Below are positions 1 through 50,872 of a stretch of 50,872 nucleotides of DNA, piece by piece. Position 1 is the stretch's first letter. The number at the start of each line of letters is the position of its first letter. The notes beneath the pieces are model-generated. The model had not been told where the DNA came from and made no database searches. It was given only the letters and a program-made list of their open reading frames with translations. The position numbers were made by a program, and so were the translations under genes. The stretch lies in the IMG/VR virus record IMGVR_UViG_3300005327_000005, positions 1 to 50,872 of that record. The stretch is one strand, 5' to 3'. The DNA comes from a virus.

Positions 1-40
1 GATGATCGTCAGGATGTTCTTGCCGATCCGCCACCACTTG
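1..40. repeat. Left copy of 40-bp terminal direct repeat
   Basis: These 40 bases are identical to 50833-50872. They lie inside the tape measure gene, and joining the two copies keeps its reading frame open. This is the signature of a circular assembly overlap, so unit length is 50,832 bp. It is too short to be a typical packaged terminal redundancy. Confidence 0.97.
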
Positions 41-2196
41 CCCATCTCGGTGCGGGAGTCCTCGAACCACTTCTTGAGGGCGCCGCTCTCGTCGAGCTTC
101 TTGATCCAGGCGGAGAACCGCTTCGACAGGTCCAGCAGGGTGTCGGACAGGGATTCGAAGCCGGGTGCGGCGTTGACGAGGATGCGGGTGATGGGGTCTG
201 CCAGGTTCAGCAGCGCCTGGCCCAGCTTGTCGAATGCCTTCGCGTTCGACTCTTGGATCTTCGCCATGGATGAGCGGAAGAACGGGGTCTTCGTCCACTC
301 GCCCAGCTTGCCCGCGTACTTGCCGATGATCGCCCCGAGGTCACCTGCGTAGTCGGCGGCGAGTTGCAGGGTGGACTTGCCGCCCTTCGGCGTGTCGGTG
401 ATCGCCTTGAGGAAGGTGTTGAACCCGGGCAGGGTCTTCTGGCTGATCTGCCGCTGGAGGCTCTTGAACAGCTTCTCGTTCTTGTCGAACCAGTAGTACA
501 TCTCCTGCGCCGCCGGGGACATCTCGGCGATCTTCTTCTTGAGCTGCGCTGCCGCACTGCTGGTCTTGTCGATACCACCGGCGGTCCTCGTTGCGCCCTT
601 ACGCAGCGAGTCCTGGGCGTCGAGTCGGCGGTCCCTCGCGTCGCGTACCCGTTCCCTGGCGTCGCGGACCTTGTCGGATCCTTCGATGCCCTTGGACAGG
701 GAGGTTTTGAGGTCATCCTTTTTCTGCTTGCGTTCCAGGGCGGTGTCGGACAGCCGGGTTCGTGCGTCCTGGTAGTCCTGGCGGGCGCGGGCACGGTCCA
801 ATGCGGTGGCGAAGAAGTTCTGGTCGGTGGCGACCATGTTCTGCTTCGCTTCGGCGACGCTGATGACATCGGACTTGTACTGGTTGTCGAGGTCGATGAC
901 GGCCTGGCGCAGGTCTTGCAGGTCGCGGATGGCTTCCTGGCGCGCGGTGTGGACGTCTTTCTGCGCTTGGGCTTCGTCGCGTTGAGCGTCGGCGAGTGTC
1001 CGCTTCGACTGTGCAAGATCATCTGCGGCTTGGACTGCACCCTGCGCGGAGTTCGCCGCCTTTGTCGTCTCCTCGTTCATCACCTGCTTGCGCAGGCTCA
1101 GAGCGTCACCGATGCCCTGGAAGCCGATGACGACAGCCGACAGACCCAGAGCCGCACCGATGCCGGCAGAGCCCAGCGCAGCAATCCCTGAGGCTGCCTG
1201 CACTGCCGACGTACCCATGGCGAACAGCGCCGGGGTCATCGCCGTGACGATCCCGTACAGCAGGTTCATCGGCTTGACGCCCCGGCCGCCGTAGTCGATG
1301 AACTTATCGGCCTTGCGCATGTCGGCGAACGTCTTCTTGCGCCGGGCGACGTCGGCGCTGCGGATCTTCTCCCGCTTGGCGGAGGCCTTCTCTTCCTCGC
1401 TGAGTTCATGGTTGAGCGCCGCGACGTGCAACGCGTCCATGTACTCCTGGTGGTTGCGGTACTTCTGGCGCTGCCGAGCCAGGTCGGCCTCTTGCGCCTG
1501 GCCGCGGGTGCGCTGAAGGGATTCCTCGATGGTGCGGACCCGGCGGGCCTCACGCTCCCGATCGGCGAGGATCGCATCGGCGATCTGCTTCTCCAGCGCT
1601 TCGGCTGCCGATCGGGTGCGCTTGGCTTCTCGTTCCCGGTCGGCCCGCTCGGCGTCGCCCTGCTCCCTGGCCAGCTTCTCGGCCACTGAGCGGATCCGGC
1701 GGCCTTCTCTTTCCTGCTCGGCACGCTGGGCGTCGCTGCGGGCCTTTTCGACCTTCTCGGCGAGGCTGCGGACCTGCGTCAGCTCCCGGCGGGCTTCGGC
1801 CTCTGCCGCCTGCTCGCGTTGCTGGGCGAGTTTCTCCGATGCGGACCGAACCCGCTGCGCTTCGTGCGTCTCGGCCCGCCGGTGCAAACGGTCCAGGGTT
1901 TCCTGGAAGGAACGTTCCTGCTTCAGTTCGTGCTGGCGAGCCTGGTCGGCTGCCTGCTGCACCTTCTCGTTGGCGTCACGGGTCCGGTTGAGCTGCTCCT
2001 TGATGTACTTCGTTCGCAGGCCCGCGACGTAGTTGAGTCCTTCGCGGGCCTTGCTCTCGTTGAGCTTGACGGGAATCTCTACGCCGATGCCGGCGATCTG
2101 CGTCTTCAGCTCGCGTTCGAGTTTGCGCCGGAACCCCGAAAGGTCCGGTCCTACTCGGACTACTGCACTGTCAATGACATCGTCGTCGCCCGCCAT
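1..2196 (-). CDS. Tape measure protein, N-terminal part (continues at 50832)
   Basis: The ATG at 2196 begins MAGDDDVIDSAVV and the frame stays open to base 1, giving residues 1-732. It continues in the same frame at 50832 and ends at 48469, for a total of 1519 residues. Residues 20-330 are a very charged, Ala/Glu/Arg-rich coiled coil in which AEKLAREQ-type segments recur. A hydrophobic, Ala/Gly-rich membrane-like segment follows (residues ~305-350), then a second long helical region. Tape measure proteins set tail length and line the tail tube. The position after the frameshifted gpG/gpGT pair and before the Dit-like gene is the canonical siphovirus order. The start lies 3 bp after the gpT stop (2200-2202). 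Confidence 0.93.
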   Translation of the reverse strand, partial: MAGDDDVIDSAVVRVGPDLSGFRRKLERELKTQIAGIGVEIPVKLNESKAREGLNYVAGLRTKYIKEQLNRTRDANEKVQQAADQARQHELKQERSFQETLDRLHRRAETHEAQRVRSASEKLAQQREQAAEAEARRELTQVRSLAEKVEKARSDAQRAEQEREGRRIRSVAEKLAREQGDAERADREREAKRTRSAAEALEKQIADAILADREREARRVRTIEESLQRTRGQAQEADLARQRQKYRNHQEYMDALHVAALNHELSEEEKASAKREKIRSADVARRKKTFADMRKADKFIDYGGRGVKPMNLLYGIVTAMTPALFAMGTSAVQAASGIAALGSAGIGAALGLSAVVIGFQGIGDALSLRKQVMNEETTKAANSAQGAVQAADDLAQSKRTLADAQRDEAQAQKDVHTARQEAIRDLQDLRQAVIDLDNQYKSDVISVAEAKQNMVATDQNFFATALDRARARQDYQDARTRLSDTALERKQKKDDLKTSLSKGIEGSDKVRDARERVRDARDRRLDAQDSLRKGATRTAGGIDKTSSAAAQLKKKIAEMSPAAQEMYYWFDKNEKLFKSLQRQISQKTLPGFNTFLKAITDTPKGGKSTLQLAADYAGDLGAIIGKYAGKLGEWTKTPFFRSSMAKIQESNAKAFDKLGQALLNLADPITRILVNAAPGFESLSDTLLDLSKRFSAWIKKLDESGALKKWFEDSRTEMGKWWRIGKNILTII

Positions 2197-2199
2197 GAC

Positions 2200-2861
2200 T
2201 CACCCCACTTCGATCAGGTCCGCGTTGGCTGCTCTGCGTAGTGCCATTGCGTTTCTGGTGGCTACGACGGTGGGGTTTTCCGGAACGTAGGGCTCGGTCC
2301 ACTTGGATACGAGGTCACGGGCCAGTTCGATGGGTTGGCGTTCCTCGGTGAAGTGCCTGCGGGTGTCCAATTCGAGGCGGGTGAGGCGCATCTCGTCGAT
2401 CATGGTTTCCCACAGGACGTTCATCGCTTGCCGGATCGTCAGGCGTTTGCGGCCTTCTTCGACCCTAAGGAGACCACGTTCGGCGCAGGGCCAGTTCCGT
2501 TCGCACCAGGAGAGGAGCCATCGGAACTGGTCCGGCGTTTTCCCGTGAAATGCTCCATGATCCAGTCGGTGAGACCGTCCATCTGTTCCAGCCCGACGAC
2601 GTTCTCATCGGTGTCATCGTCGTCGTCGTGTTCGAGCAGCTCCAGGAAACGCTGGCGGTCACTACGGATCAGGACGGTGTTGAAGAACGCCGTTGTCGCT
2701 TCGTCGGCGTCTGTCTCGTCGCTGCGCATGACCGCCAGCAGTTCGTTCCACTTCTTGTAGGGCAGCTTCGCCCGTAGCGTGAACTCCTGCCCACCGACTT
2801 TGAAGGTTGGCCGGACGCCGGCCTGTTCGGCGAGCATCGCATCGAAGTCGCGGGTGACCAT
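2200..2861 (-). CDS. Tail assembly chaperone gpGT, -1 frameshift product
   Basis: Joined product of 2861-2538 and 2538-2200, about 220 residues. After the in-frame slippery heptamer at 2544-2538, a -1 shift enters a frame that stays open through QFRWLLSWCERN and MNVLWETMIDEM to the stop at 2200. Siphoviruses make a gpG-like protein and a minor frameshifted gpGT that together chaperone tail tube polymerisation around the tape measure. The tape measure starts immediately downstream, as expected. The downstream frame alone could be read from an ATG at 2424 as a 74-aa ORF, but the family pattern favours the fusion. Confidence 0.85.
2439..2861 (-). CDS. Tail assembly chaperone gpG-like
   Basis: 140-residue acidic protein starting MVTRDFDAMLAEQ, with a tube-binding-like N-terminal domain (TFKVGGQEFTLRAKLPYKKW) and a run of Asp (HDDDDDTDEN) near residue 80. 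It lies between the tail tube gene and the tape measure gene, where gpG-type chaperones are found. It is the non-shifted product of the gpG/gpGT pair; after the slip site its own frame ends at 2439. The 42-aa membrane protein gene ends just upstream at 2869. Confidence 0.88.
   Translation of the reverse strand: MVTRDFDAMLAEQAGVRPTFKVGGQEFTLRAKLPYKKWNELLAVMRSDETDADEATTAFFNTVLIRSDRQRFLELLEHDDDDDTDENVVGLEQMDGLTDWIMEHFTGKRRTSSDGSSPGANGTGPAPNVVSLGSKKAANA
2538..2544 (-). other. Programmed -1 frameshift slippery site G GGA AAA
   Basis: Read on the minus strand, the sequence ACG GGA AAA CGC is in the gpG frame, so the heptamer GGGAAAA fits X XXY YYZ exactly. It lies at codons 106-108 of gpG. The -1 frame is open from here into the gpT ORF. 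GGGAAAA is a known slip site in tail chaperone genes of actinobacteriophages. Confidence 0.87.
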
Positions 2862-2868
2862 ACGGGTG

Positions 2869-2997
2869 TTACTCCTTGGTGTAGGGACTGGTGGTGTCGG
2901 CGGGCTTCTTCGTCTTGTTGCGTTCGTAGGCGGCGAGTAGCCACAGTCCGGCGACGGTGGCGACAGATCCCGCGGCGAGTCCGGCGAGGACCTTCAT
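2869..2997 (-). CDS. Small membrane protein (42 aa) between tail tube and gpG
   Basis: ATG at 2997 overlaps the tail tube stop in an ATGA junction, which indicates translational coupling. The product starts MKVLAGLAAGSVATVAGLWL, a single hydrophobic helix, followed by a basic YERNKTKK stretch and an acidic tail. It is one predicted transmembrane segment with a positive-inside anchor. I do not recognise a family. A membrane peptide inside the tail operon is uncommon and could be a separate host-interaction or lysis-modulating factor. Confidence 0.65.
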   Translation of the reverse strand: MKVLAGLAAGSVATVAGLWLLAAYERNKTKKPADTTSPYTKE

Positions 2998-3587
2998 CAC
3001 GGGATCGTCGGGTTGAGGTTGGCACCACCGAGGATCTTCAGCAGCGGGCGCCCGTCGAGGGGCTTCTCCAGTTGGAAGTTGGCGCTGATGAGCGACTTCT
3101 GGACGCCCTTGCGGTTCTCCAGGCCGATGGAGCCACCCTGAAGGCAGCGGCGGAAGATCATGCGCAGGTCGTTGCGGGCGACGTCTCCCATGGCGTCCCA
3201 GCCGATCATGACGCGCTGTTCGTTGCCCAGGTCCGGGGGTTCGAACATCCAGGCGGTGTCGTCGCCTTCGATGATGCCGCCGTTGAAGGCGATCATCAGG
3301 TTCCGCTGGGTGATCTCCGCCAGAGCGAACTCAATGGACGCATCCCGGCCGGTGGTGACCCGCGCCAGGGGGTCGAGTTCCTCTGCGACCTCCACATTGT
3401 CTGTGGTGACTTCGTAGTTGAAGACGGATCCCTCATCGGTGTAGCCGAGGGGTACCCAGGCGGCGTCCCAGGCGGTGACGGTGTCGAGGGGTTCCTTGGT
3501 GGCGACACCGGGGGCGGTTTCGATGGGCGCGATGAACAGCTTGCCCGGCTTACCGAATCGGACTGCGGCGGCGTGAAAGTCAGCCAC
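2997..3587 (-). CDS. Major tail (tube) protein
   Basis: 196 residues, starting MADFHAAAVRFGKPGKLFIA. It has the Gly/Asp/Thr-rich beta composition of siphovirus tube proteins, with WVPLGYTDEGSVFNYEVTTD and DVARNDLRMIFRR as typical segments. Size and position (after the tail terminator gene, before gpG/gpGT) match tail tube subunits that stack as hexameric rings. A strong stem-loop with a U-tract lies just upstream at 3605-3637, so transcription may be reset here to adjust the high dose needed. The stop overlaps the next start. Confidence 0.88.
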   Translation of the reverse strand: MADFHAAAVRFGKPGKLFIAPIETAPGVATKEPLDTVTAWDAAWVPLGYTDEGSVFNYEVTTDNVEVAEELDPLARVTTGRDASIEFALAEITQRNLMIAFNGGIIEGDDTAWMFEPPDLGNEQRVMIGWDAMGDVARNDLRMIFRRCLQGGSIGLENRKGVQKSLISANFQLEKPLDGRPLLKILGGANLNPTIP

Positions 3588-3604
3588 GGGATTTTCCTTC
3601 CGTA

Positions 3605-3637
3605 CGAGAAAAGGCCCGCCGGATGCCGGCGGGCCTT
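3605..3637 (-). terminator. Stem-loop terminator/attenuator before tail tube gene
   Basis: Perfect 12-bp inverted repeat (3611-3622 with 3626-3637, 3-base loop) followed on the minus strand by TTTTCTCG. It lies between the tail terminator gene (ends 3658) and the tail tube start (3587), so it would partly stop head-connector transcripts or protect the 5' end of the tube message. Confidence 0.75.
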
Positions 3638-3657
3638 CGAAGGGGTGAGCGGGGGTG

Positions 3658-4074
3658 TTACGTGACTGTCGTTATCAACGCGTCCACGATGTAGCGGGGG
3701 GTGTCGGAGTCGGGTTCGGGCAGCCAGCGCATCGTCTGGGTGACTGCGGCGCCGAGGTAGACGCCGTTGATGACCCGTCCGCCGGTGCGGGCGCAGTCTT
3801 CGCATTCGGCGATGAGGGCTCGGGCGATGTCGCCGGCCTGGAGTCTGGTTTTGCCCCAGCAGTCGAACTGCATCCTGACCTGTTGTTCGGGGAGGTCTTT
3901 GCGGGATCGGGGGCCGCCGGTGACCTGGAATGCCACTAGTGCGGGGATTGGCGACTTGGCGGGCATCGCGTTGTAGATGGAGTAGCCGCCGTCGGGGCGT
4001 AGCAGCAGCGGGGCGACGGAGGTGGTGAGCAGCCAGGTCTTGACGGTGGTTTCGGTGTCGGCGTAGGTGATCAT
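3658..4074 (-). CDS. Tail terminator/completion protein
   Basis: 138 residues from ATG 4074 (MITYADTETTVKTWLLT), overlapping the previous stop by ATGA. The segment PALVAFQVTGG, followed by DCWGKTRLQAGDIARALI and a C-terminal IVDALITTV strand, resembles the minor tail/tail terminator group (HK97 gp-U-like, DUF3168-like) that caps the tube and joins it to the connector. Position directly before the tube protein supports this; the sequence alone is weaker evidence. Confidence 0.7.
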   Translation of the reverse strand: MITYADTETTVKTWLLTTSVAPLLLRPDGGYSIYNAMPAKSPIPALVAFQVTGGPRSRKDLPEQQVRMQFDCWGKTRLQAGDIARALIAECEDCARTGGRVINGVYLGAAVTQTMRWLPEPDSDTPRYIVDALITTVT

Positions 4075-4412
4075 CCGTAGTACCTCTTGACCGCGTCGAC
4101 GGAGGGACGGATGTAGGGCTGCGCGTCGCCGTGTTCGCGGGTGCCGAACTCGACGTAGGCCCAGTAGCGTCTTCGGGAGCGGATGAGGAAGTCTCCTGTT
4201 TCGGGGTCCAGGCGCACGTAGAAGGAGTCCTTCAGTTCGGGTCCGGCGTCGTCGTGCAAGGTGCCCCGTTCTACCGATCCTGTCGGGGCGTTGATGTGAA
4301 TCAGGTCGACGATGTCCTGAGCGATTTCCCGTGCCCGTTCCCGCGCCTTGTCCTCGATGCGTTCGATGGTGCGGTACGCATTCTTTGTGGTGTACGGGCG
4401 CTTCCGAGCCAT
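4071..4412 (-). CDS. HK97 gp10-like neck/tail completion protein
   Basis: 113 residues. N-terminal helix rich in Arg/Glu (RTIERIEDKARERAREIAQD), then NAPTGSVERGTLHDD, and the family-typical ending WAYVEFGTREHGDAQPYIRPSVD. That last motif is characteristic of the HK97 gp10 family of connector-tail joining proteins. Both ends overlap neighbours in ATGA junctions, showing one tightly coupled operon. Confidence 0.87.
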   Translation of the reverse strand: MARKRPYTTKNAYRTIERIEDKARERAREIAQDIVDLIHINAPTGSVERGTLHDDAGPELKDSFYVRLDPETGDFLIRSRRRYWAYVEFGTREHGDAQPYIRPSVDAVKRYYG

Positions 4413-4747
4413 CAGACCTCGCCTTCGGTGTCTCGCATTCGCGCTTCGAGGTGATCTCCGAAGTCAATGAACCAAACGATCCGGTAGACGCGGGAGTCAC
4501 GGGCGTCCTTGATCCAGTCGCTGTGACGGAACCCTCCAGGGAACGGGTCGCACTTCAGCCCGTACTCGGCGACGTTTTGCTGTCCGCCTTCGACTGCCAG
4601 GTTGCCGCCGGGGAAGTCGACAACGGCCCGGACCCCTTCGGCGACGACATCGCGGGTGGTTTCGTCGGCGCCGTTGTAGGGCTCGTCGTAGTCGTTGGCT
4701 TCGGGGATGCGTAGGACACTGATGGTGGTCAGCGACAGGGGGATCAC
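4412..4747 (-). CDS. Head-tail stopper (head closure protein)
   Basis: GTG start at 4747 with a purine-rich AAGGGGG upstream gives 111 residues starting MIPLSLTTISVLRIP. It contains EGVRAVVDFPGG and a C-terminal DSRVYRIVWFIDFGDHLEARM strand pair. Length and position between the gp6-like adaptor and the gp10-like protein match head closure proteins of the SPP1 gp16/HK97 gp7 type that plug the connector. A longer reading to an upstream start would overlap the adaptor gene heavily, so the GTG is preferred. Confidence 0.75.
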   Translation of the reverse strand: MIPLSLTTISVLRIPEANDYDEPYNGADETTRDVVAEGVRAVVDFPGGNLAVEGGQQNVAEYGLKCDPFPGGFRHSDWIKDARDSRVYRIVWFIDFGDHLEARMRDTEGEV

Positions 4748-4758
4748 CGGCGCCCCCT

Positions 4759-5292
4759 TCAGATGCTGTACCGGTCGAGCAGCGCGGAATGCAGCGTCGA
4801 CATGTTGGACACCGATGCGGCGTCGGGGTTGCGGCTGGACCCCCAGGTTTTGGTGACCTGCCCGACGGTGGCGGAGGTGAGTCCTTCCGGGTTGGACATC
4901 TGCTTGCCGGTGAGGTCCATGGTGATCAGCTTCAGGACTTCCGGCATCGGGTCGTAGCCGTGGACGGCGTCGATCTCGTACTGGCAGGTGTAGATCCAGC
5001 AGCCCCAGATCTGGCCCTTGCGGGAGAAGTTGATGGGGAAGTCCAGCGGGTCGAGAGCCACCCCGCCGGACCGCACTTCCAGGACGTCGACAAGTTCCAG
5101 CGTCGGCAGTGTCACCAGGGCGCTTTTCGCGCCCTCTACGTACATGGTCTGCGTCTGGCGGGTGAGGTCCCACCCGCAGTAGGTGCGCACCGCCGACGAC
5201 GCCAGATCCAGGAGCGCCTGCGCCTGGGCCGGGTCGTCGAAGGTGCGCCCCAGGTAGACCTCAAGCTCGCCGACGGTGGCGAGCGACTCCAT
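4759..5292 (-). CDS. Head-tail adaptor (HK97 gp6-like connector)
   Basis: 177 residues, MESLATVGELEVYLGRTFDD, followed by helical ALLDLASSAVRTYCGW and the strand VTLPTLELVDVLEVRSGG. This pattern of ATVGELxxYLG plus a helical AxxxIRxYCGW is typical of gp6-like head-tail connector proteins, which form a ring under the portal. The ATG overlaps the stop of the upstream gene (ATGA). Confidence 0.85.
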   Translation of the reverse strand: MESLATVGELEVYLGRTFDDPAQAQALLDLASSAVRTYCGWDLTRQTQTMYVEGAKSALVTLPTLELVDVLEVRSGGVALDPLDFPINFSRKGQIWGCWIYTCQYEIDAVHGYDPMPEVLKLITMDLTGKQMSNPEGLTSATVGQVTKTWGSSRNPDAASVSNMSTLHSALLDRYSI

Positions 5293-5852
5293 CAGCTACC
5301 GCCGGCCCGCTTGTTCCGTGCGCCCCGGGCCTTGCCGGTTGCGGTCTTGCCGTCGGGGTCCTCTTCGGAGGTGACTCCGGCGTCATCGGCTTCGCGGCTG
5401 CGGGTCGACAGCCGGTTGGCCTCGTTGTTGCCTTCCTTACCGCTGGCGGGCTCTTCGAGGTCTTCGTCGACGGGTACCGCCCCGACCTGTTCGGCCATCT
5501 CCGGGGTCATCATGGCGGTGATCTCCACGTGTCCGACGTAGTAGTGGTACTCCTGAAGCTCCTTGGGTTCCTGCGCCCATTCCTGCATTCGCCCGGCGAC
5601 CTCGCCTACCTTGCGCTGCGCGGTCTCGTGCTGCTCCTGGCGGCCCTGCTGGTGCTCTTCGTGCTTGGCCCGGTTGCGCTCCTGCTGCTCGCGGCGCTTG
5701 GCCTGGCCTGTCTGCTCCTGCTGCTGTTCCTGCTCGTCGGTCATGGTGGTTCGTTCTCCTCTGAATGCGGCGCTGGTGAGCAACGGGAGGCTCTGGTGGC
5801 TGTCACCACAGGCCGCTCCGGGTGCTCCACAGATTCGGCAGTAGACGTTCAC
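5292..5852 (-). CDS. Hypothetical protein: zinc-binding N-terminus, Gln/Glu coiled coil
   Basis: 186 residues if started at 5852, where the ATG overlaps the stop of the upstream gene (ATGA). Residues 5-15 hold a zinc-type cluster (YCRICGAPGAACG). Residues 37-95 are Glu/Gln/Arg-rich and probably coiled coil, and the C-terminus is disordered and basic (KTATGKARGARNKRAGG). An internal ATG at 5744 has its own GAGGAG and could give a shorter 150-aa form without the zinc motif, so two products are possible. No function recognised; position suggests a head or connector accessory. Confidence 0.7.
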   Translation of the reverse strand: MNVYCRICGAPGAACGDSHQSLPLLTSAAFRGERTTMTDEQEQQQEQTGQAKRREQQERNRAKHEEHQQGRQEQHETAQRKVGEVAGRMQEWAQEPKELQEYHYYVGHVEITAMMTPEMAEQVGAVPVDEDLEEPASGKEGNNEANRLSTRSREADDAGVTSEEDPDGKTATGKARGARNKRAGGS

Positions 5853-6064
5853 TTCGAAAGGCTCGCCCGTACGAAACAGTCCTTCGCTTCGAGGAGCTTG
5901 CGCAGCCCGGCGGTGACCTCCGGGCCCGGCGGGACCCGTTCGGCCATCGCTCGGGCGAAGTCACCGAACGGGGCGGACGTCTCCCGCATGGCGCTTCCGG
6001 CGGGCAGATGGTCGTAGCTGAAATACCGAAGGAGAGCTTCGGTGGCGGGATGCAGATCGGTCAT
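5849..6064 (-). CDS. Acb2/Tad1-type cyclic-nucleotide sponge (anti-CBASS) candidate
   Basis: 71 residues. The N-terminal helix TEALLRYFSYDHLP, the middle APFGDFARAMAERVP, and the C-terminal helix GPEVTAGLRKLLEAKDCFVR match the short helical-hairpin family that includes T4 Vs.4 and phage Acb2, where YxHLP and GPExxxxLRKLLEAKDxxVRA are the conserved blocks. In studied phages Acb2 multimers sequester CBASS signal nucleotides and so block host abortive defence. The family assignment is from memory of motifs; activity is inference. It sits between the capsid and connector genes and is coupled to both by 4-bp overlaps, so it would be made late and at high level. Confidence 0.68.
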   Translation of the reverse strand: MTDLHPATEALLRYFSYDHLPAGSAMRETSAPFGDFARAMAERVPPGPEVTAGLRKLLEAKDCFVRASLSK

Positions 6065-7353
6065 GGGAGGGTGATCTTGACGAATGCCGAGGGCCGGAGG
6101 ATGGCGAAGGCGGCGCGCATCTCAGCCAGGATCGCCACCAAGTTGCGGACGAAGAAGTCGGCGTGCGAGTCGGTGGCGGTGACGGTGGCCTGCTCCCGGT
6201 CGTAGATGACGCCCCAGTTCCAGGCGGCACACCAGGCGGTCTTCGGCGCCACAGCCTCGCTCTGCACCACTGGCAGGCCCCACAGGCGGGGGGCGGTGAG
6301 CTGGAACGGTCCGCCGCCGTAGAAGTCGCCGTTGACGTTGCGCATCAACTCGATTTCCTGCCAGTCGAGGGGGTTCATCACATAGGCCGTCGGGGTTGCC
6401 CGGCCGCCGATCTGGACCTTTGTGCGGGCCTTGCGGGCAACGTCCATGGCGTCTTCGGCGCCGGCAGCGGTCTGGGTCTGGATTCCCGGGGTGTTGTTGA
6501 GGCCGAGGAAGTTTTCGCCGGTGCCGGATCCGGTGAGGAGTTGGTCTTCGAACTCCTCCTCCAGGCCGTAGCGCAGGAACGAGTCGATCATGGTGCGGAT
6601 CTGCGCCACATCGGCCAGTGCCCGCTTGGTGATCGGCATCCAGTGCGCGATGGTCTTGACAGTCGTCGAGTCGCGCTGGAAGTCGAAGCCGCTCTCGGGC
6701 TTGACGCCGCCGGTGACGGTGGTGGCGCCGCCGCCGATGGGTGCGGTGGTGGTGGCCTCAGGAACCACAGCGGCGTTGTTGACGGTGTTGATCATCCGGA
6801 CGTAGTCGATGGTGTCCGAAGTGGTCGAGCCGGACGCGAACAGTCCTCGCACACTCAGCGGGCGCTCGTAGAACGGGGACAGCAGCCCGCGGTTGTCCGT
6901 CTCAATGGTGATGCCGCCGGAGGTGGTGTGGTTCCCGGACGTCAGCAGGGTCTTCATCGAGCCGATGTGCATGGGCGACGACTGGACCCGGTACTTCTCG
7001 CCGAAGGAACCATTGGGCACCGAGCCGAGAAGCGTCTTGTACTCCGCCGACTGGGTGAACATCTCACCGGCTGACATGCCCTTGGTGGAGCCCTTACCGG
7101 CGGCCTTCGGAGGGGGGATCTCCTGGGTGTCCTGCTCCCCCAGCCCCAGCCCGCCGGACAGGTCGCTCATCTGCTTGCGGAAGGCCTCCTCCCGGGCGGC
7201 GTTGCCGGTGAGTTCCTCCGCCTTCTTCATGTGCGCGTCGATCTTCTCCCGCTCGACGTCGGTGAGGTCGCGCTCTTCCTTCGTGACGACGTCCAGGATC
7301 CCCTTGGCAGCGTTCGTTTCCGCCAGGATCGCGTCTCGGATACTCTTACGCAT
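6061..7353 (-). CDS. Major capsid protein, HK97 fold
   Basis: 430 residues. Residues 1-80 form a charged, helical delta-type scaffold (DVVTKEERDLTDVEREKIDA) that is normally removed by the prohead protease. The rest has HK97-fold signatures: SGGITIETDNRGLLSPFYERP, the VPEATTTAPIGGG loop, FQRDSTTVKTIAHWMPITKRAL, and the P-domain/E-loop segment NPLDWQEIELMRN ending LRPSAFVKITLP. It follows the protease gene and precedes the Acb2-like gene with overlap. The start at 7353 has an AAGGACT-type ribosome-binding site. Confidence 0.95.
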   Translation of the reverse strand: MRKSIRDAILAETNAAKGILDVVTKEERDLTDVEREKIDAHMKKAEELTGNAAREEAFRKQMSDLSGGLGLGEQDTQEIPPPKAAGKGSTKGMSAGEMFTQSAEYKTLLGSVPNGSFGEKYRVQSSPMHIGSMKTLLTSGNHTTSGGITIETDNRGLLSPFYERPLSVRGLFASGSTTSDTIDYVRMINTVNNAAVVPEATTTAPIGGGATTVTGGVKPESGFDFQRDSTTVKTIAHWMPITKRALADVAQIRTMIDSFLRYGLEEEFEDQLLTGSGTGENFLGLNNTPGIQTQTAAGAEDAMDVARKARTKVQIGGRATPTAYVMNPLDWQEIELMRNVNGDFYGGGPFQLTAPRLWGLPVVQSEAVAPKTAWCAAWNWGVIYDREQATVTATDSHADFFVRNLVAILAEMRAAFAILRPSAFVKITLP

Positions 7354-7383
7354 TTTTCCTTAGTCCTTTCGATGACCTGGCGG

Positions 7384-8010
7384 TCAGTCGCTGAGTTCGG
7401 CCGCAAGCGCAGCCATTCGGGCTCGCTGACGGCACAAAAAAACCGCCCCGGAAGGGCGGTAGGGGTCCGGCGTCGGATCCGGAGGTGGATGCTTCTTCGC
7501 GCTGATCAGTTCCGTCAGCGGGTTCATACCGAGCGGGGTGGGGCCTACTTCGTGCAGGAACAGATCGAGCAGCTCGTTCGCGTCGTTGTCCTTGCTGCGC
7601 TGCTCGTTGATGACGTCGTAGGTGAAACTGAACTGCTTGACCCGGCGTTGCTTCATCAGGTGCCGGACCTGCTTGCCCATCCCGAAGTCGTCGAGCTGGG
7701 CCTTGATGTACAGCCCGCCGTTCTCCTGCACCCACGCATTGGCCCAGGAGGGAATCGACTTGGCCCCACCGATCAGTTCCTCGGCGTCGATGACTTCGCC
7801 GATGTTCATGGTGGGGTCGTCGAGGCGGTGCGACCAGTAGACGGGGATGGGGGCGTCAGCGCCCGCCCAATGCTCCAGGCTCGACTTGAACGCACCCGGG
7901 CGGACGATGTCACCACCCAGGTCCTTGTTGTTGAACACCGAGACGACGGCTTCGAAAACCCCGTCGTCGGATTGCGGCGTCACCGTCGCCGGCATCGTCT
8001 TGTGCTTCAT
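7384..8010 (-). CDS. HK97-family prohead protease
   Basis: 208 residues. The catalytic triad expected for the U35 family is visible: His61 in PVYWSHRLDDP, Ser128 in RRVKQFSFTYDV and Glu154 in LFLHEVGPTPLG. Such enzymes cleave the capsid scaffold during maturation. The ATG overlaps the portal stop. The last ~35 residues (after ELISAKK) are an unusual Pro/Arg-rich tail encoded across a terminator-like hairpin (7436-7460), so this tail may be poorly conserved or the gene was extended. Confidence 0.9.
   Translation of the reverse strand: MKHKTMPATVTPQSDDGVFEAVVSVFNNKDLGGDIVRPGAFKSSLEHWAGADAPIPVYWSHRLDDPTMNIGEVIDAEELIGGAKSIPSWANAWVQENGGLYIKAQLDDFGMGKQVRHLMKQRRVKQFSFTYDVINEQRSKDNDANELLDLFLHEVGPTPLGMNPLTELISAKKHPPPDPTPDPYRPSGAVFLCRQRARMAALAAELSD
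7436..7460 (-). terminator. Intrinsic terminator inside the 3' end of the protease gene
   Basis: On the minus strand ACCGCCC-TTCCG-GGGCGGT is followed by seven T residues (7442-7436). It lies ~50 bp before the protease stop and ~85 bp before the capsid start. It probably acts as an attenuator between the packaging genes and the capsid gene. Confidence 0.7.
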
Positions 8011-9305
8011 GAGCCGCTCCGAAGGGGCTTAGGTCCCGGTGGTTGGCCGTTGGACTCCTCGTTGGATGGGTTATCGGGTGCGGTGTCCCGCGGTGATGCC
8101 AGCCCGCCTTCGACGACGTTGAGCGGGGTGATGAGTTCGTCCGCCTCGGGAAGGTCCGACAGGTTGTACAGGGCGCGGCCTTCGTTGCGGGTCATCCACG
8201 GGCCGCCGACGGAGGCCGAGATCGCTGCGGCCTGGGCTTCGAAGGAGCCCTGCATCTTGGCGCGCAGGTTGAACTCGACGTAGATCTTCTCGGCGCCGCC
8301 CGGGTCCACATCGGGCAGGAGCTGCAGTTCGATGTCCTGTTGCAGCATCTCCAGCAGCGGCCCGAGAGCGTCCGCATACAGCATCTGGCGCAGTTCACCC
8401 AAGCTGGACTGGGTGGCGTTCTTACTGAGCCCGATCATGGACGGGTCGACGTGGTACGCGGAGGCTACTTCTTCGCGGGAGAGCTGCCTTGCCTCGATGT
8501 ACTGGGCGTCTTTGGGTGTGATGCCACCCTCGTGCCAGGACATTCCATCCTCGAGAATTGGCGTCCCGCCGGCTTGTTGGGCGGTCGAGTAGGCACCCCA
8601 GTCGGTCTTGAACCGGTTCCGGGCCGTATCGGACCAGCGGGGCGCCTTCTCCGGCCGAGTGATGTAGCCCGAGATTCTGGCCCCGTTGCGCCACATCTGC
8701 GCCCGGTACTCGGTGGCTGCGTACTCCTCGGCGAGGATGAGCCGCAGCGTCTCGATCGGCGACCACCCTTCGCGGGGGTCGTCGGGGTTGTACCCGAAGA
8801 AGTGCACCACCTGATCGGGGGCGATGTCCTTGGTGCCTTTGGTGCCGGTGATCCGGTAGAAGTCGGGGTAGAACAGGTTGTCGCCGACGGGTTCGATGTA
8901 GCGGCGGGGCATCGGTAGGACCCCGTTGGTGCCATCGGGTGCCTTCCCTTTGATCCAGAACGCCGAGTTGAAGATCGAATACTCTTGCACCGTCCAGTTG
9001 ATCAGCCGGTACTTCGTCCACTTCGATCCGGGCCAGGGATTGTTCAGCAGCTTCGACAGCGGGTGTTCGCGGACCTTCTTACGGTCGGTGTCGCTGGTGC
9101 GTTCGAAGACGTCCAGGCCGAGTTGGGCGATGTTACGGGCAACGAACTCGATGACTGTCCGCAGCGCCGGTTGGGTCTTCCACATGTGTTCGTAGGTGCG
9201 GTACTGCTCCGGACCCACCTGCACATAGGTCGGCAGCCCATAGCCGAGGGTGTACTGCGCGGGACGGACCCGATCGATGACGCCTGCGGTCAACGCGAAA
9301 GGCAC
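8007..9305 (-). CDS. Phage portal protein, HK97 family
   Basis: 432 residues of the HK97-type portal family. Recognisable blocks in order: TQPALRTVIEFVARNIAQL near residue 45, HPLSKLLNNPWPG, the tunnel-helix region IETLRLILAEEYAATEYRAQMWRNGARISG, and the C-terminal EVASAYHVDPSMIGLSKNATQSSLGELRQML typical of these portals. Twelve copies form the DNA entry channel, the terminase docking site and the head-tail adaptor platform. It precedes the protease and capsid genes in standard order. The ATG at 9305 has an AAAGGAG ribosome-binding site. Confidence 0.95.
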   Translation of the reverse strand: MPFALTAGVIDRVRPAQYTLGYGLPTYVQVGPEQYRTYEHMWKTQPALRTVIEFVARNIAQLGLDVFERTSDTDRKKVREHPLSKLLNNPWPGSKWTKYRLINWTVQEYSIFNSAFWIKGKAPDGTNGVLPMPRRYIEPVGDNLFYPDFYRITGTKGTKDIAPDQVVHFFGYNPDDPREGWSPIETLRLILAEEYAATEYRAQMWRNGARISGYITRPEKAPRWSDTARNRFKTDWGAYSTAQQAGGTPILEDGMSWHEGGITPKDAQYIEARQLSREEVASAYHVDPSMIGLSKNATQSSLGELRQMLYADALGPLLEMLQQDIELQLLPDVDPGGAEKIYVEFNLRAKMQGSFEAQAAAISASVGGPWMTRNEGRALYNLSDLPEADELITPLNVVEGGLASPRDTAPDNPSNEESNGQPPGPKPLRSGS

Positions 9306-9335
9306 CGTTACTCCTTTCGGGTGACTGGTGGCGGG

Positions 9336-9560
9336 TTATTGCGACGGGGTTTTCGGTGGGGACGCCTGCATATACAGCACCTGATCGCGTTCGATGTAGA
9401 CGTCCCCGTCGAGCTGCACCGGTTCTGCGCCGGGCGAGTACAACGTGCAATCGGACAGCACTATCAGCGGCCCCGACTTGCGGATGAGGACGCCTTCGAC
9501 AGCGGTTCCTTCGAGGAAGTTGACGAGGACCCGCTCATAGACGGGCCAACGCGAGAGCAT
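9336..9560 (-). CDS. Small conserved beta-rich protein upstream of portal
   Basis: 74 residues starting MLSRWPVYERVLVNFLEGTA. The pattern of hydrophobic strands (VEGVLIRKSGPLIVLSDCTLY, VYIERDQVLYMQ) looks like a single Sm/SH3-like small beta barrel. It lies between the plus-strand cassette and the portal gene. Function unknown; proteins of this shape recur next to portal genes in actinobacteriophages, but I cannot name the family. Confidence 0.75.
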   Translation of the reverse strand: MLSRWPVYERVLVNFLEGTAVEGVLIRKSGPLIVLSDCTLYSPGAEPVQLDGDVYIERDQVLYMQASPPKTPSQ

Positions 9561-9772
9561 GTCGGGTTCGCTCCAAATGGGTGACAGGATTTGCGGAGAG
9601 CGAAAACGCTCGGCATGCTTCGTAAGCGGGAACAGTTCAGGAGATAACTCGTCAGCTCAGCCCGAGGGTTCTCCCGCGACATTCCCAGCCGCCGGTTCCT
9701 TCACCGCTGCTGTGTGAACGAGCCGGCGCTGCGGGCCCTTTCCGCCCGGCATAGCGGAAGGGGCCTGTGCTC
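9561..9772. other. Non-coding spacer upstream of tRNA
   Basis: About 210 bp between the start of the 74-aa gene and the tRNA. Short inverted repeats such as gcgaaaacgc are present, but I see no supported gene and no clear promoter. Confidence 0.5.
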
Positions 9773-9844
9773 AGCGCGGTGGAGCAGTGGTAGCTCGTCG
9801 GACTCATAATCCGGAGGCCGCCGGTTCGAATCCGGCCCGCGCAA
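9773..9844 (+). tRNA. tRNA-Met (CAU)
   Basis: A full cloverleaf can be drawn: acceptor GCGCGG with CCGCGC (bases 2-7/66-71), D stem GAGC/GCTC with an AGTGGTA loop, anticodon stem TCGGA/TCCGG with loop CTCATAA, variable loop AGGCC, and T arm GCCGG-TTCGAAT-CCGGC. The outermost position is A-A mismatched and CCA is not encoded. The anticodon stem lacks the three G-C pairs of initiator tRNAs, so it is an elongator Met or, with lysidine modification, an Ile tRNA. Confidence 0.88.
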
Positions 9845-9974
9845 CGAGGGGGACCGTCTTTTGCTTTCACCCTCCAGGGCGGGGTGAAGGGGGCATCGGG
9901 GGGCGGTCCTCCGAGTTAGCGGAGGGTGTCGCCGGGGACCCGAGCACACCGGTGGCACCCTCCCAGCGTTCCCT

Positions 9975-10012
9975 CAAATGGCGTACAAGTGTCTGACAGT
10001 GGCGCCGTAGTC
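9975..10012 (+). promoter_or_regulatory. Promoter-like element shared with 39317-39352
   Basis: CAAATGGCGTA, then CAGT, GCGC and a TAGT -10-like motif, ending 16 bp before the first gene of the plus-strand cassette. The same words in the same order and nearly the same spacing occur upstream of the plus-strand gene at 39359. I infer a phage-specific promoter; this is not a textbook sigma-70 consensus. Confidence 0.5.
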
Positions 10013-10027
10013 CTCTACGGTGAAGCG

Positions 10028-10285
10028 ATGAGCGGAACCAGCCCGGTGACGATGGGCATCCTCATCTCGCTGCTGATCGGCTCCACCGTCTTCAGCTTCG
10101 GCTACCTCAAAGCGAAACTGGAACGGGCCAACTCCGACTACAAGGCGACGAAGGCGGCTGCCCCGGTGCTGCGCAAGGCCTACTGGACTCTGTGGTGGGG
10201 CGCCGTCAAAGTCGGCTTCTGGGTCTTCATCATCGGGTTCGGACTCGTCGCCTGGATGTTCAACGACGCGAAGGCCAGCCCCTGA
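10028..10285 (+). CDS. Small membrane protein, two transmembrane segments (85 aa)
   Basis: ATG at 10028 begins MSGTSPVTMGILISLLIGST. Two hydrophobic helices are visible (residues ~8-28 and ~57-77) separated by a basic stretch (KAKLERANSDYKATKAA). First gene of the plus-strand cassette between the terminase and portal genes. It overlaps the next start in a TGATG junction. Function unknown; holin-like topology is possible but it is far from the endolysin. Confidence 0.75.
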   Translation: MSGTSPVTMGILISLLIGSTVFSFGYLKAKLERANSDYKATKAAAPVLRKAYWTLWWGAVKVGFWVFIIGFGLVAWMFNDAKASP

Positions 10286-10467
10286 TGGACGACATCCCGC
10301 CGCGGGAACCCCACTACATGATCGACGTCGCGCTGGGCACCTACGCCGCCTTCGTCGTCATCCAATGCACCCGGTGCCTGTGGGAGGCCGAAGTGGAGGC
10401 GCCGATCCCCGCACACACCGTCAACTTCCGCATCGAGGAGCACGAGCAGCGATGTTCCCCCGGATAA
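10285..10467 (+). CDS. Small protein with Cys pair (60 aa)
   Basis: Starts MDDIPPREPHYMIDVALG. Contains IQCTRCLWEAEVEAP, a CxxC knuckle, with a further His and Cys near the C-terminus (EEHEQRC), so it may bind one zinc ion. Translationally coupled on both sides (TGATG at the start; the next gene starts inside its 3' end). No family recognised. Confidence 0.72.
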   Translation: MDDIPPREPHYMIDVALGTYAAFVVIQCTRCLWEAEVEAPIPAHTVNFRIEEHEQRCSPG

Positions 10468-10658
10468 GCGAAGAGATCCACGGGCTCGACCACCGGATGT
10501 GCGGCTCCTGCTACATCGACATGCGCTCCGCCCGGCTGCCCGTCACCGAAGCCTTCTACCCGATCGAGCAGTGCTGCTGGTGTGGTCGGCTCACTTCGTC
10601 TGGGATTGTCTTCTGGACGGTGTGGAGGCCGCCGAAGTGCCAGGAGCGCAGCCTGTGA
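10452..10658 (+). CDS. Zinc-finger protein (68 aa)
   Basis: ATG at 10452 overlaps the end of the previous gene. Two CxxC knuckles are seen: MCGSCYIDM near residue 17 and QCCWCGRL near residue 43, spaced like a zinc ribbon. The middle contains RLPVTEAFYPIEQ. Probably a nucleic-acid or protein-binding accessory. The stop overlaps the next GTG start (GTGA). Confidence 0.75.
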   Translation: MFPRISEEIHGLDHRMCGSCYIDMRSARLPVTEAFYPIEQCCWCGRLTSSGIVFWTVWRPPKCQERSL

Positions 10659-10930
10659 CCCACGAGCCCACCTTCGAGTGCAACGACGTCCACTGCTACT
10701 CCTGCAACGAGGATGAGGACGGGTACGCCTACATCATCTGCAGGGAGTGCGGCCACCGGTACCGCAGCGCCGGGGAACTCCGCAGGGTGTACCGGCGGCA
10801 GTTCCTGCGCACCAGCAGACAGTCCTGGTTCGACATGAAGCCGCCTCCGCGGTGGAGGGTGTGGTGGATAGCCGTCACCATCCGGGCGAGGAACATCTAC
10901 TTCTGCCAGCACTGCATCCACGACTTCTGA
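10655..10930 (+). CDS. Zinc-ribbon protein (91 aa)
   Basis: GTG at 10655 in a GTGA overlap. Cys pattern in ECNDVHCYSCNEDED and IICRECGHRYRSAGELRR, plus a C-terminal CQHC, suggests two zinc sites. A basic middle (RVYRRQFLRTSRQ) and a Trp-rich WRVWWIAVTIRARN helix follow. The function is not known; it is the fourth gene of the cassette. Confidence 0.75.
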   Translation: MTHEPTFECNDVHCYSCNEDEDGYAYIICRECGHRYRSAGELRRVYRRQFLRTSRQSWFDMKPPPRWRVWWIAVTIRARNIYFCQHCIHDF

Positions 10931-10938
10931 GGGCACTG

Positions 10939-11256
10939 ATGATCAACGACGTCTACGTGCGGACCGCGCTGATCCTGGGGCGATTCCGCGACATGGACCC
11001 CGGCGACGCCATCGCCACTGTCGCCACCGCCGACGGTGGCACCGCCCGGCTCACCTACTTCGATCTGCAAGAGCTGCTGTCGCGGGCGCTCGACGCCAGC
11101 GACCGGTTGGGCCGGATCGCCACCTGGCACGGCCGCGAGACGGGACCGGGGGGCATGGTCGGCGACTATTGCGTGGAGTGCGGAACGCGCTGGCCATGCG
11201 ATACCCGCGAGATGGCTGACGGGACCTACGTGGACGACGAGGTCAGATCACCATGA
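10939..11256 (+). CDS. Small protein with CxxCxxxWPC motif (105 aa)
   Basis: ATG at 10939 (MINDVYVRTALILGRF). The C-terminal part has DYCVECGTRWPCDTREM, a CxxCGxxWPC motif common in small actinobacterial and actinophage proteins and probably metal-binding. Its 3' end overlaps the 3' end of the convergent large terminase gene by 14 bp. Last gene of the plus-strand cassette. Confidence 0.75.
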   Translation: MINDVYVRTALILGRFRDMDPGDAIATVATADGGTARLTYFDLQELLSRALDASDRLGRIATWHGRETGPGGMVGDYCVECGTRWPCDTREMADGTYVDDEVRSP

Positions 11257-12934
11257 GCTTGTTGTCCTCATAGGCCGACTGGTATTGATCGACGCCTTCG
11301 CGGGACTTCCACGCGTTCACTGCCATCGCCGCCGCCGGCACCGCGTCGATGCGGGCCTTGTCCCGGCCCCGCTCCGGCTTCTCCGGGCGGATCAGGTTGG
11401 GATCATAGGGGGCATGGCGTACTTCGCACTGGTCGAAACAGAAGCGGGCCACCGGGTTGCCGTGATGACGGAGGAGGTCTCTCTTCACGGTTCCCATCAG
11501 GTCTGTCATCCCTGGGCTCATGCGGTCGTACGTATTGCGGTACGCGGTGAGTTCTCCCTGCTCGATGTCCAGGTTGAGGGCGTCGCCGATGCGGTTGATG
11601 ATCGGCCACATGCTCCATTCGTCGCAGTCCGCCGCGACGATTCGGAACGTCTTCGCGTCCTCTGTGATGTCGTCGATGACCTTGTCGTAGTCGATCACCG
11701 AGCCAGAAGTCACAGTGAGCCAGCCCTGTCGCGCCCAGCGGGTGAACTTGCCGTCGTGGAACTGGTCGAGGCGTTGCAGGCCGGACTCGGGAAGCCAGAA
11801 CCGCCAGAGGATGTGTGCCGGGTCCTCTTTCGGCTCATCTCCTGGGATGACGACCGCCCATGCCGTCAGGTCGAACTTCGCCGCCAGGTCGAACCCGGCG
11901 TAGGCGGTGCGGCCGGCGAGTTCGTTGTTGTGCCAGTCGGGCCGTAGCCACAGGTCGCCGGTGCAGCGGTCCCACAGGTGCATCGGCATCCACCGCGACG
12001 CCTGGCTGACCCACTGGTTGAGCCGGAACTGCCGGAAGGCGTTCTCCTTGCCGGGGTCGTTCTTCGCCTCCTGGGCTTCTTCCCGCAGTGACGACAGGCT
12101 GAGGAACTGACCGAGTGCCGGGTTCGCCATTCCCCACAGGGACTCATCCCAGGGGTCGGCGTCCTTCGGCAGGTTGCGCATGTAGACGAAGATGTGCCGG
12201 GCCCGTTCCGGGTCGTCGGCGACCTTCTGCATTTCGTCGTGCTGGTCCTTGCCGAAGGACTGCGGGTCGTCGCCGGCGGTGGTGGCAGCCACCATGAGGG
12301 CCTGTTCCCGGGCGCCCATGCCGGTTCTCATGGCGTTCCACAGGTCGGGGCTCTTCTGGGTCAACACCTCATCGAAGACAATGCCGTGGGGGTTGTGGCC
12401 CAGGTTTCCCCCGGCGTCGGCAGCAACCACTTCGTAGTAGGAGCCGGTGCTGGTGTCGTAAATCCGCTTCGCCTGCTTGTTGATCTTCAGCCGGGCTGTC
12501 AGCAGCGGCGAGAGCTGCACCATCCGCTCGGCGACGTCGTACACCTTGCGGGCCTGGTCCCGGTCCACCGCACAGCCGTAGATCTCCGCGCCGTCCTCAT
12601 CGTCGGCGATGAGCAGGTACAGGGCGATCCCGGCGAGCAGCTCCGACTTGCCGTTCTTACGGGCGACCTCAATCCACGCCAGCCGGTACCGGCGTACGTA
12701 CCTCTCGAACTCCTTCGACCACGTCACCTCAGCGAACAAAGGCGCCATGATGTCGTTGACCTGCCAGTCGAGGAGCCGGAACGGCTGACGACTCCAGCGG
12801 CCCTTGGTATGGACCAGGATCTCCGAGAAAAACGCCTGAACATGATTTGATCTCGGCTTGCACAGGTGGTCGCCCTTTTCCTTGCATTCGGTGCCGTCGA
12901 AGGATTTGCCGCAGACGGGAATGCGTTTCGCCAT
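11243..12934 (-). CDS. terL: Terminase large subunit
   Basis: 563 residues from ATG 12934, which has CGGGGGTG six bases upstream; a GTG at 12943 is an alternative. ATPase: Walker A ARKNGKS at residues 91-97 and Walker B GIVFDEV at ~184-190. Nuclease domain: GFDLAAKFDLTAW with the first Asp, ADCDEWS in the middle and the late Asp in RDKARIDAVPAAAM. It is of the HK97/Terminase_1 type, which drives DNA into the prohead and cuts it. The N-terminus carries an unusual Cys cluster (C8, C17, C25) that may bind zinc. The small terminase gene is upstream, separated by a plus-strand HTH gene. Confidence 0.95.
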   Translation of the reverse strand: MAKRIPVCGKSFDGTECKEKGDHLCKPRSNHVQAFFSEILVHTKGRWSRQPFRLLDWQVNDIMAPLFAEVTWSKEFERYVRRYRLAWIEVARKNGKSELLAGIALYLLIADDEDGAEIYGCAVDRDQARKVYDVAERMVQLSPLLTARLKINKQAKRIYDTSTGSYYEVVAADAGGNLGHNPHGIVFDEVLTQKSPDLWNAMRTGMGAREQALMVAATTAGDDPQSFGKDQHDEMQKVADDPERARHIFVYMRNLPKDADPWDESLWGMANPALGQFLSLSSLREEAQEAKNDPGKENAFRQFRLNQWVSQASRWMPMHLWDRCTGDLWLRPDWHNNELAGRTAYAGFDLAAKFDLTAWAVVIPGDEPKEDPAHILWRFWLPESGLQRLDQFHDGKFTRWARQGWLTVTSGSVIDYDKVIDDITEDAKTFRIVAADCDEWSMWPIINRIGDALNLDIEQGELTAYRNTYDRMSPGMTDLMGTVKRDLLRHHGNPVARFCFDQCEVRHAPYDPNLIRPEKPERGRDKARIDAVPAAAMAVNAWKSREGVDQYQSAYEDNKLMVI

Positions 12935-13062
12935 TGAGTTCACCCCCGCACCGGAAAGAATGGAGCCCTAACGGGTGACAGGTTGAACTCCTACGTCACT
13001 CGGATGCCATTACCCGAGTTCCCTAGACGATGAGATCAAGGACGAAGGTGACGGGCGAGCCG

Positions 13063-13335
13063 ATGGACCTGACCGAGAAACTCACACCATTCATCGATGC
13101 CATGCGGAATCAGCGCAGAGACCTGGCGATGAGCCTCTCAGCGGTGTCCCGAGCTGCCGGCGCCCACCGCACCTGGGCGTCCACCCTGGAAAACGGTGAA
13201 GGCTGCGCCAACCCGGCGCTGAGCAAACTCGCCGACTGGGCCCAAGCCGTCGAAGCCCAAGAGTTCGGCATCTACGTCGTCATCGACGGGCACCACACCT
13301 CAGTGCCCATCTTCGGCGACGACGACGAGGACTAG
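13063..13335 (+). CDS. Helix-turn-helix regulator embedded between terminase genes
   Basis: 90 residues from ATG 13063 (MDLTEKLTPFIDAMRNQRRD); an ATG at 13030 in the same frame would add 11 residues. An XRE-type HTH is visible: MSLSAVSRAAGAHRTWASTLENGEGCANPALSKLADW, where the recognition helix and the LEXGE turn fit the fold. It is on the opposite strand to the two terminase genes around it and overlaps the small terminase 3' end by 4 bp. It may control late transcription, but this is inference. Confidence 0.75.
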   Translation: MDLTEKLTPFIDAMRNQRRDLAMSLSAVSRAAGAHRTWASTLENGEGCANPALSKLADWAQAVEAQEFGIYVVIDGHHTSVPIFGDDDED

Positions 13336-13799
13336 CCGGACAGCAACCGGGAAGCGTCAGCACCCGTCTGCTTCGGCTTCTGCTGATCGGAGACCTTGAT
13401 GGCGGTACGCGCTGCCGGGCTGAGCCCGAAGTCCCGGCCGAACATCTTCACAATGGCCGCCGCTTCCTTCATCACAATCGTCCCCGGGTGCTTGATCTGG
13501 CGGCCCTCCACCCCGATGATCGCGCCCTGCTTGCGGACCAGATCAGCAGCCTTGCGGTAGATGACAACCTGCTCGCAGTAGGTGTGCAGGGCGTCCCGGT
13601 CGGCCATGGTGATGGTGCGCATCTTGACGAGCTGGTCCACCGTGTAGTCCCAGATGGCCCGCACCTCAGGGTCCTTCGTCGGGCACTGCGGGATCCCGTC
13701 CTCGGGCTGCGGCTCGTCGGAGTTGACCCGGCAGCTCCGCTCACCCTTGAGGAGCTTCAGAGCCGTCGGGGTGCCGGTACCTCTCGGGCGTCCAGCCAT
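13332..13799 (-). CDS. terS: Terminase small subunit (P27-like)
   Basis: 155 residues beginning MAGRPRGTGTPTALKLLKGE, the standard opening of P27-family small terminases. The body is helical (ALHTYCEQVVIYRKAADLVR, AAAIVKMFGRDFGLSPAARTAI), matching the DNA-recognition and oligomerisation helices. It binds the packaging site and recruits the large subunit. AAGGAG lies eight bases before the ATG. Confidence 0.9.
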   Translation of the reverse strand: MAGRPRGTGTPTALKLLKGERSCRVNSDEPQPEDGIPQCPTKDPEVRAIWDYTVDQLVKMRTITMADRDALHTYCEQVVIYRKAADLVRKQGAIIGVEGRQIKHPGTIVMKEAAAIVKMFGRDFGLSPAARTAIKVSDQQKPKQTGADASRLLSG

Positions 13800-13810
13800 T
13801 GTCGTACTCC

Positions 13811-14029
13811 TTAAAGGGTTGCTGCTGCTTGTGCTCGGTTGCCGCGTCTGTCCGGCGGGTGCAGAAGCCCGGTCAACGGGCGGGTGGCGTTACCGCCGCC
13901 GCCTTCGGGCCGGGCGATCCCGTACTCCCGGGTGCCGCCGGCGTAGAAGGCGTCGGGGGCGTCGGGGGCAATGAAGAGGCGGGTCTCTCTGCCCGTCCGC
14001 GGGGTGACGACGGTGGTGTAGTTAGCCAT
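13811..14029 (-). CDS. Small protein coupled to fibre paralogue (72 aa)
   Basis: ATG at 14029 overlaps the stop of the upstream gene (ATGA). Product MANYTTVVTPRTGRETRLFI has Gly-rich, charged composition with no recognised domain. It is probably a virion or assembly accessory because it lies between the fibre-type genes and the small terminase. Confidence 0.65.
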   Translation of the reverse strand: MANYTTVVTPRTGRETRLFIAPDAPDAFYAGGTREYGIARPEGGGGNATRPLTGLLHPPDRRGNRAQAAATL

Positions 14030-14949
14030 CAGTCCCACCGGATCATCGGCGACAAAGGCTTGGTGACGGCAGTGGTCCCGGTGCTCATGGAGGGCTGCAA
14101 CGTTCCCACCGCATCAGCGAGCGGAATGAAGGTCATCTCCTCGCCGTAGTGCGTGATGGGGGCGGCGTTACCGCGCAGGAAATCCGCCGCGTAGCCGAAC
14201 ATGAGAGCCTTCGACGCGCCCCCCATTGTGGCGGGCGGCGTGTAGGTGTAGGCGGGGAACGCATAGAAGAGACCGCCGGGCTGGGCTGCGGTGGTGTTGT
14301 TCTGAAGATCCGGCACCATCGCGTTGTAGGTGAAGTCGGCCACCGCAGGCTGACTACCTGCGCCGAACGTCCTGGACCAACCACCCGAGTTCGCCGTTCC
14401 CCCCGCGCTCGTCGCATACCAACGCCACACATGAAAGCCAGCGCCGATAGCGGAGCCGCCGGGATCCCTCGTCCGCTCGACAACGACCATGCCCACCCCG
14501 TCAGACCCGGTGGCGGAAGTGTCCAACGCGAACAGGAAGGTGAAGTAGGAGGCCTGATCGGAAGCGGCCCAGCAGGTGTGGGGAGCGGTAGCGAGCGCAT
14601 GGTTCTGCAACCCCAGCCTCGCCACAGTCAACCCGCCCAGGTTCCCGGCGCCGTCTGTGGTGGTGCCGACAGTGATGTGCACGCCGTAGTTGCCGGTGCT
14701 GCTGCCACCCACGTAGTCGAAACGCAGGTAGATCGGTGCCGTCGCCTGCAATGGCCCGCCCAGGGCGAAAATCTCGTAGTCCCTGCCGACGGTGGTGTTC
14801 TCCGTCGCCACCGACGCCCAGTTGACCTGCCCGGTGTCGGCGGTACGCACCCCCGCCTGGTTGATGACTCCGGAGATCGTCTGATACGTGCTCTTGTAGT
14901 TCGCCAGCGACCCGAACGTCTGCGTATACGAAGAAGATCCACGCGCCAT
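14029..14949 (-). CDS. Fibre-type structural protein, paralogue B (306 aa)
   Basis: Starts MARGSSSYTQTFGSLANYKS. It aligns along its whole length with the 302-aa product just upstream (shared LQATAPIYLRFDYxG, TVGTTTDGAGxLGGLTVAxLGLQ, GIGMVVVERTR, GxGFHVWRWxAT, KALxxGxxxDFxRGxxxxxTHYGExMTFIP). Beta-rich, Gly/Thr-rich composition is typical of phage fibre or head decoration proteins. The two genes are a tandem duplication separated by 13 bp. Confidence 0.78.
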   Translation of the reverse strand: MARGSSSYTQTFGSLANYKSTYQTISGVINQAGVRTADTGQVNWASVATENTTVGRDYEIFALGGPLQATAPIYLRFDYVGGSSTGNYGVHITVGTTTDGAGNLGGLTVARLGLQNHALATAPHTCWAASDQASYFTFLFALDTSATGSDGVGMVVVERTRDPGGSAIGAGFHVWRWYATSAGGTANSGGWSRTFGAGSQPAVADFTYNAMVPDLQNNTTAAQPGGLFYAFPAYTYTPPATMGGASKALMFGYAADFLRGNAAPITHYGEEMTFIPLADAVGTLQPSMSTGTTAVTKPLSPMIRWD

Positions 14950-14962
14950 TGTCAGCCCCTCC

Positions 14963-15871
14963 CTAATCCCAGCGAATCAGCGGGGAGATGGTCTTCGACG
15001 CCGCCGCACCAGCGTTGTTCAGCGTCGGCAGCGGCATCGTCACCGCATCCGACATCGGGATGAACGTCATCGGCTCCCCGTAGTGGGTCAACGTCACCGG
15101 CTGACCGCGGGGGAAGTCGTACTGGAATCCCAACAGCAGCGCCTTCGACGCACCCTTAGCGAACGGCGCGGTGTAGGTGTAGACCGGGTAGGCGTAGCTC
15201 GTGCCGCCGACGTACGCGGTGTTGGTGTTGTAGAGGTCCGGGGCGAGGACGTCGAAGTTGTAGTTGGCGTTGGCTGGCTGCGATGTGGCGCCGAAGGTTT
15301 TCGACCAGCCGCCCTGGTAGGTGGTGGCTGTTGCTGACGTTGCCTGCCAGCGCCAGACATGAAAACCGGCACCGGAAGCAGCACCAGGAAGGGTGCGGGT
15401 GCGTTCGACCACCACCATGCCGATGCCGTCAGTTCCCGTAGCGCCGGGGTCCATGTTGTAGGCGAAGGTGAAGTAGGAGTCGTTGTCGCAGGACGCCCAG
15501 CACCACTGGTTTGTACCTGCTGGCCCGATCTGCAACCCGAGCTTCGCCACCGTCAACCCGCCCAGGGCGCCGGCGCCGTCTGTGGTGGTACCTACGGTGA
15601 TGTAGACGCCGGTGGTGGTGGAGGCCGTGCCCTGATAGTCGAAGCGCAGGTAGATCGGCGCCGTCGCCTGCAAGGAGCCACCCACCGCGAACACCTCGTA
15701 GTCGCGCACCACACCGGCAGCCGGTTCCGTCGTCACCGTCGCCCAGTTGACCTGCCCCGTGTCGTTCGTTCTCGTCGCTGCGGCATTGAGGGCGTTGGAG
15801 ATCGGCTGCGCCCAGTTCTTGTAGGCCGGGTAGCCGAGCGCCTGGTTGTAGACCGCTGAACCTCTGGCCAT
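14963..15871 (-). CDS. Fibre-type structural protein, paralogue A (302 aa)
   Basis: Starts [20 protein letters not shown]. It is the upstream partner of a tandem pair with the 306-aa protein that follows, and both end in PLIRWD. Likely a surface-exposed virion protein working with the collagen-like protein encoded directly upstream, whose stop overlaps this ATG. Confidence 0.78.
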   Translation of the reverse strand: MARGSAVYNQALGYPAYKNWAQPISNALNAAATRTNDTGQVNWATVTTEPAAGVVRDYEVFAVGGSLQATAPIYLRFDYQGTASTTTGVYITVGTTTDGAGALGGLTVAKLGLQIGPAGTNQWCWASCDNDSYFTFAYNMDPGATGTDGIGMVVVERTRTLPGAASGAGFHVWRWQATSATATTYQGGWSKTFGATSQPANANYNFDVLAPDLYNTNTAYVGGTSYAYPVYTYTAPFAKGASKALLLGFQYDFPRGQPVTLTHYGEPMTFIPMSDAVTMPLPTLNNAGAAASKTISPLIRWD

Positions 15872-18213
15872 CAGGCCGCCTCCAATGCCAGATAGGTGAA
15901 CGTCACCGACACATCGGAGGTGGCGCCGGACAGGTTCTCGATCGACAGGTACACAGTCGGAGTCGACGGGACCTGCGCCCCGCCGACAAGCGGGGAAATG
16001 GTGGAACTGAGCTTGCCCGTCTGTGTCACGTACTCCATCGCCAGCTCCGAACTTGCGTCAGGTTCCTGGTCGACGGGACGGTTCAGGTCCGCCGTCGCTG
16101 CCGCATTGGACGGATACAGCCGCACCCGGGCCGGAACTGTCGTGGAAATCGCGGCGATGAGATACGACGGGGCCAGATCCACTGTCGTCCGCTTCTGCCC
16201 GGCGTTGACGACACTAGTGACTGTCGCCGTCGCCGCCTGACGTAGCGCACCACCGGGCATACCTGCGGGCCCTACGGCGCCGTCAGTGCCGTCAGCACCG
16301 TCAGCGCCTGCCGGGCCGGGGTCACCCTTCGGACCGGCGGACCCGGAAGGGCCAGCGGGACCAGCAGGACCGGCGACGGTGGAATCTGCGCCCTTAGCGC
16401 CAGCAGGACCGGCAGGGCCAGCAGGGCCAGTCGCGCCCACAGCACCGGGGTCACCCTTCGGACCGGGCGGCCCAGGCTTCGCAATGGACAAGGTGCCGGT
16501 CTGCCCGGTGTTGCCCAACGTCCCGGATGACGAGTCTTTAGCCACCGGAACGTTGAAATAGGTGGTGAGATCTGCCGCCGCACCGGAGACATGCCAAGTA
16601 ATGCTGGCCGACGCGTCCTGCAGAGTGAGGCTGTCCCCCACCGCCAGGGTCCGCAGCATCGCCGATACGTCAGCGCCGTCCTTCGTGCGGTAGTTGATGA
16701 ACAGCCGAGCCGTCACAGGGAATGCCGATTCCGTCGTCAACTGCCCGGACGTCGGAACGCTGCCGGTACCGACCGGAAGCACGAACTGCAACGCCGACGC
16801 CGAAGCGCCAGCAGGGCCAGCGGGGCCTGCCGGACCCGGTATCGCCATTACCAGGCTGCCGAGCTGTCCGGTGTTGCCCAGCGTCCCCTGCGCTGCGTCC
16901 TTGACTACGGGCACATTCACATACGACGAGCCGGAGAAGTCCTGGACCGCACCCGACACATGCCACGTGATGCTCGCCCCGGACACAGTGTCCTGCAACG
17001 AGATGACATCGCCGGACTTCAGCGCCCGCAGTGCGGCAGCACTGTTGATCCCGCCCGACGATGTGTAGTTGATGAACAGGCGCGCGGTGACAGGGAAGGC
17101 AGACTCCGTCGTCACCTGGCCCGACGCCGGAACATCTCCGGTGCCCACAGGCAGGCGATAGGTCAGGCCGGCAGTCACACCCGGGGCGCCGTTCGCGCCC
17201 GCCTGCCCACCCTTGAGGATCGCCAAGCCGCCGGTCTGACCTGTATTGCTCAGCGCACCCGTGGAGCCATCCTTCGCCACCGGCACGTCGAAATAGGTGC
17301 CTTGATTGACGGTGGGGCCTGTCAGGTGCCAGGTGAAACTGTTTGCCGGCGTCCCTACATCCTGCAAGGTGAGGATGTCGCCCGACTTCAGCGCCGCGAG
17401 CATCGGCGCGATGTTCGTGCCGTCCTTCGTCGTATTGCTGATGAACAGCTTTGCCGTGACCCCGAACGAAGACTCCGTCGTCAACTGGCCCGACGCCGGG
17501 ACACTGCCGGTACCCACAGGCATGACAAACGGCAGGGACGCCGTTGACGGGCCAGCCGGGCCAGCGGGACCAGCGGGACCGGTGGCGCCCGCCGGCCCAG
17601 GGACAGTGGATGCGGGACCGGCAGGCCCCGCATCGCCCTTAGACCCGGCAGGACCCGGGATGGTGCTGTCGGCCCCCGGATCGCCCTTGTCGCCCTTCGG
17701 ACCGGGAGCACCGTCGGCACCCTTCGGACCCGGGGCACCATCCGCACCCTTCGGTCCGGGAGGGCCCTGAGCGCCCGACATTTGATGGAAGACGGTGACA
17801 GCCTGATTGTTCTTCGCCTGCCCGGTGGCGGCGACCAGAGAGATGGGGACTTCCACATACGACTGCGCCGGATGATCGACAGCATCGCCGGAGACTTCGA
17901 GTTCCGCGTACAAGGTCGAGTCGGTGCGGTCCTGCAGAGTCAGCACATCGCCGGCGGTGATCGCCCGAAGCAGCGGGGCAATGTCACCACCGACGGACTG
18001 ACGGTACGACAAATACAGCACTGTGGACGTCGCAGCTGTCGCCCCGTCAGAACGCACCTCGCCGGTTCCGGGCGGAGCCGTCGCCGCAGTGCTGAAGGTA
18101 AAGGTGTACGCCGACGATGAGGCACCAGGAGGGCCGGGAGGTCCGGGAGGGCCCGGTGCTCCACTTCCGCCTTCACCACCGCCGCCGATGACAGGTAGAT
18201 CGTGGATGCCCAT
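15871..18213 (-). CDS. Collagen-like fibre protein with repeated beta domains (780 aa)
   Basis: Alternates Gly-X-Y triplet blocks (e.g. [11 protein letters not shown] at residue ~20; [20 protein letters not shown] near 160-230; GPAGMPGG near 640) with four related ~100-residue beta modules. Each module reads roughly [21 protein letters not shown], RLFINYxxxDG, LxxLxxGDxLTLQD, WHxSG, YxxVPVxKD, LGNTGQ. A distinct C-terminal domain of ~120 residues ends [10 protein letters not shown]. Triplet blocks probably form trimeric stalks. Phage collagen-like proteins are usually tail fibre or head appendage components; here the gene lies upstream of the terminase, far from the tail genes. Confidence 0.85.
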
Positions 18214-18488
18214 CAGTACGCCTCCACCGAGTATTGCTTCGCCTCGTCGGTGAGCATCCGCACGTCCAGCTCGATGACCTGGTTGCGCCGGGACTGGACG
18301 GGGAACTCGCGGGCGCCGTAGACGGCGAAGGTGTCGGGCTGCTCCGGCTGCGGGTCCACCCCGTCCAAGCGGACCCAGATGACGCCGGACTGCTGGCGGT
18401 TGACGATGACGATGCCACCCCTGCCGGATTCCACAGCCACAGAGGCGACTTCGTTGGCATTGAGAGTGCCATGGGCGGTGGTGGCCAT
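18213..18488 (-). CDS. Small virion-type protein (91 aa)
   Basis: ATG at 18488 has AAAGGAG just upstream and gives [20 protein letters not shown]. Strand-rich composition ([30 protein letters not shown]) suggests a single small beta domain like those of head decoration or fibre-base proteins. Its stop overlaps the collagen-like gene start (ATGA), so the two are probably co-translated and may act together. Confidence 0.75.
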
Positions 18489-18513
18489 CGGGCTCCTTTC
18501 AGAGCGCAATTCG

Positions 18514-18609
18514 CTAGTCGAAAAACTCGAAGACGGTGTTGACCAGGAACACCCACAGCCCCAGCAACACCACCCCCACCAGCCAGGCTGACAGCGGTGG
18601 GTACGTCAA
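18514..18609 (-). CDS. Micro membrane protein (31 aa)
   Basis: TTG at 18609 overlaps the stop of the upstream gene in a TTGA junction. The product TYPPLSAWLVGVVLLGLW is a single hydrophobic helix ending in VNTVFEFFD. One transmembrane segment, unknown role. Confidence 0.55.
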   Translation of the reverse strand: MTYPPLSAWLVGVVLLGLWVFLVNTVFEFFD

Positions 18610-18836
18610 GAGCTGTACTCGGCGAAAAACCACTCCGCGTCGTCGTAACCCCAACCCCGCTCCTGCCACTCGTCGGCGAGCGACTGAAGCAGGGAATACA
18701 AACCGGAATGGCCGGCGGCGGTACCGACAAGAGTCAACGAATCGCCGACGGAGAAGAACACTCCGATATCGTGCCCCGGGGTCCAATTCGCTACCCGATC
18801 CTTCTCAACGATCGGATTGGGGAAATCGCACTCCAC
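18606..18836 (-). CDS. Hypothetical acidic protein (76 aa), first gene of the leftward block
   Basis: GTG at 18836 gives MECDFPNPIVEKDRVANWTP. Contains GVFFSVGDSLTLVGTAAG and an aromatic C-terminus (GWGYDDAEWFFAEYSS). No family recognised and only a weak ribosome-binding site. It is the first gene after the long non-coding region, so a late promoter probably lies upstream of it. Confidence 0.6.
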   Translation of the reverse strand: MECDFPNPIVEKDRVANWTPGHDIGVFFSVGDSLTLVGTAAGHSGLYSLLQSLADEWQERGWGYDDAEWFFAEYSS

Positions 18837-19817
18837 AATCGTTGGCCTGCCATTTCGTATTGTCGTAGGTGGATGAAGCTAATGGCGCGGGTCGATCTGT
18901 AATGGCGAGAAAAGAAATCGATCCGTAGCGGATGAATCTGGGTCCGGCACGGATCGGGGCGCTCCGCGCTCCCGGCTAACGGACGGTGAGGGATAATCCG
19001 GACACCCCTCCCCGTACGGGACGCCGATGTCACTCAGGGTCACAACCCGACATTACTCTCCGTAACTGTCAAGCCCCTGTGGATCTTGTCACTCACCATT
19101 CCGATGTGACATTTAGCATCGCCCAGAATTGTCAATAGTCTTCCTCAGTGGAGACCAGATAGGACTCATTGCCCGCGCGTACCGAATCGGACACTAGGGC
19201 GCATGGGTGATGCCGGCCCCACAATATGCGTTAGGTGATCTAGCTACCTACTGGCCTGCTACCCGCTGGCCAGACTGCTGTGTGGGTGGTGGCCCGCTGC
19301 TGTGGTGGTGGCCTGCCTAGCCTGCTGTGTGCCACGTAGAGCCCCGACATGGGCCGGCCTGAGGGTGAGTGTGGGTACGCGCATCTCACCTAGCACAGCC
19401 CATCTGAGGGTGTGACGTATTCGCGCATCGGACTCTAAGCGCAGTCGGCCCTATAGGTGAGTACTAGTACGACGCTAGTGTCGTAATAGGGCTACACTTC
19501 AAAACGCGGGTGCCGCTAGGCGCCAGCAGGCAGGGCAGCGTGGCAGTAGGAACTACCTCCATCGGGAGGCAAGCCACTCGCGGAATCGCTGTCATTGCTG
19601 GTTACTTGAGAACTACATAGAGGCACCACACCGCGCCAGCTAGGTAAGCGACGTGTGCGAGACCTATGAGTCCGCCATCGACTTGTCCGTCCCTTAAACC
19701 AGCCCAGCGGAGCAACACGAGTGACTTTCCATTACGGCGCATGTCCTGCCTTACCGCCTTAGGAATTGAGCGGTACGTGCGCCGGTATGGGTCAGTCAAT
19801 CGAAACGGAGAATGATC
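18837..19817. promoter_or_regulatory. 980-bp divergent non-coding region
   Basis: Separates the leftward late block from the rightward small-gene array. It holds no convincing gene. On the minus strand, TTGACA hexamers occur at 19135-19130 and 19072-19067, but neither has a convincing -10 at 17 bp. A cluster of related words (TGGCCTGCT, TGGCCCGCT, TGGCCTGCC, CTGCTGTG) fills 19248-19335. An inverted repeat TACGAC/GTCGTA lies near 19470. It is the obvious place for divergent promoters, but I cannot fix their positions. Confidence 0.6.
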
Positions 19818-20090
19818 ATGGCAATTGAAAACTTTGACGGTGGCACGATGATCACCGGTGAGCATGTCATGTTGTTTCATCACATGCGCATCGCGTCAGG
19901 CCTAGGGCTCGAGATCAGTACCGGTATGAAGATGAGCCGTCAGGGAAGCGTGATGCTGGTTGCCGCAAAGACGTGCGGAAGCACTAAGCGCACGAAGAAG
20001 GGCGTACTAGCTGACTACGTCGCATGGATGCAGTCGACGTACCCGGACTACAAGCCGGCGCCATCGGTACTCCGCGCGCTAGGTAAGTGA
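19818..20090 (+). CDS. Small early protein (90 aa)
   Basis: ATG at 19818 (MAIENFDGGTMITGEHVMLF) with AACGGAG upstream; an ATG six bases earlier is in frame but too close to that site. Helical middle, basic KTCGSTKRTKKG and a C-terminal YVAWMQSTYPDY. Third codon positions are less GC-rich than in the late genes. First of the rightward array of small genes; function unknown, host take-over is a guess from position. Confidence 0.72.
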   Translation: MAIENFDGGTMITGEHVMLFHHMRIASGLGLEISTGMKMSRQGSVMLVAAKTCGSTKRTKKGVLADYVAWMQSTYPDYKPAPSVLRALGK

Positions 20091-20105
20091 TAGGGCCGAT
20101 TCAGC

Positions 20106-20138
20106 AAGAGCCATCGGGCATTCCGTCCGATGGCTCTT
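20106..20138 (+). repeat. Intergenic stem-loop, family A copy 1
   Basis: 12-bp perfect stem AAGAGCCATCGG/CCGATGGCTCTT with a 9-base loop, preceded by GGGCCGATTCAGC and followed by GGATTTACCCTCAC and the next gene's GAACGGAG site. Nearly the same block occurs at 20801-20832. Confidence 0.85.
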
Positions 20139-20170
20139 ATGGATTTACCCTCACCGAACGGAGAAAGATC

Positions 20171-20473
20171 ATGATTCACGCACACATCGGCGAACGGGTC
20201 ACTGTAGAGCTGCCTTACTCAGAGGTCTGTATGCACATGCGTGTTGCCGGTAAGCGCATGGACGTTGAGGTACTGCCCGATGGTGCGCAGCTACTCAACG
20301 CGGATGGCAGCAAGTTTTCTTTCCCGATCACTCACGGGGAAGCCGGTATCCGCGCCATGGAACGCCACGACCCGGAATGCACGGCTTGTGAGCACGGGTG
20401 CCCATGGAAAGGCCGTCCGATGGGCGCGCCATTCTGCACAGTCTGTGATGACCATTGGGAAGCCGCCGCGTAA
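20171..20473 (+). CDS. Small early protein with Cys cluster (100 aa)
   Basis: ATG at 20171 follows GAACGGAGAAAG. Starts MIHAHIGERVTVELPYSEVC. The C-terminal region has CTACEHGCPW and PFCTVCDDHW, two zinc knuckles. Beta-rich N-terminal half. No known family. Flanked on both sides by family A stem-loops. Confidence 0.75.
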   Translation: MIHAHIGERVTVELPYSEVCMHMRVAGKRMDVEVLPDGAQLLNADGSKFSFPITHGEAGIRAMERHDPECTACEHGCPWKGRPMGAPFCTVCDDHWEAAA

Positions 20474-20486
20474 GGGCCGATTCAGC

Positions 20487-20519
20487 GACAGCCATCGGGC
20501 GCACAGTCCGATGGCTGTC
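20487..20519 (+). repeat. Intergenic stem-loop, family A copy 2
   Basis: 12-bp stem GACAGCCATCGG/CCGATGGCTGTC with a 9-base loop. Compared with copies 1 and 3, the second to fourth pairs change on both arms, keeping pairing. Same flanks as copy 1. Confidence 0.85.
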
Positions 20520-20550
20520 ATGGATTTACCCTCACGAACGGAGATCAGTA

Positions 20551-20787
20551 ATGGATATCGCAACGCTTAGTGACATTCGTAAGGAATGCGGCATCGCGGG
20601 TCACGTGGCCTATTCAGTCACTGTCACCTATGAGGGTGAGCCCTCGTCGCGGGTCACATTCATCGGGAACGTCGACGGGGGTCCGGTAATCATGGTGACG
20701 CCCGGTAACCCACGCGGAACATTCGTCAGTGACCCGGGGCGGTTCGGTTCGTTCGGTCCCGAGTGGGTCCGGCGCTTTTTCGCGTAA
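20551..20787 (+). CDS. Small early protein (78 aa)
   Basis: ATG at 20551 after GAACGGAG. Starts MDIATLSDIRKECGIAGHVA, followed by beta-strand-rich YSVTVTYEGEPSSRVTFIG and a Gly/Pro-rich end. No family recognised. Third gene of the array. Confidence 0.72.
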   Translation: MDIATLSDIRKECGIAGHVAYSVTVTYEGEPSSRVTFIGNVDGGPVIMVTPGNPRGTFVSDPGRFGSFGPEWVRRFFA

Positions 20788-20800
20788 GGGCCGATTCAGC

Positions 20801-20832
20801 AAGAGCCATCGGGCTAGCGTCCGATGGCTCTT
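20801..20832 (+). repeat. Intergenic stem-loop, family A copy 3
   Basis: Same AAGAGCCATCGG/CCGATGGCTCTT stem as copy 1 with an 8-base loop of different sequence. Flanks GGGCCGATTCAGC and ACCTACCCTCACGAA are conserved. Confidence 0.85.
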
Positions 20833-20864
20833 ATGGACCTACCCTCACGAAACGGAGAAAGATT

Positions 20865-21098
20865 ATGGAAGGCACCATTGTGAATTACCCGTACCTGTAC
20901 GCCTACGCGACGAACCGGACTGACGGTCTCGCGGTAGCTGTCGGCATCATCAGCGTTGACGGCGGCACGGCTGACGGTTCGTTCGCGCTGTTCCAGACTG
21001 CCGAGGATGCCGCATTCTTTGGCCGCGCGTACGCGGATGCGCACGGCGGCAGCTATGCCGACCTGCCGAGCATTCTCGATTCCGACTTGCTCGACTAA
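20865..21098 (+). CDS. Small early protein (77 aa)
   Basis: ATG at 20865 after AAACGGAG. Starts MEGTIVNYPYLYAYATNRTD, contains FALFQTAEDAAFFGRAYADA, and ends acidic (DSDLLD). No family recognised. The pattern of one strand-rich and one helical half suggests a single small alpha/beta domain. Confidence 0.72.
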   Translation: MEGTIVNYPYLYAYATNRTDGLAVAVGIISVDGGTADGSFALFQTAEDAAFFGRAYADAHGGSYADLPSILDSDLLD

Positions 21099-21113
21099 TC
21101 GAACCGGCTCAGC

Positions 21114-21148
21114 GACAGCCATCGGGCGCCCGATGTCCGATGGCTGTC
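21114..21148 (+). repeat. Intergenic stem-loop, family A copy 4
   Basis: GACAGCCATCGG/CCGATGGCTGTC stem as in copy 2, with an 11-base loop and more diverged flanks, followed by TGAACGGAG before the next gene. Confidence 0.83.
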
Positions 21149-21178
21149 ATGGGTTTATTCGATTGAACGGAGACAGCT

Positions 21179-21538
21179 ATGCGACGTATCAGCATCGACT
21201 ACGGCACCATTTGGGTCTGCCAGTGCTGCATGCTCTCCCACGCGAACGGCGAGTGCTGCCCTGATGACTCGCACGGGGGCGACGGTATCCAGCCCTGGGC
21301 GAACGTCGACTTCGACCGGTTCGCGGTGTGGATGGGTCTTGCCGCCGATGAGCACGACGAGGGTTGCGAGGTTCGCATCACTGGTGAGCACTCCGCTAAC
21401 GAGGAGTGCGAGTGCGACCGGAACACTTTCTCCACCTGGTCGTGCGAGGGATGCGGTTCGCACCTCGCCGGGGAGCGTCACGCTTTCACTCTCACCCGAG
21501 AGCAGCAGCGCTTCCCTCGTCCGATGCTTCCCGCCTGA
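21179..21538 (+). CDS. Cys-rich early protein (119 aa), zinc-binding
   Basis: Starts MRRISIDYGTIWVCQCCMLS after GAACGGAG. Nine or more Cys residues in CQCCMLSHANGECC, ECECDRNTFSTWSCEGCGSH. The final CEGCGSHLAGERHAFTL resembles a zinc ribbon seen in small actinobacterial proteins. Likely a zinc-binding nucleic-acid or protein-interaction factor. Confidence 0.78.
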   Translation: MRRISIDYGTIWVCQCCMLSHANGECCPDDSHGGDGIQPWANVDFDRFAVWMGLAADEHDEGCEVRITGEHSANEECECDRNTFSTWSCEGCGSHLAGERHAFTLTREQQRFPRPMLPA

Positions 21539-21553
21539 TTGTGGCGCTTCTGT

Positions 21554-21579
21554 CGGGCGTACGTGTGTACGTGCGCCCG
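21554..21579 (+). repeat. Intergenic stem-loop, family B copy 1
   Basis: CGGGCGTACGT/ACGTGCGCCCG pairs over 11 positions with one T-G wobble and a 4-base loop. It is preceded by GGCGCTTCTGT, a word repeated before other family B hairpins, and followed by TAACGGAGG. Confidence 0.75.
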
Positions 21580-21611
21580 GTGGTGGATTCACAACTAACG
21601 GAGGTAAGGCA

Positions 21612-21980
21612 ATGTTGTCATTCCACTGGTCGATTGATCGGGAGATTGATTCATCGGATCACAGCGACGAGGTGCCCGCGTACCCGCTATGGGTATGCGA
21701 GGCGGCCGACGATGCCGGCGAGGTTGTGGCATTGATGGGCGCGTGTGACTTTGGCCGGGATGGCGAGCCGTGGGATGCGTCCTCTGCCGAGTATCGGGCG
21801 GAGGTGGAGGAAGCGTTGCGCGCGGATGTTGTCGAGTCGTACCGGGCGGCAGCGCTGCGCATCGTCAGCGAGTGGGAGGACGCGCGGGGGGACGCCACTC
21901 AGGTTGTCCGGGCGTCGATGGTGCAAATGTTGGATGAGCTGCGCGATGTGATCCGGGCGGCAGAGGATGCCCGCGCCTGA
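21612..21980 (+). CDS. Acidic helical early protein (122 aa)
   Basis: ATG at 21612 after AACGGAGGTAAGGCA. Starts MLSFHWSIDREIDSSDHSDE. From residue 60 it is a long amphipathic helix region (YRAEVEEALRADVVESYRAA, LDELRDVIRAAEDARA). Strongly acidic, which could mean a DNA mimic or a protein-binding inhibitor, but this is speculation. Confidence 0.72.
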   Translation: MLSFHWSIDREIDSSDHSDEVPAYPLWVCEAADDAGEVVALMGACDFGRDGEPWDASSAEYRAEVEEALRADVVESYRAAALRIVSEWEDARGDATQVVRASMVQMLDELRDVIRAAEDARA

Positions 21981-22000
21981 CGCCTTGTAACGCTTCTGTC

Positions 22001-22023
22001 GGCGCCCGGTACCGCCGGGCGCC
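22001..22023 (+). repeat. Intergenic stem-loop, family B copy 2
   Basis: GGCGCCCGG/CCGGGCGCC 9-bp stem with a 5-base loop, preceded by AACGCTTCTGTC and followed by CAACGGAGG before the next gene. Confidence 0.75.
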
Positions 22024-22060
22024 GTAGGTGGCAGTGCAGGAACAACGGAGGGAACGAATC

Positions 22061-22477
22061 ATGTACGTGGCAGGCAACGAAGAGCTGCGCGCGGTTCGGC
22101 AGTACATCGTGGACCGGGCGACTCTCATCATCGACAACAACGAACCGCTGTACCGGCGGGTCCGCGCGGCGGCACTGGACGCGGTGCGGGAGGACATGGG
22201 TACCGGCTGGTCCCGCGATGACTTCGTGATGATGTTGAACGGGCGCGGGCAGACGGATCGGCGGGAGGTTGCCGACGTTGTAGGCCTTGCGGTGTGCAAC
22301 GTCATTGAGGAGTGGCTAGCGGCGGATGGTTCGTTGTACACCACAATGCTCGCCGATCTGCTGGACCTGGGCGATCGGGAGCAGGCGCGGATGTTCGGTG
22401 AGCACTTTATGCCGGAGGAGGAGGACTGGCCGGCGGACGAGGAGGAGGAGGAGGAGAAGGAGGAGAAGGATGCCTGA
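22061..22477 (+). CDS. Helical early protein with poly-Glu tail (138 aa)
   Basis: ATG at 22061 after CAACGGAGGGAACGAATC. Starts MYVAGNEELRAVRQYIVDRA. Mostly helical. The C-terminus is extremely acidic (DWPADEEEEEEKEEKDA), encoded by repeated GAG codons. Its 3' end overlaps the next start by 8 bp. Possible DNA mimic or chaperone-like interaction partner; no family recognised. Confidence 0.75.
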   Translation: MYVAGNEELRAVRQYIVDRATLIIDNNEPLYRRVRAAALDAVREDMGTGWSRDDFVMMLNGRGQTDRREVADVVGLAVCNVIEEWLAADGSLYTTMLADLLDLGDREQARMFGEHFMPEEEDWPADEEEEEEKEEKDA

Positions 22478-22679
22478 GATTAACTTTCGCCGAGTGAGCG
22501 CGGGTTTGTACCGCGACGCTGCCACCGGGTACACGATCGAACGTCAGGGCGGCGCGACGGGCCGACACGACCGGGCCGACTGGTACGTGATGAATCCGGA
22601 CCGCACCGTCATGCGGGTAAGTCAGGGCTTTGCGGAGGCGGAAATGGCGGCGCACAAGCTACTGGGCGATCACGCGTAA
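22470..22679 (+). CDS. Small early protein (69 aa)
   Basis: ATG at 22470 lies within the end of the previous gene, with GGAGGAGAAGG as its ribosome-binding site, so translation is coupled. Product MPEINFRRVSAGLYRDAATG, then YTIERQGGATGRHDRADWYV and a helical end. The order of strands and one helix resembles small single-domain proteins of unknown function. Confidence 0.72.
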   Translation: MPEINFRRVSAGLYRDAATGYTIERQGGATGRHDRADWYVMNPDRTVMRVSQGFAEAEMAAHKLLGDHA

Positions 22680-22702
22680 AGGCACCGCTTCTAGCCTGTC
22701 GT

Positions 22703-22720
22703 GCACCTCTGCGGAGGTGC
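22703..22720 (+). repeat. Intergenic stem-loop, family B copy 3
   Basis: GCACCTC/GAGGTGC 7-bp stem with a TGCG loop; ACCGCTTCTAGCC precedes and CAACGGAGG follows. Confidence 0.7.
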
Positions 22721-22768
22721 GCGGCAGAGGTGGCGCGGCGTCACTGATCAATCAACGGAGGTAAGACG

Positions 22769-23143
22769 ATGGACCCGATCATCCCGGGAATGTTTGTGCT
22801 GGATGTGACTGCCCGTAATGGCGTCCCGTTCCGTGCGCTGGCTATCGCGCGCGGCACGGAGGGACCTAACCCGTATCGGGCGCCGACCGATCACAAGCAC
22901 GCGATTGTGGAGTTTTACGACCGGCGGTACCCGATCGACGGGGAGCACGGCCAGTTTACGGGCGGCTATTACCACGTCGACACTGTGCTTGGCCGCGACG
23001 AGTACGCCCGGGGTGGCGACAGGGGCGGCCTGGACCTGAACGGGAGCGTCAAGGCCTGGACGGTGGACGCGGAGTCGATGTACGTCGTGCGGGCGTGGTT
23101 GACGCTACTGGCCGATGGTGGGCACCTGTCCCCGGTGGAGTAG
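22769..23143 (+). CDS. Early protein (124 aa)
   Basis: ATG at 22769 after CAACGGAGGTAAGACG. Starts MDPIIPGMFVLDVTARNGVP. Contains HAIVEFYDRRYPIDGEHGQF and GGYYHVDTVLGRDEY, then WTVDAESMYVVRAWLTLL. Beta-rich with a C-terminal helix. It may be a small SH3- or PH-like domain but I cannot name a family. Confidence 0.74.
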   Translation: MDPIIPGMFVLDVTARNGVPFRALAIARGTEGPNPYRAPTDHKHAIVEFYDRRYPIDGEHGQFTGGYYHVDTVLGRDEYARGGDRGGLDLNGSVKAWTVDAESMYVVRAWLTLLADGGHLSPVE

Positions 23144-23164
23144 GTACCGCTCCTAGCCCGTCCT

Positions 23165-23186
23165 GCACAACCCTCCGGGGTTGTGC
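23165..23186 (+). repeat. Intergenic stem-loop, family B copy 4
   Basis: GCACAACCC/GGGTTGTGC 9-bp stem with a TCCG tetraloop; ACCGCTCCTAGCCCG precedes, CAACGGAGGAG follows. Confidence 0.75.
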
Positions 23187-23234
23187 GGGCGCGGAGGTGG
23201 CGCGGTGCTACCTGATTCACAACGGAGGAGAAAC

Positions 23235-23408
23235 ATGATCGACAGTTTCGGGCAGCTCACTATCGAGATCACGCGCGGGCAGTTGGAGGCGTGGGCGGGC
23301 AGGACTCTGACGGATGACGAGGTGCGGCTGCTGGATGGCTGCGTGCCCGACTCTTCCATCCCGGACGCTATCGAGACCATCGTGTCGTCGATGGCGGGCA
23401 GCGCATGA
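23235..23408 (+). CDS. Small early protein (57 aa)
   Basis: ATG at 23235 after CAACGGAGGAGAAAC. Starts MIDSFGQLTIEITRGQLEAW. Acidic and helical (TLTDDEVRLLDGC). Its stop overlaps the next gene in an ATGATG junction, starting a run of coupled genes to 24360. Confidence 0.72.
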   Translation: MIDSFGQLTIEITRGQLEAWAGRTLTDDEVRLLDGCVPDSSIPDAIETIVSSMAGSA

Positions 23409-23617
23409 TGTTCGCGGCGCCGGTGGACTTCGAGCCGGGTATGTGGTTCAGGACGCACAAGGATGGCGCCCCGTTGCAGTGGCGCGGGGTCGAGCCCGTC
23501 GTCAGTCGGTTTGCCGGCAAGCAGCGGGTGCGGGTGTTGGTGGGTACGGGCGGGGTCGACTTCGTCTGTGACTCCGACCAGCGTTTTCAGATCATCGACT
23601 GGAGTGGTGGCAAGTGA
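23405..23617 (+). CDS. Small early protein (70 aa), SH3-like
   Basis: ATG at 23405 overlaps the previous stop. MFAAPVDFEPGMWFRTHKDG followed by basic strands (QRVRVLVGTGGVDFVCDSDQ) gives a small all-beta pattern. The stop overlaps the next GTG start. Unknown function. Confidence 0.7.
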   Translation: MMFAAPVDFEPGMWFRTHKDGAPLQWRGVEPVVSRFAGKQRVRVLVGTGGVDFVCDSDQRFQIIDWSGGK

Positions 23618-23745
23618 ATCTCGGCAACGTTTTCGAGTATGTGGCGACGAACGGGCATCCTGATCCGGTGCCGGGCTGGTTGCAAATCGCGGTGTGGCCG
23701 CTGTTGGTGTTGGTGGCGGTTTTGGCGCGGCCGAACAATGGCTGA
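23614..23745 (+). CDS. Micro membrane protein (43 aa)
   Basis: GTG at 23614 in a GTGA overlap gives NLGNVFEYVATNGHPDPVPG and then a hydrophobic helix WLQIAVWPLLVLVAVLA ending RPNNG. One transmembrane segment. The stop overlaps the next ATG. Confidence 0.6.
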   Translation: MNLGNVFEYVATNGHPDPVPGWLQIAVWPLLVLVAVLARPNNG

Positions 23746-24028
23746 CGTGCTGGTGATGCGGGTGTCGATTCCCCACGATGGTGGACCCATGGAGGGTGAT
23801 GTGGTGGCGGACCCGGACAAGTTGTTGACGGGTAGGGATGTGGCCCGCCTGTTGGGTATTGCGCCGCAGACGTGGCGTACGTATGTGATGCGGGGTCAGG
23901 CTCCGGCGCCGGATGATCCGGATGCGGGGACTCCGGTGAATCGGCGGGTGCCTCGGTGGCGTCTGTCGACGGTGCGGACGTATGTGCAGGGCCGGAAGCG
24001 CCGGGCGTGGAAGCTGCCGAAGAAGTGA
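23738..24028 (+). CDS. HTH DNA-binding protein (96 aa)
   Basis: ATG at 23738 overlaps the previous gene. The segment LLTGRDVARLLGIAPQTWRT followed by YVMRGQAPAPDD and RRVPRWRLSTVRTYVQG matches the AlpA/excisionase-type HTH layout (helix-turn-helix, then a wing carrying Arg-Trp). The C-terminus is strongly basic. A likely regulator of the early array or of excision; it is one of several HTH proteins in the genome. Confidence 0.78.
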   Translation: MADVLVMRVSIPHDGGPMEGDVVADPDKLLTGRDVARLLGIAPQTWRTYVMRGQAPAPDDPDAGTPVNRRVPRWRLSTVRTYVQGRKRRAWKLPKK

Positions 24029-24360
24029 GCGCCGACGACGAGGACGAGGTGATGTATATCCGCTTCGGTGACATTCCCGCCGGGGGTCGCAGTCTCAACC
24101 AGGAGACAGACACCTATGAGGCGGGGGTCAGCGTCTACCGGGCCGTGTGGGATTCGAAGGACCGGGATGTCGTCTCTGTGTTCGTCCCGTCGGAGATCTG
24201 TTGGGGGACTATCCGCGAGGTCATGGATCGGCCCGTCTACATCGTCACTGGCCGGGTGCTCGACGAGGTGGGCGGCGACGGAGAGCCGTTGATGGTCGAT
24301 GTTGTCGCGGAGTTGGTTGGCCCTGTCGAGGCCGTCAACTACTGCATCGAAGATGAGTGA
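24025..24360 (+). CDS. Acidic early protein (111 aa)
   Basis: GTG at 24025 overlaps the previous stop (GTGA); an ATG at 24052 is an alternative start with GAGGACGAGG before it. Contains YIRFGDIPAGGRSLNQETDT and repeated beta strands (VSVFVPSEICWG, VYIVTGRVLDEVGGD). Acidic ends. No family recognised. Confidence 0.68.
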   Translation: MSADDEDEVMYIRFGDIPAGGRSLNQETDTYEAGVSVYRAVWDSKDRDVVSVFVPSEICWGTIREVMDRPVYIVTGRVLDEVGGDGEPLMVDVVAELVGPVEAVNYCIEDE

Positions 24361-24362
24361 GG

Positions 24363-24422
24363 CTCCCCGTGCCCGCTGGTAGTGCGCCGGGTGGCGTAAC
24401 GCAGCCGGGCAGGCACGGGGAG
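24363..24422 (+). repeat. Intergenic long stem-loop
   Basis: CTCCCCGTGCC pairs with GGCACGGGGAG over 11 bp around a 38-base apical region that can fold further. It precedes the CAACGGAGGAGG site of the next gene, like the family A and B hairpins. Confidence 0.75.
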
Positions 24423-24456
24423 GATTATGGTGGCACCACAACGGAGGAGGGTGAGC

Positions 24457-24642
24457 ATGACAATCACTGACAGGGACGTCCGTGGGCAGGTGGCTGCGGC
24501 GTTGACTACCGGCGGCGAGGGTGTCGACATCGACGCGGTCACGCGGGACATCGTGTCGACGTACGGGCTGGTGGACATCGACAGCATCGAGAGCGAAGAG
24601 TTTTGGGAGCTGGTGCGTCGCCACGATGCCACTCAGCGGTAG
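24457..24642 (+). CDS. Small acidic early protein (61 aa)
   Basis: ATG at 24457 after CAACGGAGGAGGGTGAGC. Starts MTITDRDVRGQVAAALTTGG; short helices with VDIDAVTRDIVSTYG. Last gene of the rightward array, followed by a strong terminator. Function unknown. Confidence 0.72.
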   Translation: MTITDRDVRGQVAAALTTGGEGVDIDAVTRDIVSTYGLVDIDSIESEEFWELVRRHDATQR

Positions 24643-24656
24643 CGGCAACAGAGGGA

Positions 24657-24685
24657 CCCCGGCGGGTGACTGCCGGGGTTTTTTT
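24657..24685 (+). terminator. Intrinsic terminator ending the small-gene array
   Basis: CCCCGGC-GGGTGACT-GCCGGGG followed by seven T residues. The convergent gene ends at 24690. Confidence 0.9.
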
Positions 24686-24689
24686 GTGC

Positions 24690-24974
24690 CTATTCGTCGG
24701 TGGTGTAGCTGCCTTCGGTGTCGCCGATCTGCCGGGAGCGGACTACGTATGTATCGTCGCCATCCAGATTCACCGATAGATTCACGGTGCCGCTGTTGTC
24801 GTCGACGGTGCCGGTGTCGCCGGTGTCTACGGTGCTGATGACTCGGGCGGGGAGGGTGTCGCCGGCGGTGACTTTGGCGGCGATCTTCGGCCCTAGTTGC
24901 ATGCGAATGGCGTTGATGTCGTCTTGGTTCAGCTTGTAGTGGACGACGGCGCCGACGCCGGGTGTTCTGGGCAT
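24690..24974 (-). CDS. Hypothetical beta-rich protein (94 aa)
   Basis: Starts MPRTPGVGAVVHYKLNQDDI. Contains GPKIAAKVTAGDTLPARVIS and Asp/Thr/Gly-rich strands (VDTGDTGTVDDNSGTVNLSV). Convergent with the early array and divergent from the AMIN-like gene. No function recognised. Confidence 0.72.
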   Translation of the reverse strand: MPRTPGVGAVVHYKLNQDDINAIRMQLGPKIAAKVTAGDTLPARVISTVDTGDTGTVDDNSGTVNLSVNLDGDDTYVVRSRQIGDTEGSYTTDE

Positions 24975-25062
24975 TGTTGTGTCTCCGTTTCGGATGGGGC
25001 GGGCGAAGATGGGAGGATGCTGTGAGAGGACCTCTACCCCCCTTTTTCAGGAGGCACGGAAA

Positions 25063-25593
25063 ATGTTTCGTCTTGTTGGGCGGGCGCTTATCGCGCTTGC
25101 CACCATTGGCACTGTCGCTGTCGGTATCGCTCCGGCTCAGGCGGCCCCGGTGGCGTCGGCCCCGACTTCCGTTGTCGCGCGTAATGACGACGACGATGTA
25201 GCCACTCCCCGGCTGGTCGATATCGACTTTGACCGTCGGCGCAATGCGGATCGGGTGACGTTCCGTTTCCGCGGCGGCGTCCCCGATGATGTGTCGGCTC
25301 GCCTGGTGCGTACGGTGCGGGACCGGGATGGTGACCGGGTGCGTCTGCCGGGTAACCGTTTCCTGGTGCTGCGTTTCGATGAGGCCACCGCGCGGGGCTT
25401 CGACACCGATGTGATCGATTCGGATCTGCGGACTGTGGTCGCTGCTCGGCTGGTCGACGATGGCCGGCGCGATGAGGTTGTCCGGGTGGCTCTGGGTCTG
25501 CGCCGGTTCTCCGACGTCCGCGATGTGCGGGTGTTCGAGGGCCGGAACCGGATCACTGTGGATGTGCTGCGGGACCGCGACCGGGACCGGTAA
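25063..25593 (+). CDS. Secreted AMIN-like domain protein
   Basis: 176 residues. ATG at 25063 has AGGAGG 11 bases upstream. Residues 1-27 form a Sec signal peptide (basic MFRLVGR, hydrophobic core ALIALATIGTVAVGI, cleavage-type APAQA-A). The mature part has ADRVTFRFRGGVPDDVSARL, GNRFLVLRFDEATARGF, ALGLRRFSDVRDVRVFEG and a final ITVDVL strand. This order matches AMIN-like domains of actinobacterial exported proteins. It sits alone with its own upstream gap and terminator between minus-strand genes, as expected for a lysogeny-expressed moron. Cell-surface change or superinfection exclusion is a hypothesis. Confidence 0.78.
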   Translation: MFRLVGRALIALATIGTVAVGIAPAQAAPVASAPTSVVARNDDDDVATPRLVDIDFDRRRNADRVTFRFRGGVPDDVSARLVRTVRDRDGDRVRLPGNRFLVLRFDEATARGFDTDVIDSDLRTVVAARLVDDGRRDEVVRVALGLRRFSDVRDVRVFEGRNRITVDVLRDRDRDR

Positions 25594-25607
25594 GCATTGA
25601 CGAAGAG

Positions 25608-25637
25608 GCCCCGGCGGGTGACTGCCGGGGCTTCTTT
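25608..25637 (+). terminator. Terminator after AMIN-like gene
   Basis: GCCCCGGC/GCCGGGGC stem with the loop GGGTGACT and then TTCTTT. Stem core and loop are identical to the terminator at 24657-24685. Confidence 0.85.
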
Positions 25638-25641
25638 GCGT

Positions 25642-25995
25642 CTACCGGGCGTTCCATCCTCCGGGCTGGTGCTTGCCGGTCTCTTGCGAGTGGCAGGAGT
25701 GGCACAGTGGCCGCAGGTGCCGATCAGCATGCGGGTCGGGGTTGCGTTGCAGGATGAGCAGCCGGATTCCGCGGGGGTGGTGGTCGGCAACGGATGCCAT
25801 TCGGCCGCAGAGCAGGCACCAGGGGTGGCGGCAGAGGTATTCGAGGCGGATGCGGGGCCAGTCGTCTCCGTAGAGCTCACGCCAGTGGGTGCGTTGTTGG
25901 CCGGCGAGTTTGGTGTGCCATTCGCAGCGTCCACCGAGGACCCTGTTGGGGCAGCCGGGGGAGGTGCACGGCTTCAGTGGGTGACTGGTCACCAC
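25642..25995 (-). CDS. HNH endonuclease
   Basis: 117 residues from GTG 25995 (GGAGGAG upstream). Zinc cysteines in KPCTSPGCPNRV, RCEWH, CRHPWCLLCGR and LCHSCHSQE, and the HNH core VADHHPRG...ADRHLRPLCHSCH. HK97-type phages often carry an HNH nuclease that assists terminase cutting at cos; here it closes the early operon and is 12 kb from the terminase genes, so that role is only a possibility. Confidence 0.9.
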   Translation of the reverse strand: MVTSHPLKPCTSPGCPNRVLGGRCEWHTKLAGQQRTHWRELYGDDWPRIRLEYLCRHPWCLLCGRMASVADHHPRGIRLLILQRNPDPHADRHLRPLCHSCHSQETGKHQPGGWNAR

Positions 25996-26056
25996 TGGGT
26001 GCTCCTCCCCCGGCTACCGTCTCGCCCGCCAACGGAGAGGAAAACGGGCGAGAGAT

Positions 26057-26293
26057 CTATTCGGTGGTGCGTTGCCGGGGTAGCGTCCGGGCGCGGTGTT
26101 CAGCTTCGGCCTGGCGCTGGCGGGCTTCGGTGAGTGCCGTGACGTATTCGTCTTTGTTCATGATCCGTGAGTAGACGCCGCACCAGGCGCATCCGGCTTC
26201 TCCGTAGGAGACGTCGATGACGTTGTGCGGGTCTTGCACTCCGAGGCAGTAGACGCAGCGGGTTTGCATGGCGATGCGCTTGGGATCCATCAT
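26057..26293 (-). CDS. Small zinc protein (78 aa)
   Basis: Starts MMDPKRIAMQTRCVYCLGVQ. Two CxxC knuckles, CVYCLG and CAWCGV, about 20 residues apart, fit a zinc ribbon. The C-terminal helix is charged (YVTALTEARQRQAEAEHRAR). The ATG overlaps the upstream gene stop. Unknown function. Confidence 0.78.
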   Translation of the reverse strand: MMDPKRIAMQTRCVYCLGVQDPHNVIDVSYGEAGCAWCGVYSRIMNKDEYVTALTEARQRQAEAEHRARTLPRQRTTE

Positions 26294-26472
26294 CGTTTGT
26301 CCCTCTTGGCTTCCCGCCGCTCGTCGACGTAGAGCAGGACGAGGGTGGTGACGAGTAGCGCGATGAGGCCGCTGCGCCAGATCCCGACGAACGGGTAGAG
26401 GGTGAGGACGGTGACGCCGGCGACGGGGGCGGCAATGATGACGTTGGTGGCGAACCGATGTCGGAGGCTCAT
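26290..26472 (-). CDS. Small membrane protein (60 aa)
   Basis: Starts MSLRHRFATNVIIAAPVAGV. Two predicted transmembrane helices (VIIAAPVAGVTVLTLYPFV and SGLIALLVTTLVLLYV) with a basic C-terminal tail RREAKRDKR. Coupled to its neighbours by 4-bp overlaps. Role unknown. Confidence 0.72.
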   Translation of the reverse strand: MSLRHRFATNVIIAAPVAGVTVLTLYPFVGIWRSGLIALLVTTLVLLYVDERREAKRDKR

Positions 26473-26645
26473 TGTTTGCGCCTGATGATCCGGAAGCGGG
26501 GATGCTTGCGCTGATTGGTGAGGGCGTTGATCACCAGTGGCGAGGATACGGGCGCCTCATTTTCGAGCCATTCCCGGATTGACTCGTATGCCGGGTGCCA
26601 TTGGTTCGCCGGCCAGTGTTCAGCGTGGTTACCTTTTCCGCTCAT
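26469..26645 (-). CDS. Small basic protein (58 aa)
   Basis: ATG 26645, starting MSGKGNHAEHWPANQWHPAY, Trp-rich N-terminus, then SIREWLENEAPVSSPLVINA and a basic end FRIIRRKQ. It lies inside the operon with overlap to the downstream gene and 17-bp overlap with the upstream gene. No family recognised. Confidence 0.65.
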   Translation of the reverse strand: MSGKGNHAEHWPANQWHPAYESIREWLENEAPVSSPLVINALTNQRKHPRFRIIRRKQ

Positions 26646-27180
26646 GCGGCGTCACTTCTCCCGTCGTCGTTGAGGGTATCTGTGGACCCTTTTCTGCGCC
26701 AGCCTTCGACCTGCTCTTAAGGGTGGTACTGAGTGCGTAGACGTCCCGGACGAGGTACAGGTATCCGCCGCTGGTGCCGATGTCGGGGGTCCAGTGGCCT
26801 TTGATTCTGCCTCGGACGCGGAGTGCGCTCATTGACTTGCGGCTGAGGTGGATGAGCGCTGCGGCTTCTTCGGCTTTGACGTAGTCGTCCATGTCGTAGT
26901 GGACGGGGGCTTCGGTGTGGAACGTTTCGCCCCAGTCGGTGAAGCGTTTGTCCAGCTCGGCGACGGGGTCGCTGGCGTCGAACACTTTGAGTGCGGCTTT
27001 GATCTCTTCGAGGGTGGTGGGGCTGTCGTAGGCGAGCAGCCGGGTGTCGGCTTTGCGCATTGCTTGGGCGAGGATGTTGGCGGCTTGGTGTTGTTGTTGG
27101 GCGACGTGGCGGTAGGCGAGGGCCACTTTGCGGGCTCGGGCTACGGGTGAGTCTCCGGGGAATGGCCAGAGTCGTTTCAC
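26629..27180 (-). CDS. Helical protein with HTH-like segment (183 aa)
   Basis: GTG at 27180 overlaps the ParB-like stop (GTGA). Starts KRLWPFPGDSPVARARKVAL. Residues ~105-150 read VKAEEAAALIHLSRKSMSALRVRGRIKGHW, the pattern of a MerR/excisionase-type HTH, while the N-terminal half is a long helical region. Coupled to the ParB-like gene, so the two proteins may act together on DNA. Confidence 0.72.
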   Translation of the reverse strand: MKRLWPFPGDSPVARARKVALAYRHVAQQQHQAANILAQAMRKADTRLLAYDSPTTLEEIKAALKVFDASDPVAELDKRFTDWGETFHTEAPVHYDMDDYVKAEEAAALIHLSRKSMSALRVRGRIKGHWTPDIGTSGGYLYLVRDVYALSTTLKSRSKAGAEKGPQIPSTTTGEVTPHERKR

Positions 27181-28490
27181 AGGCGACCTCGGGCTTTCGG
27201 CGAGAGGAAGAACCTGCTGGGGACGGCGCCTTCGCCGGGGATGCAGCGCAGGATCTGCGGGATGGCTTGCTCGTCGGTGAAGTAGAGCTTGCGGACTCCT
27301 CTGCCGCTGACCATGTTGTTCCACGACATGATGATCATGCCCACTTGGGTGAGGGCGGAGCGGCGTTCCCCGCGGATGCCCCGGTCGATCTTCTCCTTGA
27401 TGGATGCCATCCGGTCGCGGAACGCCTGCCGCGGGTCGTCGTCGTCGAGCACTGTGCGGCTACCGGGGATGAGTCCGGTGGTGAGGCCTTCGAAGAACTG
27501 CACGAAGTAGTCGTTGTCCCTGCCGTTGACTTTCCCGATGAGGTAGTGCCCGGCCGACAGCGCCGCATTGCTGACCCCGGGCGTCTTCGGGTAATACTTC
27601 ATGCCGAAGGTGACGCTGTCCCGGATGGCCTCCTCATCCCTGGCGAACTCCTCAAGGATGACCTGATTCGGTAGCTTGAGACGCGCAGCCTTGCGGGCGT
27701 CACCGTCGTGAATGTAGTGCACCAGCCGGACGGTGGTTTGCAGGCAGGAGACGTTCTTCTCGCCCTCCTTGGCAAACAATTGCCGGGCGGTGCGCAGTCT
27801 TCCTTCGTCAATGGCCGCGAAGTTTTCCATGGGCATTCCGACGAAGGCGGCGACGGGGACGGAGATCGGTTCGGGGCTCAGTGCGCCCGCTTCGACAATC
27901 GCTGCGGCCCGGTGCTGCCCGTCCTGGAGCATCCCGCGCACGTCGAAGGCCCACCCTTGATGGGTGAGGTGCCACATGCCGGCGAGGATGATGTCCCGGT
28001 AGTGCCGTACATCCTTGGGATCGAGTGGGCGGTTGTCGGCGTTGTGGTCCTTGAGGATCTTCGCCGCCATGTCGGGGGTGATCTTCACCCAGCGCATCCA
28101 GGGCGCCGGGTGCGGCGAGATCAGCCATTCGATTCCGACGTCTTCGGCTTCGACGAGGTACGGCCCGGCGGCTTTGGCGACGCTGCGCCCGTTGGCCATC
28201 TTCTGCGCCCGCTCATCGGCTACCTGCCGGGCGATGTCGTTGCGGGTGCGGTTCTCGTTCAGCCGGGCGGAGGCGATGGCTTTCTCCGCGTCTTCGAGCC
28301 CGGCCCGGTTGAGTTCCCGTTCGCAGGCTTTCAGCGAGTTGCGGTCCGAATAGGTCAGGTGGATGGGGTGGATCTTGCCGTCGGGATCCCAGACCTTGTA
28401 GCCGCCGGACGATTTGGCCCGCTCGACCCGCCACCCTGCCCGCCTGCATCGTTCGGCGAGTTCTTCACTGTCGGCCATTCGTGTGCCCAT
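27177..28490 (-). CDS. ParB/Srx-like protein with HicA-like N-terminus (437 aa)
   Basis: Residues ~8-60 (RCRRAGWRVERAKSSGGYKV, then HPIHLTYSDRNSLKACEREL) match the HicA-type small dsRNA-binding-like fold. Residues ~130-230 carry a ParB-like nucleotidase/HTH region with WLISPHPAPWMRWVKITPDM and DGQHRAAAIVEAG, a GERR-type motif. The C-terminal 200 residues are helical. Related ParB-like proteins are common in actinobacteriophage early operons; some ParB-fold proteins have nuclease or CTPase activity. Function here is unproven. Confidence 0.8.
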   Translation of the reverse strand: MGTRMADSEELAERCRRAGWRVERAKSSGGYKVWDPDGKIHPIHLTYSDRNSLKACERELNRAGLEDAEKAIASARLNENRTRNDIARQVADERAQKMANGRSVAKAAGPYLVEAEDVGIEWLISPHPAPWMRWVKITPDMAAKILKDHNADNRPLDPKDVRHYRDIILAGMWHLTHQGWAFDVRGMLQDGQHRAAAIVEAGALSPEPISVPVAAFVGMPMENFAAIDEGRLRTARQLFAKEGEKNVSCLQTTVRLVHYIHDGDARKAARLKLPNQVILEEFARDEEAIRDSVTFGMKYYPKTPGVSNAALSAGHYLIGKVNGRDNDYFVQFFEGLTTGLIPGSRTVLDDDDPRQAFRDRMASIKEKIDRGIRGERRSALTQVGMIIMSWNNMVSGRGVRKLYFTDEQAIPQILRCIPGEGAVPSRFFLSPKARGRL

Positions 28491-28523
28491 GGGGGAGCCT
28501 TTCGCGGAGGGGAGGAATGGTTT

Positions 28524-28766
28524 TCATCGGCGTACCCGGGAGGAGTCGAGCTTCGCGTCGAGCAGGGCAACGGTGACGCCGAGGATCTTCAGGCGTTGCG
28601 CGAGGAGCAGGTTGAGCCTCAGCGACAGCCCCAGAAGGCCCAGGGCGGCGACGCAGGCGACAGCTAGGTACGGGTCTGCACTGAGGGCTGACAGGACGGC
28701 TAGGGCCAACCAGAGGCTCGCGAGGGGCGCCCAGTAGAGGTAGGGGATCGGTGTGCGGTAGGTCAC
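28524..28766 (-). CDS. Small membrane protein (80 aa)
   Basis: Starts MTYRTPIPYLYWAPLASLWL. Two transmembrane helices (ASLWLALAVLSALS and LAVACVAALGLLGLSL) followed by a LLLAQRLKILGVTVALLDAK helix. The ATG overlaps the stop of the upstream gene. Unknown function. Confidence 0.72.
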   Translation of the reverse strand: MTYRTPIPYLYWAPLASLWLALAVLSALSADPYLAVACVAALGLLGLSLRLNLLLAQRLKILGVTVALLDAKLDSSRVRR

Positions 28767-28960
28767 GGGTGTCGGTCTTCCTTCTTCGGTGCGGGGTTCG
28801 GGTGTTGCTGGGTTTCGTGGTTGCGAAGCGCCAAGTCCGACACCCAGCCCTGCGCGGCAACGGCACAGGCGAGCGCGGCCACCGTGTACTCCCTGCGCAT
28901 CAGGGCGACGATGACGACGAGGCCCAGGGCGACGCTGAGCAAGATCAGCGGGATTCTCAT
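28763..28960 (-). CDS. Small membrane protein (65 aa)
   Basis: ATG 28960 overlaps the previous stop. MRIPLILLSVALGLVVIVAL is a membrane helix, followed by a second Ala-rich helix and a hydrophilic tail. It is the partner of the 80-aa membrane gene just downstream. Confidence 0.7.
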   Translation of the reverse strand: MRIPLILLSVALGLVVIVALMRREYTVAALACAVAAQGWVSDLALRNHETQQHPNPAPKKEDRHP

Positions 28961-29280
28961 CCGGTGCCTCCGCATTGGTGCACTGTCAGGACGTTGGCGA
29001 TCCCGGCCTGACGTTCGGCGGTGAAGCAGGTGACGGGCGCCATGCAGTAGCGCATCCTGCCGCCGATGCGGAACAGCCCGGGAGCCCAGCCGGTGTGCTC
29101 GACGTCGTATCGCACAGGGAGTACGTCTAAGTCGAAGGCTCGGGGGCGGCCCTGCTCGTAGGTGATCATCCAGCGCACCGGGTTCCGGCAGCGGATGCAG
29201 TGGTGCTCGCTGGCATAGACGGACTCCTGACTCGGTGCTACCTCTCCTGTTCCGAGCGTATGCACATGAACTCCATTCAA
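28957..29280 (-). CDS. Cys-containing hypothetical protein (107 aa)
   Basis: Starts MNGVHVHTLGTGEVAPSQES. HHCIRCRNPVRWMITYEQG contains a CxxC pair, and MAPVTCFTAER and HQC supply further ligands. A zinc-binding small protein family typical of phage early regions; function unknown. Confidence 0.75.
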   Translation of the reverse strand: MNGVHVHTLGTGEVAPSQESVYASEHHCIRCRNPVRWMITYEQGRPRAFDLDVLPVRYDVEHTGWAPGLFRIGGRMRYCMAPVTCFTAERQAGIANVLTVHQCGGTG

Positions 29281-29316
29281 TCAATGCCCCGGTGGTGTGG
29301 CGTCCCAATGTCGAAA

Positions 29317-30018
29317 TCAACGAGCCTCTGCGGCGGGGGTTACGGGTGCAAATTGCATCCGCTGCGCCGCGTAGTACTGCTCCCGGCCCAAGTTCATGTG
29401 GCAGGCCGCGCACCAGTACCGCTCCGGATCATCGTCATAGCGGCGCAACGACGGAACCGCGCAGAACGGGCACACACCGGGGACAGCGATCGTCGCCGGG
29501 TCCACACCGCACACCCGGCGACTGCGGCGATGCAGCGCACCGAAGCGCACCAGCAGCTCCGCCCCGCTCAACCAGGCGTACTCCTCGCCCACCCACACCT
29601 GCGCCGACGCCGGCAACAACGCCAGATCGTCCACCCTGGGATCCAAGTAGTGGATCGCGTCGGACAGCGCATAACCCTCGCGCATCTGCAGGCAGAACTC
29701 CGGCGAGCCCAGGTGATGCCGCAACGCCAACGCCGCCGCATCCACCGACTCCGCAATCTCGCTACGAAGAGTGAACACAGCCAGGTCGATCGTCGGGGAC
29801 GACTCAGGCTTCGGCCGGGAGATCTTCGCCTCCGACAACCGATCCGATTTCGCGATGAGCTGCGACAGGTCCACATAGTCGTATCGCAACAGATTCAATT
29901 CACGCCGGGCCCTATTGCGGCAGCCTTCACACAATGGATTCCGAAGGGAAATGCCGGGCGTTTTCGAATGCCGATCGAAGACCGAACAATTCTCGCCGAG
30001 GAAACAGAATGTTGTCAT
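29317..30018 (-). CDS. Zinc-binding protein next to replication initiator (233 aa)
   Basis: ATG 30018 overlaps the initiator stop. N-terminal metal site (CFLGENCSVFDRHS, later LCEGCRNRARREL), a helical middle (IAESVDAAALALRHHLG), HTH-like SGAELLVRFGALHRRSRRVC, and a C-terminal zinc ribbon (CPFCAVPSLRRYDDD, then WCAACH). The pairing with the initiator suggests a DNA-binding helper such as a helicase loader or transcription factor, but no family is certain. Confidence 0.75.
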   Translation of the reverse strand: MTTFCFLGENCSVFDRHSKTPGISLRNPLCEGCRNRARRELNLLRYDYVDLSQLIAKSDRLSEAKISRPKPESSPTIDLAVFTLRSEIAESVDAAALALRHHLGSPEFCLQMREGYALSDAIHYLDPRVDDLALLPASAQVWVGEEYAWLSGAELLVRFGALHRRSRRVCGVDPATIAVPGVCPFCAVPSLRRYDDDPERYWCAACHMNLGREQYYAAQRMQFAPVTPAAEAR

Positions 30019-30779
30019 TCTTCGTTTCCGTTCATCCGGAGCGCCGAGGTGATGGGGACGATCGGTCGGTCCGGGTCGTACTTCGAAAACTTGGTGTCAA
30101 TTCCGGTAGCCGATTTGTTTTTCGCTCGGCCCTTTTCAACTTCCGCTTTGGCGTAGGCAATCAGCTCGGATCCCCGCAGCCTACGCCCGTCCACCATGAT
30201 CGGGTCAACAGGGTCTTCAAGATTTTCTAGCGCGGGCTGTGCGGCGCCCCCGGCGACGCGCGGCGCAGCCTGCGCTGAAGAAGGACGGACTGACCCCGAA
30301 GGGGTCCGTCCTTCTTCAGGTCTGTCTGTCTGTTCCACGCGCGCGCCCACGCGAGGCTCGGACTTCGGCTCCTTTTGGGACCGGTTAACGTTCTGACCTG
30401 CGGAAACAGATTTCGTTGATGTCGCCTTAGGGTCGTCTTGAGGTCGCCTTACGGTCGCCTTAGGGTCGTCTTGAGGTCGCTGTTCCAACCACTTAGCACC
30501 ATCTAAGATGTAATAAGCGTCCTCTTCTTGGTCGTAAGAGAGTAGTAACGCGTCCATAAGGAGGCCACAGTGCTGCCTTAAGCCGCGCATACCGTGACCA
30601 CAAGACGACAGCTGCACTGCATCAACGCGACCACAAGAAGACGTCTCCAGCGATAGCGCCACCAACTCCAGGAAGAGGTACCGGGTCACCGGCGGGACCG
30701 TCAACAGCTTCGGATCTCGGGCGAAGGCCAGCGGCATGGCGAACCATGTGTGGCCCCTTTCCATTCGTGCGGGCATCAT
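30015..30779 (-). CDS. Replication initiator-like protein carrying the probable origin
   Basis: 254 residues from ATG 30779, overlapping the upstream stop. The N-terminal ~115 residues (HTWFAMPLAFARDPKLLTVP, VTRYLFLELVALSLETSSCG, MRGLRQHCGLLMDALLLS) resemble winged-helix N-domains of phage replication initiators. A low-complexity centre contains the tandem RPQDDPKAT repeat, encoded by five 11-bp iterons (30421-30475). The C-terminus is basic and helical. Iterons inside the initiator gene recall lambda O. No helicase or polymerase gene was found nearby. The family is inferred from architecture. Confidence 0.65.
   Translation of the reverse strand: MMPARMERGHTWFAMPLAFARDPKLLTVPPVTRYLFLELVALSLETSSCGRVDAVQLSSCGHGMRGLRQHCGLLMDALLLSYDQEEDAYYILDGAKWLEQRPQDDPKATVRRPQDDPKATSTKSVSAGQNVNRSQKEPKSEPRVGARVEQTDRPEEGRTPSGSVRPSSAQAAPRVAGGAAQPALENLEDPVDPIMVDGRRLRGSELIAYAKAEVEKGRAKNKSATGIDTKFSKYDPDRPIVPITSALRMNGNEE
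30275..30319. repeat. 16-bp perfect inverted repeat inside initiator gene
   Basis: CTGAAGAAGGACGGAC (30275-30290) pairs exactly with GTCCGTCCTTCTTCAG (30304-30319) around a 13-base loop. It is 100 bp from the iterons and may belong to the origin or form an mRNA hairpin. Confidence 0.85.
30421..30475. repeat. Five tandem 11-bp iterons (candidate origin)
   Basis: GTCGCCTTAGG, GTCGTCTTGAG, GTCGCCTTACG, GTCGCCTTAGG, GTCGTCTTGAG, and a partial GTCGCTG. A period of one helical turn suits a line of bound initiator monomers. An AT-richer stretch (about 30483-30560) borders it. Confidence 0.85.
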
Positions 30780-31006
30780 TCTTCTCCATTTCTTTCGGGC
30801 GCCCGGTTCTCGATGAACCATTGACGCCAATGAGCATGCATTTCTTGCCAGGCGACCGGCTCGACAATTCTCGCGCGATAGGCTGCTGCGTATTCCGCCC
30901 TCGAGGAAATAGGCATTCGGGTGTAGCAGGAATGACATGCTGGTCGCCATATCGGAATACGCCCGCGGTAGCAGATGGGGCACCCATGCAAATTCGACGG
31001 ATTCAC
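30776..31006 (-). CDS. Small zinc protein (76 aa)
   Basis: GTG 31006 with GGGGGA upstream; an in-frame ATG at 31060 would add 18 residues. HGCPICYRGRIPIWRPACHSC gives a clear four-Cys zinc site. The C-terminal half is helical (EYAAAYRARIVEPVAWQEMH). Directly upstream of the initiator gene and coupled to it. Confidence 0.72.
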   Translation of the reverse strand: MNPSNLHGCPICYRGRIPIWRPACHSCYTRMPISSRAEYAAAYRARIVEPVAWQEMHAHWRQWFIENRAPERNGEE

Positions 31007-31093
31007 CGGAATCCCCCGGCCGCATAGACGACGGTGACGAAGAGGACCCGAAGAGCCCATCGACGTAGCCCGCTGAGGGCTCTCCGGTACCAG

Positions 31094-31285
31094 TTACTCA
31101 CCGTCATGTCCGTGCTTCTCGGTGAGGTGTTCCTCTGCCTTGTTCAGCAGATCCTGGAGGATGAGGAAGACGTCGTTCTCCACCTCGATGGACTCCCAGC
31201 AGCCGCCGATCGGGCATTCCATATACACATCGCCGTCGCGGCTGGTCCGCACCCAGAAGTGGTTGACTCCTACGTCTGTCGACAC
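31094..31285 (-). CDS. Small early protein (63 aa)
   Basis: GTG 31285 has AAGGAGG six bases upstream. Starts STDVGVNHFWVRTSRDGDVY; MECPIGGCWESIEV may bind metal with EEHLTEKHGH at the C-terminus, a Cys2-His2-like spacing. Overlaps the upstream gene by 16 bp. Confidence 0.75.
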   Translation of the reverse strand: MSTDVGVNHFWVRTSRDGDVYMECPIGGCWESIEVENDVFLILQDLLNKAEEHLTEKHGHDGE

Positions 31286-31512
31286 CGGTCCTCCTTGTGA
31301 GATTCGCAAAGCCTTTCGACCACATCCCCTTCGACGACGCGCCACCGAGCCGGACGGGGGTACGGCGCCACCGACACGCCAAGTTGATCCACTTCGCGGC
31401 AGCACCGCTCACACAGCCGACCCGCCTTCATCCGCGTCGCCCGCAACCCCGGCTTCTGCGGCTTCGGGTTCCTCGGCGGCGGTACCGGCATCCCCGGCAG
31501 TGGAGTGCTCAT
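31270..31512 (-). CDS. Small zinc protein (80 aa)
   Basis: ATG 31512 overlaps the previous stop. Pro/Lys-rich N-terminus (PVPPPRNPKPQKPGLRATRM), then CERCCREVDQLGV and a later CESHKEDRC, fitting a Cys-rich metal site. Unknown function. Confidence 0.7.
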   Translation of the reverse strand: MSTPLPGMPVPPPRNPKPQKPGLRATRMKAGRLCERCCREVDQLGVSVAPYPRPARWRVVEGDVVERLCESHKEDRCRQT

Positions 31513-31727
31513 AGCCGTCCCCGCATCCGCAGCACAAGGAAGCTGCAGTACCCGGCGATGTCCCCGATGGAGCCCCCAGAGGACCGCACCGACGCCAGCA
31601 CCGCCTCCTTGATGTCCTCGATGACAAGCTCGACGTCGCCGTCTCGGAAATCCCAGGCGGCGTCGGCGATGATGGACAGGTTCTTCAGACCCTCGTTGAC
31701 CAGATCCAGCGTGTCGTCCTCCATCAC
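31509..31727 (-). CDS. Small acidic helical protein (72 aa)
   Basis: Starts MMEDDTLDLVNEGLKNLSII. Amphipathic helices rich in Asp/Glu/Leu, ending with a short hydrophobic stretch GYCSFLVLRMRGRL. Overlaps in ATGA fashion on both sides. Unknown function. Confidence 0.72.
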   Translation of the reverse strand: MMEDDTLDLVNEGLKNLSIIADAAWDFRDGDVELVIEDIKEAVLASVRSSGGSIGDIAGYCSFLVLRMRGRL

Positions 31728-31978
31728 CGGCCCTCCTTCGACAGCCGGGCGATAGCGACGGCGAGGGTGCCGGCGAGGGCGTCGGGAGGCACTTCCAGGT
31801 AGAGGGCGCGGGCGCAGGCGATGATGGTGGCCATCTCCTCCTGGCCACCCGCGAGTCTCTGCGCTTCGGCCCGGGTGTCGACGAAGGCCTTGACGAGGCC
31901 GGTGAGGTACTCCTGGGAGCTGGCGAAGGTCTGGTCGAGGTAGGCCAGCACTGCCGGGTCTGTCGGCTCCTCAGACAT
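31724..31978 (-). CDS. Small helical protein (84 aa)
   Basis: Starts MSEEPTDPAVLAYLDQTFAS. Almost wholly helical (EYLTGLVKAFVDTRAEAQRL, EMATIIACARALYLEVPPDA). Unknown function; coupled within the early operon. Confidence 0.72.
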   Translation of the reverse strand: MSEEPTDPAVLAYLDQTFASSQEYLTGLVKAFVDTRAEAQRLAGGQEEMATIIACARALYLEVPPDALAGTLAVAIARLSKEGR

Positions 31979-32156
31979 CGGGCACTTCGATCTTCTTGAA
32001 ACCCTTCGGGCAGTCCTCGTAGTGGGTGGTGACTTTGTCGGGGGCGCCGAACTTGCTGCGGACGACGGTGTAGGTGCCGCCCTCCGGCAGCGGAGGGGCG
32101 AGGGGCGCGTTGCAGCTCCGGCACTTCTTCCAGAGCGAGTCCTGGTAGATCTTCAT
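31971..32156 (-). CDS. Small zinc-type protein (61 aa)
   Basis: ATG 32156 overlaps the RusA stop. KKCRSCNAPLAPPLPEGGTY and a later EDCPKGFKKIEV give three Cys in a ribbon-like arrangement. No specific function. Confidence 0.72.
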   Translation of the reverse strand: MKIYQDSLWKKCRSCNAPLAPPLPEGGTYTVVRSKFGAPDKVTTHYEDCPKGFKKIEVPDV

Positions 32157-32539
32157 TTCTTCTCCAATGGGTAGATGAGCAGGTGGACCCCACGCCAGGC
32201 GAGCGGCACCTTCGGGCCGATGCGCAGATCCGGCCCAATGACGTGTGTGTGGTCGTCGTCCTCGAAAACCCCGGCGTCCACCAATCCGTCGATACAGGCT
32301 TTCGCGGTGGGCGCCCAATTCCCCGGGTCTCTTCGTCGCTCGTCGGTGAACCGCAACTGGCACTCGACCCTCGCGTAGCCGAGCTTCGGGAGCCGTTCCT
32401 CCTTGGCCCGCAGGCAGGTAGCCTCACGCCAGTCCTTGGTACGTCTACTGCGGGTCGCCCAATGGGGCCGCTGGTTGGATGTCAGCCACTCCCTGGTGCC
32501 GGCGAGGACTTCCAGGCGGTAGTGGTAGGGGGAGGTCAC
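32153..32539 (-). CDS. RusA-like Holliday junction resolvase
   Basis: 128 residues. The signature acidic region RRRDPGNWAPTAKACIDGLV followed by DAGVFEDDDHTHVIG contains the catalytic Asp residues of the RusA family, and the C-terminus has the expected VHLLIYP strand. RusA cuts four-way junctions made by RecT-type recombination or replication; recT is two genes upstream. ATGA overlaps join it to both neighbours. Confidence 0.9.
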   Translation of the reverse strand: MTSPYHYRLEVLAGTREWLTSNQRPHWATRSRRTKDWREATCLRAKEERLPKLGYARVECQLRFTDERRRDPGNWAPTAKACIDGLVDAGVFEDDDHTHVIGPDLRIGPKVPLAWRGVHLLIYPLEKK

Positions 32540-33108
32540 GCGCTAATCCCCGGGTTGATTCGAATACGACACGGCTTGCACTTAGCGTCGGGACCGTACG
32601 ATCGCTTCGCGTGCCAGCACCTGATGCACAGCATTTCCGGCTCTGTCGACTCGACTGCCTCCACCCCGGGTGCATTCGCCTTGGGTGCCTTCCTCCTTGG
32701 GGCCTTCTTGTCGCGCTTCTTCTTGCGCTTCTTGACGGGCCACGGGGAAGCCTTTGCCGTACGCCCGGGCGGCCCCTCTGGCCACCACCATGGCTTCGGC
32801 TTCGGCGAGTCGCGCAGTTCAACGTCGCCCGCCTCGGGTACGACGGCGCGAGGATTCCCCCGATTGTGATGCACGTTATGAGTCGGCTTCTCGACGACAA
32901 TCGCGTTGCGTTCGGCGTCAAACGCTTCCTCGCGGGTCTCGAAATGTTCCAGATCGACATTGGCGACGTCGCACCACCATGGCCTGCTTTCACGGTGCTG
33001 GTTCAGCCGATTCAACAAGGCGGCCGAGACTCCGATGTAGAGCAATTCCCCCCTGTGGTCGAAGAAGCGATACAGGGTGTGTGGGCGGCTATCCAGTGAC
33101 TTCCTCAC
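32536..33108 (-). CDS. GIY-YIG domain protein with C-terminal zinc motif
   Basis: 190 residues from GTG 33108, which overlaps the recT stop. N-terminal GIY-YIG nuclease-type domain: TLYRFFDHRGELLYIGVS (residues ~11-28), then RLNQHRESRPWW with the Arg/His and Glu in DAERNAIV. The middle is Lys/Arg-rich and the end has CIRCWHAKRS and CKPCRIR, a four-Cys zinc site. A nuclease linked to recombination or host DNA damage is likely; exact role unknown. Confidence 0.82.
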   Translation of the reverse strand: MRKSLDSRPHTLYRFFDHRGELLYIGVSAALLNRLNQHRESRPWWCDVANVDLEHFETREEAFDAERNAIVVEKPTHNVHHNRGNPRAVVPEAGDVELRDSPKPKPWWWPEGPPGRTAKASPWPVKKRKKKRDKKAPRRKAPKANAPGVEAVESTEPEMLCIRCWHAKRSYGPDAKCKPCRIRINPGISA

Positions 33109-34049
33109 GACTGCCCACCGGCCACCGCGGGCCATTCCTGATCCATCGCCAGCACGTCGAGGACCGCCCGTCCCTCTTGTTCGGTGAGGTTGTTGACGGT
33201 GTGCACTTCCCGGTTGAGGATCTTCGAGACAGTCGCGTTTCTAATCGCCCGATCCTTGACGCCCGCATCGGCGAATGCAGCCATGACGGCGCCCCGGGTC
33301 TGGCTGGTGATCTTGCCTTCCCGGTCGATCGGGGGCTCCGGGGCAGTCCGCTTCTCCTCATCGACAGTGGAGTAGCCGATTTCCTTCTGCCCAGTCGCAT
33401 AGTCCGGAACGGGATTATCCGGAACCAGCTCCGGTTCTGCGTACTTCGGCGCCTGGGCCACCTGCTTCGGCTTGACCTTCGGCTTCGGCTGCTGCGGAGC
33501 CTCCCCGGGCACCGTTGCGTGAGCCGGAAGGTCCTTGATCTCCTCAGTGGAGTACGGGGAGCCGATGAGGACGTTCGCGGCGACCAGGCGGCACAGTTGC
33601 GACGTAGCGCGGGCGATGAGCATGGCGCCGGGCTGGTTCTTCCAGTTGTCCTTCTTGAGCAGGTCCAGTCGTTCCGCCTGGTCCCTGGTCCAGGTCACCG
33701 TTGTCCAGTGGGTCTGTCCGGGGGCAGCCGCCGACATCACGCAGCGGGTCTCAGTGGATTCGTCAAGGCGGAACTGAACGCCGGCAGCCATCGCCAGCCC
33801 TCGCATGGCGTTGGCGGTGAGTGTGGGGCGACCCTGGATGATGTTGATCGTTTGCAATGCGGTCATCGGGTCCATGCCGAGTTCCCGGCCGAAGAGGATG
33901 CAGCCGGTGATCTCTTGAGGCTTTCCCTTCATCGAGGCAGGGACGAAGGCGGTGTCAGCGAGGGCGGTAGCGATCTGGTGGACCTGCCGGGCCTGCTCGA
34001 CGAAGACGCCGAGATCGGTGGCGGTGCTGCGAACAGCTACGTCAGACAT
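33105..34049 (-). CDS. recT: RecT-family single-strand annealing protein
   Basis: 314 residues from ATG 34049. Core features: LGVFVEQARQVHQIATALADT, ASMKGKPQEITGCILFGREL, GMDPMTALQTINIIQGRPTL and ANAMRGLAMAAGVQFR, the typical RecT/RecT-like arrangement also found in Streptomyces phages. The C-terminal third is a Pro/Lys-rich linker plus a small helical domain. It works with the exonuclease encoded two genes upstream to recombine and repair phage DNA. Confidence 0.9.
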   Translation of the reverse strand: MSDVAVRSTATDLGVFVEQARQVHQIATALADTAFVPASMKGKPQEITGCILFGRELGMDPMTALQTINIIQGRPTLTANAMRGLAMAAGVQFRLDESTETRCVMSAAAPGQTHWTTVTWTRDQAERLDLLKKDNWKNQPGAMLIARATSQLCRLVAANVLIGSPYSTEEIKDLPAHATVPGEAPQQPKPKVKPKQVAQAPKYAEPELVPDNPVPDYATGQKEIGYSTVDEEKRTAPEPPIDREGKITSQTRGAVMAAFADAGVKDRAIRNATVSKILNREVHTVNNLTEQEGRAVLDVLAMDQEWPAVAGGQS

Positions 34050-34064
34050 GAGCAATCTTTCTTG

Positions 34065-34142
34065 TCAGACAACAAATACGAATAGAGCCATGAGTAGGAA
34101 GGCGAGAAGAAGGACCAGGATCAGGAGGGCGTCTTCGTCCAC
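34065..34142 (-). CDS. Micro membrane peptide between exonuclease and RecT (25 aa)
   Basis: GTG 34142 inside the exonuclease 3' end reads DEDALLILVLLLAFLLMALF and stops at 34065. It is a single very hydrophobic helix with an acidic N-terminus. Small size makes it uncertain, but the gap between exonuclease and recT otherwise contains nothing. Confidence 0.45.
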   Translation of the reverse strand: MDEDALLILVLLLAFLLMALFVFVV

Positions 34143-34921
34143 GGTGGTAGCTCCACTTCGCCCTTCCACGCCGGCATGACGTCCACTGCCTTCGCCACTT
34201 GCAGGACGTGCAGGAAGGTTTTGAAGACGGTGCCGTCCGTGATAAGCGGCACGACGTCGTAGCCATCGGCGCGTACCCACACCGCCTTTGACTCGGTGAC
34301 GCCCACCTCTTTCATGGGGATCTCCGTGCCGTCCTCCGCGAGATATGCGTCGGCGTAGCGGTATGCCGCTAGCTGGAGGGCTGTCTCCGGCCACACCCCA
34401 CTCCGACCCGTCTTGTAGTCGAATAGGACTCGCCTTCCGTCGGGGAGTTCGGCGATGAGGTCGAAAGTCCCGGCGTAGCCCCACCGGTAGGAGCCGACGG
34501 TGAGTTCGACCAGCAGTGGGCGCACCTTCCAGTCCTTGATGAACTTCGCGCAGGACTCGACGTGGCCTTTGAGGTCTTCGGGGATCTCCAGGTCGTCGGC
34601 GCCGAAGATGAGGGACTCTGCGATCTTGTGGACTCTGGTACCGCGTACTGCGGCGCCGTCGCGGATCCGGTTGGGGGCTCCCTTGAGGTGTTCGATGAGC
34701 CCCTTCTCGGTGTTGATGTTCTTCTCGCCCATCCAGTCGGCGACGTCTTGTGGGCTGGCGTTGATCAGTGGTGCGGCTTCTTCTGCTACGCACCGGGCTC
34801 CCCAGGGCACCAGGGCGGGCTTGGGGAGACCTTTGCTCAGTGCTGTCGTAACACCGACAGCGGTGTGGCCGTTGATGGTGTAGGCATGGTTTCGACCTCG
34901 TTGAATGCGTCGAATTGACAC
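34121..34921 (-). CDS. RecE/Cas4-like PD-(D/E)XK exonuclease
   Basis: 266 residues from GTG 34921; an ATG at 34960 would add 13. The nuclease fold is shown by RGTRVHKIAE (His98), Glu139 in VELTVGS, Asp154 in GYAGTFDLIAEL, and Asp168-x-Lys170 in VLFDYKTGRSG, then the QLAAYRYAD helix. These are the motif I-III residues of the RecB-like exonuclease group that resects double-strand ends for RecT. It is the second gene of the early leftward operon. Confidence 0.9.
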   Translation of the reverse strand: MSIRRIQRGRNHAYTINGHTAVGVTTALSKGLPKPALVPWGARCVAEEAAPLINASPQDVADWMGEKNINTEKGLIEHLKGAPNRIRDGAAVRGTRVHKIAESLIFGADDLEIPEDLKGHVESCAKFIKDWKVRPLLVELTVGSYRWGYAGTFDLIAELPDGRRVLFDYKTGRSGVWPETALQLAAYRYADAYLAEDGTEIPMKEVGVTESKAVWVRADGYDVVPLITDGTVFKTFLHVLQVAKAVDVMPAWKGEVELPPWTKTPS

Positions 34922-35005
34922 GTTGACGATGCGCCTTTCTTCCGGGCACAGAGCACCCACTCCCGAATGGCGTCGGGATTCTTTCGGTGCGGGAATGGTG
35001 GGCTT

Positions 35006-35389
35006 TTAGTCGGAGAGCCCGGCGAGCAGTTTCTGAACGGCGCTGCGGGGAATGCGCATGTGGCCCTTCGGCCCGTTGCCGCGGGTGCAGGCGAGGCGGC
35101 CTTCCTTGCACATGCGGCGGATGACTTCGACGGAGAACCCGGTGGCGAGGGCCACTTCGGACACTCGCATCATGCCGAGGTCTTCGAGGCGGGGGCTGGT
35201 GAGAACGTCGGCCCCACCTGCGGCGATGTAGTCCTGGACGGCTTGTTCGGTGATGACGTAGTGCATGTTGCCTTCGCGGGTCTGCTTCGCCGGCAGGTCT
35301 CCGCGGGTGATGCGGCGGTAGACCTGGTAGCGGCTGATGTTGAGCCGCTCTGCCACTTCCTTGACGGTGAGCAGCCCAGAGTTGTCCAT
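35006..35389 (-). CDS. Tandem HTH regulator (127 aa)
   Basis: ATG at 35389 gives MDNSGLLTVKEVAERLNISR. Two excisionase/MerR-type HTH domains in a row: residues ~6-55 (LLTVKEVAERLNISRYQVYR) and ~75-125 (MRVSEVALATGFSVEVIRRM, ending RIPRSAVQKLL). First gene of the leftward early operon and divergent from the regulator operon at 35712; the two TGGGT..ACCCA palindromes between them are likely operators. A Cro-like or early-activator role is inferred. Confidence 0.82.
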   Translation of the reverse strand: MDNSGLLTVKEVAERLNISRYQVYRRITRGDLPAKQTREGNMHYVITEQAVQDYIAAGGADVLTSPRLEDLGMMRVSEVALATGFSVEVIRRMCKEGRLACTRGNGPKGHMRIPRSAVQKLLAGLSD

Positions 35390-35711
35390 GGTGAATGACC
35401 CCCTGCAGAATGGTGGGAAAGTCGCCGTCCGAGGTGTTGCGGTGGCGATGGGTAAACCCAATCACGGGGGTCTGACATGGGGCAACGGTCGCCATTCGAC
35501 GCGTCAAACACCTGGTCAGTGTGGCGCCATTCTTTTGCTCGCCACTGCACATGCTCGTGCCTGAAATGCCCGCGTTCTATCGCGAGGATCGCTCACAACA
35601 GGGTCGCACTTGGGTCACCCAAAAGAGTCCATTAGCACCGAGAGGCGGAAGACGCGAATCCGGCGCCTGACCTCGTCGTTGGGCCGGGCAACCAAGGAGG
35701 AAAAAATCCCA
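35390..35711. promoter_or_regulatory. Divergent switch region with two related palindromes
   Basis: 322 bp between opposite-facing regulator genes. Palindrome 1: TGGGTAAACCCA at 35449-35460. Palindrome 2: TTGGGTCACCCAA at 35610-35622. Both have TGGGT/ACCCA half-sites. On the plus strand TTGGGT overlaps palindrome 2 and is followed 16 bp later by TTAGCA, a possible promoter. On the minus strand TTGACG at 35506-35501 is a candidate -35. GGAGGAAAA precedes the GTG at 35712. Confidence 0.55.
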
Positions 35712-35858
35712 GTGAGCACCTACATGGCCAGCACCCACCCCGCCAACCCCGACGCCGCCGATCCCGCCGACTACCTCCGACGTTCCGCCGGAGCCCACCG
35801 CAAGCCCACCCGCTGGACCCCGGTGAGGGCCTGGCTGCGCCAACGGGGACGGCGCTGA
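35712..35858 (+). CDS. Small protein, first gene of regulator operon (48 aa)
   Basis: GTG at 35712 with a strong GGAGGAAAA site. STYMASTHPANPDAADPADY followed by a basic helix (RSAGAHRKPTRWTPVRAWLR). The stop overlaps the next ATG (TGATG). Possibly a leader or small DNA-binding peptide; function unknown. Confidence 0.68.
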   Translation: MSTYMASTHPANPDAADPADYLRRSAGAHRKPTRWTPVRAWLRQRGRR

Positions 35859-36046
35859 TGGGCACCGACAGGGGGCGCTTCTCCGACAGCTACCGGGCGC
35901 CCCGCACCACCTGCAAAGTCTGCTGGTGCTCGATCTTCGCCGAAGACGACACCGTCTGGGTCACCCAGCCGAACCCGGGCATCGCCCACCGGATCTGTAC
36001 CGAGGAGCCGAAGCCACGAACGTCCTGGTCACCGCCCGCCGATTAG
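35858..36046 (+). CDS. Small Cys-rich protein (62 aa)
   Basis: MGTDRGRFSDSYRAPRTTCK begins the product; CKVCWCSIFAEDDTVWV and a later HRIC give a zinc-type site. It overlaps the previous stop. The next gene begins in or just after its 3' end. Unknown function. Confidence 0.7.
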   Translation: MGTDRGRFSDSYRAPRTTCKVCWCSIFAEDDTVWVTQPNPGIAHRICTEEPKPRTSWSPPAD

Positions 36047-36078
36047 CGCTGGGCGCCGCCGTCGTCAACGTCTGCGCC

Positions 36079-36597
36079 ATGTTCCTCGCCGCATACACCA
36101 CCGACCCCCGAATGCTGCTGACGTCGATCCTCGGGGCCGGCGTCAGCACCTACGGGTGGCTGTTCTTCCTGGAGGAGGCAGAGATCCACACACCACCGAT
36201 TTTCACCGACCTCGTCATGAGGCTCCGGTGGGAGATCACCCACGAGCAGTACAAGCCCGGCGAGAAACTCCCGGGCACCCGGGAATTGGCGCAGACGCAC
36301 AAGCTGAACCGTCGCTCGGTGGGGCGGGCGCTACAGATACTGCACGAGGAAGGACTCATCGAGAAATGGCCGGGCCGGGGTTGGTACATCGCCGGCGGGC
36401 ACCCGAATGACAAGCCGAAAGACAGTGTCGAATGGCACCTGCTGAACACCACCCGGCCGGGCCAGTCCCTGCCCCCCACCGACGAACTGGCCCGCCTGTG
36501 CGGGGTCAGCCCTTCCACCATCAGACGGGTGATCAACGACCTCGTCAACCGGGGACACTTCCATTACAGGGGGGACCGCTTCTACCGCAACGGATGA
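36079..36597 (+). CDS. Membrane-linked double GntR-type winged-helix regulator
   Basis: 172 residues from ATG 36079. The frame is open upstream and a first hydrophobic segment (LALGAAVVNVCAMFLAAY) precedes this ATG, so the true start may be earlier at a non-standard codon. Hydrophobic MLLTSILGAGVSTYGWLFFL follows. First wHTH: FTDLVMRLRWEITHEQYKPG, GTRELAQTHKLNRRSVGRAL, EGLIEKWPGRGWYI. Second: LNTTRPGQSLPPTDELARLC, GVSPSTIRRVINDLVNRGHF. Two tandem GntR DNA-binding units without a ligand domain, tied to the membrane, is unusual. Candidate repressor or switch protein. Confidence 0.75.
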   Translation: MFLAAYTTDPRMLLTSILGAGVSTYGWLFFLEEAEIHTPPIFTDLVMRLRWEITHEQYKPGEKLPGTRELAQTHKLNRRSVGRALQILHEEGLIEKWPGRGWYIAGGHPNDKPKDSVEWHLLNTTRPGQSLPPTDELARLCGVSPSTIRRVINDLVNRGHFHYRGDRFYRNG

Positions 36598-36797
36598 TCA
36601 CAGCGGCGGACATTCAGGCGCTCATGTACGACCTGCCGGTGCTGCTCGCCGCATCCCGCGGAAGGCGGGGAATGAGCATGCACGCCGCAGCCCATGACGC
36701 CGGTGTCTCGTCGTCCACCATCCACCGCATCGAGGGCGGATACTCCTGCGACGTATACACGCTGATACTCATACTGCGCTGGATAGAGATCGAATGA
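36594..36797 (+). CDS. XRE-family HTH regulator (67 aa)
   Basis: ATG at 36594 overlaps the previous stop (ATGA). HTH fold: GMSMHAAAHDAGVSSSTIHRIEGG followed by DVYTLILILRWIEIE. Small Cro/C1-type DNA-binding protein, last gene of the regulator operon, followed by a GC-rich hairpin. A role in immunity is likely from position. Confidence 0.82.
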   Translation: MITAADIQALMYDLPVLLAASRGRRGMSMHAAAHDAGVSSSTIHRIEGGYSCDVYTLILILRWIEIE

Positions 36798-36799
36798 GG

Positions 36800-36826
36800 G
36801 CGGGGCCGCTGTGGAGGCGGCCCCGC
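36800..36826. terminator. Bidirectional hairpin between convergent genes
   Basis: GCGGGGCCGC/GCGGCCCCGC 10-bp perfect stem with a 7-base loop between the XRE gene (ends 36797) and the convergent 193-aa gene (ends 36831). No long U-tract. Confidence 0.65.
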
Positions 36827-36830
36827 TGAT

Positions 36831-37412
36831 TCATGCACCCACTGTGCCGAGTTTCTCCATGTCGATCGCCTCGTCGGACATGCCGGCACCGAATGCGATC
36901 AGCATCCGCCGCAGCGCATCGGGAACCCTGCCCTGCGCCCTCAGTTCGCTCTGGTCGGGGTCGACGACGGCGACGTCGGGCTCCTCGCCCCGGATGCGGA
37001 GGACGGTGTAGAGGCGCCCACCGCAGTCGACGAGGGTGCACTGGCGGATCTCCACCCGGTCCGCCATCTGCGAGATCCTCTGCCCTTCGCGCTGCTCTTC
37101 CGGCTTGAGCGTCATCCACCCTTCGGAGACGAACCACACCCCGGCGAGGGCATCGGCGCTCTTCTGGTTGTGGCGCGTTCTCCTGGCGGCGAGCCCGGTC
37201 TTCATCAGCGCGTTGGCGATCCTCAGCAGCGCCCCCACTACGTCGCCCCCTTCGGCGATCTCCGCGGGCTGAATCGGCAGCGGCGTACTGGCGAGTTCAT
37301 CTCCGTCGGCGAGGGCAATACCGAGGGCGGGAGTGGCGTCCCAGCCCCGTTCGTCGCCGATCTTCTCCAGGTGTAACGCGAAAGTGATCATGTCTTCTCG
37401 CTGGGGAATCAC
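36831..37412 (-). CDS. Hypothetical protein (193 aa)
   Basis: GTG 37412 with AAAGAGG upstream. Starts MIPQREDMITFALHLEKIGD. Helical first half (GDVVGALLRIANALMKTGLA), a middle strand pair (CTLVDCGGRLYTVLRIRGEE) and an acidic end. Single minus-strand gene between the regulator operon and the 80-aa plus-strand gene. No family recognised. Confidence 0.75.
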   Translation of the reverse strand: MIPQREDMITFALHLEKIGDERGWDATPALGIALADGDELASTPLPIQPAEIAEGGDVVGALLRIANALMKTGLAARRTRHNQKSADALAGVWFVSEGWMTLKPEEQREGQRISQMADRVEIRQCTLVDCGGRLYTVLRIRGEEPDVAVVDPDQSELRAQGRVPDALRRMLIAFGAGMSDEAIDMEKLGTVGA

Positions 37413-37558
37413 GTAAACTACCTCTTTCGAGTGGTGCGGTAATGGCGTGGCGGTAAGTCAGCATATAGTCGTTTCCGGCGGGTGCACAGGCACCCACCCC
37501 CGATCCCGGAAGATCCGCCCTCAGCGTCGGACACACGCCACGCACCGGGATCGGGCAA

Positions 37559-37638
37559 GGCCGGACTCGGCGTCCCCGAAGAGACGGTTCCCCCGTGACC
37601 GACTCGCAGGGAGTGCGGGTTCGATTCCTGCACCGGCC
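37559..37638 (+). other. tRNA-like element, class II shape
   Basis: GGCCGG at 37559 pairs with CCGGCC ending 37638. The 3' half has a good T arm (GCGGG-TTCGATT-CCTGC) preceded by a variable-arm hairpin ACTC/GAGT. A CGGTT/GACCG stem (one T-G pair) with loop CCCCCGT stands where the anticodon arm should be. No standard D arm, and position 33 would be C instead of U. Either a degenerate class II tRNA or a tRNA mimic. It ends 2 bp before the next gene start. Confidence 0.4.
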
Positions 37639-37640
37639 GC

Positions 37641-37883
37641 ATGAGCGCCATTCACTCTTGTCCCGAACACGGCACACCCGACAACGACTGGCCCTGCCTG
37701 CTCGCGAGACGAAGCTGCGAACACCTCACCAACGAACTGCAACGCCGGATGCGCGACGTCACCAGAAGCGGAAACTATTTCCAAGTACTGCCCCGACCCA
37801 ACGCCGCCGGATACACGATGGTCCAGGAGTACCGAAGCCACCGACCCTGGGGCGAACCCAAACCCCTCTACCGGGGCCGCTGA
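37641..37883 (+). CDS. Small plus-strand protein (80 aa)
   Basis: MSAIHSCPEHGTPDNDWPCL starts the product; Cys/His-rich N-terminus (CPEHG, PCLLARRSCEH) may bind zinc, and the C-terminal half is basic (RMRDVTRSGNYFQVLPRP). It follows the tRNA-like element and is ended by the terminator at 37889. Function unknown. Confidence 0.7.
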   Translation: MSAIHSCPEHGTPDNDWPCLLARRSCEHLTNELQRRMRDVTRSGNYFQVLPRPNAAGYTMVQEYRSHRPWGEPKPLYRGR

Positions 37884-37888
37884 GGCAC

Positions 37889-37929
37889 AAAAAAAGGGCG
37901 GGCCACCCCGAAGGGTGACCCGCTCTTTT
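37889..37929. terminator. Bidirectional terminator
   Basis: GCGGGCCACCC/GGGTGACCCGC (one mismatch) with a CGAA loop, flanked by seven A on the left and TCTTTT on the right. It ends the plus-strand 80-aa gene and, with a stronger U-tract, the minus-strand lysis block. Confidence 0.88.
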
Positions 37930-38028
37930 GCCATTCCTACACCGAACGCAGAGGCTCCCCAGCGATCCTGCGTCCCAACCTCATCCGGCCGGAAACCCAC
38001 TCACATGTGTTTCCGGATACCGGAAACC

Positions 38029-38121
38029 TTAGCCGATCAGCCAGGCCAACAAAACACCAGCCAGGAAGATCGTCAACGCCGCCCCGATCAGAGCGCCGAT
38101 GAGCAGATCCTTCAGGCCCAA
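38029..38121 (-). CDS. Micro membrane protein after endolysin, holin-like (30 aa)
   Basis: TTG 38121 has GGAAGG four bases upstream; a GTG at 38133 is an alternative. Reads GLKDLLIGALIGAALTIFLA and ends VLLAWLIG. One hydrophobic helix of ~25 residues. The start overlaps the endolysin 3' end. Position suggests a holin-type or lysis-timing role, but its single helix and tiny size leave this open. Confidence 0.6.
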   Translation of the reverse strand: MGLKDLLIGALIGAALTIFLAGVLLAWLIG

Positions 38122-38888
38122 AGCGCCTTCCACGTCATCGGACCCACCCGGCCATCCGGGTCCAGGCCCTTCGACTTCTGGAACGCCTTCACTGCCTTTT
38201 CGGTGCCTGCTCCGAAGAAACCGTCTGCCGTCACCGGCTGGCCCTTCTTCTTGAGCTGCTCCTGCACCTTCTTGACGGTGCTGCTCGGGGAGGACTGCTT
38301 GTCGTTGCGTTTCAGCTCCCCCGGGAACGACGGCTTTGCGGCCGGCTTTGTAGACGACGCCGCCGTCCCTCCGCCTACCGACTTGAGGTAGGAGCTGAGT
38401 GACTGACCCTTCAGCAGCGACAGGATGGCGTTCATTGCTGTGGGGCTCTGGGTGTACTTGCGGCGGATGGACAGGTGAACATGCCAGACATGATCCTTGG
38501 ACGCCGAACTCTTGTTGCGGGCATAGACGTCGTAGCGGGTCGCCGTCTTGTTGTTCGTGCACCCGTTGAAGGCGTTGATGTACTTGCGCCTGACATCCTT
38601 GGGGTTGTCGTACGCAACCTTCAACCGGTTGGTGCACGACTTCATATCGGCAGCATTCATCGTCATGTCGATGCCGGCAGCAGCGTTCGACGGGCCGCCC
38701 TTGTCGTCCGGGCGTACCACCGAATAGTTTCTCGAACTCGGCTGATCCTCCCGAGAGCAGTGGTACCCCCCCTTCAACAAGTGAGAACGGTCAGGAACGA
38801 TCCCAGACAGCTTCGCCGACTTGTAGCCACACTTGCGCTGCCAGTCAGACGCCAGAGCCTTTACCTGAGGAGTGGCTACCGTAGCCAT
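38112..38888 (-). CDS. Endolysin: M15-like peptidase plus peptidoglycan-binding domain
   Basis: 258 residues. Zinc ligands fit the VanY/M15 type: His43 in KGGYHCSRED, Asp74 in AAAGIDMTM, and His136/His138 in HVWHVHLSI. A Ser/Thr/Pro-rich linker (~155-195) leads to a C-terminal PG_binding_1 domain (VKKVQEQLKKKGQPVTADGF, FGAGTEKAVKAFQKSKGLDP). It should cleave the actinobacterial cell-wall peptide. No signal peptide is seen, so export needs a holin. Four Cys residues in the N-domain (20, 44, 85, 110) are unusual and might form disulphides. Confidence 0.9.
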   Translation of the reverse strand: MATVATPQVKALASDWQRKCGYKSAKLSGIVPDRSHLLKGGYHCSREDQPSSRNYSVVRPDDKGGPSNAAAGIDMTMNAADMKSCTNRLKVAYDNPKDVRRKYINAFNGCTNNKTATRYDVYARNKSSASKDHVWHVHLSIRRKYTQSPTAMNAILSLLKGQSLSSYLKSVGGGTAASSTKPAAKPSFPGELKRNDKQSSPSSTVKKVQEQLKKKGQPVTADGFFGAGTEKAVKAFQKSKGLDPDGRVGPMTWKALWA

Positions 38889-39031
38889 GGGGGCTCCGGG
38901 AGGTACGACTCATCGGGCTCCAGGTCTGGCGCATCACCCAAGCCGGGAATCGGCTCGACGTCGAGCACCAGAACGTTCGCCTGGATTTCCGCCTCCAGTT
39001 CCAGGTCGATCTCGACATCCGGTTCCGTCAT
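38876..39031 (-). CDS. Small acidic protein before endolysin (51 aa)
   Basis: ATG 39031 reads MTEPDVEIDLELEAEIQANV, very acidic, and ends in a Pro-rich EPDESYLPEPPWLR. It overlaps the endolysin start by 13 bp, so the two are translationally linked. Unknown function. Confidence 0.65.
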   Translation of the reverse strand: MTEPDVEIDLELEAEIQANVLVLDVEPIPGLGDAPDLEPDESYLPEPPWLR

Positions 39032-39033
39032 CC

Positions 39034-39204
39034 TCAGGAACCGCCCCCCTGCGTCGAAGAAGGCGCGTCCGCGGGAGCCTCAGGCTGCGAAGAAGGCTGA
39101 GTCGGGTACTCCGTCGGCTGCACCGGAGTGCCGCCCTGCTGCTCCTGCTCCCGCTGCTGACGCTCGGCGTCGCGCTCTTCCTGGGTCTTCGGCTGCTTGG
39201 CCAT
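39034..39204 (-). CDS. Disordered Gln/Glu/Pro-rich protein (56 aa)
   Basis: ATG 39204 preceded by GAAAGGGG. MAKQPKTQEERDAERQQREQ, then Gln/Pro/Ser-rich low complexity. Probably unstructured. First gene of the lysis block, downstream of a terminator for leftward transcripts at 39228-39255, so a promoter must lie in the short gap or read-through occurs. Confidence 0.65.
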   Translation of the reverse strand: MAKQPKTQEERDAERQQREQEQQGGTPVQPTEYPTQPSSQPEAPADAPSSTQGGGS

Positions 39205-39227
39205 GATGGCCCCTTTCGTGGGAATGG

Positions 39228-39255
39228 AAAAAGCCGCCCCGGGTAGGGACGGCTT
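39228..39255 (-). terminator. Leftward terminator between integrase and lysis block
   Basis: On the minus strand GCCGTCCC-TACCC-GGGGCGGC (one T-G pair) followed by TTTTT. It separates integrase transcripts from the lysis genes. Confidence 0.82.
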
Positions 39256-39278
39256 CAAGGGTAGAACGGATATGTGGA

Positions 39279-39315
39279 GGGCCGCCCCTGTGGAGGGGGG
39301 CGGCCCTTTGTTGTT
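39279..39315 (+). terminator. Rightward terminator
   Basis: GGGCCGCCCC/GGGGCGGCCC perfect 10-bp stem with an 8-base loop followed by TTTGTTGTT. It stops antisense transcripts before the promoter at 39317. Confidence 0.8.
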
Positions 39316-39316
39316 C

Positions 39317-39352
39317 CAAATGGCGTAACGGTGCGGCCAGTCGCGCGTTAGT
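39317..39352 (+). promoter_or_regulatory. Promoter-like element shared with 9975-10012
   Basis: CAAATGGCGTA, CAGT, GCGC and TTAGT in the same order and spacing (one base shorter) as upstream of 10028. It ends seven bases before the ATG at 39359, so the transcript would have almost no leader. Confidence 0.5.
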
Positions 39353-39358
39353 GAGGTT

Positions 39359-39571
39359 ATGGACAACAACAACGCGAGACGGTCAAGCCCGCAAGTCGTC
39401 ACTGTCGAGAACGGCTACGCCTACGAGTGGCACGGCGACGAGCCCCTTCGGGTGGGCGACAAAGTCTTATTGCCTTCGAACTGGACTACTGCGGGCGACT
39501 GGGTCGGGGAGGTCACCGGGCTGGGTACGACCTACGCGGGCCCACTGAGGGCCATTCTCGGGCGGGCGTGA
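39359..39571 (+). CDS. Small beta-rich plus-strand protein (70 aa)
   Basis: MDNNNARRSSPQVVTVENGY, then AYEWHGDEPLRVGDKVLLPS, WTTAGDWVGEVTGLGTTYAG and a C-terminal LRAILGRA. This looks like a single small SH3/KOW-like barrel recurring in actinobacterial and phage genomes. It lies alone between two terminators with its own promoter-like site, so it is independently expressed, possibly in the lysogen. No ribosome-binding site; likely leaderless. Confidence 0.78.
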   Translation: MDNNNARRSSPQVVTVENGYAYEWHGDEPLRVGDKVLLPSNWTTAGDWVGEVTGLGTTYAGPLRAILGRA

Positions 39572-39574
39572 AAA

Positions 39575-39605
39575 TGGGCCACCCTGGCGGGGGTGGCCCA
39601 TTCTT
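39575..39605 (+). terminator. Terminator after the 70-aa gene
   Basis: TGGGCCACCC/GGGTGGCCCA 10-bp perfect stem, six-base loop, then TTCTT. Confidence 0.8.
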
Positions 39606-39849
39606 CCTGGCGTCGACATCGAGTGCCCTGAGGGTCTAGTGTGGACCCCCCAGGGCACACCCAGGGCACATCAGGTTGAGCAGGGACGACATCTGGTGGA
39701 TAGCAGTGGATAGCGTAACCGCAGGTCAGAGGCCATATGACCCCGGTGGGAGGTGGTCAGGATGCCCCGCTGTCCGAAGTTGTATAGCATTTGGGCCACC
39801 CCCGTCCCGACCTGCGGTTATGTAGCTAGTTGATCTCCGCAGGGCACAC
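39606..39849. other. Putative attP region with integrase arm-type repeats
   Basis: No gene. CAGGGCACA occurs at 39651-39659, 39662-39670, 39840-39848 and 39851-39859, with an inverted relative (GTGCCCTGA) at 39623 and one more at 41090-41098 beside the excisionase. An inverted repeat AACCGCAGGTC/GACCTGCGGTT (around 39718 and 39811) brackets the middle. GTGGATAGC occurs twice near 39698. These are typical arm-type and core-flanking features, so attP probably lies here. The exact core cannot be read without the host site. Confidence 0.65.
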
Positions 39850-41037
39850 TCAGGGCACAGCAGGGATGATCGAGCGCAGGTTCTCCCCGACGATGCTGCG
39901 GGCCTGCTCCTCGTGGTCGTCCCAGAGGTGGGCGTAGTGCCGCAGCGTTGTCGACTGGCTGGAATGGCCAAGCAGCGCGGAAACACTGGTCACGGATGCC
40001 CCTGCCTTGATCAGCAGGGATACGTAGTAATCGCGGAGGTCGTGCATTCCGGCCTTTGCCAGTTGCCGGGACCGAGTTACGTTCTGCGCGGCCCTTTGCT
40101 GCTGGTCCGACCCGTACGCACGGGAGGCGAGGTCGAACTCCTCGGCGGCGGCTTTGCGGGCGCGGGACCAGGGCCGGGCGTTGAACATGCGGGCGTGCAT
40201 CAGTCCCCCGCCGGGACGGGTGAAGATGTACCCCTCTGACGACGGCGGGAACGCGTTGATGTGCTGGGCGAGGGCATTGAGGGCTTCGATCGGAATGGGC
40301 ACGATGCGGTCCTCGTAGTCCTTGAGGGGGCGTACGACGATGCCTCGCTCGCGCTCCACCTGCAACTGTTCCCGGAAGTGCACGGACGGCGCCTTGGGGT
40401 CCCAGGTGAGGTCATCGGTCCGGAGACCGAATAGCTCCCCTTGGCGCCCGCCGGTGGCTGCCCCGAGTACAAGCAGCGCCCGATACCGGGGCTCAATGTT
40501 CGCAATCAGAGCGCCGACCTGAATGGGCTCCAGCGGGCGGACCTTCGTGGCTTTGCCCTTCGGCAGCGTCACGTCCTCGCACGGGCTGGAGCCGACAACC
40601 TTCTGCCGGACGGCGGCTTTGAAGATTGTTCGCACGAGGGTCATGTAATTGCGGACCGTGCTGGCAACGAAGCCCTTGTCGGTCAGCGACTTAACGAGGG
40701 CCTGAATGTCGTCCTCGGAAATGGAGGTCATGGACCTGCCGCCGATGACCGGGAACACGTGCAGGCGGAGTGTGGAGGCTACGCCGGCCTGGTAGTTAGG
40801 CGACCGGGTGGTACTGGTGTGCCATCGGGTGGCAAAGCTCTCGAATGTTTCTTTGCCCTTCACGGGATCAACATAGGTGTTGTCCCGCAGCGAGCCCTCC
40901 GTCTTGAGAGCGAAATCCTCGGCGGCGGCCTTGCGGTCGAAGTTCTTCTTCTTCTGGTCACCGCGCGGGTCACGCCAGCGGTACTGCCAACCAATCGTGC
41001 GCCCGTCGCTGTCGACGCGCTTTGAAATCTTGCCCAT
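39850..41037 (-). CDS. int: Tyrosine integrase
   Basis: 395 residues. N-terminal arm-binding domain (RDPRGDQKKKNFDRKAAAED), core-binding SAM-like domain (~65-165), then the catalytic domain with Arg198 in TGGRQGELFGL, His331 and Arg334 in MHDLRDYYVS, His357 in LLGHSSQSTT and nucleophile Tyr367 in LRHYAHLW. All tyrosine-recombinase residues are present. It integrates phage DNA at attP/attB; CAGGGCACA repeats overlap its 3' end. Excisionase gene upstream. Confidence 0.96.
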   Translation of the reverse strand: MGKISKRVDSDGRTIGWQYRWRDPRGDQKKKNFDRKAAAEDFALKTEGSLRDNTYVDPVKGKETFESFATRWHTSTTRSPNYQAGVASTLRLHVFPVIGGRSMTSISEDDIQALVKSLTDKGFVASTVRNYMTLVRTIFKAAVRQKVVGSSPCEDVTLPKGKATKVRPLEPIQVGALIANIEPRYRALLVLGAATGGRQGELFGLRTDDLTWDPKAPSVHFREQLQVERERGIVVRPLKDYEDRIVPIPIEALNALAQHINAFPPSSEGYIFTRPGGGLMHARMFNARPWSRARKAAAEEFDLASRAYGSDQQQRAAQNVTRSRQLAKAGMHDLRDYYVSLLIKAGASVTSVSALLGHSSQSTTLRHYAHLWDDHEEQARSIVGENLRSIIPAVP

Positions 41038-41118
41038 GGAGTGCCTGTCTCGGGAGATCGGATGAGAATCTCCGGAACTCTAGGCACCCCAGGGCACACA
41101 ACACAAGCGGACCGTCTG

Positions 41119-41340
41119 CTACTTCACCTGATGGGGTGGGTTTCCGTTTTGAACCCACTCCTCAACGTCCTTCCAGTCGTAGCGGACGTGACGCCCCACG
41201 CGTCGGCGGCGCGGGCCCGTTCCTCGGGTGTTCCACCGGTAGACCGTGTTCTCCGGCACCTGGAGATAGGCGGCCAATTCTTCTACGGTGAGCATGGGCT
41301 GACGGCTGTTGGCAACCTCTGCGGGCTTACGCTGACTCAT
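41119..41340 (-). CDS. xis: Excisionase-type MerR/HTH_17 protein
   Basis: 73 residues. The helix-turn-helix MLTVEELAAYLQVPENTVYRW followed by the wing GPRRRRVGRHVRYDWKDVEEW is the standard excisionase layout. It lies 81 bp upstream of the integrase, with a CAGGGCACA repeat between. It probably bends attP/attL DNA to favour excision, though related proteins also regulate transcription. Confidence 0.88.
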   Translation of the reverse strand: MSQRKPAEVANSRQPMLTVEELAAYLQVPENTVYRWNTRGTGPRRRRVGRHVRYDWKDVEEWVQNGNPPHQVK

Positions 41341-41609
41341 GCCATGACCCTAAGTCCGCTCCACACCGCTCACTGAACCGATTCGCCACTCGGCCGGGTC
41401 CCCTAAACGGTGCTTTCCCCCAGTCCTCCGGCAAGAGGACTGGGGGAACTCCGGGAACAGGAAGGGCAACCGTCCCGGGCGCTCACCGGGTTTCTCTCTG
41501 ACGTCGCGCCACCCGGTGAGCTGTCTTCAGAATGAGTTCCGGCACCGCCGCTGTCTACGGTTCCACCGATGGCGCACATTCGGGTGAGCGGTTCTGCAAG
41601 TTGCATTGA
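41341..41609. other. Intergenic region with two large inverted repeats
   Basis: 269 bp without a supported gene between the tail fibre stop and the excisionase. CCCCCAGTCCTC/GAGGACTGGGGG (41417-41446, 6-base loop) and GCTCACCGGGT/ACCCGGTGAGC (41481-41521, 19-base loop) are perfect. Neither has a U-tract, so they may be factor-dependent terminators or RNA-processing sites at the end of the late operon. Confidence 0.6.
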
Positions 41610-42500
41610 TCAGTAGGTGCAGTTGCCGAAGTACACGCACGAGAAGGTCGGCTGTTCCGAAACGGTGCTGAGGGTGTCCAGGCTTGAGGCGCTGGAGTTG
41701 TGCCGGGCTCTGACATGCAGGGTGTCCCCGGCGACGAACTTCACCAACCCGGCGCCGGTGTGCAGAACAGTAGGCCCGCTGTTGACGGCGTTGATGGTGG
41801 CAGCGGTGGAGTTAAGCGGGCTGTCGTTGAGTCGTACTTCGAGGCGCCGGTATCCGCTGGTATTGGCTTCCCATGAGCAGCTCGCCGCGACTTGGTAGAT
41901 GCCGGGGACTTGCACGGTGTAGTAGCCGCCGCCGTCGTGGCCGCCGAGTCTGTCGTTGGAGATCTGGTCCCATTCGATGATTTCGTCGGCGCCGGTGGCC
42001 AGGGGCTGAGGGGTGAGGGACCGGACCTTGAGGATGCATTGGCCGGGGAATGGGACCCGCATGGGTGTGCTGGTGCCGGGGACCATCGAGTCGTAGGACA
42101 TGAAGCCGGTGTCGGTTTCGAGGATTTGTTGTCCGACGACGACGGGCGGCATGTCGTCGCTGGTGCAGAGAATGAATCCGCCGCTGCCGCCTGCCGGTGG
42201 TGGGGCTTGTTCTACGACGTCGAGCCGGTTGTCGAGGTTGGTGATGGATGTGGTGTGGTTATTCACCGCGCTGGTGAGGTTGGTGATCGACGTTGAGTTG
42301 TTGGTGATCGCCGTGCTGTTGGCCGTAATGGCGGTGTCGTGGCCGTTGACCCGGGTGGTGAGTCCGGTGATGGCGCTGGTGTTGGCTGCCGCCGCGTTCA
42401 TGTTTTCGACGATGCGAATGTCCATGCCGTTGAGGCAGTCGTTGAGGATGGCCCCCCAGACTCCGGATGATCCGTTGAGCACCGGCAGGATCAGCGCCAT
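41610..42500 (-). CDS. Tail fibre: coiled-coil stalk and C-terminal jelly-roll-like head
   Basis: 296 residues. MALILPVLNGSSGVWGAILN is an N-terminal attachment-type segment. Residues ~35-95 form a trimeric coiled coil made of repeated AITxxxTxIT motifs. After a Pro/Gly linker, a ~190-residue beta domain (DGGGYYTVQVPGIYQVAASC, GDTLHVRARHNSSASSLDTL, ending FSCVYFGNCTY) resembles C1q/TNF-like jelly rolls seen in receptor-binding tips. Last gene of the late operon; likely receptor binding. Confidence 0.82.
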   Translation of the reverse strand: MALILPVLNGSSGVWGAILNDCLNGMDIRIVENMNAAAANTSAITGLTTRVNGHDTAITANSTAITNNSTSITNLTSAVNNHTTSITNLDNRLDVVEQAPPPAGGSGGFILCTSDDMPPVVVGQQILETDTGFMSYDSMVPGTSTPMRVPFPGQCILKVRSLTPQPLATGADEIIEWDQISNDRLGGHDGGGYYTVQVPGIYQVAASCSWEANTSGYRRLEVRLNDSPLNSTAATINAVNSGPTVLHTGAGLVKFVAGDTLHVRARHNSSASSLDTLSTVSEQPTFSCVYFGNCTY

Positions 42501-42509
42501 GGGGGCTCC

Positions 42510-45053
42510 TTATTCGTCGTTGTTGAGGTCGTCGGGGTCGAGGTAGCCCTTGGACGGTTCGTAGTTCTTCAGGTATCTGACGATCCGCATGATGGGGCTT
42601 TGCCGGCTGCGGGGGTCGGCGGATGCCTTGGGTCGTCCGAGGGTGAGGACTACGTGTTCGTACTCCTGCTCGTCGATGGTGACGGCGATCTCGGTGACCC
42701 GGTACCGCTCTTGCAGCACCTCTTTGCCCATGCGCAGGACCAGCTTGACGGTGTCGCCGATGTCGATGTGGTCCCGGCCGCGCCAGAACCCTTGGGCGAG
42801 GGTGATGGTGTAGGTGGGCTGTCGGTCGGCGAGTTTGGCGAGTTTCTTTTGCGCGGAGGCGGTGATCTGGTCTTTGTCACCGCGGACGGTGCTGTTGCCG
42901 TGTTGGGCGTCCCGCTGCCCGTACTGCTCGATCTGGGCGGGGATTCTGACGACGACACCGCCGACTGCATCCTTACCAGTGCCGGTACCAGTCCCGGAGT
43001 AGTACAGGCTATTGGCGTAGTTATCTGCAGCCCCGTTGCGGGTCCAGGAGGCGATCGGGGTGGGACCGGATCCGGCGTCGACGAGGGTGACGCCCTTGTC
43101 CTGGCCGCGTTGCCCGATGGCGAACCGCAGCTTGGGTGCCTTGTTGACGTCGGCGGGCGTCTCGATCCACCATTCCCAGTCTTTCTGGGACAGCGCCTCA
43201 AGGTTGGTGAATACCTCGGCGATGAGGATTTCGGGCGGGATCTCGTAGGGCTGGGTGATGGTGCCCAGCGGGTAGGGGGTGCTGCCGCTGATCTCGCTGA
43301 GGTCGAGGCCGGTGTTGGTGGGAATGCACCAGGCGAGGATGTCCGTGACGAGGGTGCCCTTGTCCCATTGGGTGATGGGGTTGGGCAGCGCTTTCGGGTC
43401 CAAGTACTTCAGGACCATCCGGGCGCCGAGGATGGCGGCGTAGTCCACCCATTGCGCGGACAGGGTGACGCCGGTGTCGGAGGTTGCCAGCTCGACGTTG
43501 TTGGCGTTGAACCGGCCGATGACTTCCAACTTGCGGGTGCGTGGGTCTTTGCGGCGCCACCACAGGTCGGTGTCCATCTCGTCGATGATGACGCTTTCGC
43601 CTCTGCGCATGGACAGATCAGTCCGGGCTTCGGAGCCGTCGTCGAGCCGCAGGGTGAAGCCTTTGCTGGTGGTGGGCGGTAGGCCCATGACGGGCCGGGA
43701 GGAGGCTGCGCCAACTCCGACGATGGAATCGGCGGCGAATGCCACTCCGGCTGTGGGTGCTTCGACGGGGGTCAGCGGTCCGGGGTTGATGCCGTGGTTG
43801 GGTACGCCGCGCCAGTCGAGGGCGGGTGACCAGGGGCCGATGCCGAGGATGTGCAGGGGCGGGCCGTATTCGGCGACGTCGCCGAACATGGGCGGGTCGG
43901 CGATTTCCGGGACGGCGTACCCGTTGTAGATGCCGCAGTTGTAGGTACCGGCGCCGTAGTTCCAGTTGCTGCCCCAGCAGCCGAGGATTTCGGGTGGGCT
44001 GAGGGTTCCCGGGTCGATGATGCTGTCCGGGCGGAGGATCTTCGGCGGGTCTGCGGCGCCCAGGGTGGCTGTCGGCGGGTCGAGGGTTTCCGGGTCGTTG
44101 ATGGCTGCCGGTTGGACGGGCTGCGGCGCGGAGAAGGCGAGCGCCGGGGTGCCGACTGCCTCGGGGTCGTTGATGGCTGCGGGCTGGACGGGCTTCGCTA
44201 CGGCCTGGGTGAGTGCCGGTGCGCCGAGGGTGTGCGAGTCCTGGATGCCGGTGGGGGCGATGGTGCCGGCGTACGACTGGGTGACGGCGGGGGCGCCGAT
44301 GGTCTGGGCTTCGGTGATGCCGTCCGGGGTGATGACGGCTTCGGCGGCGAGTGTGGGCGCCTCGATCAGTTCGCCGTCGAGGATGCCGGTGGGTGCTGCG
44401 GTTTGACCCCAGGTGGCGTCCGGAGCGCCGAGTGCCTGGGTGTCGTTGATGCCGGTGGGGAGCAGGGTGGCGGCGTAGGGCGGGAGGATGTTGACCTTGT
44501 CGATGTTGATGGCGTAGGCCGACGGGGAGGTCCCGGTGGCCCAGGCGCTCAGGAAGCGAGCGGTGAACGGGGCCTTCAGCGTGCAGGCGCCGCTACCTTG
44601 AACGGTCCACGCACCACCGTCGGGCGAGGTGTCCCAGTACATGACGCCGCCGGAATGGCGCAGCCGCAGCCACAGCATGGCGACAGGGTCATAGGTGATG
44701 TCGGTGTTCAGAACAAAGGCAGTGCCGGTGTAGCCGCCAAGGGTGAGGACGGTGCCCTTGACCCGGAACCAGTACTCCTCGCCGCCACCGTTGACGATCT
44801 CCATGTCGCAATTAGCTCCGGCCAGACCGGAGGGGATTACCTTCGCAGCCAGGCTGGATTCGGTGGCGGTGTAAAGCGCGGTCGAGTCGAGCCTGAAGAC
44901 GGTGTTCGCGCTGGCGATCCCGGCAGCGGTGTTGATGTTGAAAGTGCCGCCACTGACGGTGTAGGAGGTGCCGCTGCCCGCAGTGGTCTTCCACTTGCCG
45001 GTGTCGAGCGTTCCGCCGCTGAAGTCGTCGGTGAGGGTTTCGAGCAGTGCCAC
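42510..45053 (-). CDS. Gp37-like tail hub fused to lectin-like domain (847 aa)
   Basis: GTG 45053 with GAGAGGGG upstream. Residues 1-200: LamG/concanavalin-like domain (TDDFSGGTLDTGKWK, GEEYWFRVKG, YDPVAMLWLRLRHSGG) related to the 364-aa protein's N-terminus. Residues ~200-345: about seven degenerate ~20-aa linker repeats (PTGINDTQALGAP, PDGITEAQTIGAP, PAAINDPEAVGTP). Residues ~430-847: siphovirus Gp37-like tail domain (RRGESVIIDEMDTDLWWRRK, WVDYAAILGARMV, EVFTNLEALSQKDWEWWIET). Probably the baseplate hub with a carbohydrate-binding domain attached. Confidence 0.82.
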   Translation of the reverse strand: MALLETLTDDFSGGTLDTGKWKTTAGSGTSYTVSGGTFNINTAAGIASANTVFRLDSTALYTATESSLAAKVIPSGLAGANCDMEIVNGGGEEYWFRVKGTVLTLGGYTGTAFVLNTDITYDPVAMLWLRLRHSGGVMYWDTSPDGGAWTVQGSGACTLKAPFTARFLSAWATGTSPSAYAINIDKVNILPPYAATLLPTGINDTQALGAPDATWGQTAAPTGILDGELIEAPTLAAEAVITPDGITEAQTIGAPAVTQSYAGTIAPTGIQDSHTLGAPALTQAVAKPVQPAAINDPEAVGTPALAFSAPQPVQPAAINDPETLDPPTATLGAADPPKILRPDSIIDPGTLSPPEILGCWGSNWNYGAGTYNCGIYNGYAVPEIADPPMFGDVAEYGPPLHILGIGPWSPALDWRGVPNHGINPGPLTPVEAPTAGVAFAADSIVGVGAASSRPVMGLPPTTSKGFTLRLDDGSEARTDLSMRRGESVIIDEMDTDLWWRRKDPRTRKLEVIGRFNANNVELATSDTGVTLSAQWVDYAAILGARMVLKYLDPKALPNPITQWDKGTLVTDILAWCIPTNTGLDLSEISGSTPYPLGTITQPYEIPPEILIAEVFTNLEALSQKDWEWWIETPADVNKAPKLRFAIGQRGQDKGVTLVDAGSGPTPIASWTRNGAADNYANSLYYSGTGTGTGKDAVGGVVVRIPAQIEQYGQRDAQHGNSTVRGDKDQITASAQKKLAKLADRQPTYTITLAQGFWRGRDHIDIGDTVKLVLRMGKEVLQERYRVTEIAVTIDEQEYEHVVLTLGRPKASADPRSRQSPIMRIVRYLKNYEPSKGYLDPDDLNNDE
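44994..45053. repeat. Direct repeat, copy in hub gene 5' end
   Basis: About 60 bp at the start of the hub gene closely match 46109-46168 at the start of the 364-aa gene (few mismatches), coding for MALLETLTDDFS in both. Confidence 0.8.
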
Positions 45054-45073
45054 CGGGGGCGCCCCTCTCTACC

Positions 45074-46168
45074 TCAGCCGATTTTGTAGATCTTGCCGGC
45101 GGTGTTGGGCCAGGCGACTGTCACCGTTCCCGCGCCGGGTGTCACCGGTAGTCCGACGCCGGCGGGGAAGTACCACATGAGGCGCTGCTCGTCGGCGGGT
45201 AGGTCGGGGCCTCCGCTCGGGCTGCTCGCCTGGTACGCGACGAGGGTGTGCGGGCTGGGGTTCGCGGCGGTGGTGATGGCGGTGTCGTCGGCGTCGAAGC
45301 TGGCGTTGGTGACTGTCGGGCCGGTGAGTGCCGGTGATGTGCCGTTGACGGTGGCTCCCGCGGTGAGCACATCGGACAGGTGGCGGTGGCTGACGTCGAA
45401 GGTATAGCCGGAGACGAGGGCGAGCTTGATGTTGCCGGTGAGCAGCCCGTAGTCGCCTGTCATGAGCCCGTCGCGGAACGTCGGGTAGCTGCGGTTGACG
45501 GCAGCGACGGTGGTGGTGGCTGTCGGGTCGCCGATCGCCTGCACGTCGTTGATGCCGGTGGGGGTGACTGTCGCGGTGTAGGGCGGCGGCGGGGTGACGT
45601 TGACGTTGTCGATCTTGGCGGTGGTGGCGGAGGAGGTGATGGACCAGTAGGTGTAGAAGTTTAAGGAGTATGTGGTGGCTTTGAGGGTGTAGTTGGCGAT
45701 GCTGGTGCGGGCAGTCCAGGTGTTGCCGTCGGGTGAGGTCTCCCAGTACAGGCCGGTGCCGGTGCGCCGCAGACGCCACCAGGCCATAGCTACCGGGTCG
45801 TAGGTGGGGCTGACCTGCGCGAAGTAGTTACTGCCGTCGTAGCCCTGCATGACGAGGCCGGGCCCGCCACTTTTGAGGAAGTAGAACCTCTCGCCGCCAC
45901 TGGATCCGGCGATCCGCATTTCGAAGTCTTGTTGGAGGCTGCCTGGGGTGGTTACCTGCACTGCCGCGTACGACTCGGCGAGGGTGTAGGCGTTTTTGCT
46001 GGCGAGGGTGAAGGTGGCGTTGGCGGCGGCGAACCCGGCGGCGGTGTTGATGTTGAAGGTGCCGCCGGTGAGGTTGTAGGTGATTCCGGCGCTGGGGGTG
46101 ACTGTCCACTTGCCGGTGTCGAGCGTTCCTGCGCTGAAGTCGTCGGTGAGGGTTTCGAGCAGCGCCAT
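45074..46168 (-). CDS. Minor tail protein: lectin-like plus tip domain fusion (364 aa)
   Basis: ATG 46168. Residues 1-195 are the same LamG-like module as the hub protein (TDDFSAGTLDTGKWT, GTGLYWETSPDGNTWTARTS). A YTATVTPTGINDVQAIGDP linker follows. Residues ~225-364 are homologous to the whole 142-aa protein encoded upstream (FRDGLMTGDYGLLTGNIKLAL, HTLVAYQASSPSGG, MWYFPAGVGLPVTPGAGTVT). So it is a shuffled product of two neighbouring modules; likely surface-exposed. Confidence 0.8.
   Translation of the reverse strand: MALLETLTDDFSAGTLDTGKWTVTPSAGITYNLTGGTFNINTAAGFAAANATFTLASKNAYTLAESYAAVQVTTPGSLQQDFEMRIAGSSGGERFYFLKSGGPGLVMQGYDGSNYFAQVSPTYDPVAMAWWRLRRTGTGLYWETSPDGNTWTARTSIANYTLKATTYSLNFYTYWSITSSATTAKIDNVNVTPPPPYTATVTPTGINDVQAIGDPTATTTVAAVNRSYPTFRDGLMTGDYGLLTGNIKLALVSGYTFDVSHRHLSDVLTAGATVNGTSPALTGPTVTNASFDADDTAITTAANPSPHTLVAYQASSPSGGPDLPADEQRLMWYFPAGVGLPVTPGAGTVTVAWPNTAGKIYKIG
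46109..46168. repeat. Direct repeat, copy in 364-aa gene 5' end
   Basis: Partner of 44994-45053; the pair flanks 1.1 kb that could be lost or duplicated by recombination. Confidence 0.8.
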
Positions 46169-46173
46169 CCCGG

Positions 46174-46602
46174 TCAGCCGATCTTGTAGATTTTCGCGGC
46201 GCCGGAGGGCCAGGCGACGGTGACGGTTCCCGCGCCGGGGGTGACGGGTAGGCCGGTGCCGGTGTCGAAGTACCACATGACGCGTTGGGCGCTGGCGGCG
46301 ACGTCGGCGCCTCCTGCGGGGGCTGACGCCTGGTACGCGATGAGGGTGTGGTTGGCGGCGTCCGATGTGGTGGTGAGGGTGGCGTCGTCGGCGTCGAATA
46401 CTCCGCCGGTGACTGTCGGGTTGGTGAGCTTGGCTGATACGGCGTTGACGACGGCTCCGGCGCCGGTGACATCCGACATGAAGGTGTGCGCGGCGTTGAA
46501 GGTGTAGCTCTTGATGAGGGCGACCTTGACGGATGCGGTGGTCAGGTTGTACTGGCCCGTCATCAGCCCGTCTTTGAAGGGGGTAAAGCTTGCGTTGGCC
46601 AT
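46174..46602 (-). CDS. Minor tail protein, stand-alone tip module (142 aa)
   Basis: MANASFTPFKDGLMTGQYNL starts a beta-rich domain ending AWPSGAAKIYKIG. It is the single-module relative of the C-terminal half of the 364-aa protein, which ends AWPNTAGKIYKIG. Position among baseplate genes supports a tail-tip role. The 3' ends of both copies are also similar at DNA level (around 46180-46290 and 45078-45185). Confidence 0.78.
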   Translation of the reverse strand: MANASFTPFKDGLMTGQYNLTTASVKVALIKSYTFNAAHTFMSDVTGAGAVVNAVSAKLTNPTVTGGVFDADDATLTTTSDAANHTLIAYQASAPAGGADVAASAQRVMWYFDTGTGLPVTPGAGTVTVAWPSGAAKIYKIG

Positions 46603-46612
46603 TGACGGGCTC

Positions 46613-47497
46613 CTAGTCGAGGTCGTAGCTCATGCCGTCGAAGAACAGGTGTTGCGGGCTCTGGGTGGAGGGGGTGCGGACCTTCATGATTCCGTCGGCG
46701 AAGATCGTCAGCCGGAACGTCATGGTGCCGCTGGGTCCGCTGTTGGGGCCGGCGTCGGAGCTGGTGCCGGTGAGGTAGAGCAGGTGCTTGGGCCACAGGT
46801 GCTTCGGCAGGGTGCAGATGTGTAGCTCGACGTTGGAGGGGAAGTCGCTGCCGTCGAAACGCACGAGCCGCCCGGAGAGGCGCACGACGCCTGCGTTGTG
46901 GATGGCGCGGAAGTGGGCCTGGCCTCCGGGGGCGTCGGATCCGCCGGATGCGTACGAGCCGGTGGTGTAGGAGTCGAGGATGAAGTAGTCGCCCATGCTG
47001 CCGCCGTGTTGGGCGGTGTTGGTGATGTTGACATTTTGGATGTTGGCCTGGGTGGAGCTGACTTTGATGGTGGCCAGTTCGTGGTAGGCGACGGCGCCGG
47101 CGGGGTTGGGTGCGCCGGAGCCGGTGTCTTCGGTGGCGACGATTCTCGCTTTGCTGACGGGGCTGGCGGCGAGTTGGTCGTAGACGGCGATGAAGACTTT
47201 GTGGGTGCGGGTGCCGGTGGGGGGCTTCGCCCAGGGCATGTCCACTTCGGTGTCGTCGGGCAGGTCGACGATGTAGCCGCCCATCAGCGCGTACCCGTTG
47301 GCCACCTTGATCTTGAACCCGATGTTGGTGGCCTGGGTGACGGTCATGTGGGTGGTGCCGAGGACTCCGGGGCGGCGGTGCATGGAGTCGGTGTAGTTGC
47401 GGAACTCTTCGGCGCTGTAGTAGATGGGTGTCGTTGACGCCGAGGGTTCCTGCTGGAAGAACGGGTGGCCAACGATGTCGATTTCTGTGGTAGCCAC
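46613..47497 (-). CDS. Minor tail/baseplate protein (294 aa)
   Basis: Starts MATTEIDIVGHPFFQQEPSA. The N-terminal half (SAEEFRNYTDSMHRRPGVLG, KIKVANGYALMGGYIVDLPD) matches baseplate upper-protein-like modules of siphoviruses. The C-terminal half is strand-rich (RLSGRLVRFDGSDFPSNVEL, MTFRLTIFADGIMKV). Located right after the Dit-like gene; it probably links the tail tip to receptor-binding proteins. Confidence 0.78.
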   Translation of the reverse strand: MATTEIDIVGHPFFQQEPSASTTPIYYSAEEFRNYTDSMHRRPGVLGTTHMTVTQATNIGFKIKVANGYALMGGYIVDLPDDTEVDMPWAKPPTGTRTHKVFIAVYDQLAASPVSKARIVATEDTGSGAPNPAGAVAYHELATIKVSSTQANIQNVNITNTAQHGGSMGDYFILDSYTTGSYASGGSDAPGGQAHFRAIHNAGVVRLSGRLVRFDGSDFPSNVELHICTLPKHLWPKHLLYLTGTSSDAGPNSGPSGTMTFRLTIFADGIMKVRTPSTQSPQHLFFDGMSYDLD

Positions 47498-47509
47498 TCG
47501 GCTTCCCTC

Positions 47510-48469
47510 CTATGCGGTGATTCGGCGTTCCTTGAACTCGACGGTGAGGGTGCCGGAGGTGTTGAGGTAGTAGATCTCGTGGTCGCCGGGTGGCCAGCGC
47601 CAGAAGGTGGAGACGGACCAGTCGACGGTGTTGTAGACGGTCATGTCGTCGAGGATGGTGCCGCTGGCTCCCAGGCGTACGTTGCCGGTGCCCATGTCAA
47701 CTTGGACTGTCTGCCCGGCGGCGAGGGTGAGCCCGCGGAACCGGAACTGGTCGTCGCCGCTCATCACTTCGGGGTCGGTGCAGGGTCCGTTGATGTAGAG
47801 GATCGGGGCGACGGGGGTGTCCCCTCCGACGGGGATGACCAGGTGCGGGTATTGGCTTCTGGTGAGGCCGAACTTTTTGGGGAACGCCGCCGGGAACACC
47901 CAGTCCATGCCGTCGTCGGCGACATCGACGGTGGAGTAGGCCAGCCGGGGGCCTTCGATGAGTCCGAGTGGGCAGGTGAAGACGAGTTGCATCTCCAGCA
48001 GGGCCGCGGAGCGGGAGGTGTAGGGCAGGTTGTACGGGGAGCCGCGGAGCTGCATCGTCTGGGTGTAGGCGGTGCCGGGGTCGGCGGGATCAGGCACCCT
48101 GGTCGGGGTCATGTGGGAGCTGGCTTCGTCGTTGCGGGTGATGTGCAGGACGGGTTTCGCCATGGGGTGGGTCATGGACACCAGCCGCGATGCATACCAG
48201 TAGGCGTCGTGGGTCAGCGAGTCGTCTCTGCTTTCGCCGCCCATGATCGCCAGTTCGAAGGTGACGGTGCGGGCGCCGACGAAACCGTCCGAGTAGGTGG
48301 TTCCGTCGGCGCCCGGGTTGGCGACTGTGGTGTAGCGGTATTCGGGTGCGCCCAGGTCGTAGGACTTGCAGATGATCGGGTCGGCGCCGCCGGGGAACAT
48401 GGGCCGCAGGGTGATCTGTTCTGTCCCGTTGACCAGTACCAGCTCTGCCGGTTTCCGATCGGTGTTCAT
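47510..48469 (-). CDS. Distal tail protein (Dit-like)
   Basis: 319 residues from ATG 48469, overlapping the tape measure stop (ATGA). N-terminal ring domain strands (AELVLVNGTEQITLRPMFPG, TYSDGFVGARTVTFELAIMG), and C-terminal galectin-like half (FRGLTLAAGQTVQVDMGTGN, LDDMTVYNTVDWSVSTFWRW, SGTLTVEFKERRI). This two-domain order is that of Dit proteins, which close the tube and carry the baseplate. Confidence 0.85.
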   Translation of the reverse strand: MNTDRKPAELVLVNGTEQITLRPMFPGGADPIICKSYDLGAPEYRYTTVANPGADGTTYSDGFVGARTVTFELAIMGGESRDDSLTHDAYWYASRLVSMTHPMAKPVLHITRNDEASSHMTPTRVPDPADPGTAYTQTMQLRGSPYNLPYTSRSAALLEMQLVFTCPLGLIEGPRLAYSTVDVADDGMDWVFPAAFPKKFGLTRSQYPHLVIPVGGDTPVAPILYINGPCTDPEVMSGDDQFRFRGLTLAAGQTVQVDMGTGNVRLGASGTILDDMTVYNTVDWSVSTFWRWPPGDHEIYYLNTSGTLTVEFKERRITA

Positions 48470-50872
48470 CACACCCCCGTCGGCAAGTAGTTGTAGCGGT
48501 TGGTGGTTTCGGCGACGCGGCGCCCGTCCATGGTGATCGCCGGGGTTCCGGTTGCCTGCGCCACGTAGTGCGCGAGTAGTGCCAGGTCCCGGCGGTCGAG
48601 GCGGGTGGGGCCGGTGACCAGTGCCTGTTCCTGGCGTTCGGTGCGGACGGTTTCGTTCTTGCCGGTGCCGTTGAACGCCAGGGTGTAGCCGGGTGGGAGG
48701 ACCCCGCCGGTGTCGTACTTGCGGGGTGATACCAGCCCACCCTGGGCGAGGGCGAGGTGGACGTGGTTGAAGTGCGTGGCGCGGACCTTGCCGGAGTACA
48801 TGTGCTCCCGGCCGTTCCAGATCTGCCGGTGCCCCGCCGGGGAGTAGATGATCTCCTTGGCGACCCTGCCGAACTTCTCGACGAAGTAGTTGAACAGCTC
48901 CATCGACGCCGGCCAGTCCGTCGCCCTGCCGAACCCGTGGTAGGACTTGTTGCCGGTGACGGTGATCGCGTTGCGCCCGTAGCGGCGACCTGAGGTGACG
49001 AACGCCCAGGGGAAACGCTGATGGATGCCGATGACGGCACTCATCATCCGTTCGCTGAGCCGGGCGACAGCACCCAGGCCGCGCGGGACCCGGCCCTTGT
49101 ATTCCTGTTCGCCGCCGGTGCCGGGAACCCCGACGTAGGGCTTGACGACGTCGGCGGCGTTCGGTGGCATCTGGACCTTGAAGGGCCACTGGTTCGGGGC
49201 GACGGGTCCACCTGCCGCGAACTTCGGGAACTGCCGGGTGCGGACGGCTTCCATGAAGTCGGTGCCGTAGTGCTTGACTGCCGCTACCGGCTGAACCCAT
49301 TCATCCGCGGTGAGCATGGCCGGGATGTTGTCGGCCTCGTCGTGCGGGGAGTACCCGGTGACCCGGCCGCCCTGGGCCATGTTCTTCTGGAAGATCTTTT
49401 TCTGCTTGTTCAGGTTGGACTGGGTGGGTGCGATTCCCTGCCGGATCGTCTGCTGGTAGGCGGCGGCGCTCTCCAGGCTGCGGAATACCTTCTCCTCGCC
49501 GTCGATGGTGAGCACGATCTGCTTCGTGCCGGTGACGTCGTTGAGGCGTTCTGACAGGATGCCCAGCTTGTCGTTGAAGCCCTTGACGTATCCGGTGGCG
49601 ATGTTGGTCTCGCGTCCGACTGCGTAGGCCTTCTCGGCGTAGTCCTCGGCGGCCTCCTGTGTGTACCCGTACTGCGTCATGAGGTTTTCGAGGGCCGTCT
49701 TAGACTTCTCGTCCTCGATGCGCTGGGCTTCCGCTGCCGCGACGGGGCCCTGAGCCGACTTGACCCAGGCGACGTACGCGGAGACGGACTGCTTGCGCTT
49801 AGCGATATAGGCCTCCAGCGAGGCCTGCGCTACGGGGTTGTCGAAGCCTCCCGTCGCGTCCAGGTCAGACCTGAGTCGCTTGAAGGCGTTGCCCTCCTGC
49901 CCCATGGCCCGCTCGGCGGCGAGTCTCGGGGCTTTCAGGGCCAGCAGCTTCGGGAACCGGGCGACGAGTCCGGCACCGATCCAGTCGGGCAGGGTGACAC
50001 CGAAGAACTTCTTCGACTTCGCCTGGCCCAGCCCGTAGGCGAGCCAGCCGATCGGGGACGCCATTTGCAGGGTGTTGAGGCCGGTGCCGATGCCGGGGTT
50101 GTTGGCGAACTGCTTGAACGGGTCGGCGAATCCTTCGCCCTTCTGTGCCCGCTGAAACTGCTGGTCGGCGAAGACGGCAGCGACGACGGCGGCAATCGCA
50201 GCGCCGGTGAGTAGCCCCCCGCCTGCCGCTGCTGGCGCTCCGGGCTTTCCTGGCTTGCCGCGTCCGGGGGCGTCGACTGCGCCCTTGCCGTAGACGTTGA
50301 CGACTCCGGCGTGGACGGTCATGGTGCCGGTGGTGGCGCCACCGCCCACAAACTTGTCCAGCACCTTGAACTTGCTGGTGAGGGCATTGCGGATCCCGTT
50401 CATGGCGGGGATCTTGATGTCGAAGCCGATTGCCTTGCCGGCCTTTGCCAACGCGAGAATCGTCAGCAGGCTAGCGGTGGCTTTGGGGTGTTCGACGAGC
50501 TTGTCCATGATGCTGCCGATGAACCGGGAGATCTGCCCGAACGTCTTGGCGGCACCTTCAGGGTCGGCGGCGGCGAGGGCGGCAACCAGGGTGAGGAACG
50601 GGTTGAGGCCCTTGAGGAACTTGAAGAAGCGGAAGGCGGCGAAGAAGACGACGGCGTTCTTGAAGAAGTCGATGATGTCCGCGTAAGGCAGGTTTTGGAT
50701 CTTGTCGAAGAAGTTGATGAGCCAGGTGCGGCCCTCTTTGGACCCGGACAGGTCGGCGACGTACTTGGTGAACTTCTCGAACTGCGACACCAGGGACCCG
50801 CCGGCGGGGTTGGCGGCGGTGAAGAGGTTCTTGATGATCGTCAGGATGTTCTTGCCGATCCGCCACCACTTG
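48469..50872 (-). CDS. Tape measure protein, C-terminal part with M15-like peptidase motif
   Basis: Residues 733-1519 of the tape measure, entering in frame from base 1. First part: hydrophobic helices (FFKNAVVFFAAFRFFKFLKG, GGGLLTGAAIAAVVAAVFAD). After residue ~1300, a zinc-peptidase-type domain: KSYHGFGRATDWPASMELF (His and Asp ligands) and ATHFNHVHLALAQGG (HxH), the M15/VanY pattern. Tape measures with cell-wall hydrolases help DNA cross thick walls. 50833-50872 duplicates 1-40. The stop overlaps the Dit-like start. Confidence 0.92.
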   Translation of the reverse strand, partial: KWWRIGKNILTIIKNLFTAANPAGGSLVSQFEKFTKYVADLSGSKEGRTWLINFFDKIQNLPYADIIDFFKNAVVFFAAFRFFKFLKGLNPFLTLVAALAAADPEGAAKTFGQISRFIGSIMDKLVEHPKATASLLTILALAKAGKAIGFDIKIPAMNGIRNALTSKFKVLDKFVGGGATTGTMTVHAGVVNVYGKGAVDAPGRGKPGKPGAPAAAGGGLLTGAAIAAVVAAVFADQQFQRAQKGEGFADPFKQFANNPGIGTGLNTLQMASPIGWLAYGLGQAKSKKFFGVTLPDWIGAGLVARFPKLLALKAPRLAAERAMGQEGNAFKRLRSDLDATGGFDNPVAQASLEAYIAKRKQSVSAYVAWVKSAQGPVAAAEAQRIEDEKSKTALENLMTQYGYTQEAAEDYAEKAYAVGRETNIATGYVKGFNDKLGILSERLNDVTGTKQIVLTIDGEEKVFRSLESAAAYQQTIRQGIAPTQSNLNKQKKIFQKNMAQGGRVTGYSPHDEADNIPAMLTADEWVQPVAAVKHYGTDFMEAVRTRQFPKFAAGGPVAPNQWPFKVQMPPNAADVVKPYVGVPGTGGEQEYKGRVPRGLGAVARLSERMMSAVIGIHQRFPWAFVTSGRRYGRNAITVTGNKSYHGFGRATDWPASMELFNYFVEKFGRVAKEIIYSPAGHRQIWNGREHMYSGKVRATHFNHVHLALAQGGLVSPRKYDTGGVLPPGYTLAFNGTGKNETVRTERQEQALVTGPTRLDRRDLALLAHYVAQATGTPAITMDGRRVAETTNRYNYLPTGV
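50833..50872. repeat. Right copy of 40-bp terminal direct repeat
   Basis: Exact copy of 1-40; see the left copy. Joining them restores one continuous tape measure gene. Confidence 0.97.

Follow-up and report, generated by a model that had tools for sequence, protein, structure and literature searches.

Known sponges work by stoichiometry, and timing and amount therefore decide whether they win. One of them, Acb2, is a hexamer whose pockets accept cyclic di- and trinucleotides. Acb2 and Tad1 bind several cyclic nucleotides and Tad1 also binds gcADPR, according to the available text of a review that further describes an N-terminal beta domain in Tad1 (PMC12043709). Tad2 and Acb4 are likewise small phage sponges, the latter presented in the accessible part of its source as an alpha-beta protein (PMC11722364). 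DarA and Hdf of phage P1, as one report has it, serve anti-defence, are linked to the morphogenesis of the head and are carried within it (PMC12810830). In two papers, genes of phages from Mycobacterium cluster E and of Microbacterium EG phages are given the name Acb2 (PMC11953737, PMC13348362). A literature search of partial coverage, which took in few subscription papers, found nothing on the family described below, its capsid fusion or capsid-coupled sponges.

The window analysed here is one whole IMG/VR virus record (IMGVR_UViG_3300005327_000005; 50,872 nucleotides), and its head operon contains a 71-aa gene, X, which on sequence evidence we assign to the Acb2/Tad1 hairpin superfamily as a diverged sister lineage, below the threshold of every curated Acb2/Tad1 model. 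X is like the small canonical proteins of Pfam family PF24729 in length, helix order, hairpin homology and an F-x-Y-H start, but its last helix reads RKLLEAKDCFVR where theirs reads TKLEEAVMWANASIAR, and one aligned site is Arg/Lys in those proteins and Ser in X. With Tad1, X would have in common the C-terminal hairpin superfamily (the Pfam name of PF24729), but the N-terminal beta domain is absent from X, which at 71 aa is all helical in its AlphaFold2 (AF2) model. Acb2 (T4 Vs.4, PDB 7uq2; PaMx33 p26, PDB 8h2x) is matched by X in the predicted three-helix layout and in the aromatic residue at T4 Y8, but the two are linked only through an intermediate set, F2, and in T4 the gene has small vs genes around it rather than head genes. 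Tad2 and Acb4 have folds unlike that of X; X has no Pfam match to PF11195 or PF13876 (Tad2/Acb4), and a window-wide search with PF11195 was empty. DarA and Hdf, likened to X by description only, are a precedent for head-borne anti-defence, but concern restriction, unlike the role proposed for X. X is ordinary as a gene and uncommon in its capsid coupling.

The head operon and the X gene

The head genes of the window run on the minus strand in the order terminase small subunit, terminase large subunit, portal, prohead protease, major capsid protein (MCP), X, a Q/E/K-rich protein and head-tail adaptor:

13332..13799, minus strand: terminase small subunit (phrog_83, 2.5e-27)
11243..12943, minus strand: terminase large subunit (phrog_9, 1.1e-138)
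8007..9305, minus strand: portal protein (PF04860, 1.1e-68)
7384..8010, minus strand: prohead protease (PF04586, 4.6e-13)
6061..7353, minus strand: major capsid protein, HK97-type, upstream of X (PF05065, 6.8e-36; phrog_10, 1.8e-53; TIGR01554, 1e-28)
5849..6064, minus strand: X, 71 aa, ATG at 6064 and TGA at 5849 (PHROG 5120; putative diverged branch of the Acb2/Tad1 hairpin)
5292..5852, minus strand: next gene after X, GTG start, Q/E/K-rich, function unknown (no convincing family)
4759..5292, minus strand: head-tail adaptor, second gene downstream of X (phrog_442, 1.4e-28)

The initial annotation had described a 71-aa product with two sequence blocks and 4-bp overlaps on both sides, and all of this is borne out: YDHLP occupies residues 17-21 and GPEVTAGLRKLLEAKDCFVRA residues 47-67, and exactly 4 bp are shared on each side, ATGA where X meets the capsid gene (6061-7353) and GTGA where it meets the downstream gene (5292-5852). 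The strand, on which that annotation was silent, is the minus strand. No Shine-Dalgarno sequence was seen in the 30 nt upstream of the X ATG, which together with the overlap fits translation of X coupled to that of the MCP; such coupling is the reading we adopt from the sequence, as a probable one. The order MCP, X, next gene is kept in all six of the closest loci (L001-L006), which amount to about three lineages because the X proteins of L001-L004 are identical. X is 78-79% identical to its relatives in these loci and the MCP is similar (69-77%, and 90% for a part). The match of the next gene begins at the X stop codon in the relatives as well (e.g. L001 3559).

Codon differences between X and close relatives are more often synonymous than nonsynonymous (29 v 14, 22 v 15 and 22 v 15, over 67 codons), and with hundreds of relatives this bias makes the 71-aa ORF a genuine gene rather than a chance one. 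The contrary reading, in which there is no gene here or the motifs arose by chance, could point to the shortness of the ORF and to the start codon's lack of a visible Shine-Dalgarno sequence, but is already refuted by the same two observations and has a negligible probability.

Relatives and conservation

X has full-length matches to PHROG 5120 (1e-24) and PHROG 1761 (1.2e-23), both of unknown function, the second having about 70 extra N-terminal positions relative to X. There was no match to Pfam or NCBIfam at E<=1 or to PADLOC at E<=10. Relatives were found by tblastn (E<=0.01) in 345 of 50,697 phage records, the hosts being chiefly Vibrio, Mycobacterium, Erwinia, Acinetobacter, Brevibacterium and Gordonia, and are also encoded in 510 of 521 pattern-matched IMG/VR stretches (80 kept) and in 83 of 112 genome stretches from several phyla (80 kept).

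Among 134 aligned relatives E59 is invariant and R55, K56, L57, L58, K61, D62, V65 and R66 are retained in 131-133, counts that are biased upward for the last helix because the search patterns contained LEAKDCFV or LLEAKDCF. The ten relatives from annotated phages that this alignment also includes were found by tblastn and mostly have an RKLLEAKD-like helix with some changes. The two blocks had initially been read as motifs of known sponges; they belong instead to the separate, uncharacterised PHROG 5120/1761 family, and the consensus of small canonical PF24729 proteins (FTYHAPK...SREKSLAxTKLEEAVMWANASIARN) differs from them.

Remote kinship with the PF24729 hairpin

The curated PF24729 cut-off is not reached, X itself giving no match at E<=1; sub-cutoff matches were obtained for one of 45 relatives (0.066) and for six of ten chosen relatives (0.041-0.21). 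A profile, F2, was made from 12 canonical small hairpin proteins, and all eight of those scanned (seven small proteins from phages or genomes, and L233) scored above the PF24729 cut-off at 1.7e-11 to 1.8e-27, a set that includes L205 and phage proteins and excludes T4 Vs.4. Since the PF24729 matches in actinomycete (396) and Bacillota (299) genomes all fell short of the cut-off, canonical relatives were drawn from proteobacterial genomes, phages and IMG/VR.

Searched against 24,652 frames of at least 40 codons from 160 loci, F2 placed X relatives at all of ranks 1-45 (best, L171 at 5.6e-7). At E<=0.01 it retrieved 24 X-family members, the first other ORF standing at 0.073, and at E<=1 it retrieved 103 members against one other ORF. 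X itself scored 10.0 bits, aligned over residues 34-60. Local hhalign of the X family with F2 gave 91.0% and a score of 36.6, gapless over columns 25-60, against 25.5 for the best of 200 column shuffles, 10.6 for the reversed profile and 15.1 for the best of eight natural decoy families. Enlarged sets gave 84.8% and a score of 36.9 over 49 columns (best of 100 shuffles, 17.8); with the -glob option, the match of the X family with F2 reached only 50.1%. F2 in turn matched a set holding T4 Vs.4 at 95.9-97.3%. Direct hhalign of the X family with a narrow T4 Vs.4-type set gave no match, and BLASTP found no alignment between X and a canonical hairpin protein. The supported homology ends at about residue 60, and nothing in the canonical set corresponds to the most conserved part of X (61-66).

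These comparisons suggest a real but remote homology of the X hairpin with PF24729 proteins. Of the Acb2/Tad1 assignment in the initial annotation, kinship at the superfamily level is thus upheld by the F2 search and hhalign, and membership of a curated family is not, with Pfam, NCBIfam and PADLOC all giving no match; the profile check proposed there divides the same way, PF24729 failing at E<=1 and F2 recovering the X family.

Predicted structure and key residues

An AF2 model of X from 45 sequences (pLDDT 94.8) has helices at residues 6-13, 25-43 and 48-69, that is, a predicted short N-terminal helix followed by two long antiparallel helices, as in Acb2. A canonical hairpin control modelled alike (pLDDT 92.5; helices 2-6, 16-37 and 42-64) has the same helix order. 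For the control, ranks 1-7 of a Foldseek search of the PDB went to T4 Vs.4, Tad1 and Acb2 (E 0.084 to 1.1), but for X no Acb2 or Tad1 was among the best 50 of 128 matches, nor among the best 50 of VIA-align 2; the matches listed for X by the two methods are generic helical bundles (Z up to 7.1). Because the control recovers Acb2 and Tad1, their absence for X speaks against a close structural match, so the X monomer, as modelled, appears to depart from Acb2 more than the helix order implies. Searching solved structures by sequence with X gave nothing of note, and the corresponding profile search gave the phage protein "Gp22" (8jaj) at 0.0057.

Residues of X were mapped to T4 Vs.4 through the hhalign alignment of the X family with F2 and then that of F2 with the T4 Vs.4 set. 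S30, a serine in 120 of 134 relatives, aligns with T4 K23, the Acb2 lysine; the basic residue T4 K23 / p26 K26, which we take to have a role in ligand binding, is invariant in the Acb2 alignment and is not found in X. Y17 aligns with T4 Y8 and is Y, F or W in 115 of 133 relatives, and mutation of T4 Y8 disrupts cyclic-dinucleotide binding, according to the available text of the source (PMC12657218). R66 meets T4 R79 by ungapped extension only.

Position in other phages

Gene context was surveyed in 50 viral records from the 80 IMG/VR loci, 21 of which have a phrog_10 capsid gene. X is on the capsid gene's strand in 20 of the 21, at a distance of 0-35 kb, and within 4 kb of the MCP gene in only five, which rules out the head operon as the rule for the family. 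The late-strand bias is broad and direct capsid-gene adjacency is lineage-specific; the head-operon arrangement initially described thus holds for the window and L001-L006, but across the family the late strand is favoured and the places are varied. The order is MCP, hypothetical gene, X, adaptor in Gordonia phage Pimento and MCP, hypothetical gene, X in Vibrio phage 1.237, and X is upstream of the major head protein gene in Acinetobacter phage B1251. X stands ahead of the lysis genes in Puppers and among lysins in Camerico; phiV141 has it beside an RNA polymerase gene, and AlanGrant has it in a group of accessory genes.

Fusions of the X domain

A Rhodococcus prophage lineage has X fused in frame to a prohead protease-capsid polyprotein, whose N-terminal portion it forms; six such proteins are complete (L168, L246-L250). 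The fusion of Rhodococcoides fascians (L168:7992-9866) matches PF04586 at 1.3e-8 and PF25209 at 2.3e-8, and those of the IMG/VR contigs L246-L250 (4001 to about 5880; 618-626 aa) are above the cut-off for both families in all five. The polyprotein start codons lie just ahead of the X domain, several with an upstream purine-rich stretch, and the same protein occurs, interrupted by a contig end, in L167 and L251.

Other partners were found as well. A single protein, one ORF at L296:3890-4969, joins X, WDGH and a Tad2-like domain (PF11195, 7.3e-24); X is fused to a crAss001_48-related domain at two loci (L190:2080-2487 and L277:4010-4501) and to Multi_ubiq (PF14452, 6e-7) on a single contig (L059:5001-5438, again as L276). 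In Vibrio phage 1.205 (L344:1261-2252) a YRGW-X gene comes next after a crAss001_48-Tad2-like gene and lies two genes ahead of the MCP gene; the pair may form a sponge cassette. YRGW is our own domain label; this part of the Vibrio 1.205 protein and its counterpart in L201, a protein with a PF24729 match of 27.9 bits, share 57% identity over 63 residues, and both kinds of hairpin, X and PF24729, thus occur behind the same YRGW partner. OlisA2 and LysYB1 were considered as hairpin-WDGH fusions and ruled out, both being WDGH alone.

Proposed function

X is most likely, at a probability of roughly 0.5, a late-made, stoichiometric sponge for a nucleotide immune signal. X would self-assemble and hold the signal between protomers by means of two elements, an aromatic block near the N-terminus (F-x-Y-x-H-L-P) and the charged final helix (RKLLEAKDCFVR). 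Through its probable translational coupling to the capsid gene it would be made late and in quantity, and would be present when phage assembly would trigger signalling defences; oligomer, ligand, timing and anti-defence effect are all what we infer for it. The F2 ranking, the hhalign scores above controls, the link from F2 to T4 Vs.4 and the helix order of the model argue for a sponge, as do the X-WDGH-Tad2-like fusion, the YRGW-X gene beside a crAss001_48-Tad2-like gene and the YRGW partner common to a PF24729 protein. Against it stand the missing PF24729 cut-off match and direct T4 Vs.4 link, the Foldseek matches listed for X with no Acb2 among them, Ser in place of the Acb2 lysine, a homology that ends near residue 60 and the occurrence of the Tad2 fusion in a single protein.

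The head association could just as well point to a role in the virion or in assembly. X would then be a small factor for assembly or for the inside of the head, with its hairpin fold retained and its signal binding lost, and its place among head genes would reflect its job. Its position between MCP and adaptor genes in the window and L001-L006, its proximity to the MCP gene in Pimento, Vibrio 1.237 and B1251, the six complete protease-capsid fusions and the near-invariant last helix are consistent with this, but the domain is found in phages of differing build and in differing places (phiV141, AlanGrant, Camerico, Puppers), is sporadic at 345 of 50,697 records, and is fused to Tad2-like, crAss001_48 and Multi_ubiq domains as well; we regard such a role as rather unlikely, while giving it real weight. 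The loss of the aligned lysine, the new near-invariant RKLLEAKDCFVR block, the structural divergence from Acb2 in Foldseek and the one Multi_ubiq fusion would also suit a hairpin-superfamily protein with another ligand or partner, such as a housekeeping nucleotide, a host protein or a ubiquitin-like conjugation route. We consider this unlikely; Tad2-like domains as fusion partner and neighbour, and the YRGW partner common to a PF24729 protein, speak against it.

If X is a sponge, some phages may produce an anti-immunity factor together with their shells. It is a speculative and quite improbable extension that some phages build a nucleotide-signal sponge into the shell programme, the Rhodococcus polyprotein being the fused form and the coupled gene of the window the unfused one. 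The Rhodococcus fusion would then supply one sponge copy per capsid subunit, which would enter the prohead and be freed by the protease. Once free, the domain would have one of two fates: to flood the cell at a late stage, or to travel inside the head and pass with the DNA into the cell infected next. Should the sponge reading be true, some phages make their counter-defence at capsid scale and time, and hundreds of phage genes of "unknown function" gain a testable role. The fusion partners Tad2-like, crAss001_48, WDGH, YRGW and Multi_ubiq hint at further candidate domains.

Annotation of family members

The X genes of some Acinetobacter phages are annotated as 'occludin homology domain protein', and the Pfam matches of single relatives to Occludin_ELL and DUF641 are below the cut-off and were dismissed as noise. 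One Acinetobacter protein (L172:8001-8378) consists of the X domain and a 70-aa C-terminal tail of no known family. Canonical hairpin genes are called 'phosphomannomutase' in several Paenibacillus and Brevibacillus phages (e.g. KT361655, NC_028805), probably a misannotation.

Follow-up and report, generated by a model that had tools for sequence, protein, structure and literature searches.

Covarying RNA hairpins of about 60 nt lie between separated genes in the early array of a temperate actinophage

Many repeats associated with gene starts in actinophages have no explained role, and in the best-studied case RNA pairing was judged unlikely. In cluster K, pairing with rRNA does not fully account for the SAS, a conserved word of 13 bp, and the ESAS inverted repeats reportedly lend no support to RNA pairing (PMC3203893). 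A different kind of element is found in T7, where R1.1, a structured RNA of 60 nt with an asymmetric internal loop, lies between early genes 1.0 and 1.1 (PMC6121014). RNase III also acts on mRNA in an actinobacterium, as Streptomyces AbsB (PMC2936110). The locus described here carries start-associated elements whose pairing is demonstrated by covariation across six phages.

It lies in the contig of a temperate soil phage from IMG/VR, analysed over its whole length of 50,872 nt (the window), the ends of which are 40-bp terminal repeats. In the plus-strand gene array at 20091-24456, an irregular hairpin, hereafter called a rod, occupies all nine junctions at which genes are separated, while genes joined by overlapping start and stop codons have no rod between them. 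The hairpins start 0-3 nt past the stop codon, as the 5' edge of rods does in nearly all cases, and finish directly upstream of AACGGAG, leaving the Shine-Dalgarno sequence unpaired. Together with a tenth, weaker hairpin upstream of the first array gene, this bears out a previous sequence-only reading, which had placed a stem-loop and AACGGAG before every unlinked early gene: the gaps between genes of the array code for a series of RNA hairpins (Table 1). AACGGAG is the Shine-Dalgarno word of this phage; the corresponding words of its relatives are GTGGAG or GGGAGGC. It stands before exactly the ten plus-strand gene starts that had been counted, and before one minus-strand gene (24690-24974). 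Window-wide it occurs 12 times against 7.1 expected, a mild enrichment (2 of 100 shuffles), and it is the placement of the word, not its abundance, that is non-random.

Table 1. Rods, start words and terminator of the array, in coordinates of the window.
Feature	Position	Strand	Basis and remarks
Leader rod, upstream of first array gene	19718-19802	+	fold; z -4.1, 4/900 random windows as low; unaligned; weakest member
Family A rod 1, AAGAGCC/GGCTCTT type	20092-20151	+	fold, alignment; z -6.7
Family A rod 2, GACAGCC/GGCTGTC type	20473-20532	+	z -8.5; outer helix takes in last base of stop codon
Family A rod 3, AAGAGCC/GGCTCTT type	20787-20845	+	fold, alignment; z -6.8
Family A rod 4, GACAGCC/GGCTGTC type	21096-21163	+	z -6.8; outer helix fully swapped for AATCGAA/TTCGATT
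Family B rod 1	21539-21594	+	fold of gap minus Shine-Dalgarno part; z -3.8; family B alignment
Family B rod 2	21984-22040	+	fold, family B alignment
Family C rod 1	22681-22742	+	fold, alignment; 83 bits with family C covariance model R2
Family C rod 2	23144-23208	+	fold, alignment; 66.6 bits with family C covariance model R2
Family D rod	24363-24422	+	fold; orthologous junction in relative L019
AACGGAG of gene 19818-20090	19804-19810	+	
AACGGAG of gene 20171-20473	20157-20163	+	
AACGGAG of gene 20551-20787	20537-20543	+	
AACGGAG of gene 20865-21098	20851-20857	+	
AACGGAG of gene 21179-21538	21166-21172	+	
AACGGAG of gene 21612-21980	21597-21603	+	
AACGGAG of gene 22061-22477	22044-22050	+	
AACGGAG of gene 22769-23143	22754-22760	+	
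AACGGAG of gene 23235-23408	23221-23227	+	
AACGGAG of gene 24457-24642	24440-24446	+	
Canonical poly-U intrinsic terminator, array end	24658-24686	+	in contrast, rods have no U-tract

Because of the high GC content, raw folding energy is useless here, and z-scores and covariation were used in its place. The family A copies have fold z-scores of -6.7 to -8.5, a level reached by none of 900 random windows; the values are -5.1 to -5.3 for the family C rods (1 of 900 equally low) and -3.7 to -4.1 for families B and D and the leader rod (4-7 of 900). Pairing in families A and C is under selection across related phages, sequence, loop length and whole helices being replaced. In the alignment of six family A sequences, 10 of 24 pairs show double-sided changes (0 of 500 shuffles) and 96.5% of the cells are paired, against 32-47% in slid controls. 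In family C, 11 of 23 pairs covary and 92.3% are paired (1 of 500 shuffles or fewer); covariation in family B is weak. The sequence-only reading had argued for such selection from four family A hairpins at about 20106, 20487, 20801 and 21114. The inner stems do start close to these positions, and the exchange of AAGAGCC..GGCTCTT for GACAGCC..GGCTGTC is indeed compensatory, the two copy types alternating 1,2,1,2; the flanks described as shared, however, are themselves base-paired. The five further hairpins were located as well (families B to D in Table 1). Four of them carry the CGCTTCT or CGCTCCT noted in front of most, though not as an independent word, since it lies within the 5' strand of the fold.

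The relatives in these comparisons were found via terminase. At least five have the same rod design, and family C is present in six phages. The search with a covariance model that had been suggested as a check recovered two copies absent from the training set of the family C model R2: L099:1827-1891 (52 bits), where the outer helix is re-paired as GGTTCGC/GCGAACT and followed by AAACGGAG, and L101:3788-3858 (38 bits). Between the family D rod and the orthologous junction of L019, GTGCC/GGCAC changes to GCGCC/GGCGC, again a compensatory replacement, and the gene downstream of family B rod 2 has orthologues in two relatives (G004 and G005) that are likewise preceded by a family B rod. Related phages in which pairing is not conserved were looked for among these relatives and did not occur.

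One design is common to three or more sequence families, A, B and C among them. Across families the rods measure 59.9 ± 3.7 nt (24 elements), with 18-27 bp and small internal loops whose positions, together with some loop-flanking bases, are kept within a family. A test of rod shape, defined after the elements had been seen, picks out 20 of 26 elements as against 3.7% of shuffles, and in its strict form 8 of the 9 array gaps. Rods occupy 8 of 18 gaps in this phage, the figure for other actinophages and for prophages being about 7%.

The closest described actinophage elements, SAS/ESAS of cluster K and the SAS of Microbacterium cluster EF, resemble the locus in two ways: separated non-structural genes share a motif at their start codons, downstream of an inverted repeat, and the element has one form per phage and varies among related phages. 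The likeness to mycobacteriophage start-associated sequences drawn by the sequence-only reading stands for position and fails for the rest. The 13-bp cluster K SAS GGGATAGGAGCCC is not what lies near the start codons, which have AACGGAG here and GTGGAG or GGGAGGC in the relatives: the start word is a variable, plain Shine-Dalgarno sequence. Whereas the cluster K ESAS are 17-bp imperfect inverted repeats conserved in sequence, the rods are about 60 nt long and covary, so that the upstream element is defined by its pairing; an SAS/ESAS system is thereby ruled out. The 17/18-bp inverted repeats of clusters O and EG are also dispersed and often intergenic, but they are short, sequence-invariant DNA palindromes, unlike these long, sequence-variable RNAs.

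That the rods act at the DNA level, as operator or stoperator dyads, recombination hotspots or cassette boundaries, is very improbable. Copies do repeat between shuffled small genes, and gene content between rods varies among relatives. On the other hand, loop lengths vary, whole helices are replaced with pairing kept, no DNA word is common to the families and no integron-type GTT/AAC core is present; moreover, the sense strand is rich in G-U pairs, with 102 as opposed to 44 for the antisense strand. The sense strand also outfolds the antisense in 23 of 26 elements, beyond shuffles (p=0.006), which is supporting evidence only because the difference is mostly one of composition (mean -4.5 of -7.4 kcal/mol). 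On reading the gap sequences I discarded an attC-like cassette site: no RYYYAAC/GTTRRRY pair frames the rods, and relatives lack AAC before GGAG. The integrase of the window matches the Phage_integrase and Phage_int_M domains.

Ingham and colleagues are said to have described, in 1995, tail-less terminators among the early-region intergenic hairpins of Streptomyces phage phiC31. The rods, likewise strong, stable, U-run-free hairpins in the early gaps of an actinophage, could be terminators or attenuators of this sort, possibly overridden by a phage factor in lytic growth; phiC31 gaps do contain strong hairpins without U-runs (24305, 31149). I consider this rather unlikely. The phiC31 gaps are mixed, with promoter-like repeats, operators and poly-U terminators, and only 2 of 18 hold a hairpin of rod shape. 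Ordinary T-tailed terminators are present in our phage (24658, 25606), whereas no U-tract directly follows the stem in 23 rods, the 8 nt after which contain 0-3 T (mean 1.8). About 20 nt separate rod and start codon, too little for a promoter, and 18800-26500 contains 1 promoter-like site against 1.7 expected. Finally, termination requires neither a uniform 60-nt length nor internal loops near the base. The conserved ATGGATTTA of family A was discarded as a promoter, since it forms the 3' strand of a covarying helix and has no -35 at a fixed distance.

With pairing demonstrated, the question narrows to which nuclease or factor reads the 60-nt rod. The span of the rod from stop codon to Shine-Dalgarno sequence, the latter left unpaired, and its absence where start and stop overlap would suit a translational insulator or bridge that blocks ribosome run-on or juxtaposes the stop codon with the next ribosome binding site, for independent or hopping initiation. 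Such a role is unlikely: selection on pairing in the outer helix is harder to explain if ribosomes sit on that helix and melt it as they terminate, and nothing in this role calls for a constant length of close to 60 nt. Still less probable is that the rods are bound by an RNA-binding regulator of the phage with the early array as its regulon. Rods recur up to ten times per phage, and the bases and loop positions conserved within families would fit such a protein; but at least three families of unrelated sequence coexist in one array, and a single sequence-specific protein would therefore not read them all, and PHROGs and Pfam show no candidate RNA-binding protein among the array genes. The dispersed regulon envisaged previously is unsupported because rods are limited to one co-directional array per phage.

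By shape and position the rods are best likened to the early RNase III sites of T7 (R0.3-R1.3, with R1.1 as model substrate), which makes RNase III cleavage a candidate function. Both are irregular hairpins of about 60 nt with internal loops, lying in early-gene gaps directly upstream of the next ribosome binding site and lacking a U-tract, and a comparable irregular rod results when the T7 1.2-1.3 gap is folded. In sequence the T7 sites are unrelated to the rods, which belong to an actinophage clade, covary strongly and fall into at least three families. My preferred inference, a tentative one, is that the rods are processing or segmentation signals of the early polycistronic mRNA. A host double-strand ribonuclease of the RNase III type would cut or bind the rod, each unlinked gene would gain its own mRNA segment with a protective hairpin on its 3' side, and the gene after the rod would be left with a short leader and an exposed Shine-Dalgarno sequence, as happens at the early R sites of T7. 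AACGGAG would simply serve as the Shine-Dalgarno sequence of each segment, and transcription of the array would stop at the true poly-U terminator. The sequence does not specifically demand RNase III; the same shape would be selected by other readers of dsRNA or simply through effects on stability. If the rods are processing sites, GC-rich actinophages would join the T7-like phages in segmenting their early messages, and expression work in actinobacteria could draw on the rods as existing RNA insulators. A more speculative and rather doubtful idea is that this clade keeps a sequence-independent RNA punctuation, in which a rod of fixed length, with interchangeable helices and read by shape alone, bounds any separated early gene, newly acquired genes being accepted as ready-made expression segments.

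Wider searches returned little. R2 found no match in 299 genomes of the order Pseudonocardiales, a weak search with 16 candidates scored per genome, and no array of such rods was found in Pseudonocardiales prophages (terminase 54-61%). No real relatives emerged when the array and the rods were compared by BLASTN with 50,697 phage records, and matches of P0001 and the DNA-pattern scan (L005-L008, L091, L093, L094, L115, L118-L120, L207) were dismissed as chance. The Rfam 15 covariance models had no match at E<=1 over 19500-24700; the only match in the whole window was tRNA. The leader rod, finally, may be the 5' UTR of the first array gene.

The intercistronic rods are RNA secondary structures that selection maintains; they vary little in size, lie between a stop codon and the next Shine-Dalgarno (SD) sequence, and lack a U-tract. 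The array has nine intergenic gaps (73-96 nt), each holding one dominant hairpin; array genes that have no hairpin upstream overlap or abut the preceding gene. The stem-loop described in the sequence-only reading does stand before every unlinked gene. An extra, weaker hairpin lies upstream of the first array gene. Fold z-scores were -6.7 to -8.5 for family A copies (no window as low among 900 random ones) and -5.1 and -5.3 for family C (one window), and less extreme, -3.7 to -4.1, for families B and D and the leader (4-7 windows).

The 50,872-base window, an entire IMG/VR virus record, is probably a complete genome, since it has a direct terminal repeat of 40 bases. On the minus strand lie the phage genes for terminase, portal, capsid and tail fibre; a tyrosine integrase and one tRNA are also encoded. 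Terminase relatives among isolates are Pseudonocardiales prophages (54-61%), which suggests a host among the actinobacteria and perhaps among the Pseudonocardiales. Where the array lies, and how small its genes are, suggest that it is early.

Features located in this analysis (L, other phage or prophage contigs)
Sequence	Position	Strand	Feature
Window	19818-24642	+	Array of small genes, function unassigned; closed by canonical terminator CCCCGGCGGGTGACTGCCGGGGTTTTTTT
Window	22061-22477		Gene with Glu-rich tail
Window	22420-22477		GAG/GAAG repeat encoding that tail
Window	24658-24686		Intrinsic terminator, CCCCGGCGGGTGACTGCCGGGG, T-rich tail
Window	25606-25633		Near-identical terminator
Window	24690-25593		Segment bracketed by the two terminators
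Window	24690-24974	-	Gene adjoining array
Window	24974-24990	-	Region of the AACGGAG before that gene
L099	1827-1891		Family C match
L101	3788-3858		Family C match
L111	3365-3450	-	Further hairpin of relative G001
L111	3685-3771	-	Further hairpin of relative G001
L123	20292		Prophage GC-rich hairpin
L124	19309		Prophage GC-rich hairpin
L125	19426		Prophage GC-rich hairpin
L126	20571		Prophage GC-rich hairpin

In family A the outer helix, P1, consists of GGG/CCC and one further pair, and a 2x2 loop, CC/TA, separates it from the middle helix, P2 (GATTCA/TGGATT). Beyond a 2x1 loop comes the inner helix, P3, which has 14 bp and a loop that varies in length; the fourth copy has AATCGAA/TTCGATT in place of P1. 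The flanks previously described as shared are the paired strands of P1 and P2. When the window copies were aligned with one copy each from relatives L016 and L019, 96.5% of cells were paired and 10 of 24 pairs had changed on both sides, a covariation reached by none of 500 shuffles, which upholds selection for pairing; slid alignments fell to 32-47% paired. Stem type alternates 1,2,1,2 along the four rods (20092-21163), so that adjacent copies can neither cross-pair perfectly nor recombine in the stem; the pattern could be accidental or could serve to avoid mispairing.

Pairing is also conserved in related phages, a check that the sequence-only reading had proposed. Close relatives, chosen by terminase (77-90% identity) and with genes called by a simple purpose-written caller, carry the same rod design. 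Family samples are small (5 to 9 sequences). Family C occurs in six phages (the window and G001-G005), with 92.3% of cells paired and double changes in 11 of 23 pairs (nine sequences). A covariance model of these nine, whose E-values are rough, matched two copies beyond its training set; in that of L099 the outer helix is completely re-paired and AAACGGAG comes next. Family B (five sequences, 83.8% paired, five pairs with double changes) has weaker support than A and C. Rod type is kept at orthologous junctions, a B rod preceding gene 22061-22477 in the window and its orthologues in G004 and G005, and the D rod of L019 shows a compensatory change. G001 (contig L009) has two further nested hairpins with common outer helices (CTGTGTG/CACACAG) and differing inner ones (CCTG/CAGG vs CCAG/CTGG). 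In a further hairpin family of G001, on L111, the AGTGTGA loop and outer helix are conserved and the inner helices swapped. Such arrays were absent from the more distant relatives and prophages compared, and searches of phage databases and Rfam gave no match to the rods, a result that speaks only for the contents of those collections. Amycolatopsis and Labedaea prophages have in common a conserved GC-rich hairpin, GTGGCGCGGCG...CGCCGCGCCAC, unrelated to the rods; the gap that holds it lies some 8-9 kb downstream from terminase.

A DNA-level element is very improbable, since rod loop lengths vary, entire helices are swapped with pairing retained, and G-U pairs are common on the sense strand (102, vs 44 antisense); most of the sense-antisense difference in folding energy is due to composition. 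Rods measure 59.9 ± 3.7 nt with 18-27 bp (24 elements). By a strict definition (at least 21 bp, starting no more than 3 nt from the stop codon, 53-67 nt), 20 of 26 elements qualify, vs 3.7% of shuffles. By a looser one, 8 of 18 window gaps qualify, every one inside the array, vs 2/18 in phiC31, 1/21 in TM4, 0/13 in Bask21, 1/18 in SilentRX and 0/16 in VWB; four IMG/VR contigs that are more distant give 4/39, and prophages 6/74. The definition was set after the elements had been seen. The 8 nt past the rod hold 0-3 T. Tail-less terminators are a somewhat unlikely reading. Translational insulation or bridging, between stop codon and SD, is unlikely, and a regulator-binding site decidedly so; all three rank below a signal for RNA processing or segmentation. 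The rods, which would act on early polycistronic mRNA, most resemble, among known phage elements, the early RNase III sites of T7 in shape, size and place, and I therefore tentatively favor processing or segmentation of that mRNA as their possible role. T7 R1.1, which lies between early genes 1.0 and 1.1, is a 60-nt structured RNA whose internal loop is asymmetric (PMC6121014); RNase III cuts T7 early RNAs from a precursor, according to the statement in PMC5371410 that cites Dunn and Studier 1973.

AACGGAG does precede ten plus-strand starts, as had been counted, about 6-10 nt from the start codon. It is not a start-associated sequence of the mycobacteriophage kind to which it had been likened: the word contains a normally spaced SD core, GGAG, and is replaced by GTGGAG in G004 and G005 and GGGAGGC in G001, with AAACGGAG once in G002. 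It is a ribosome binding site that is specific to the phage and does not vary within an array. Gene 24690-24974, next to the array, is the only minus-strand gene with AACGGAG. The contig of relative L019 has a terminator core similar to those bracketing 24690-25593. The two orthologues of the Glu-tailed gene lack the tail, and the gene downstream begins within its end.
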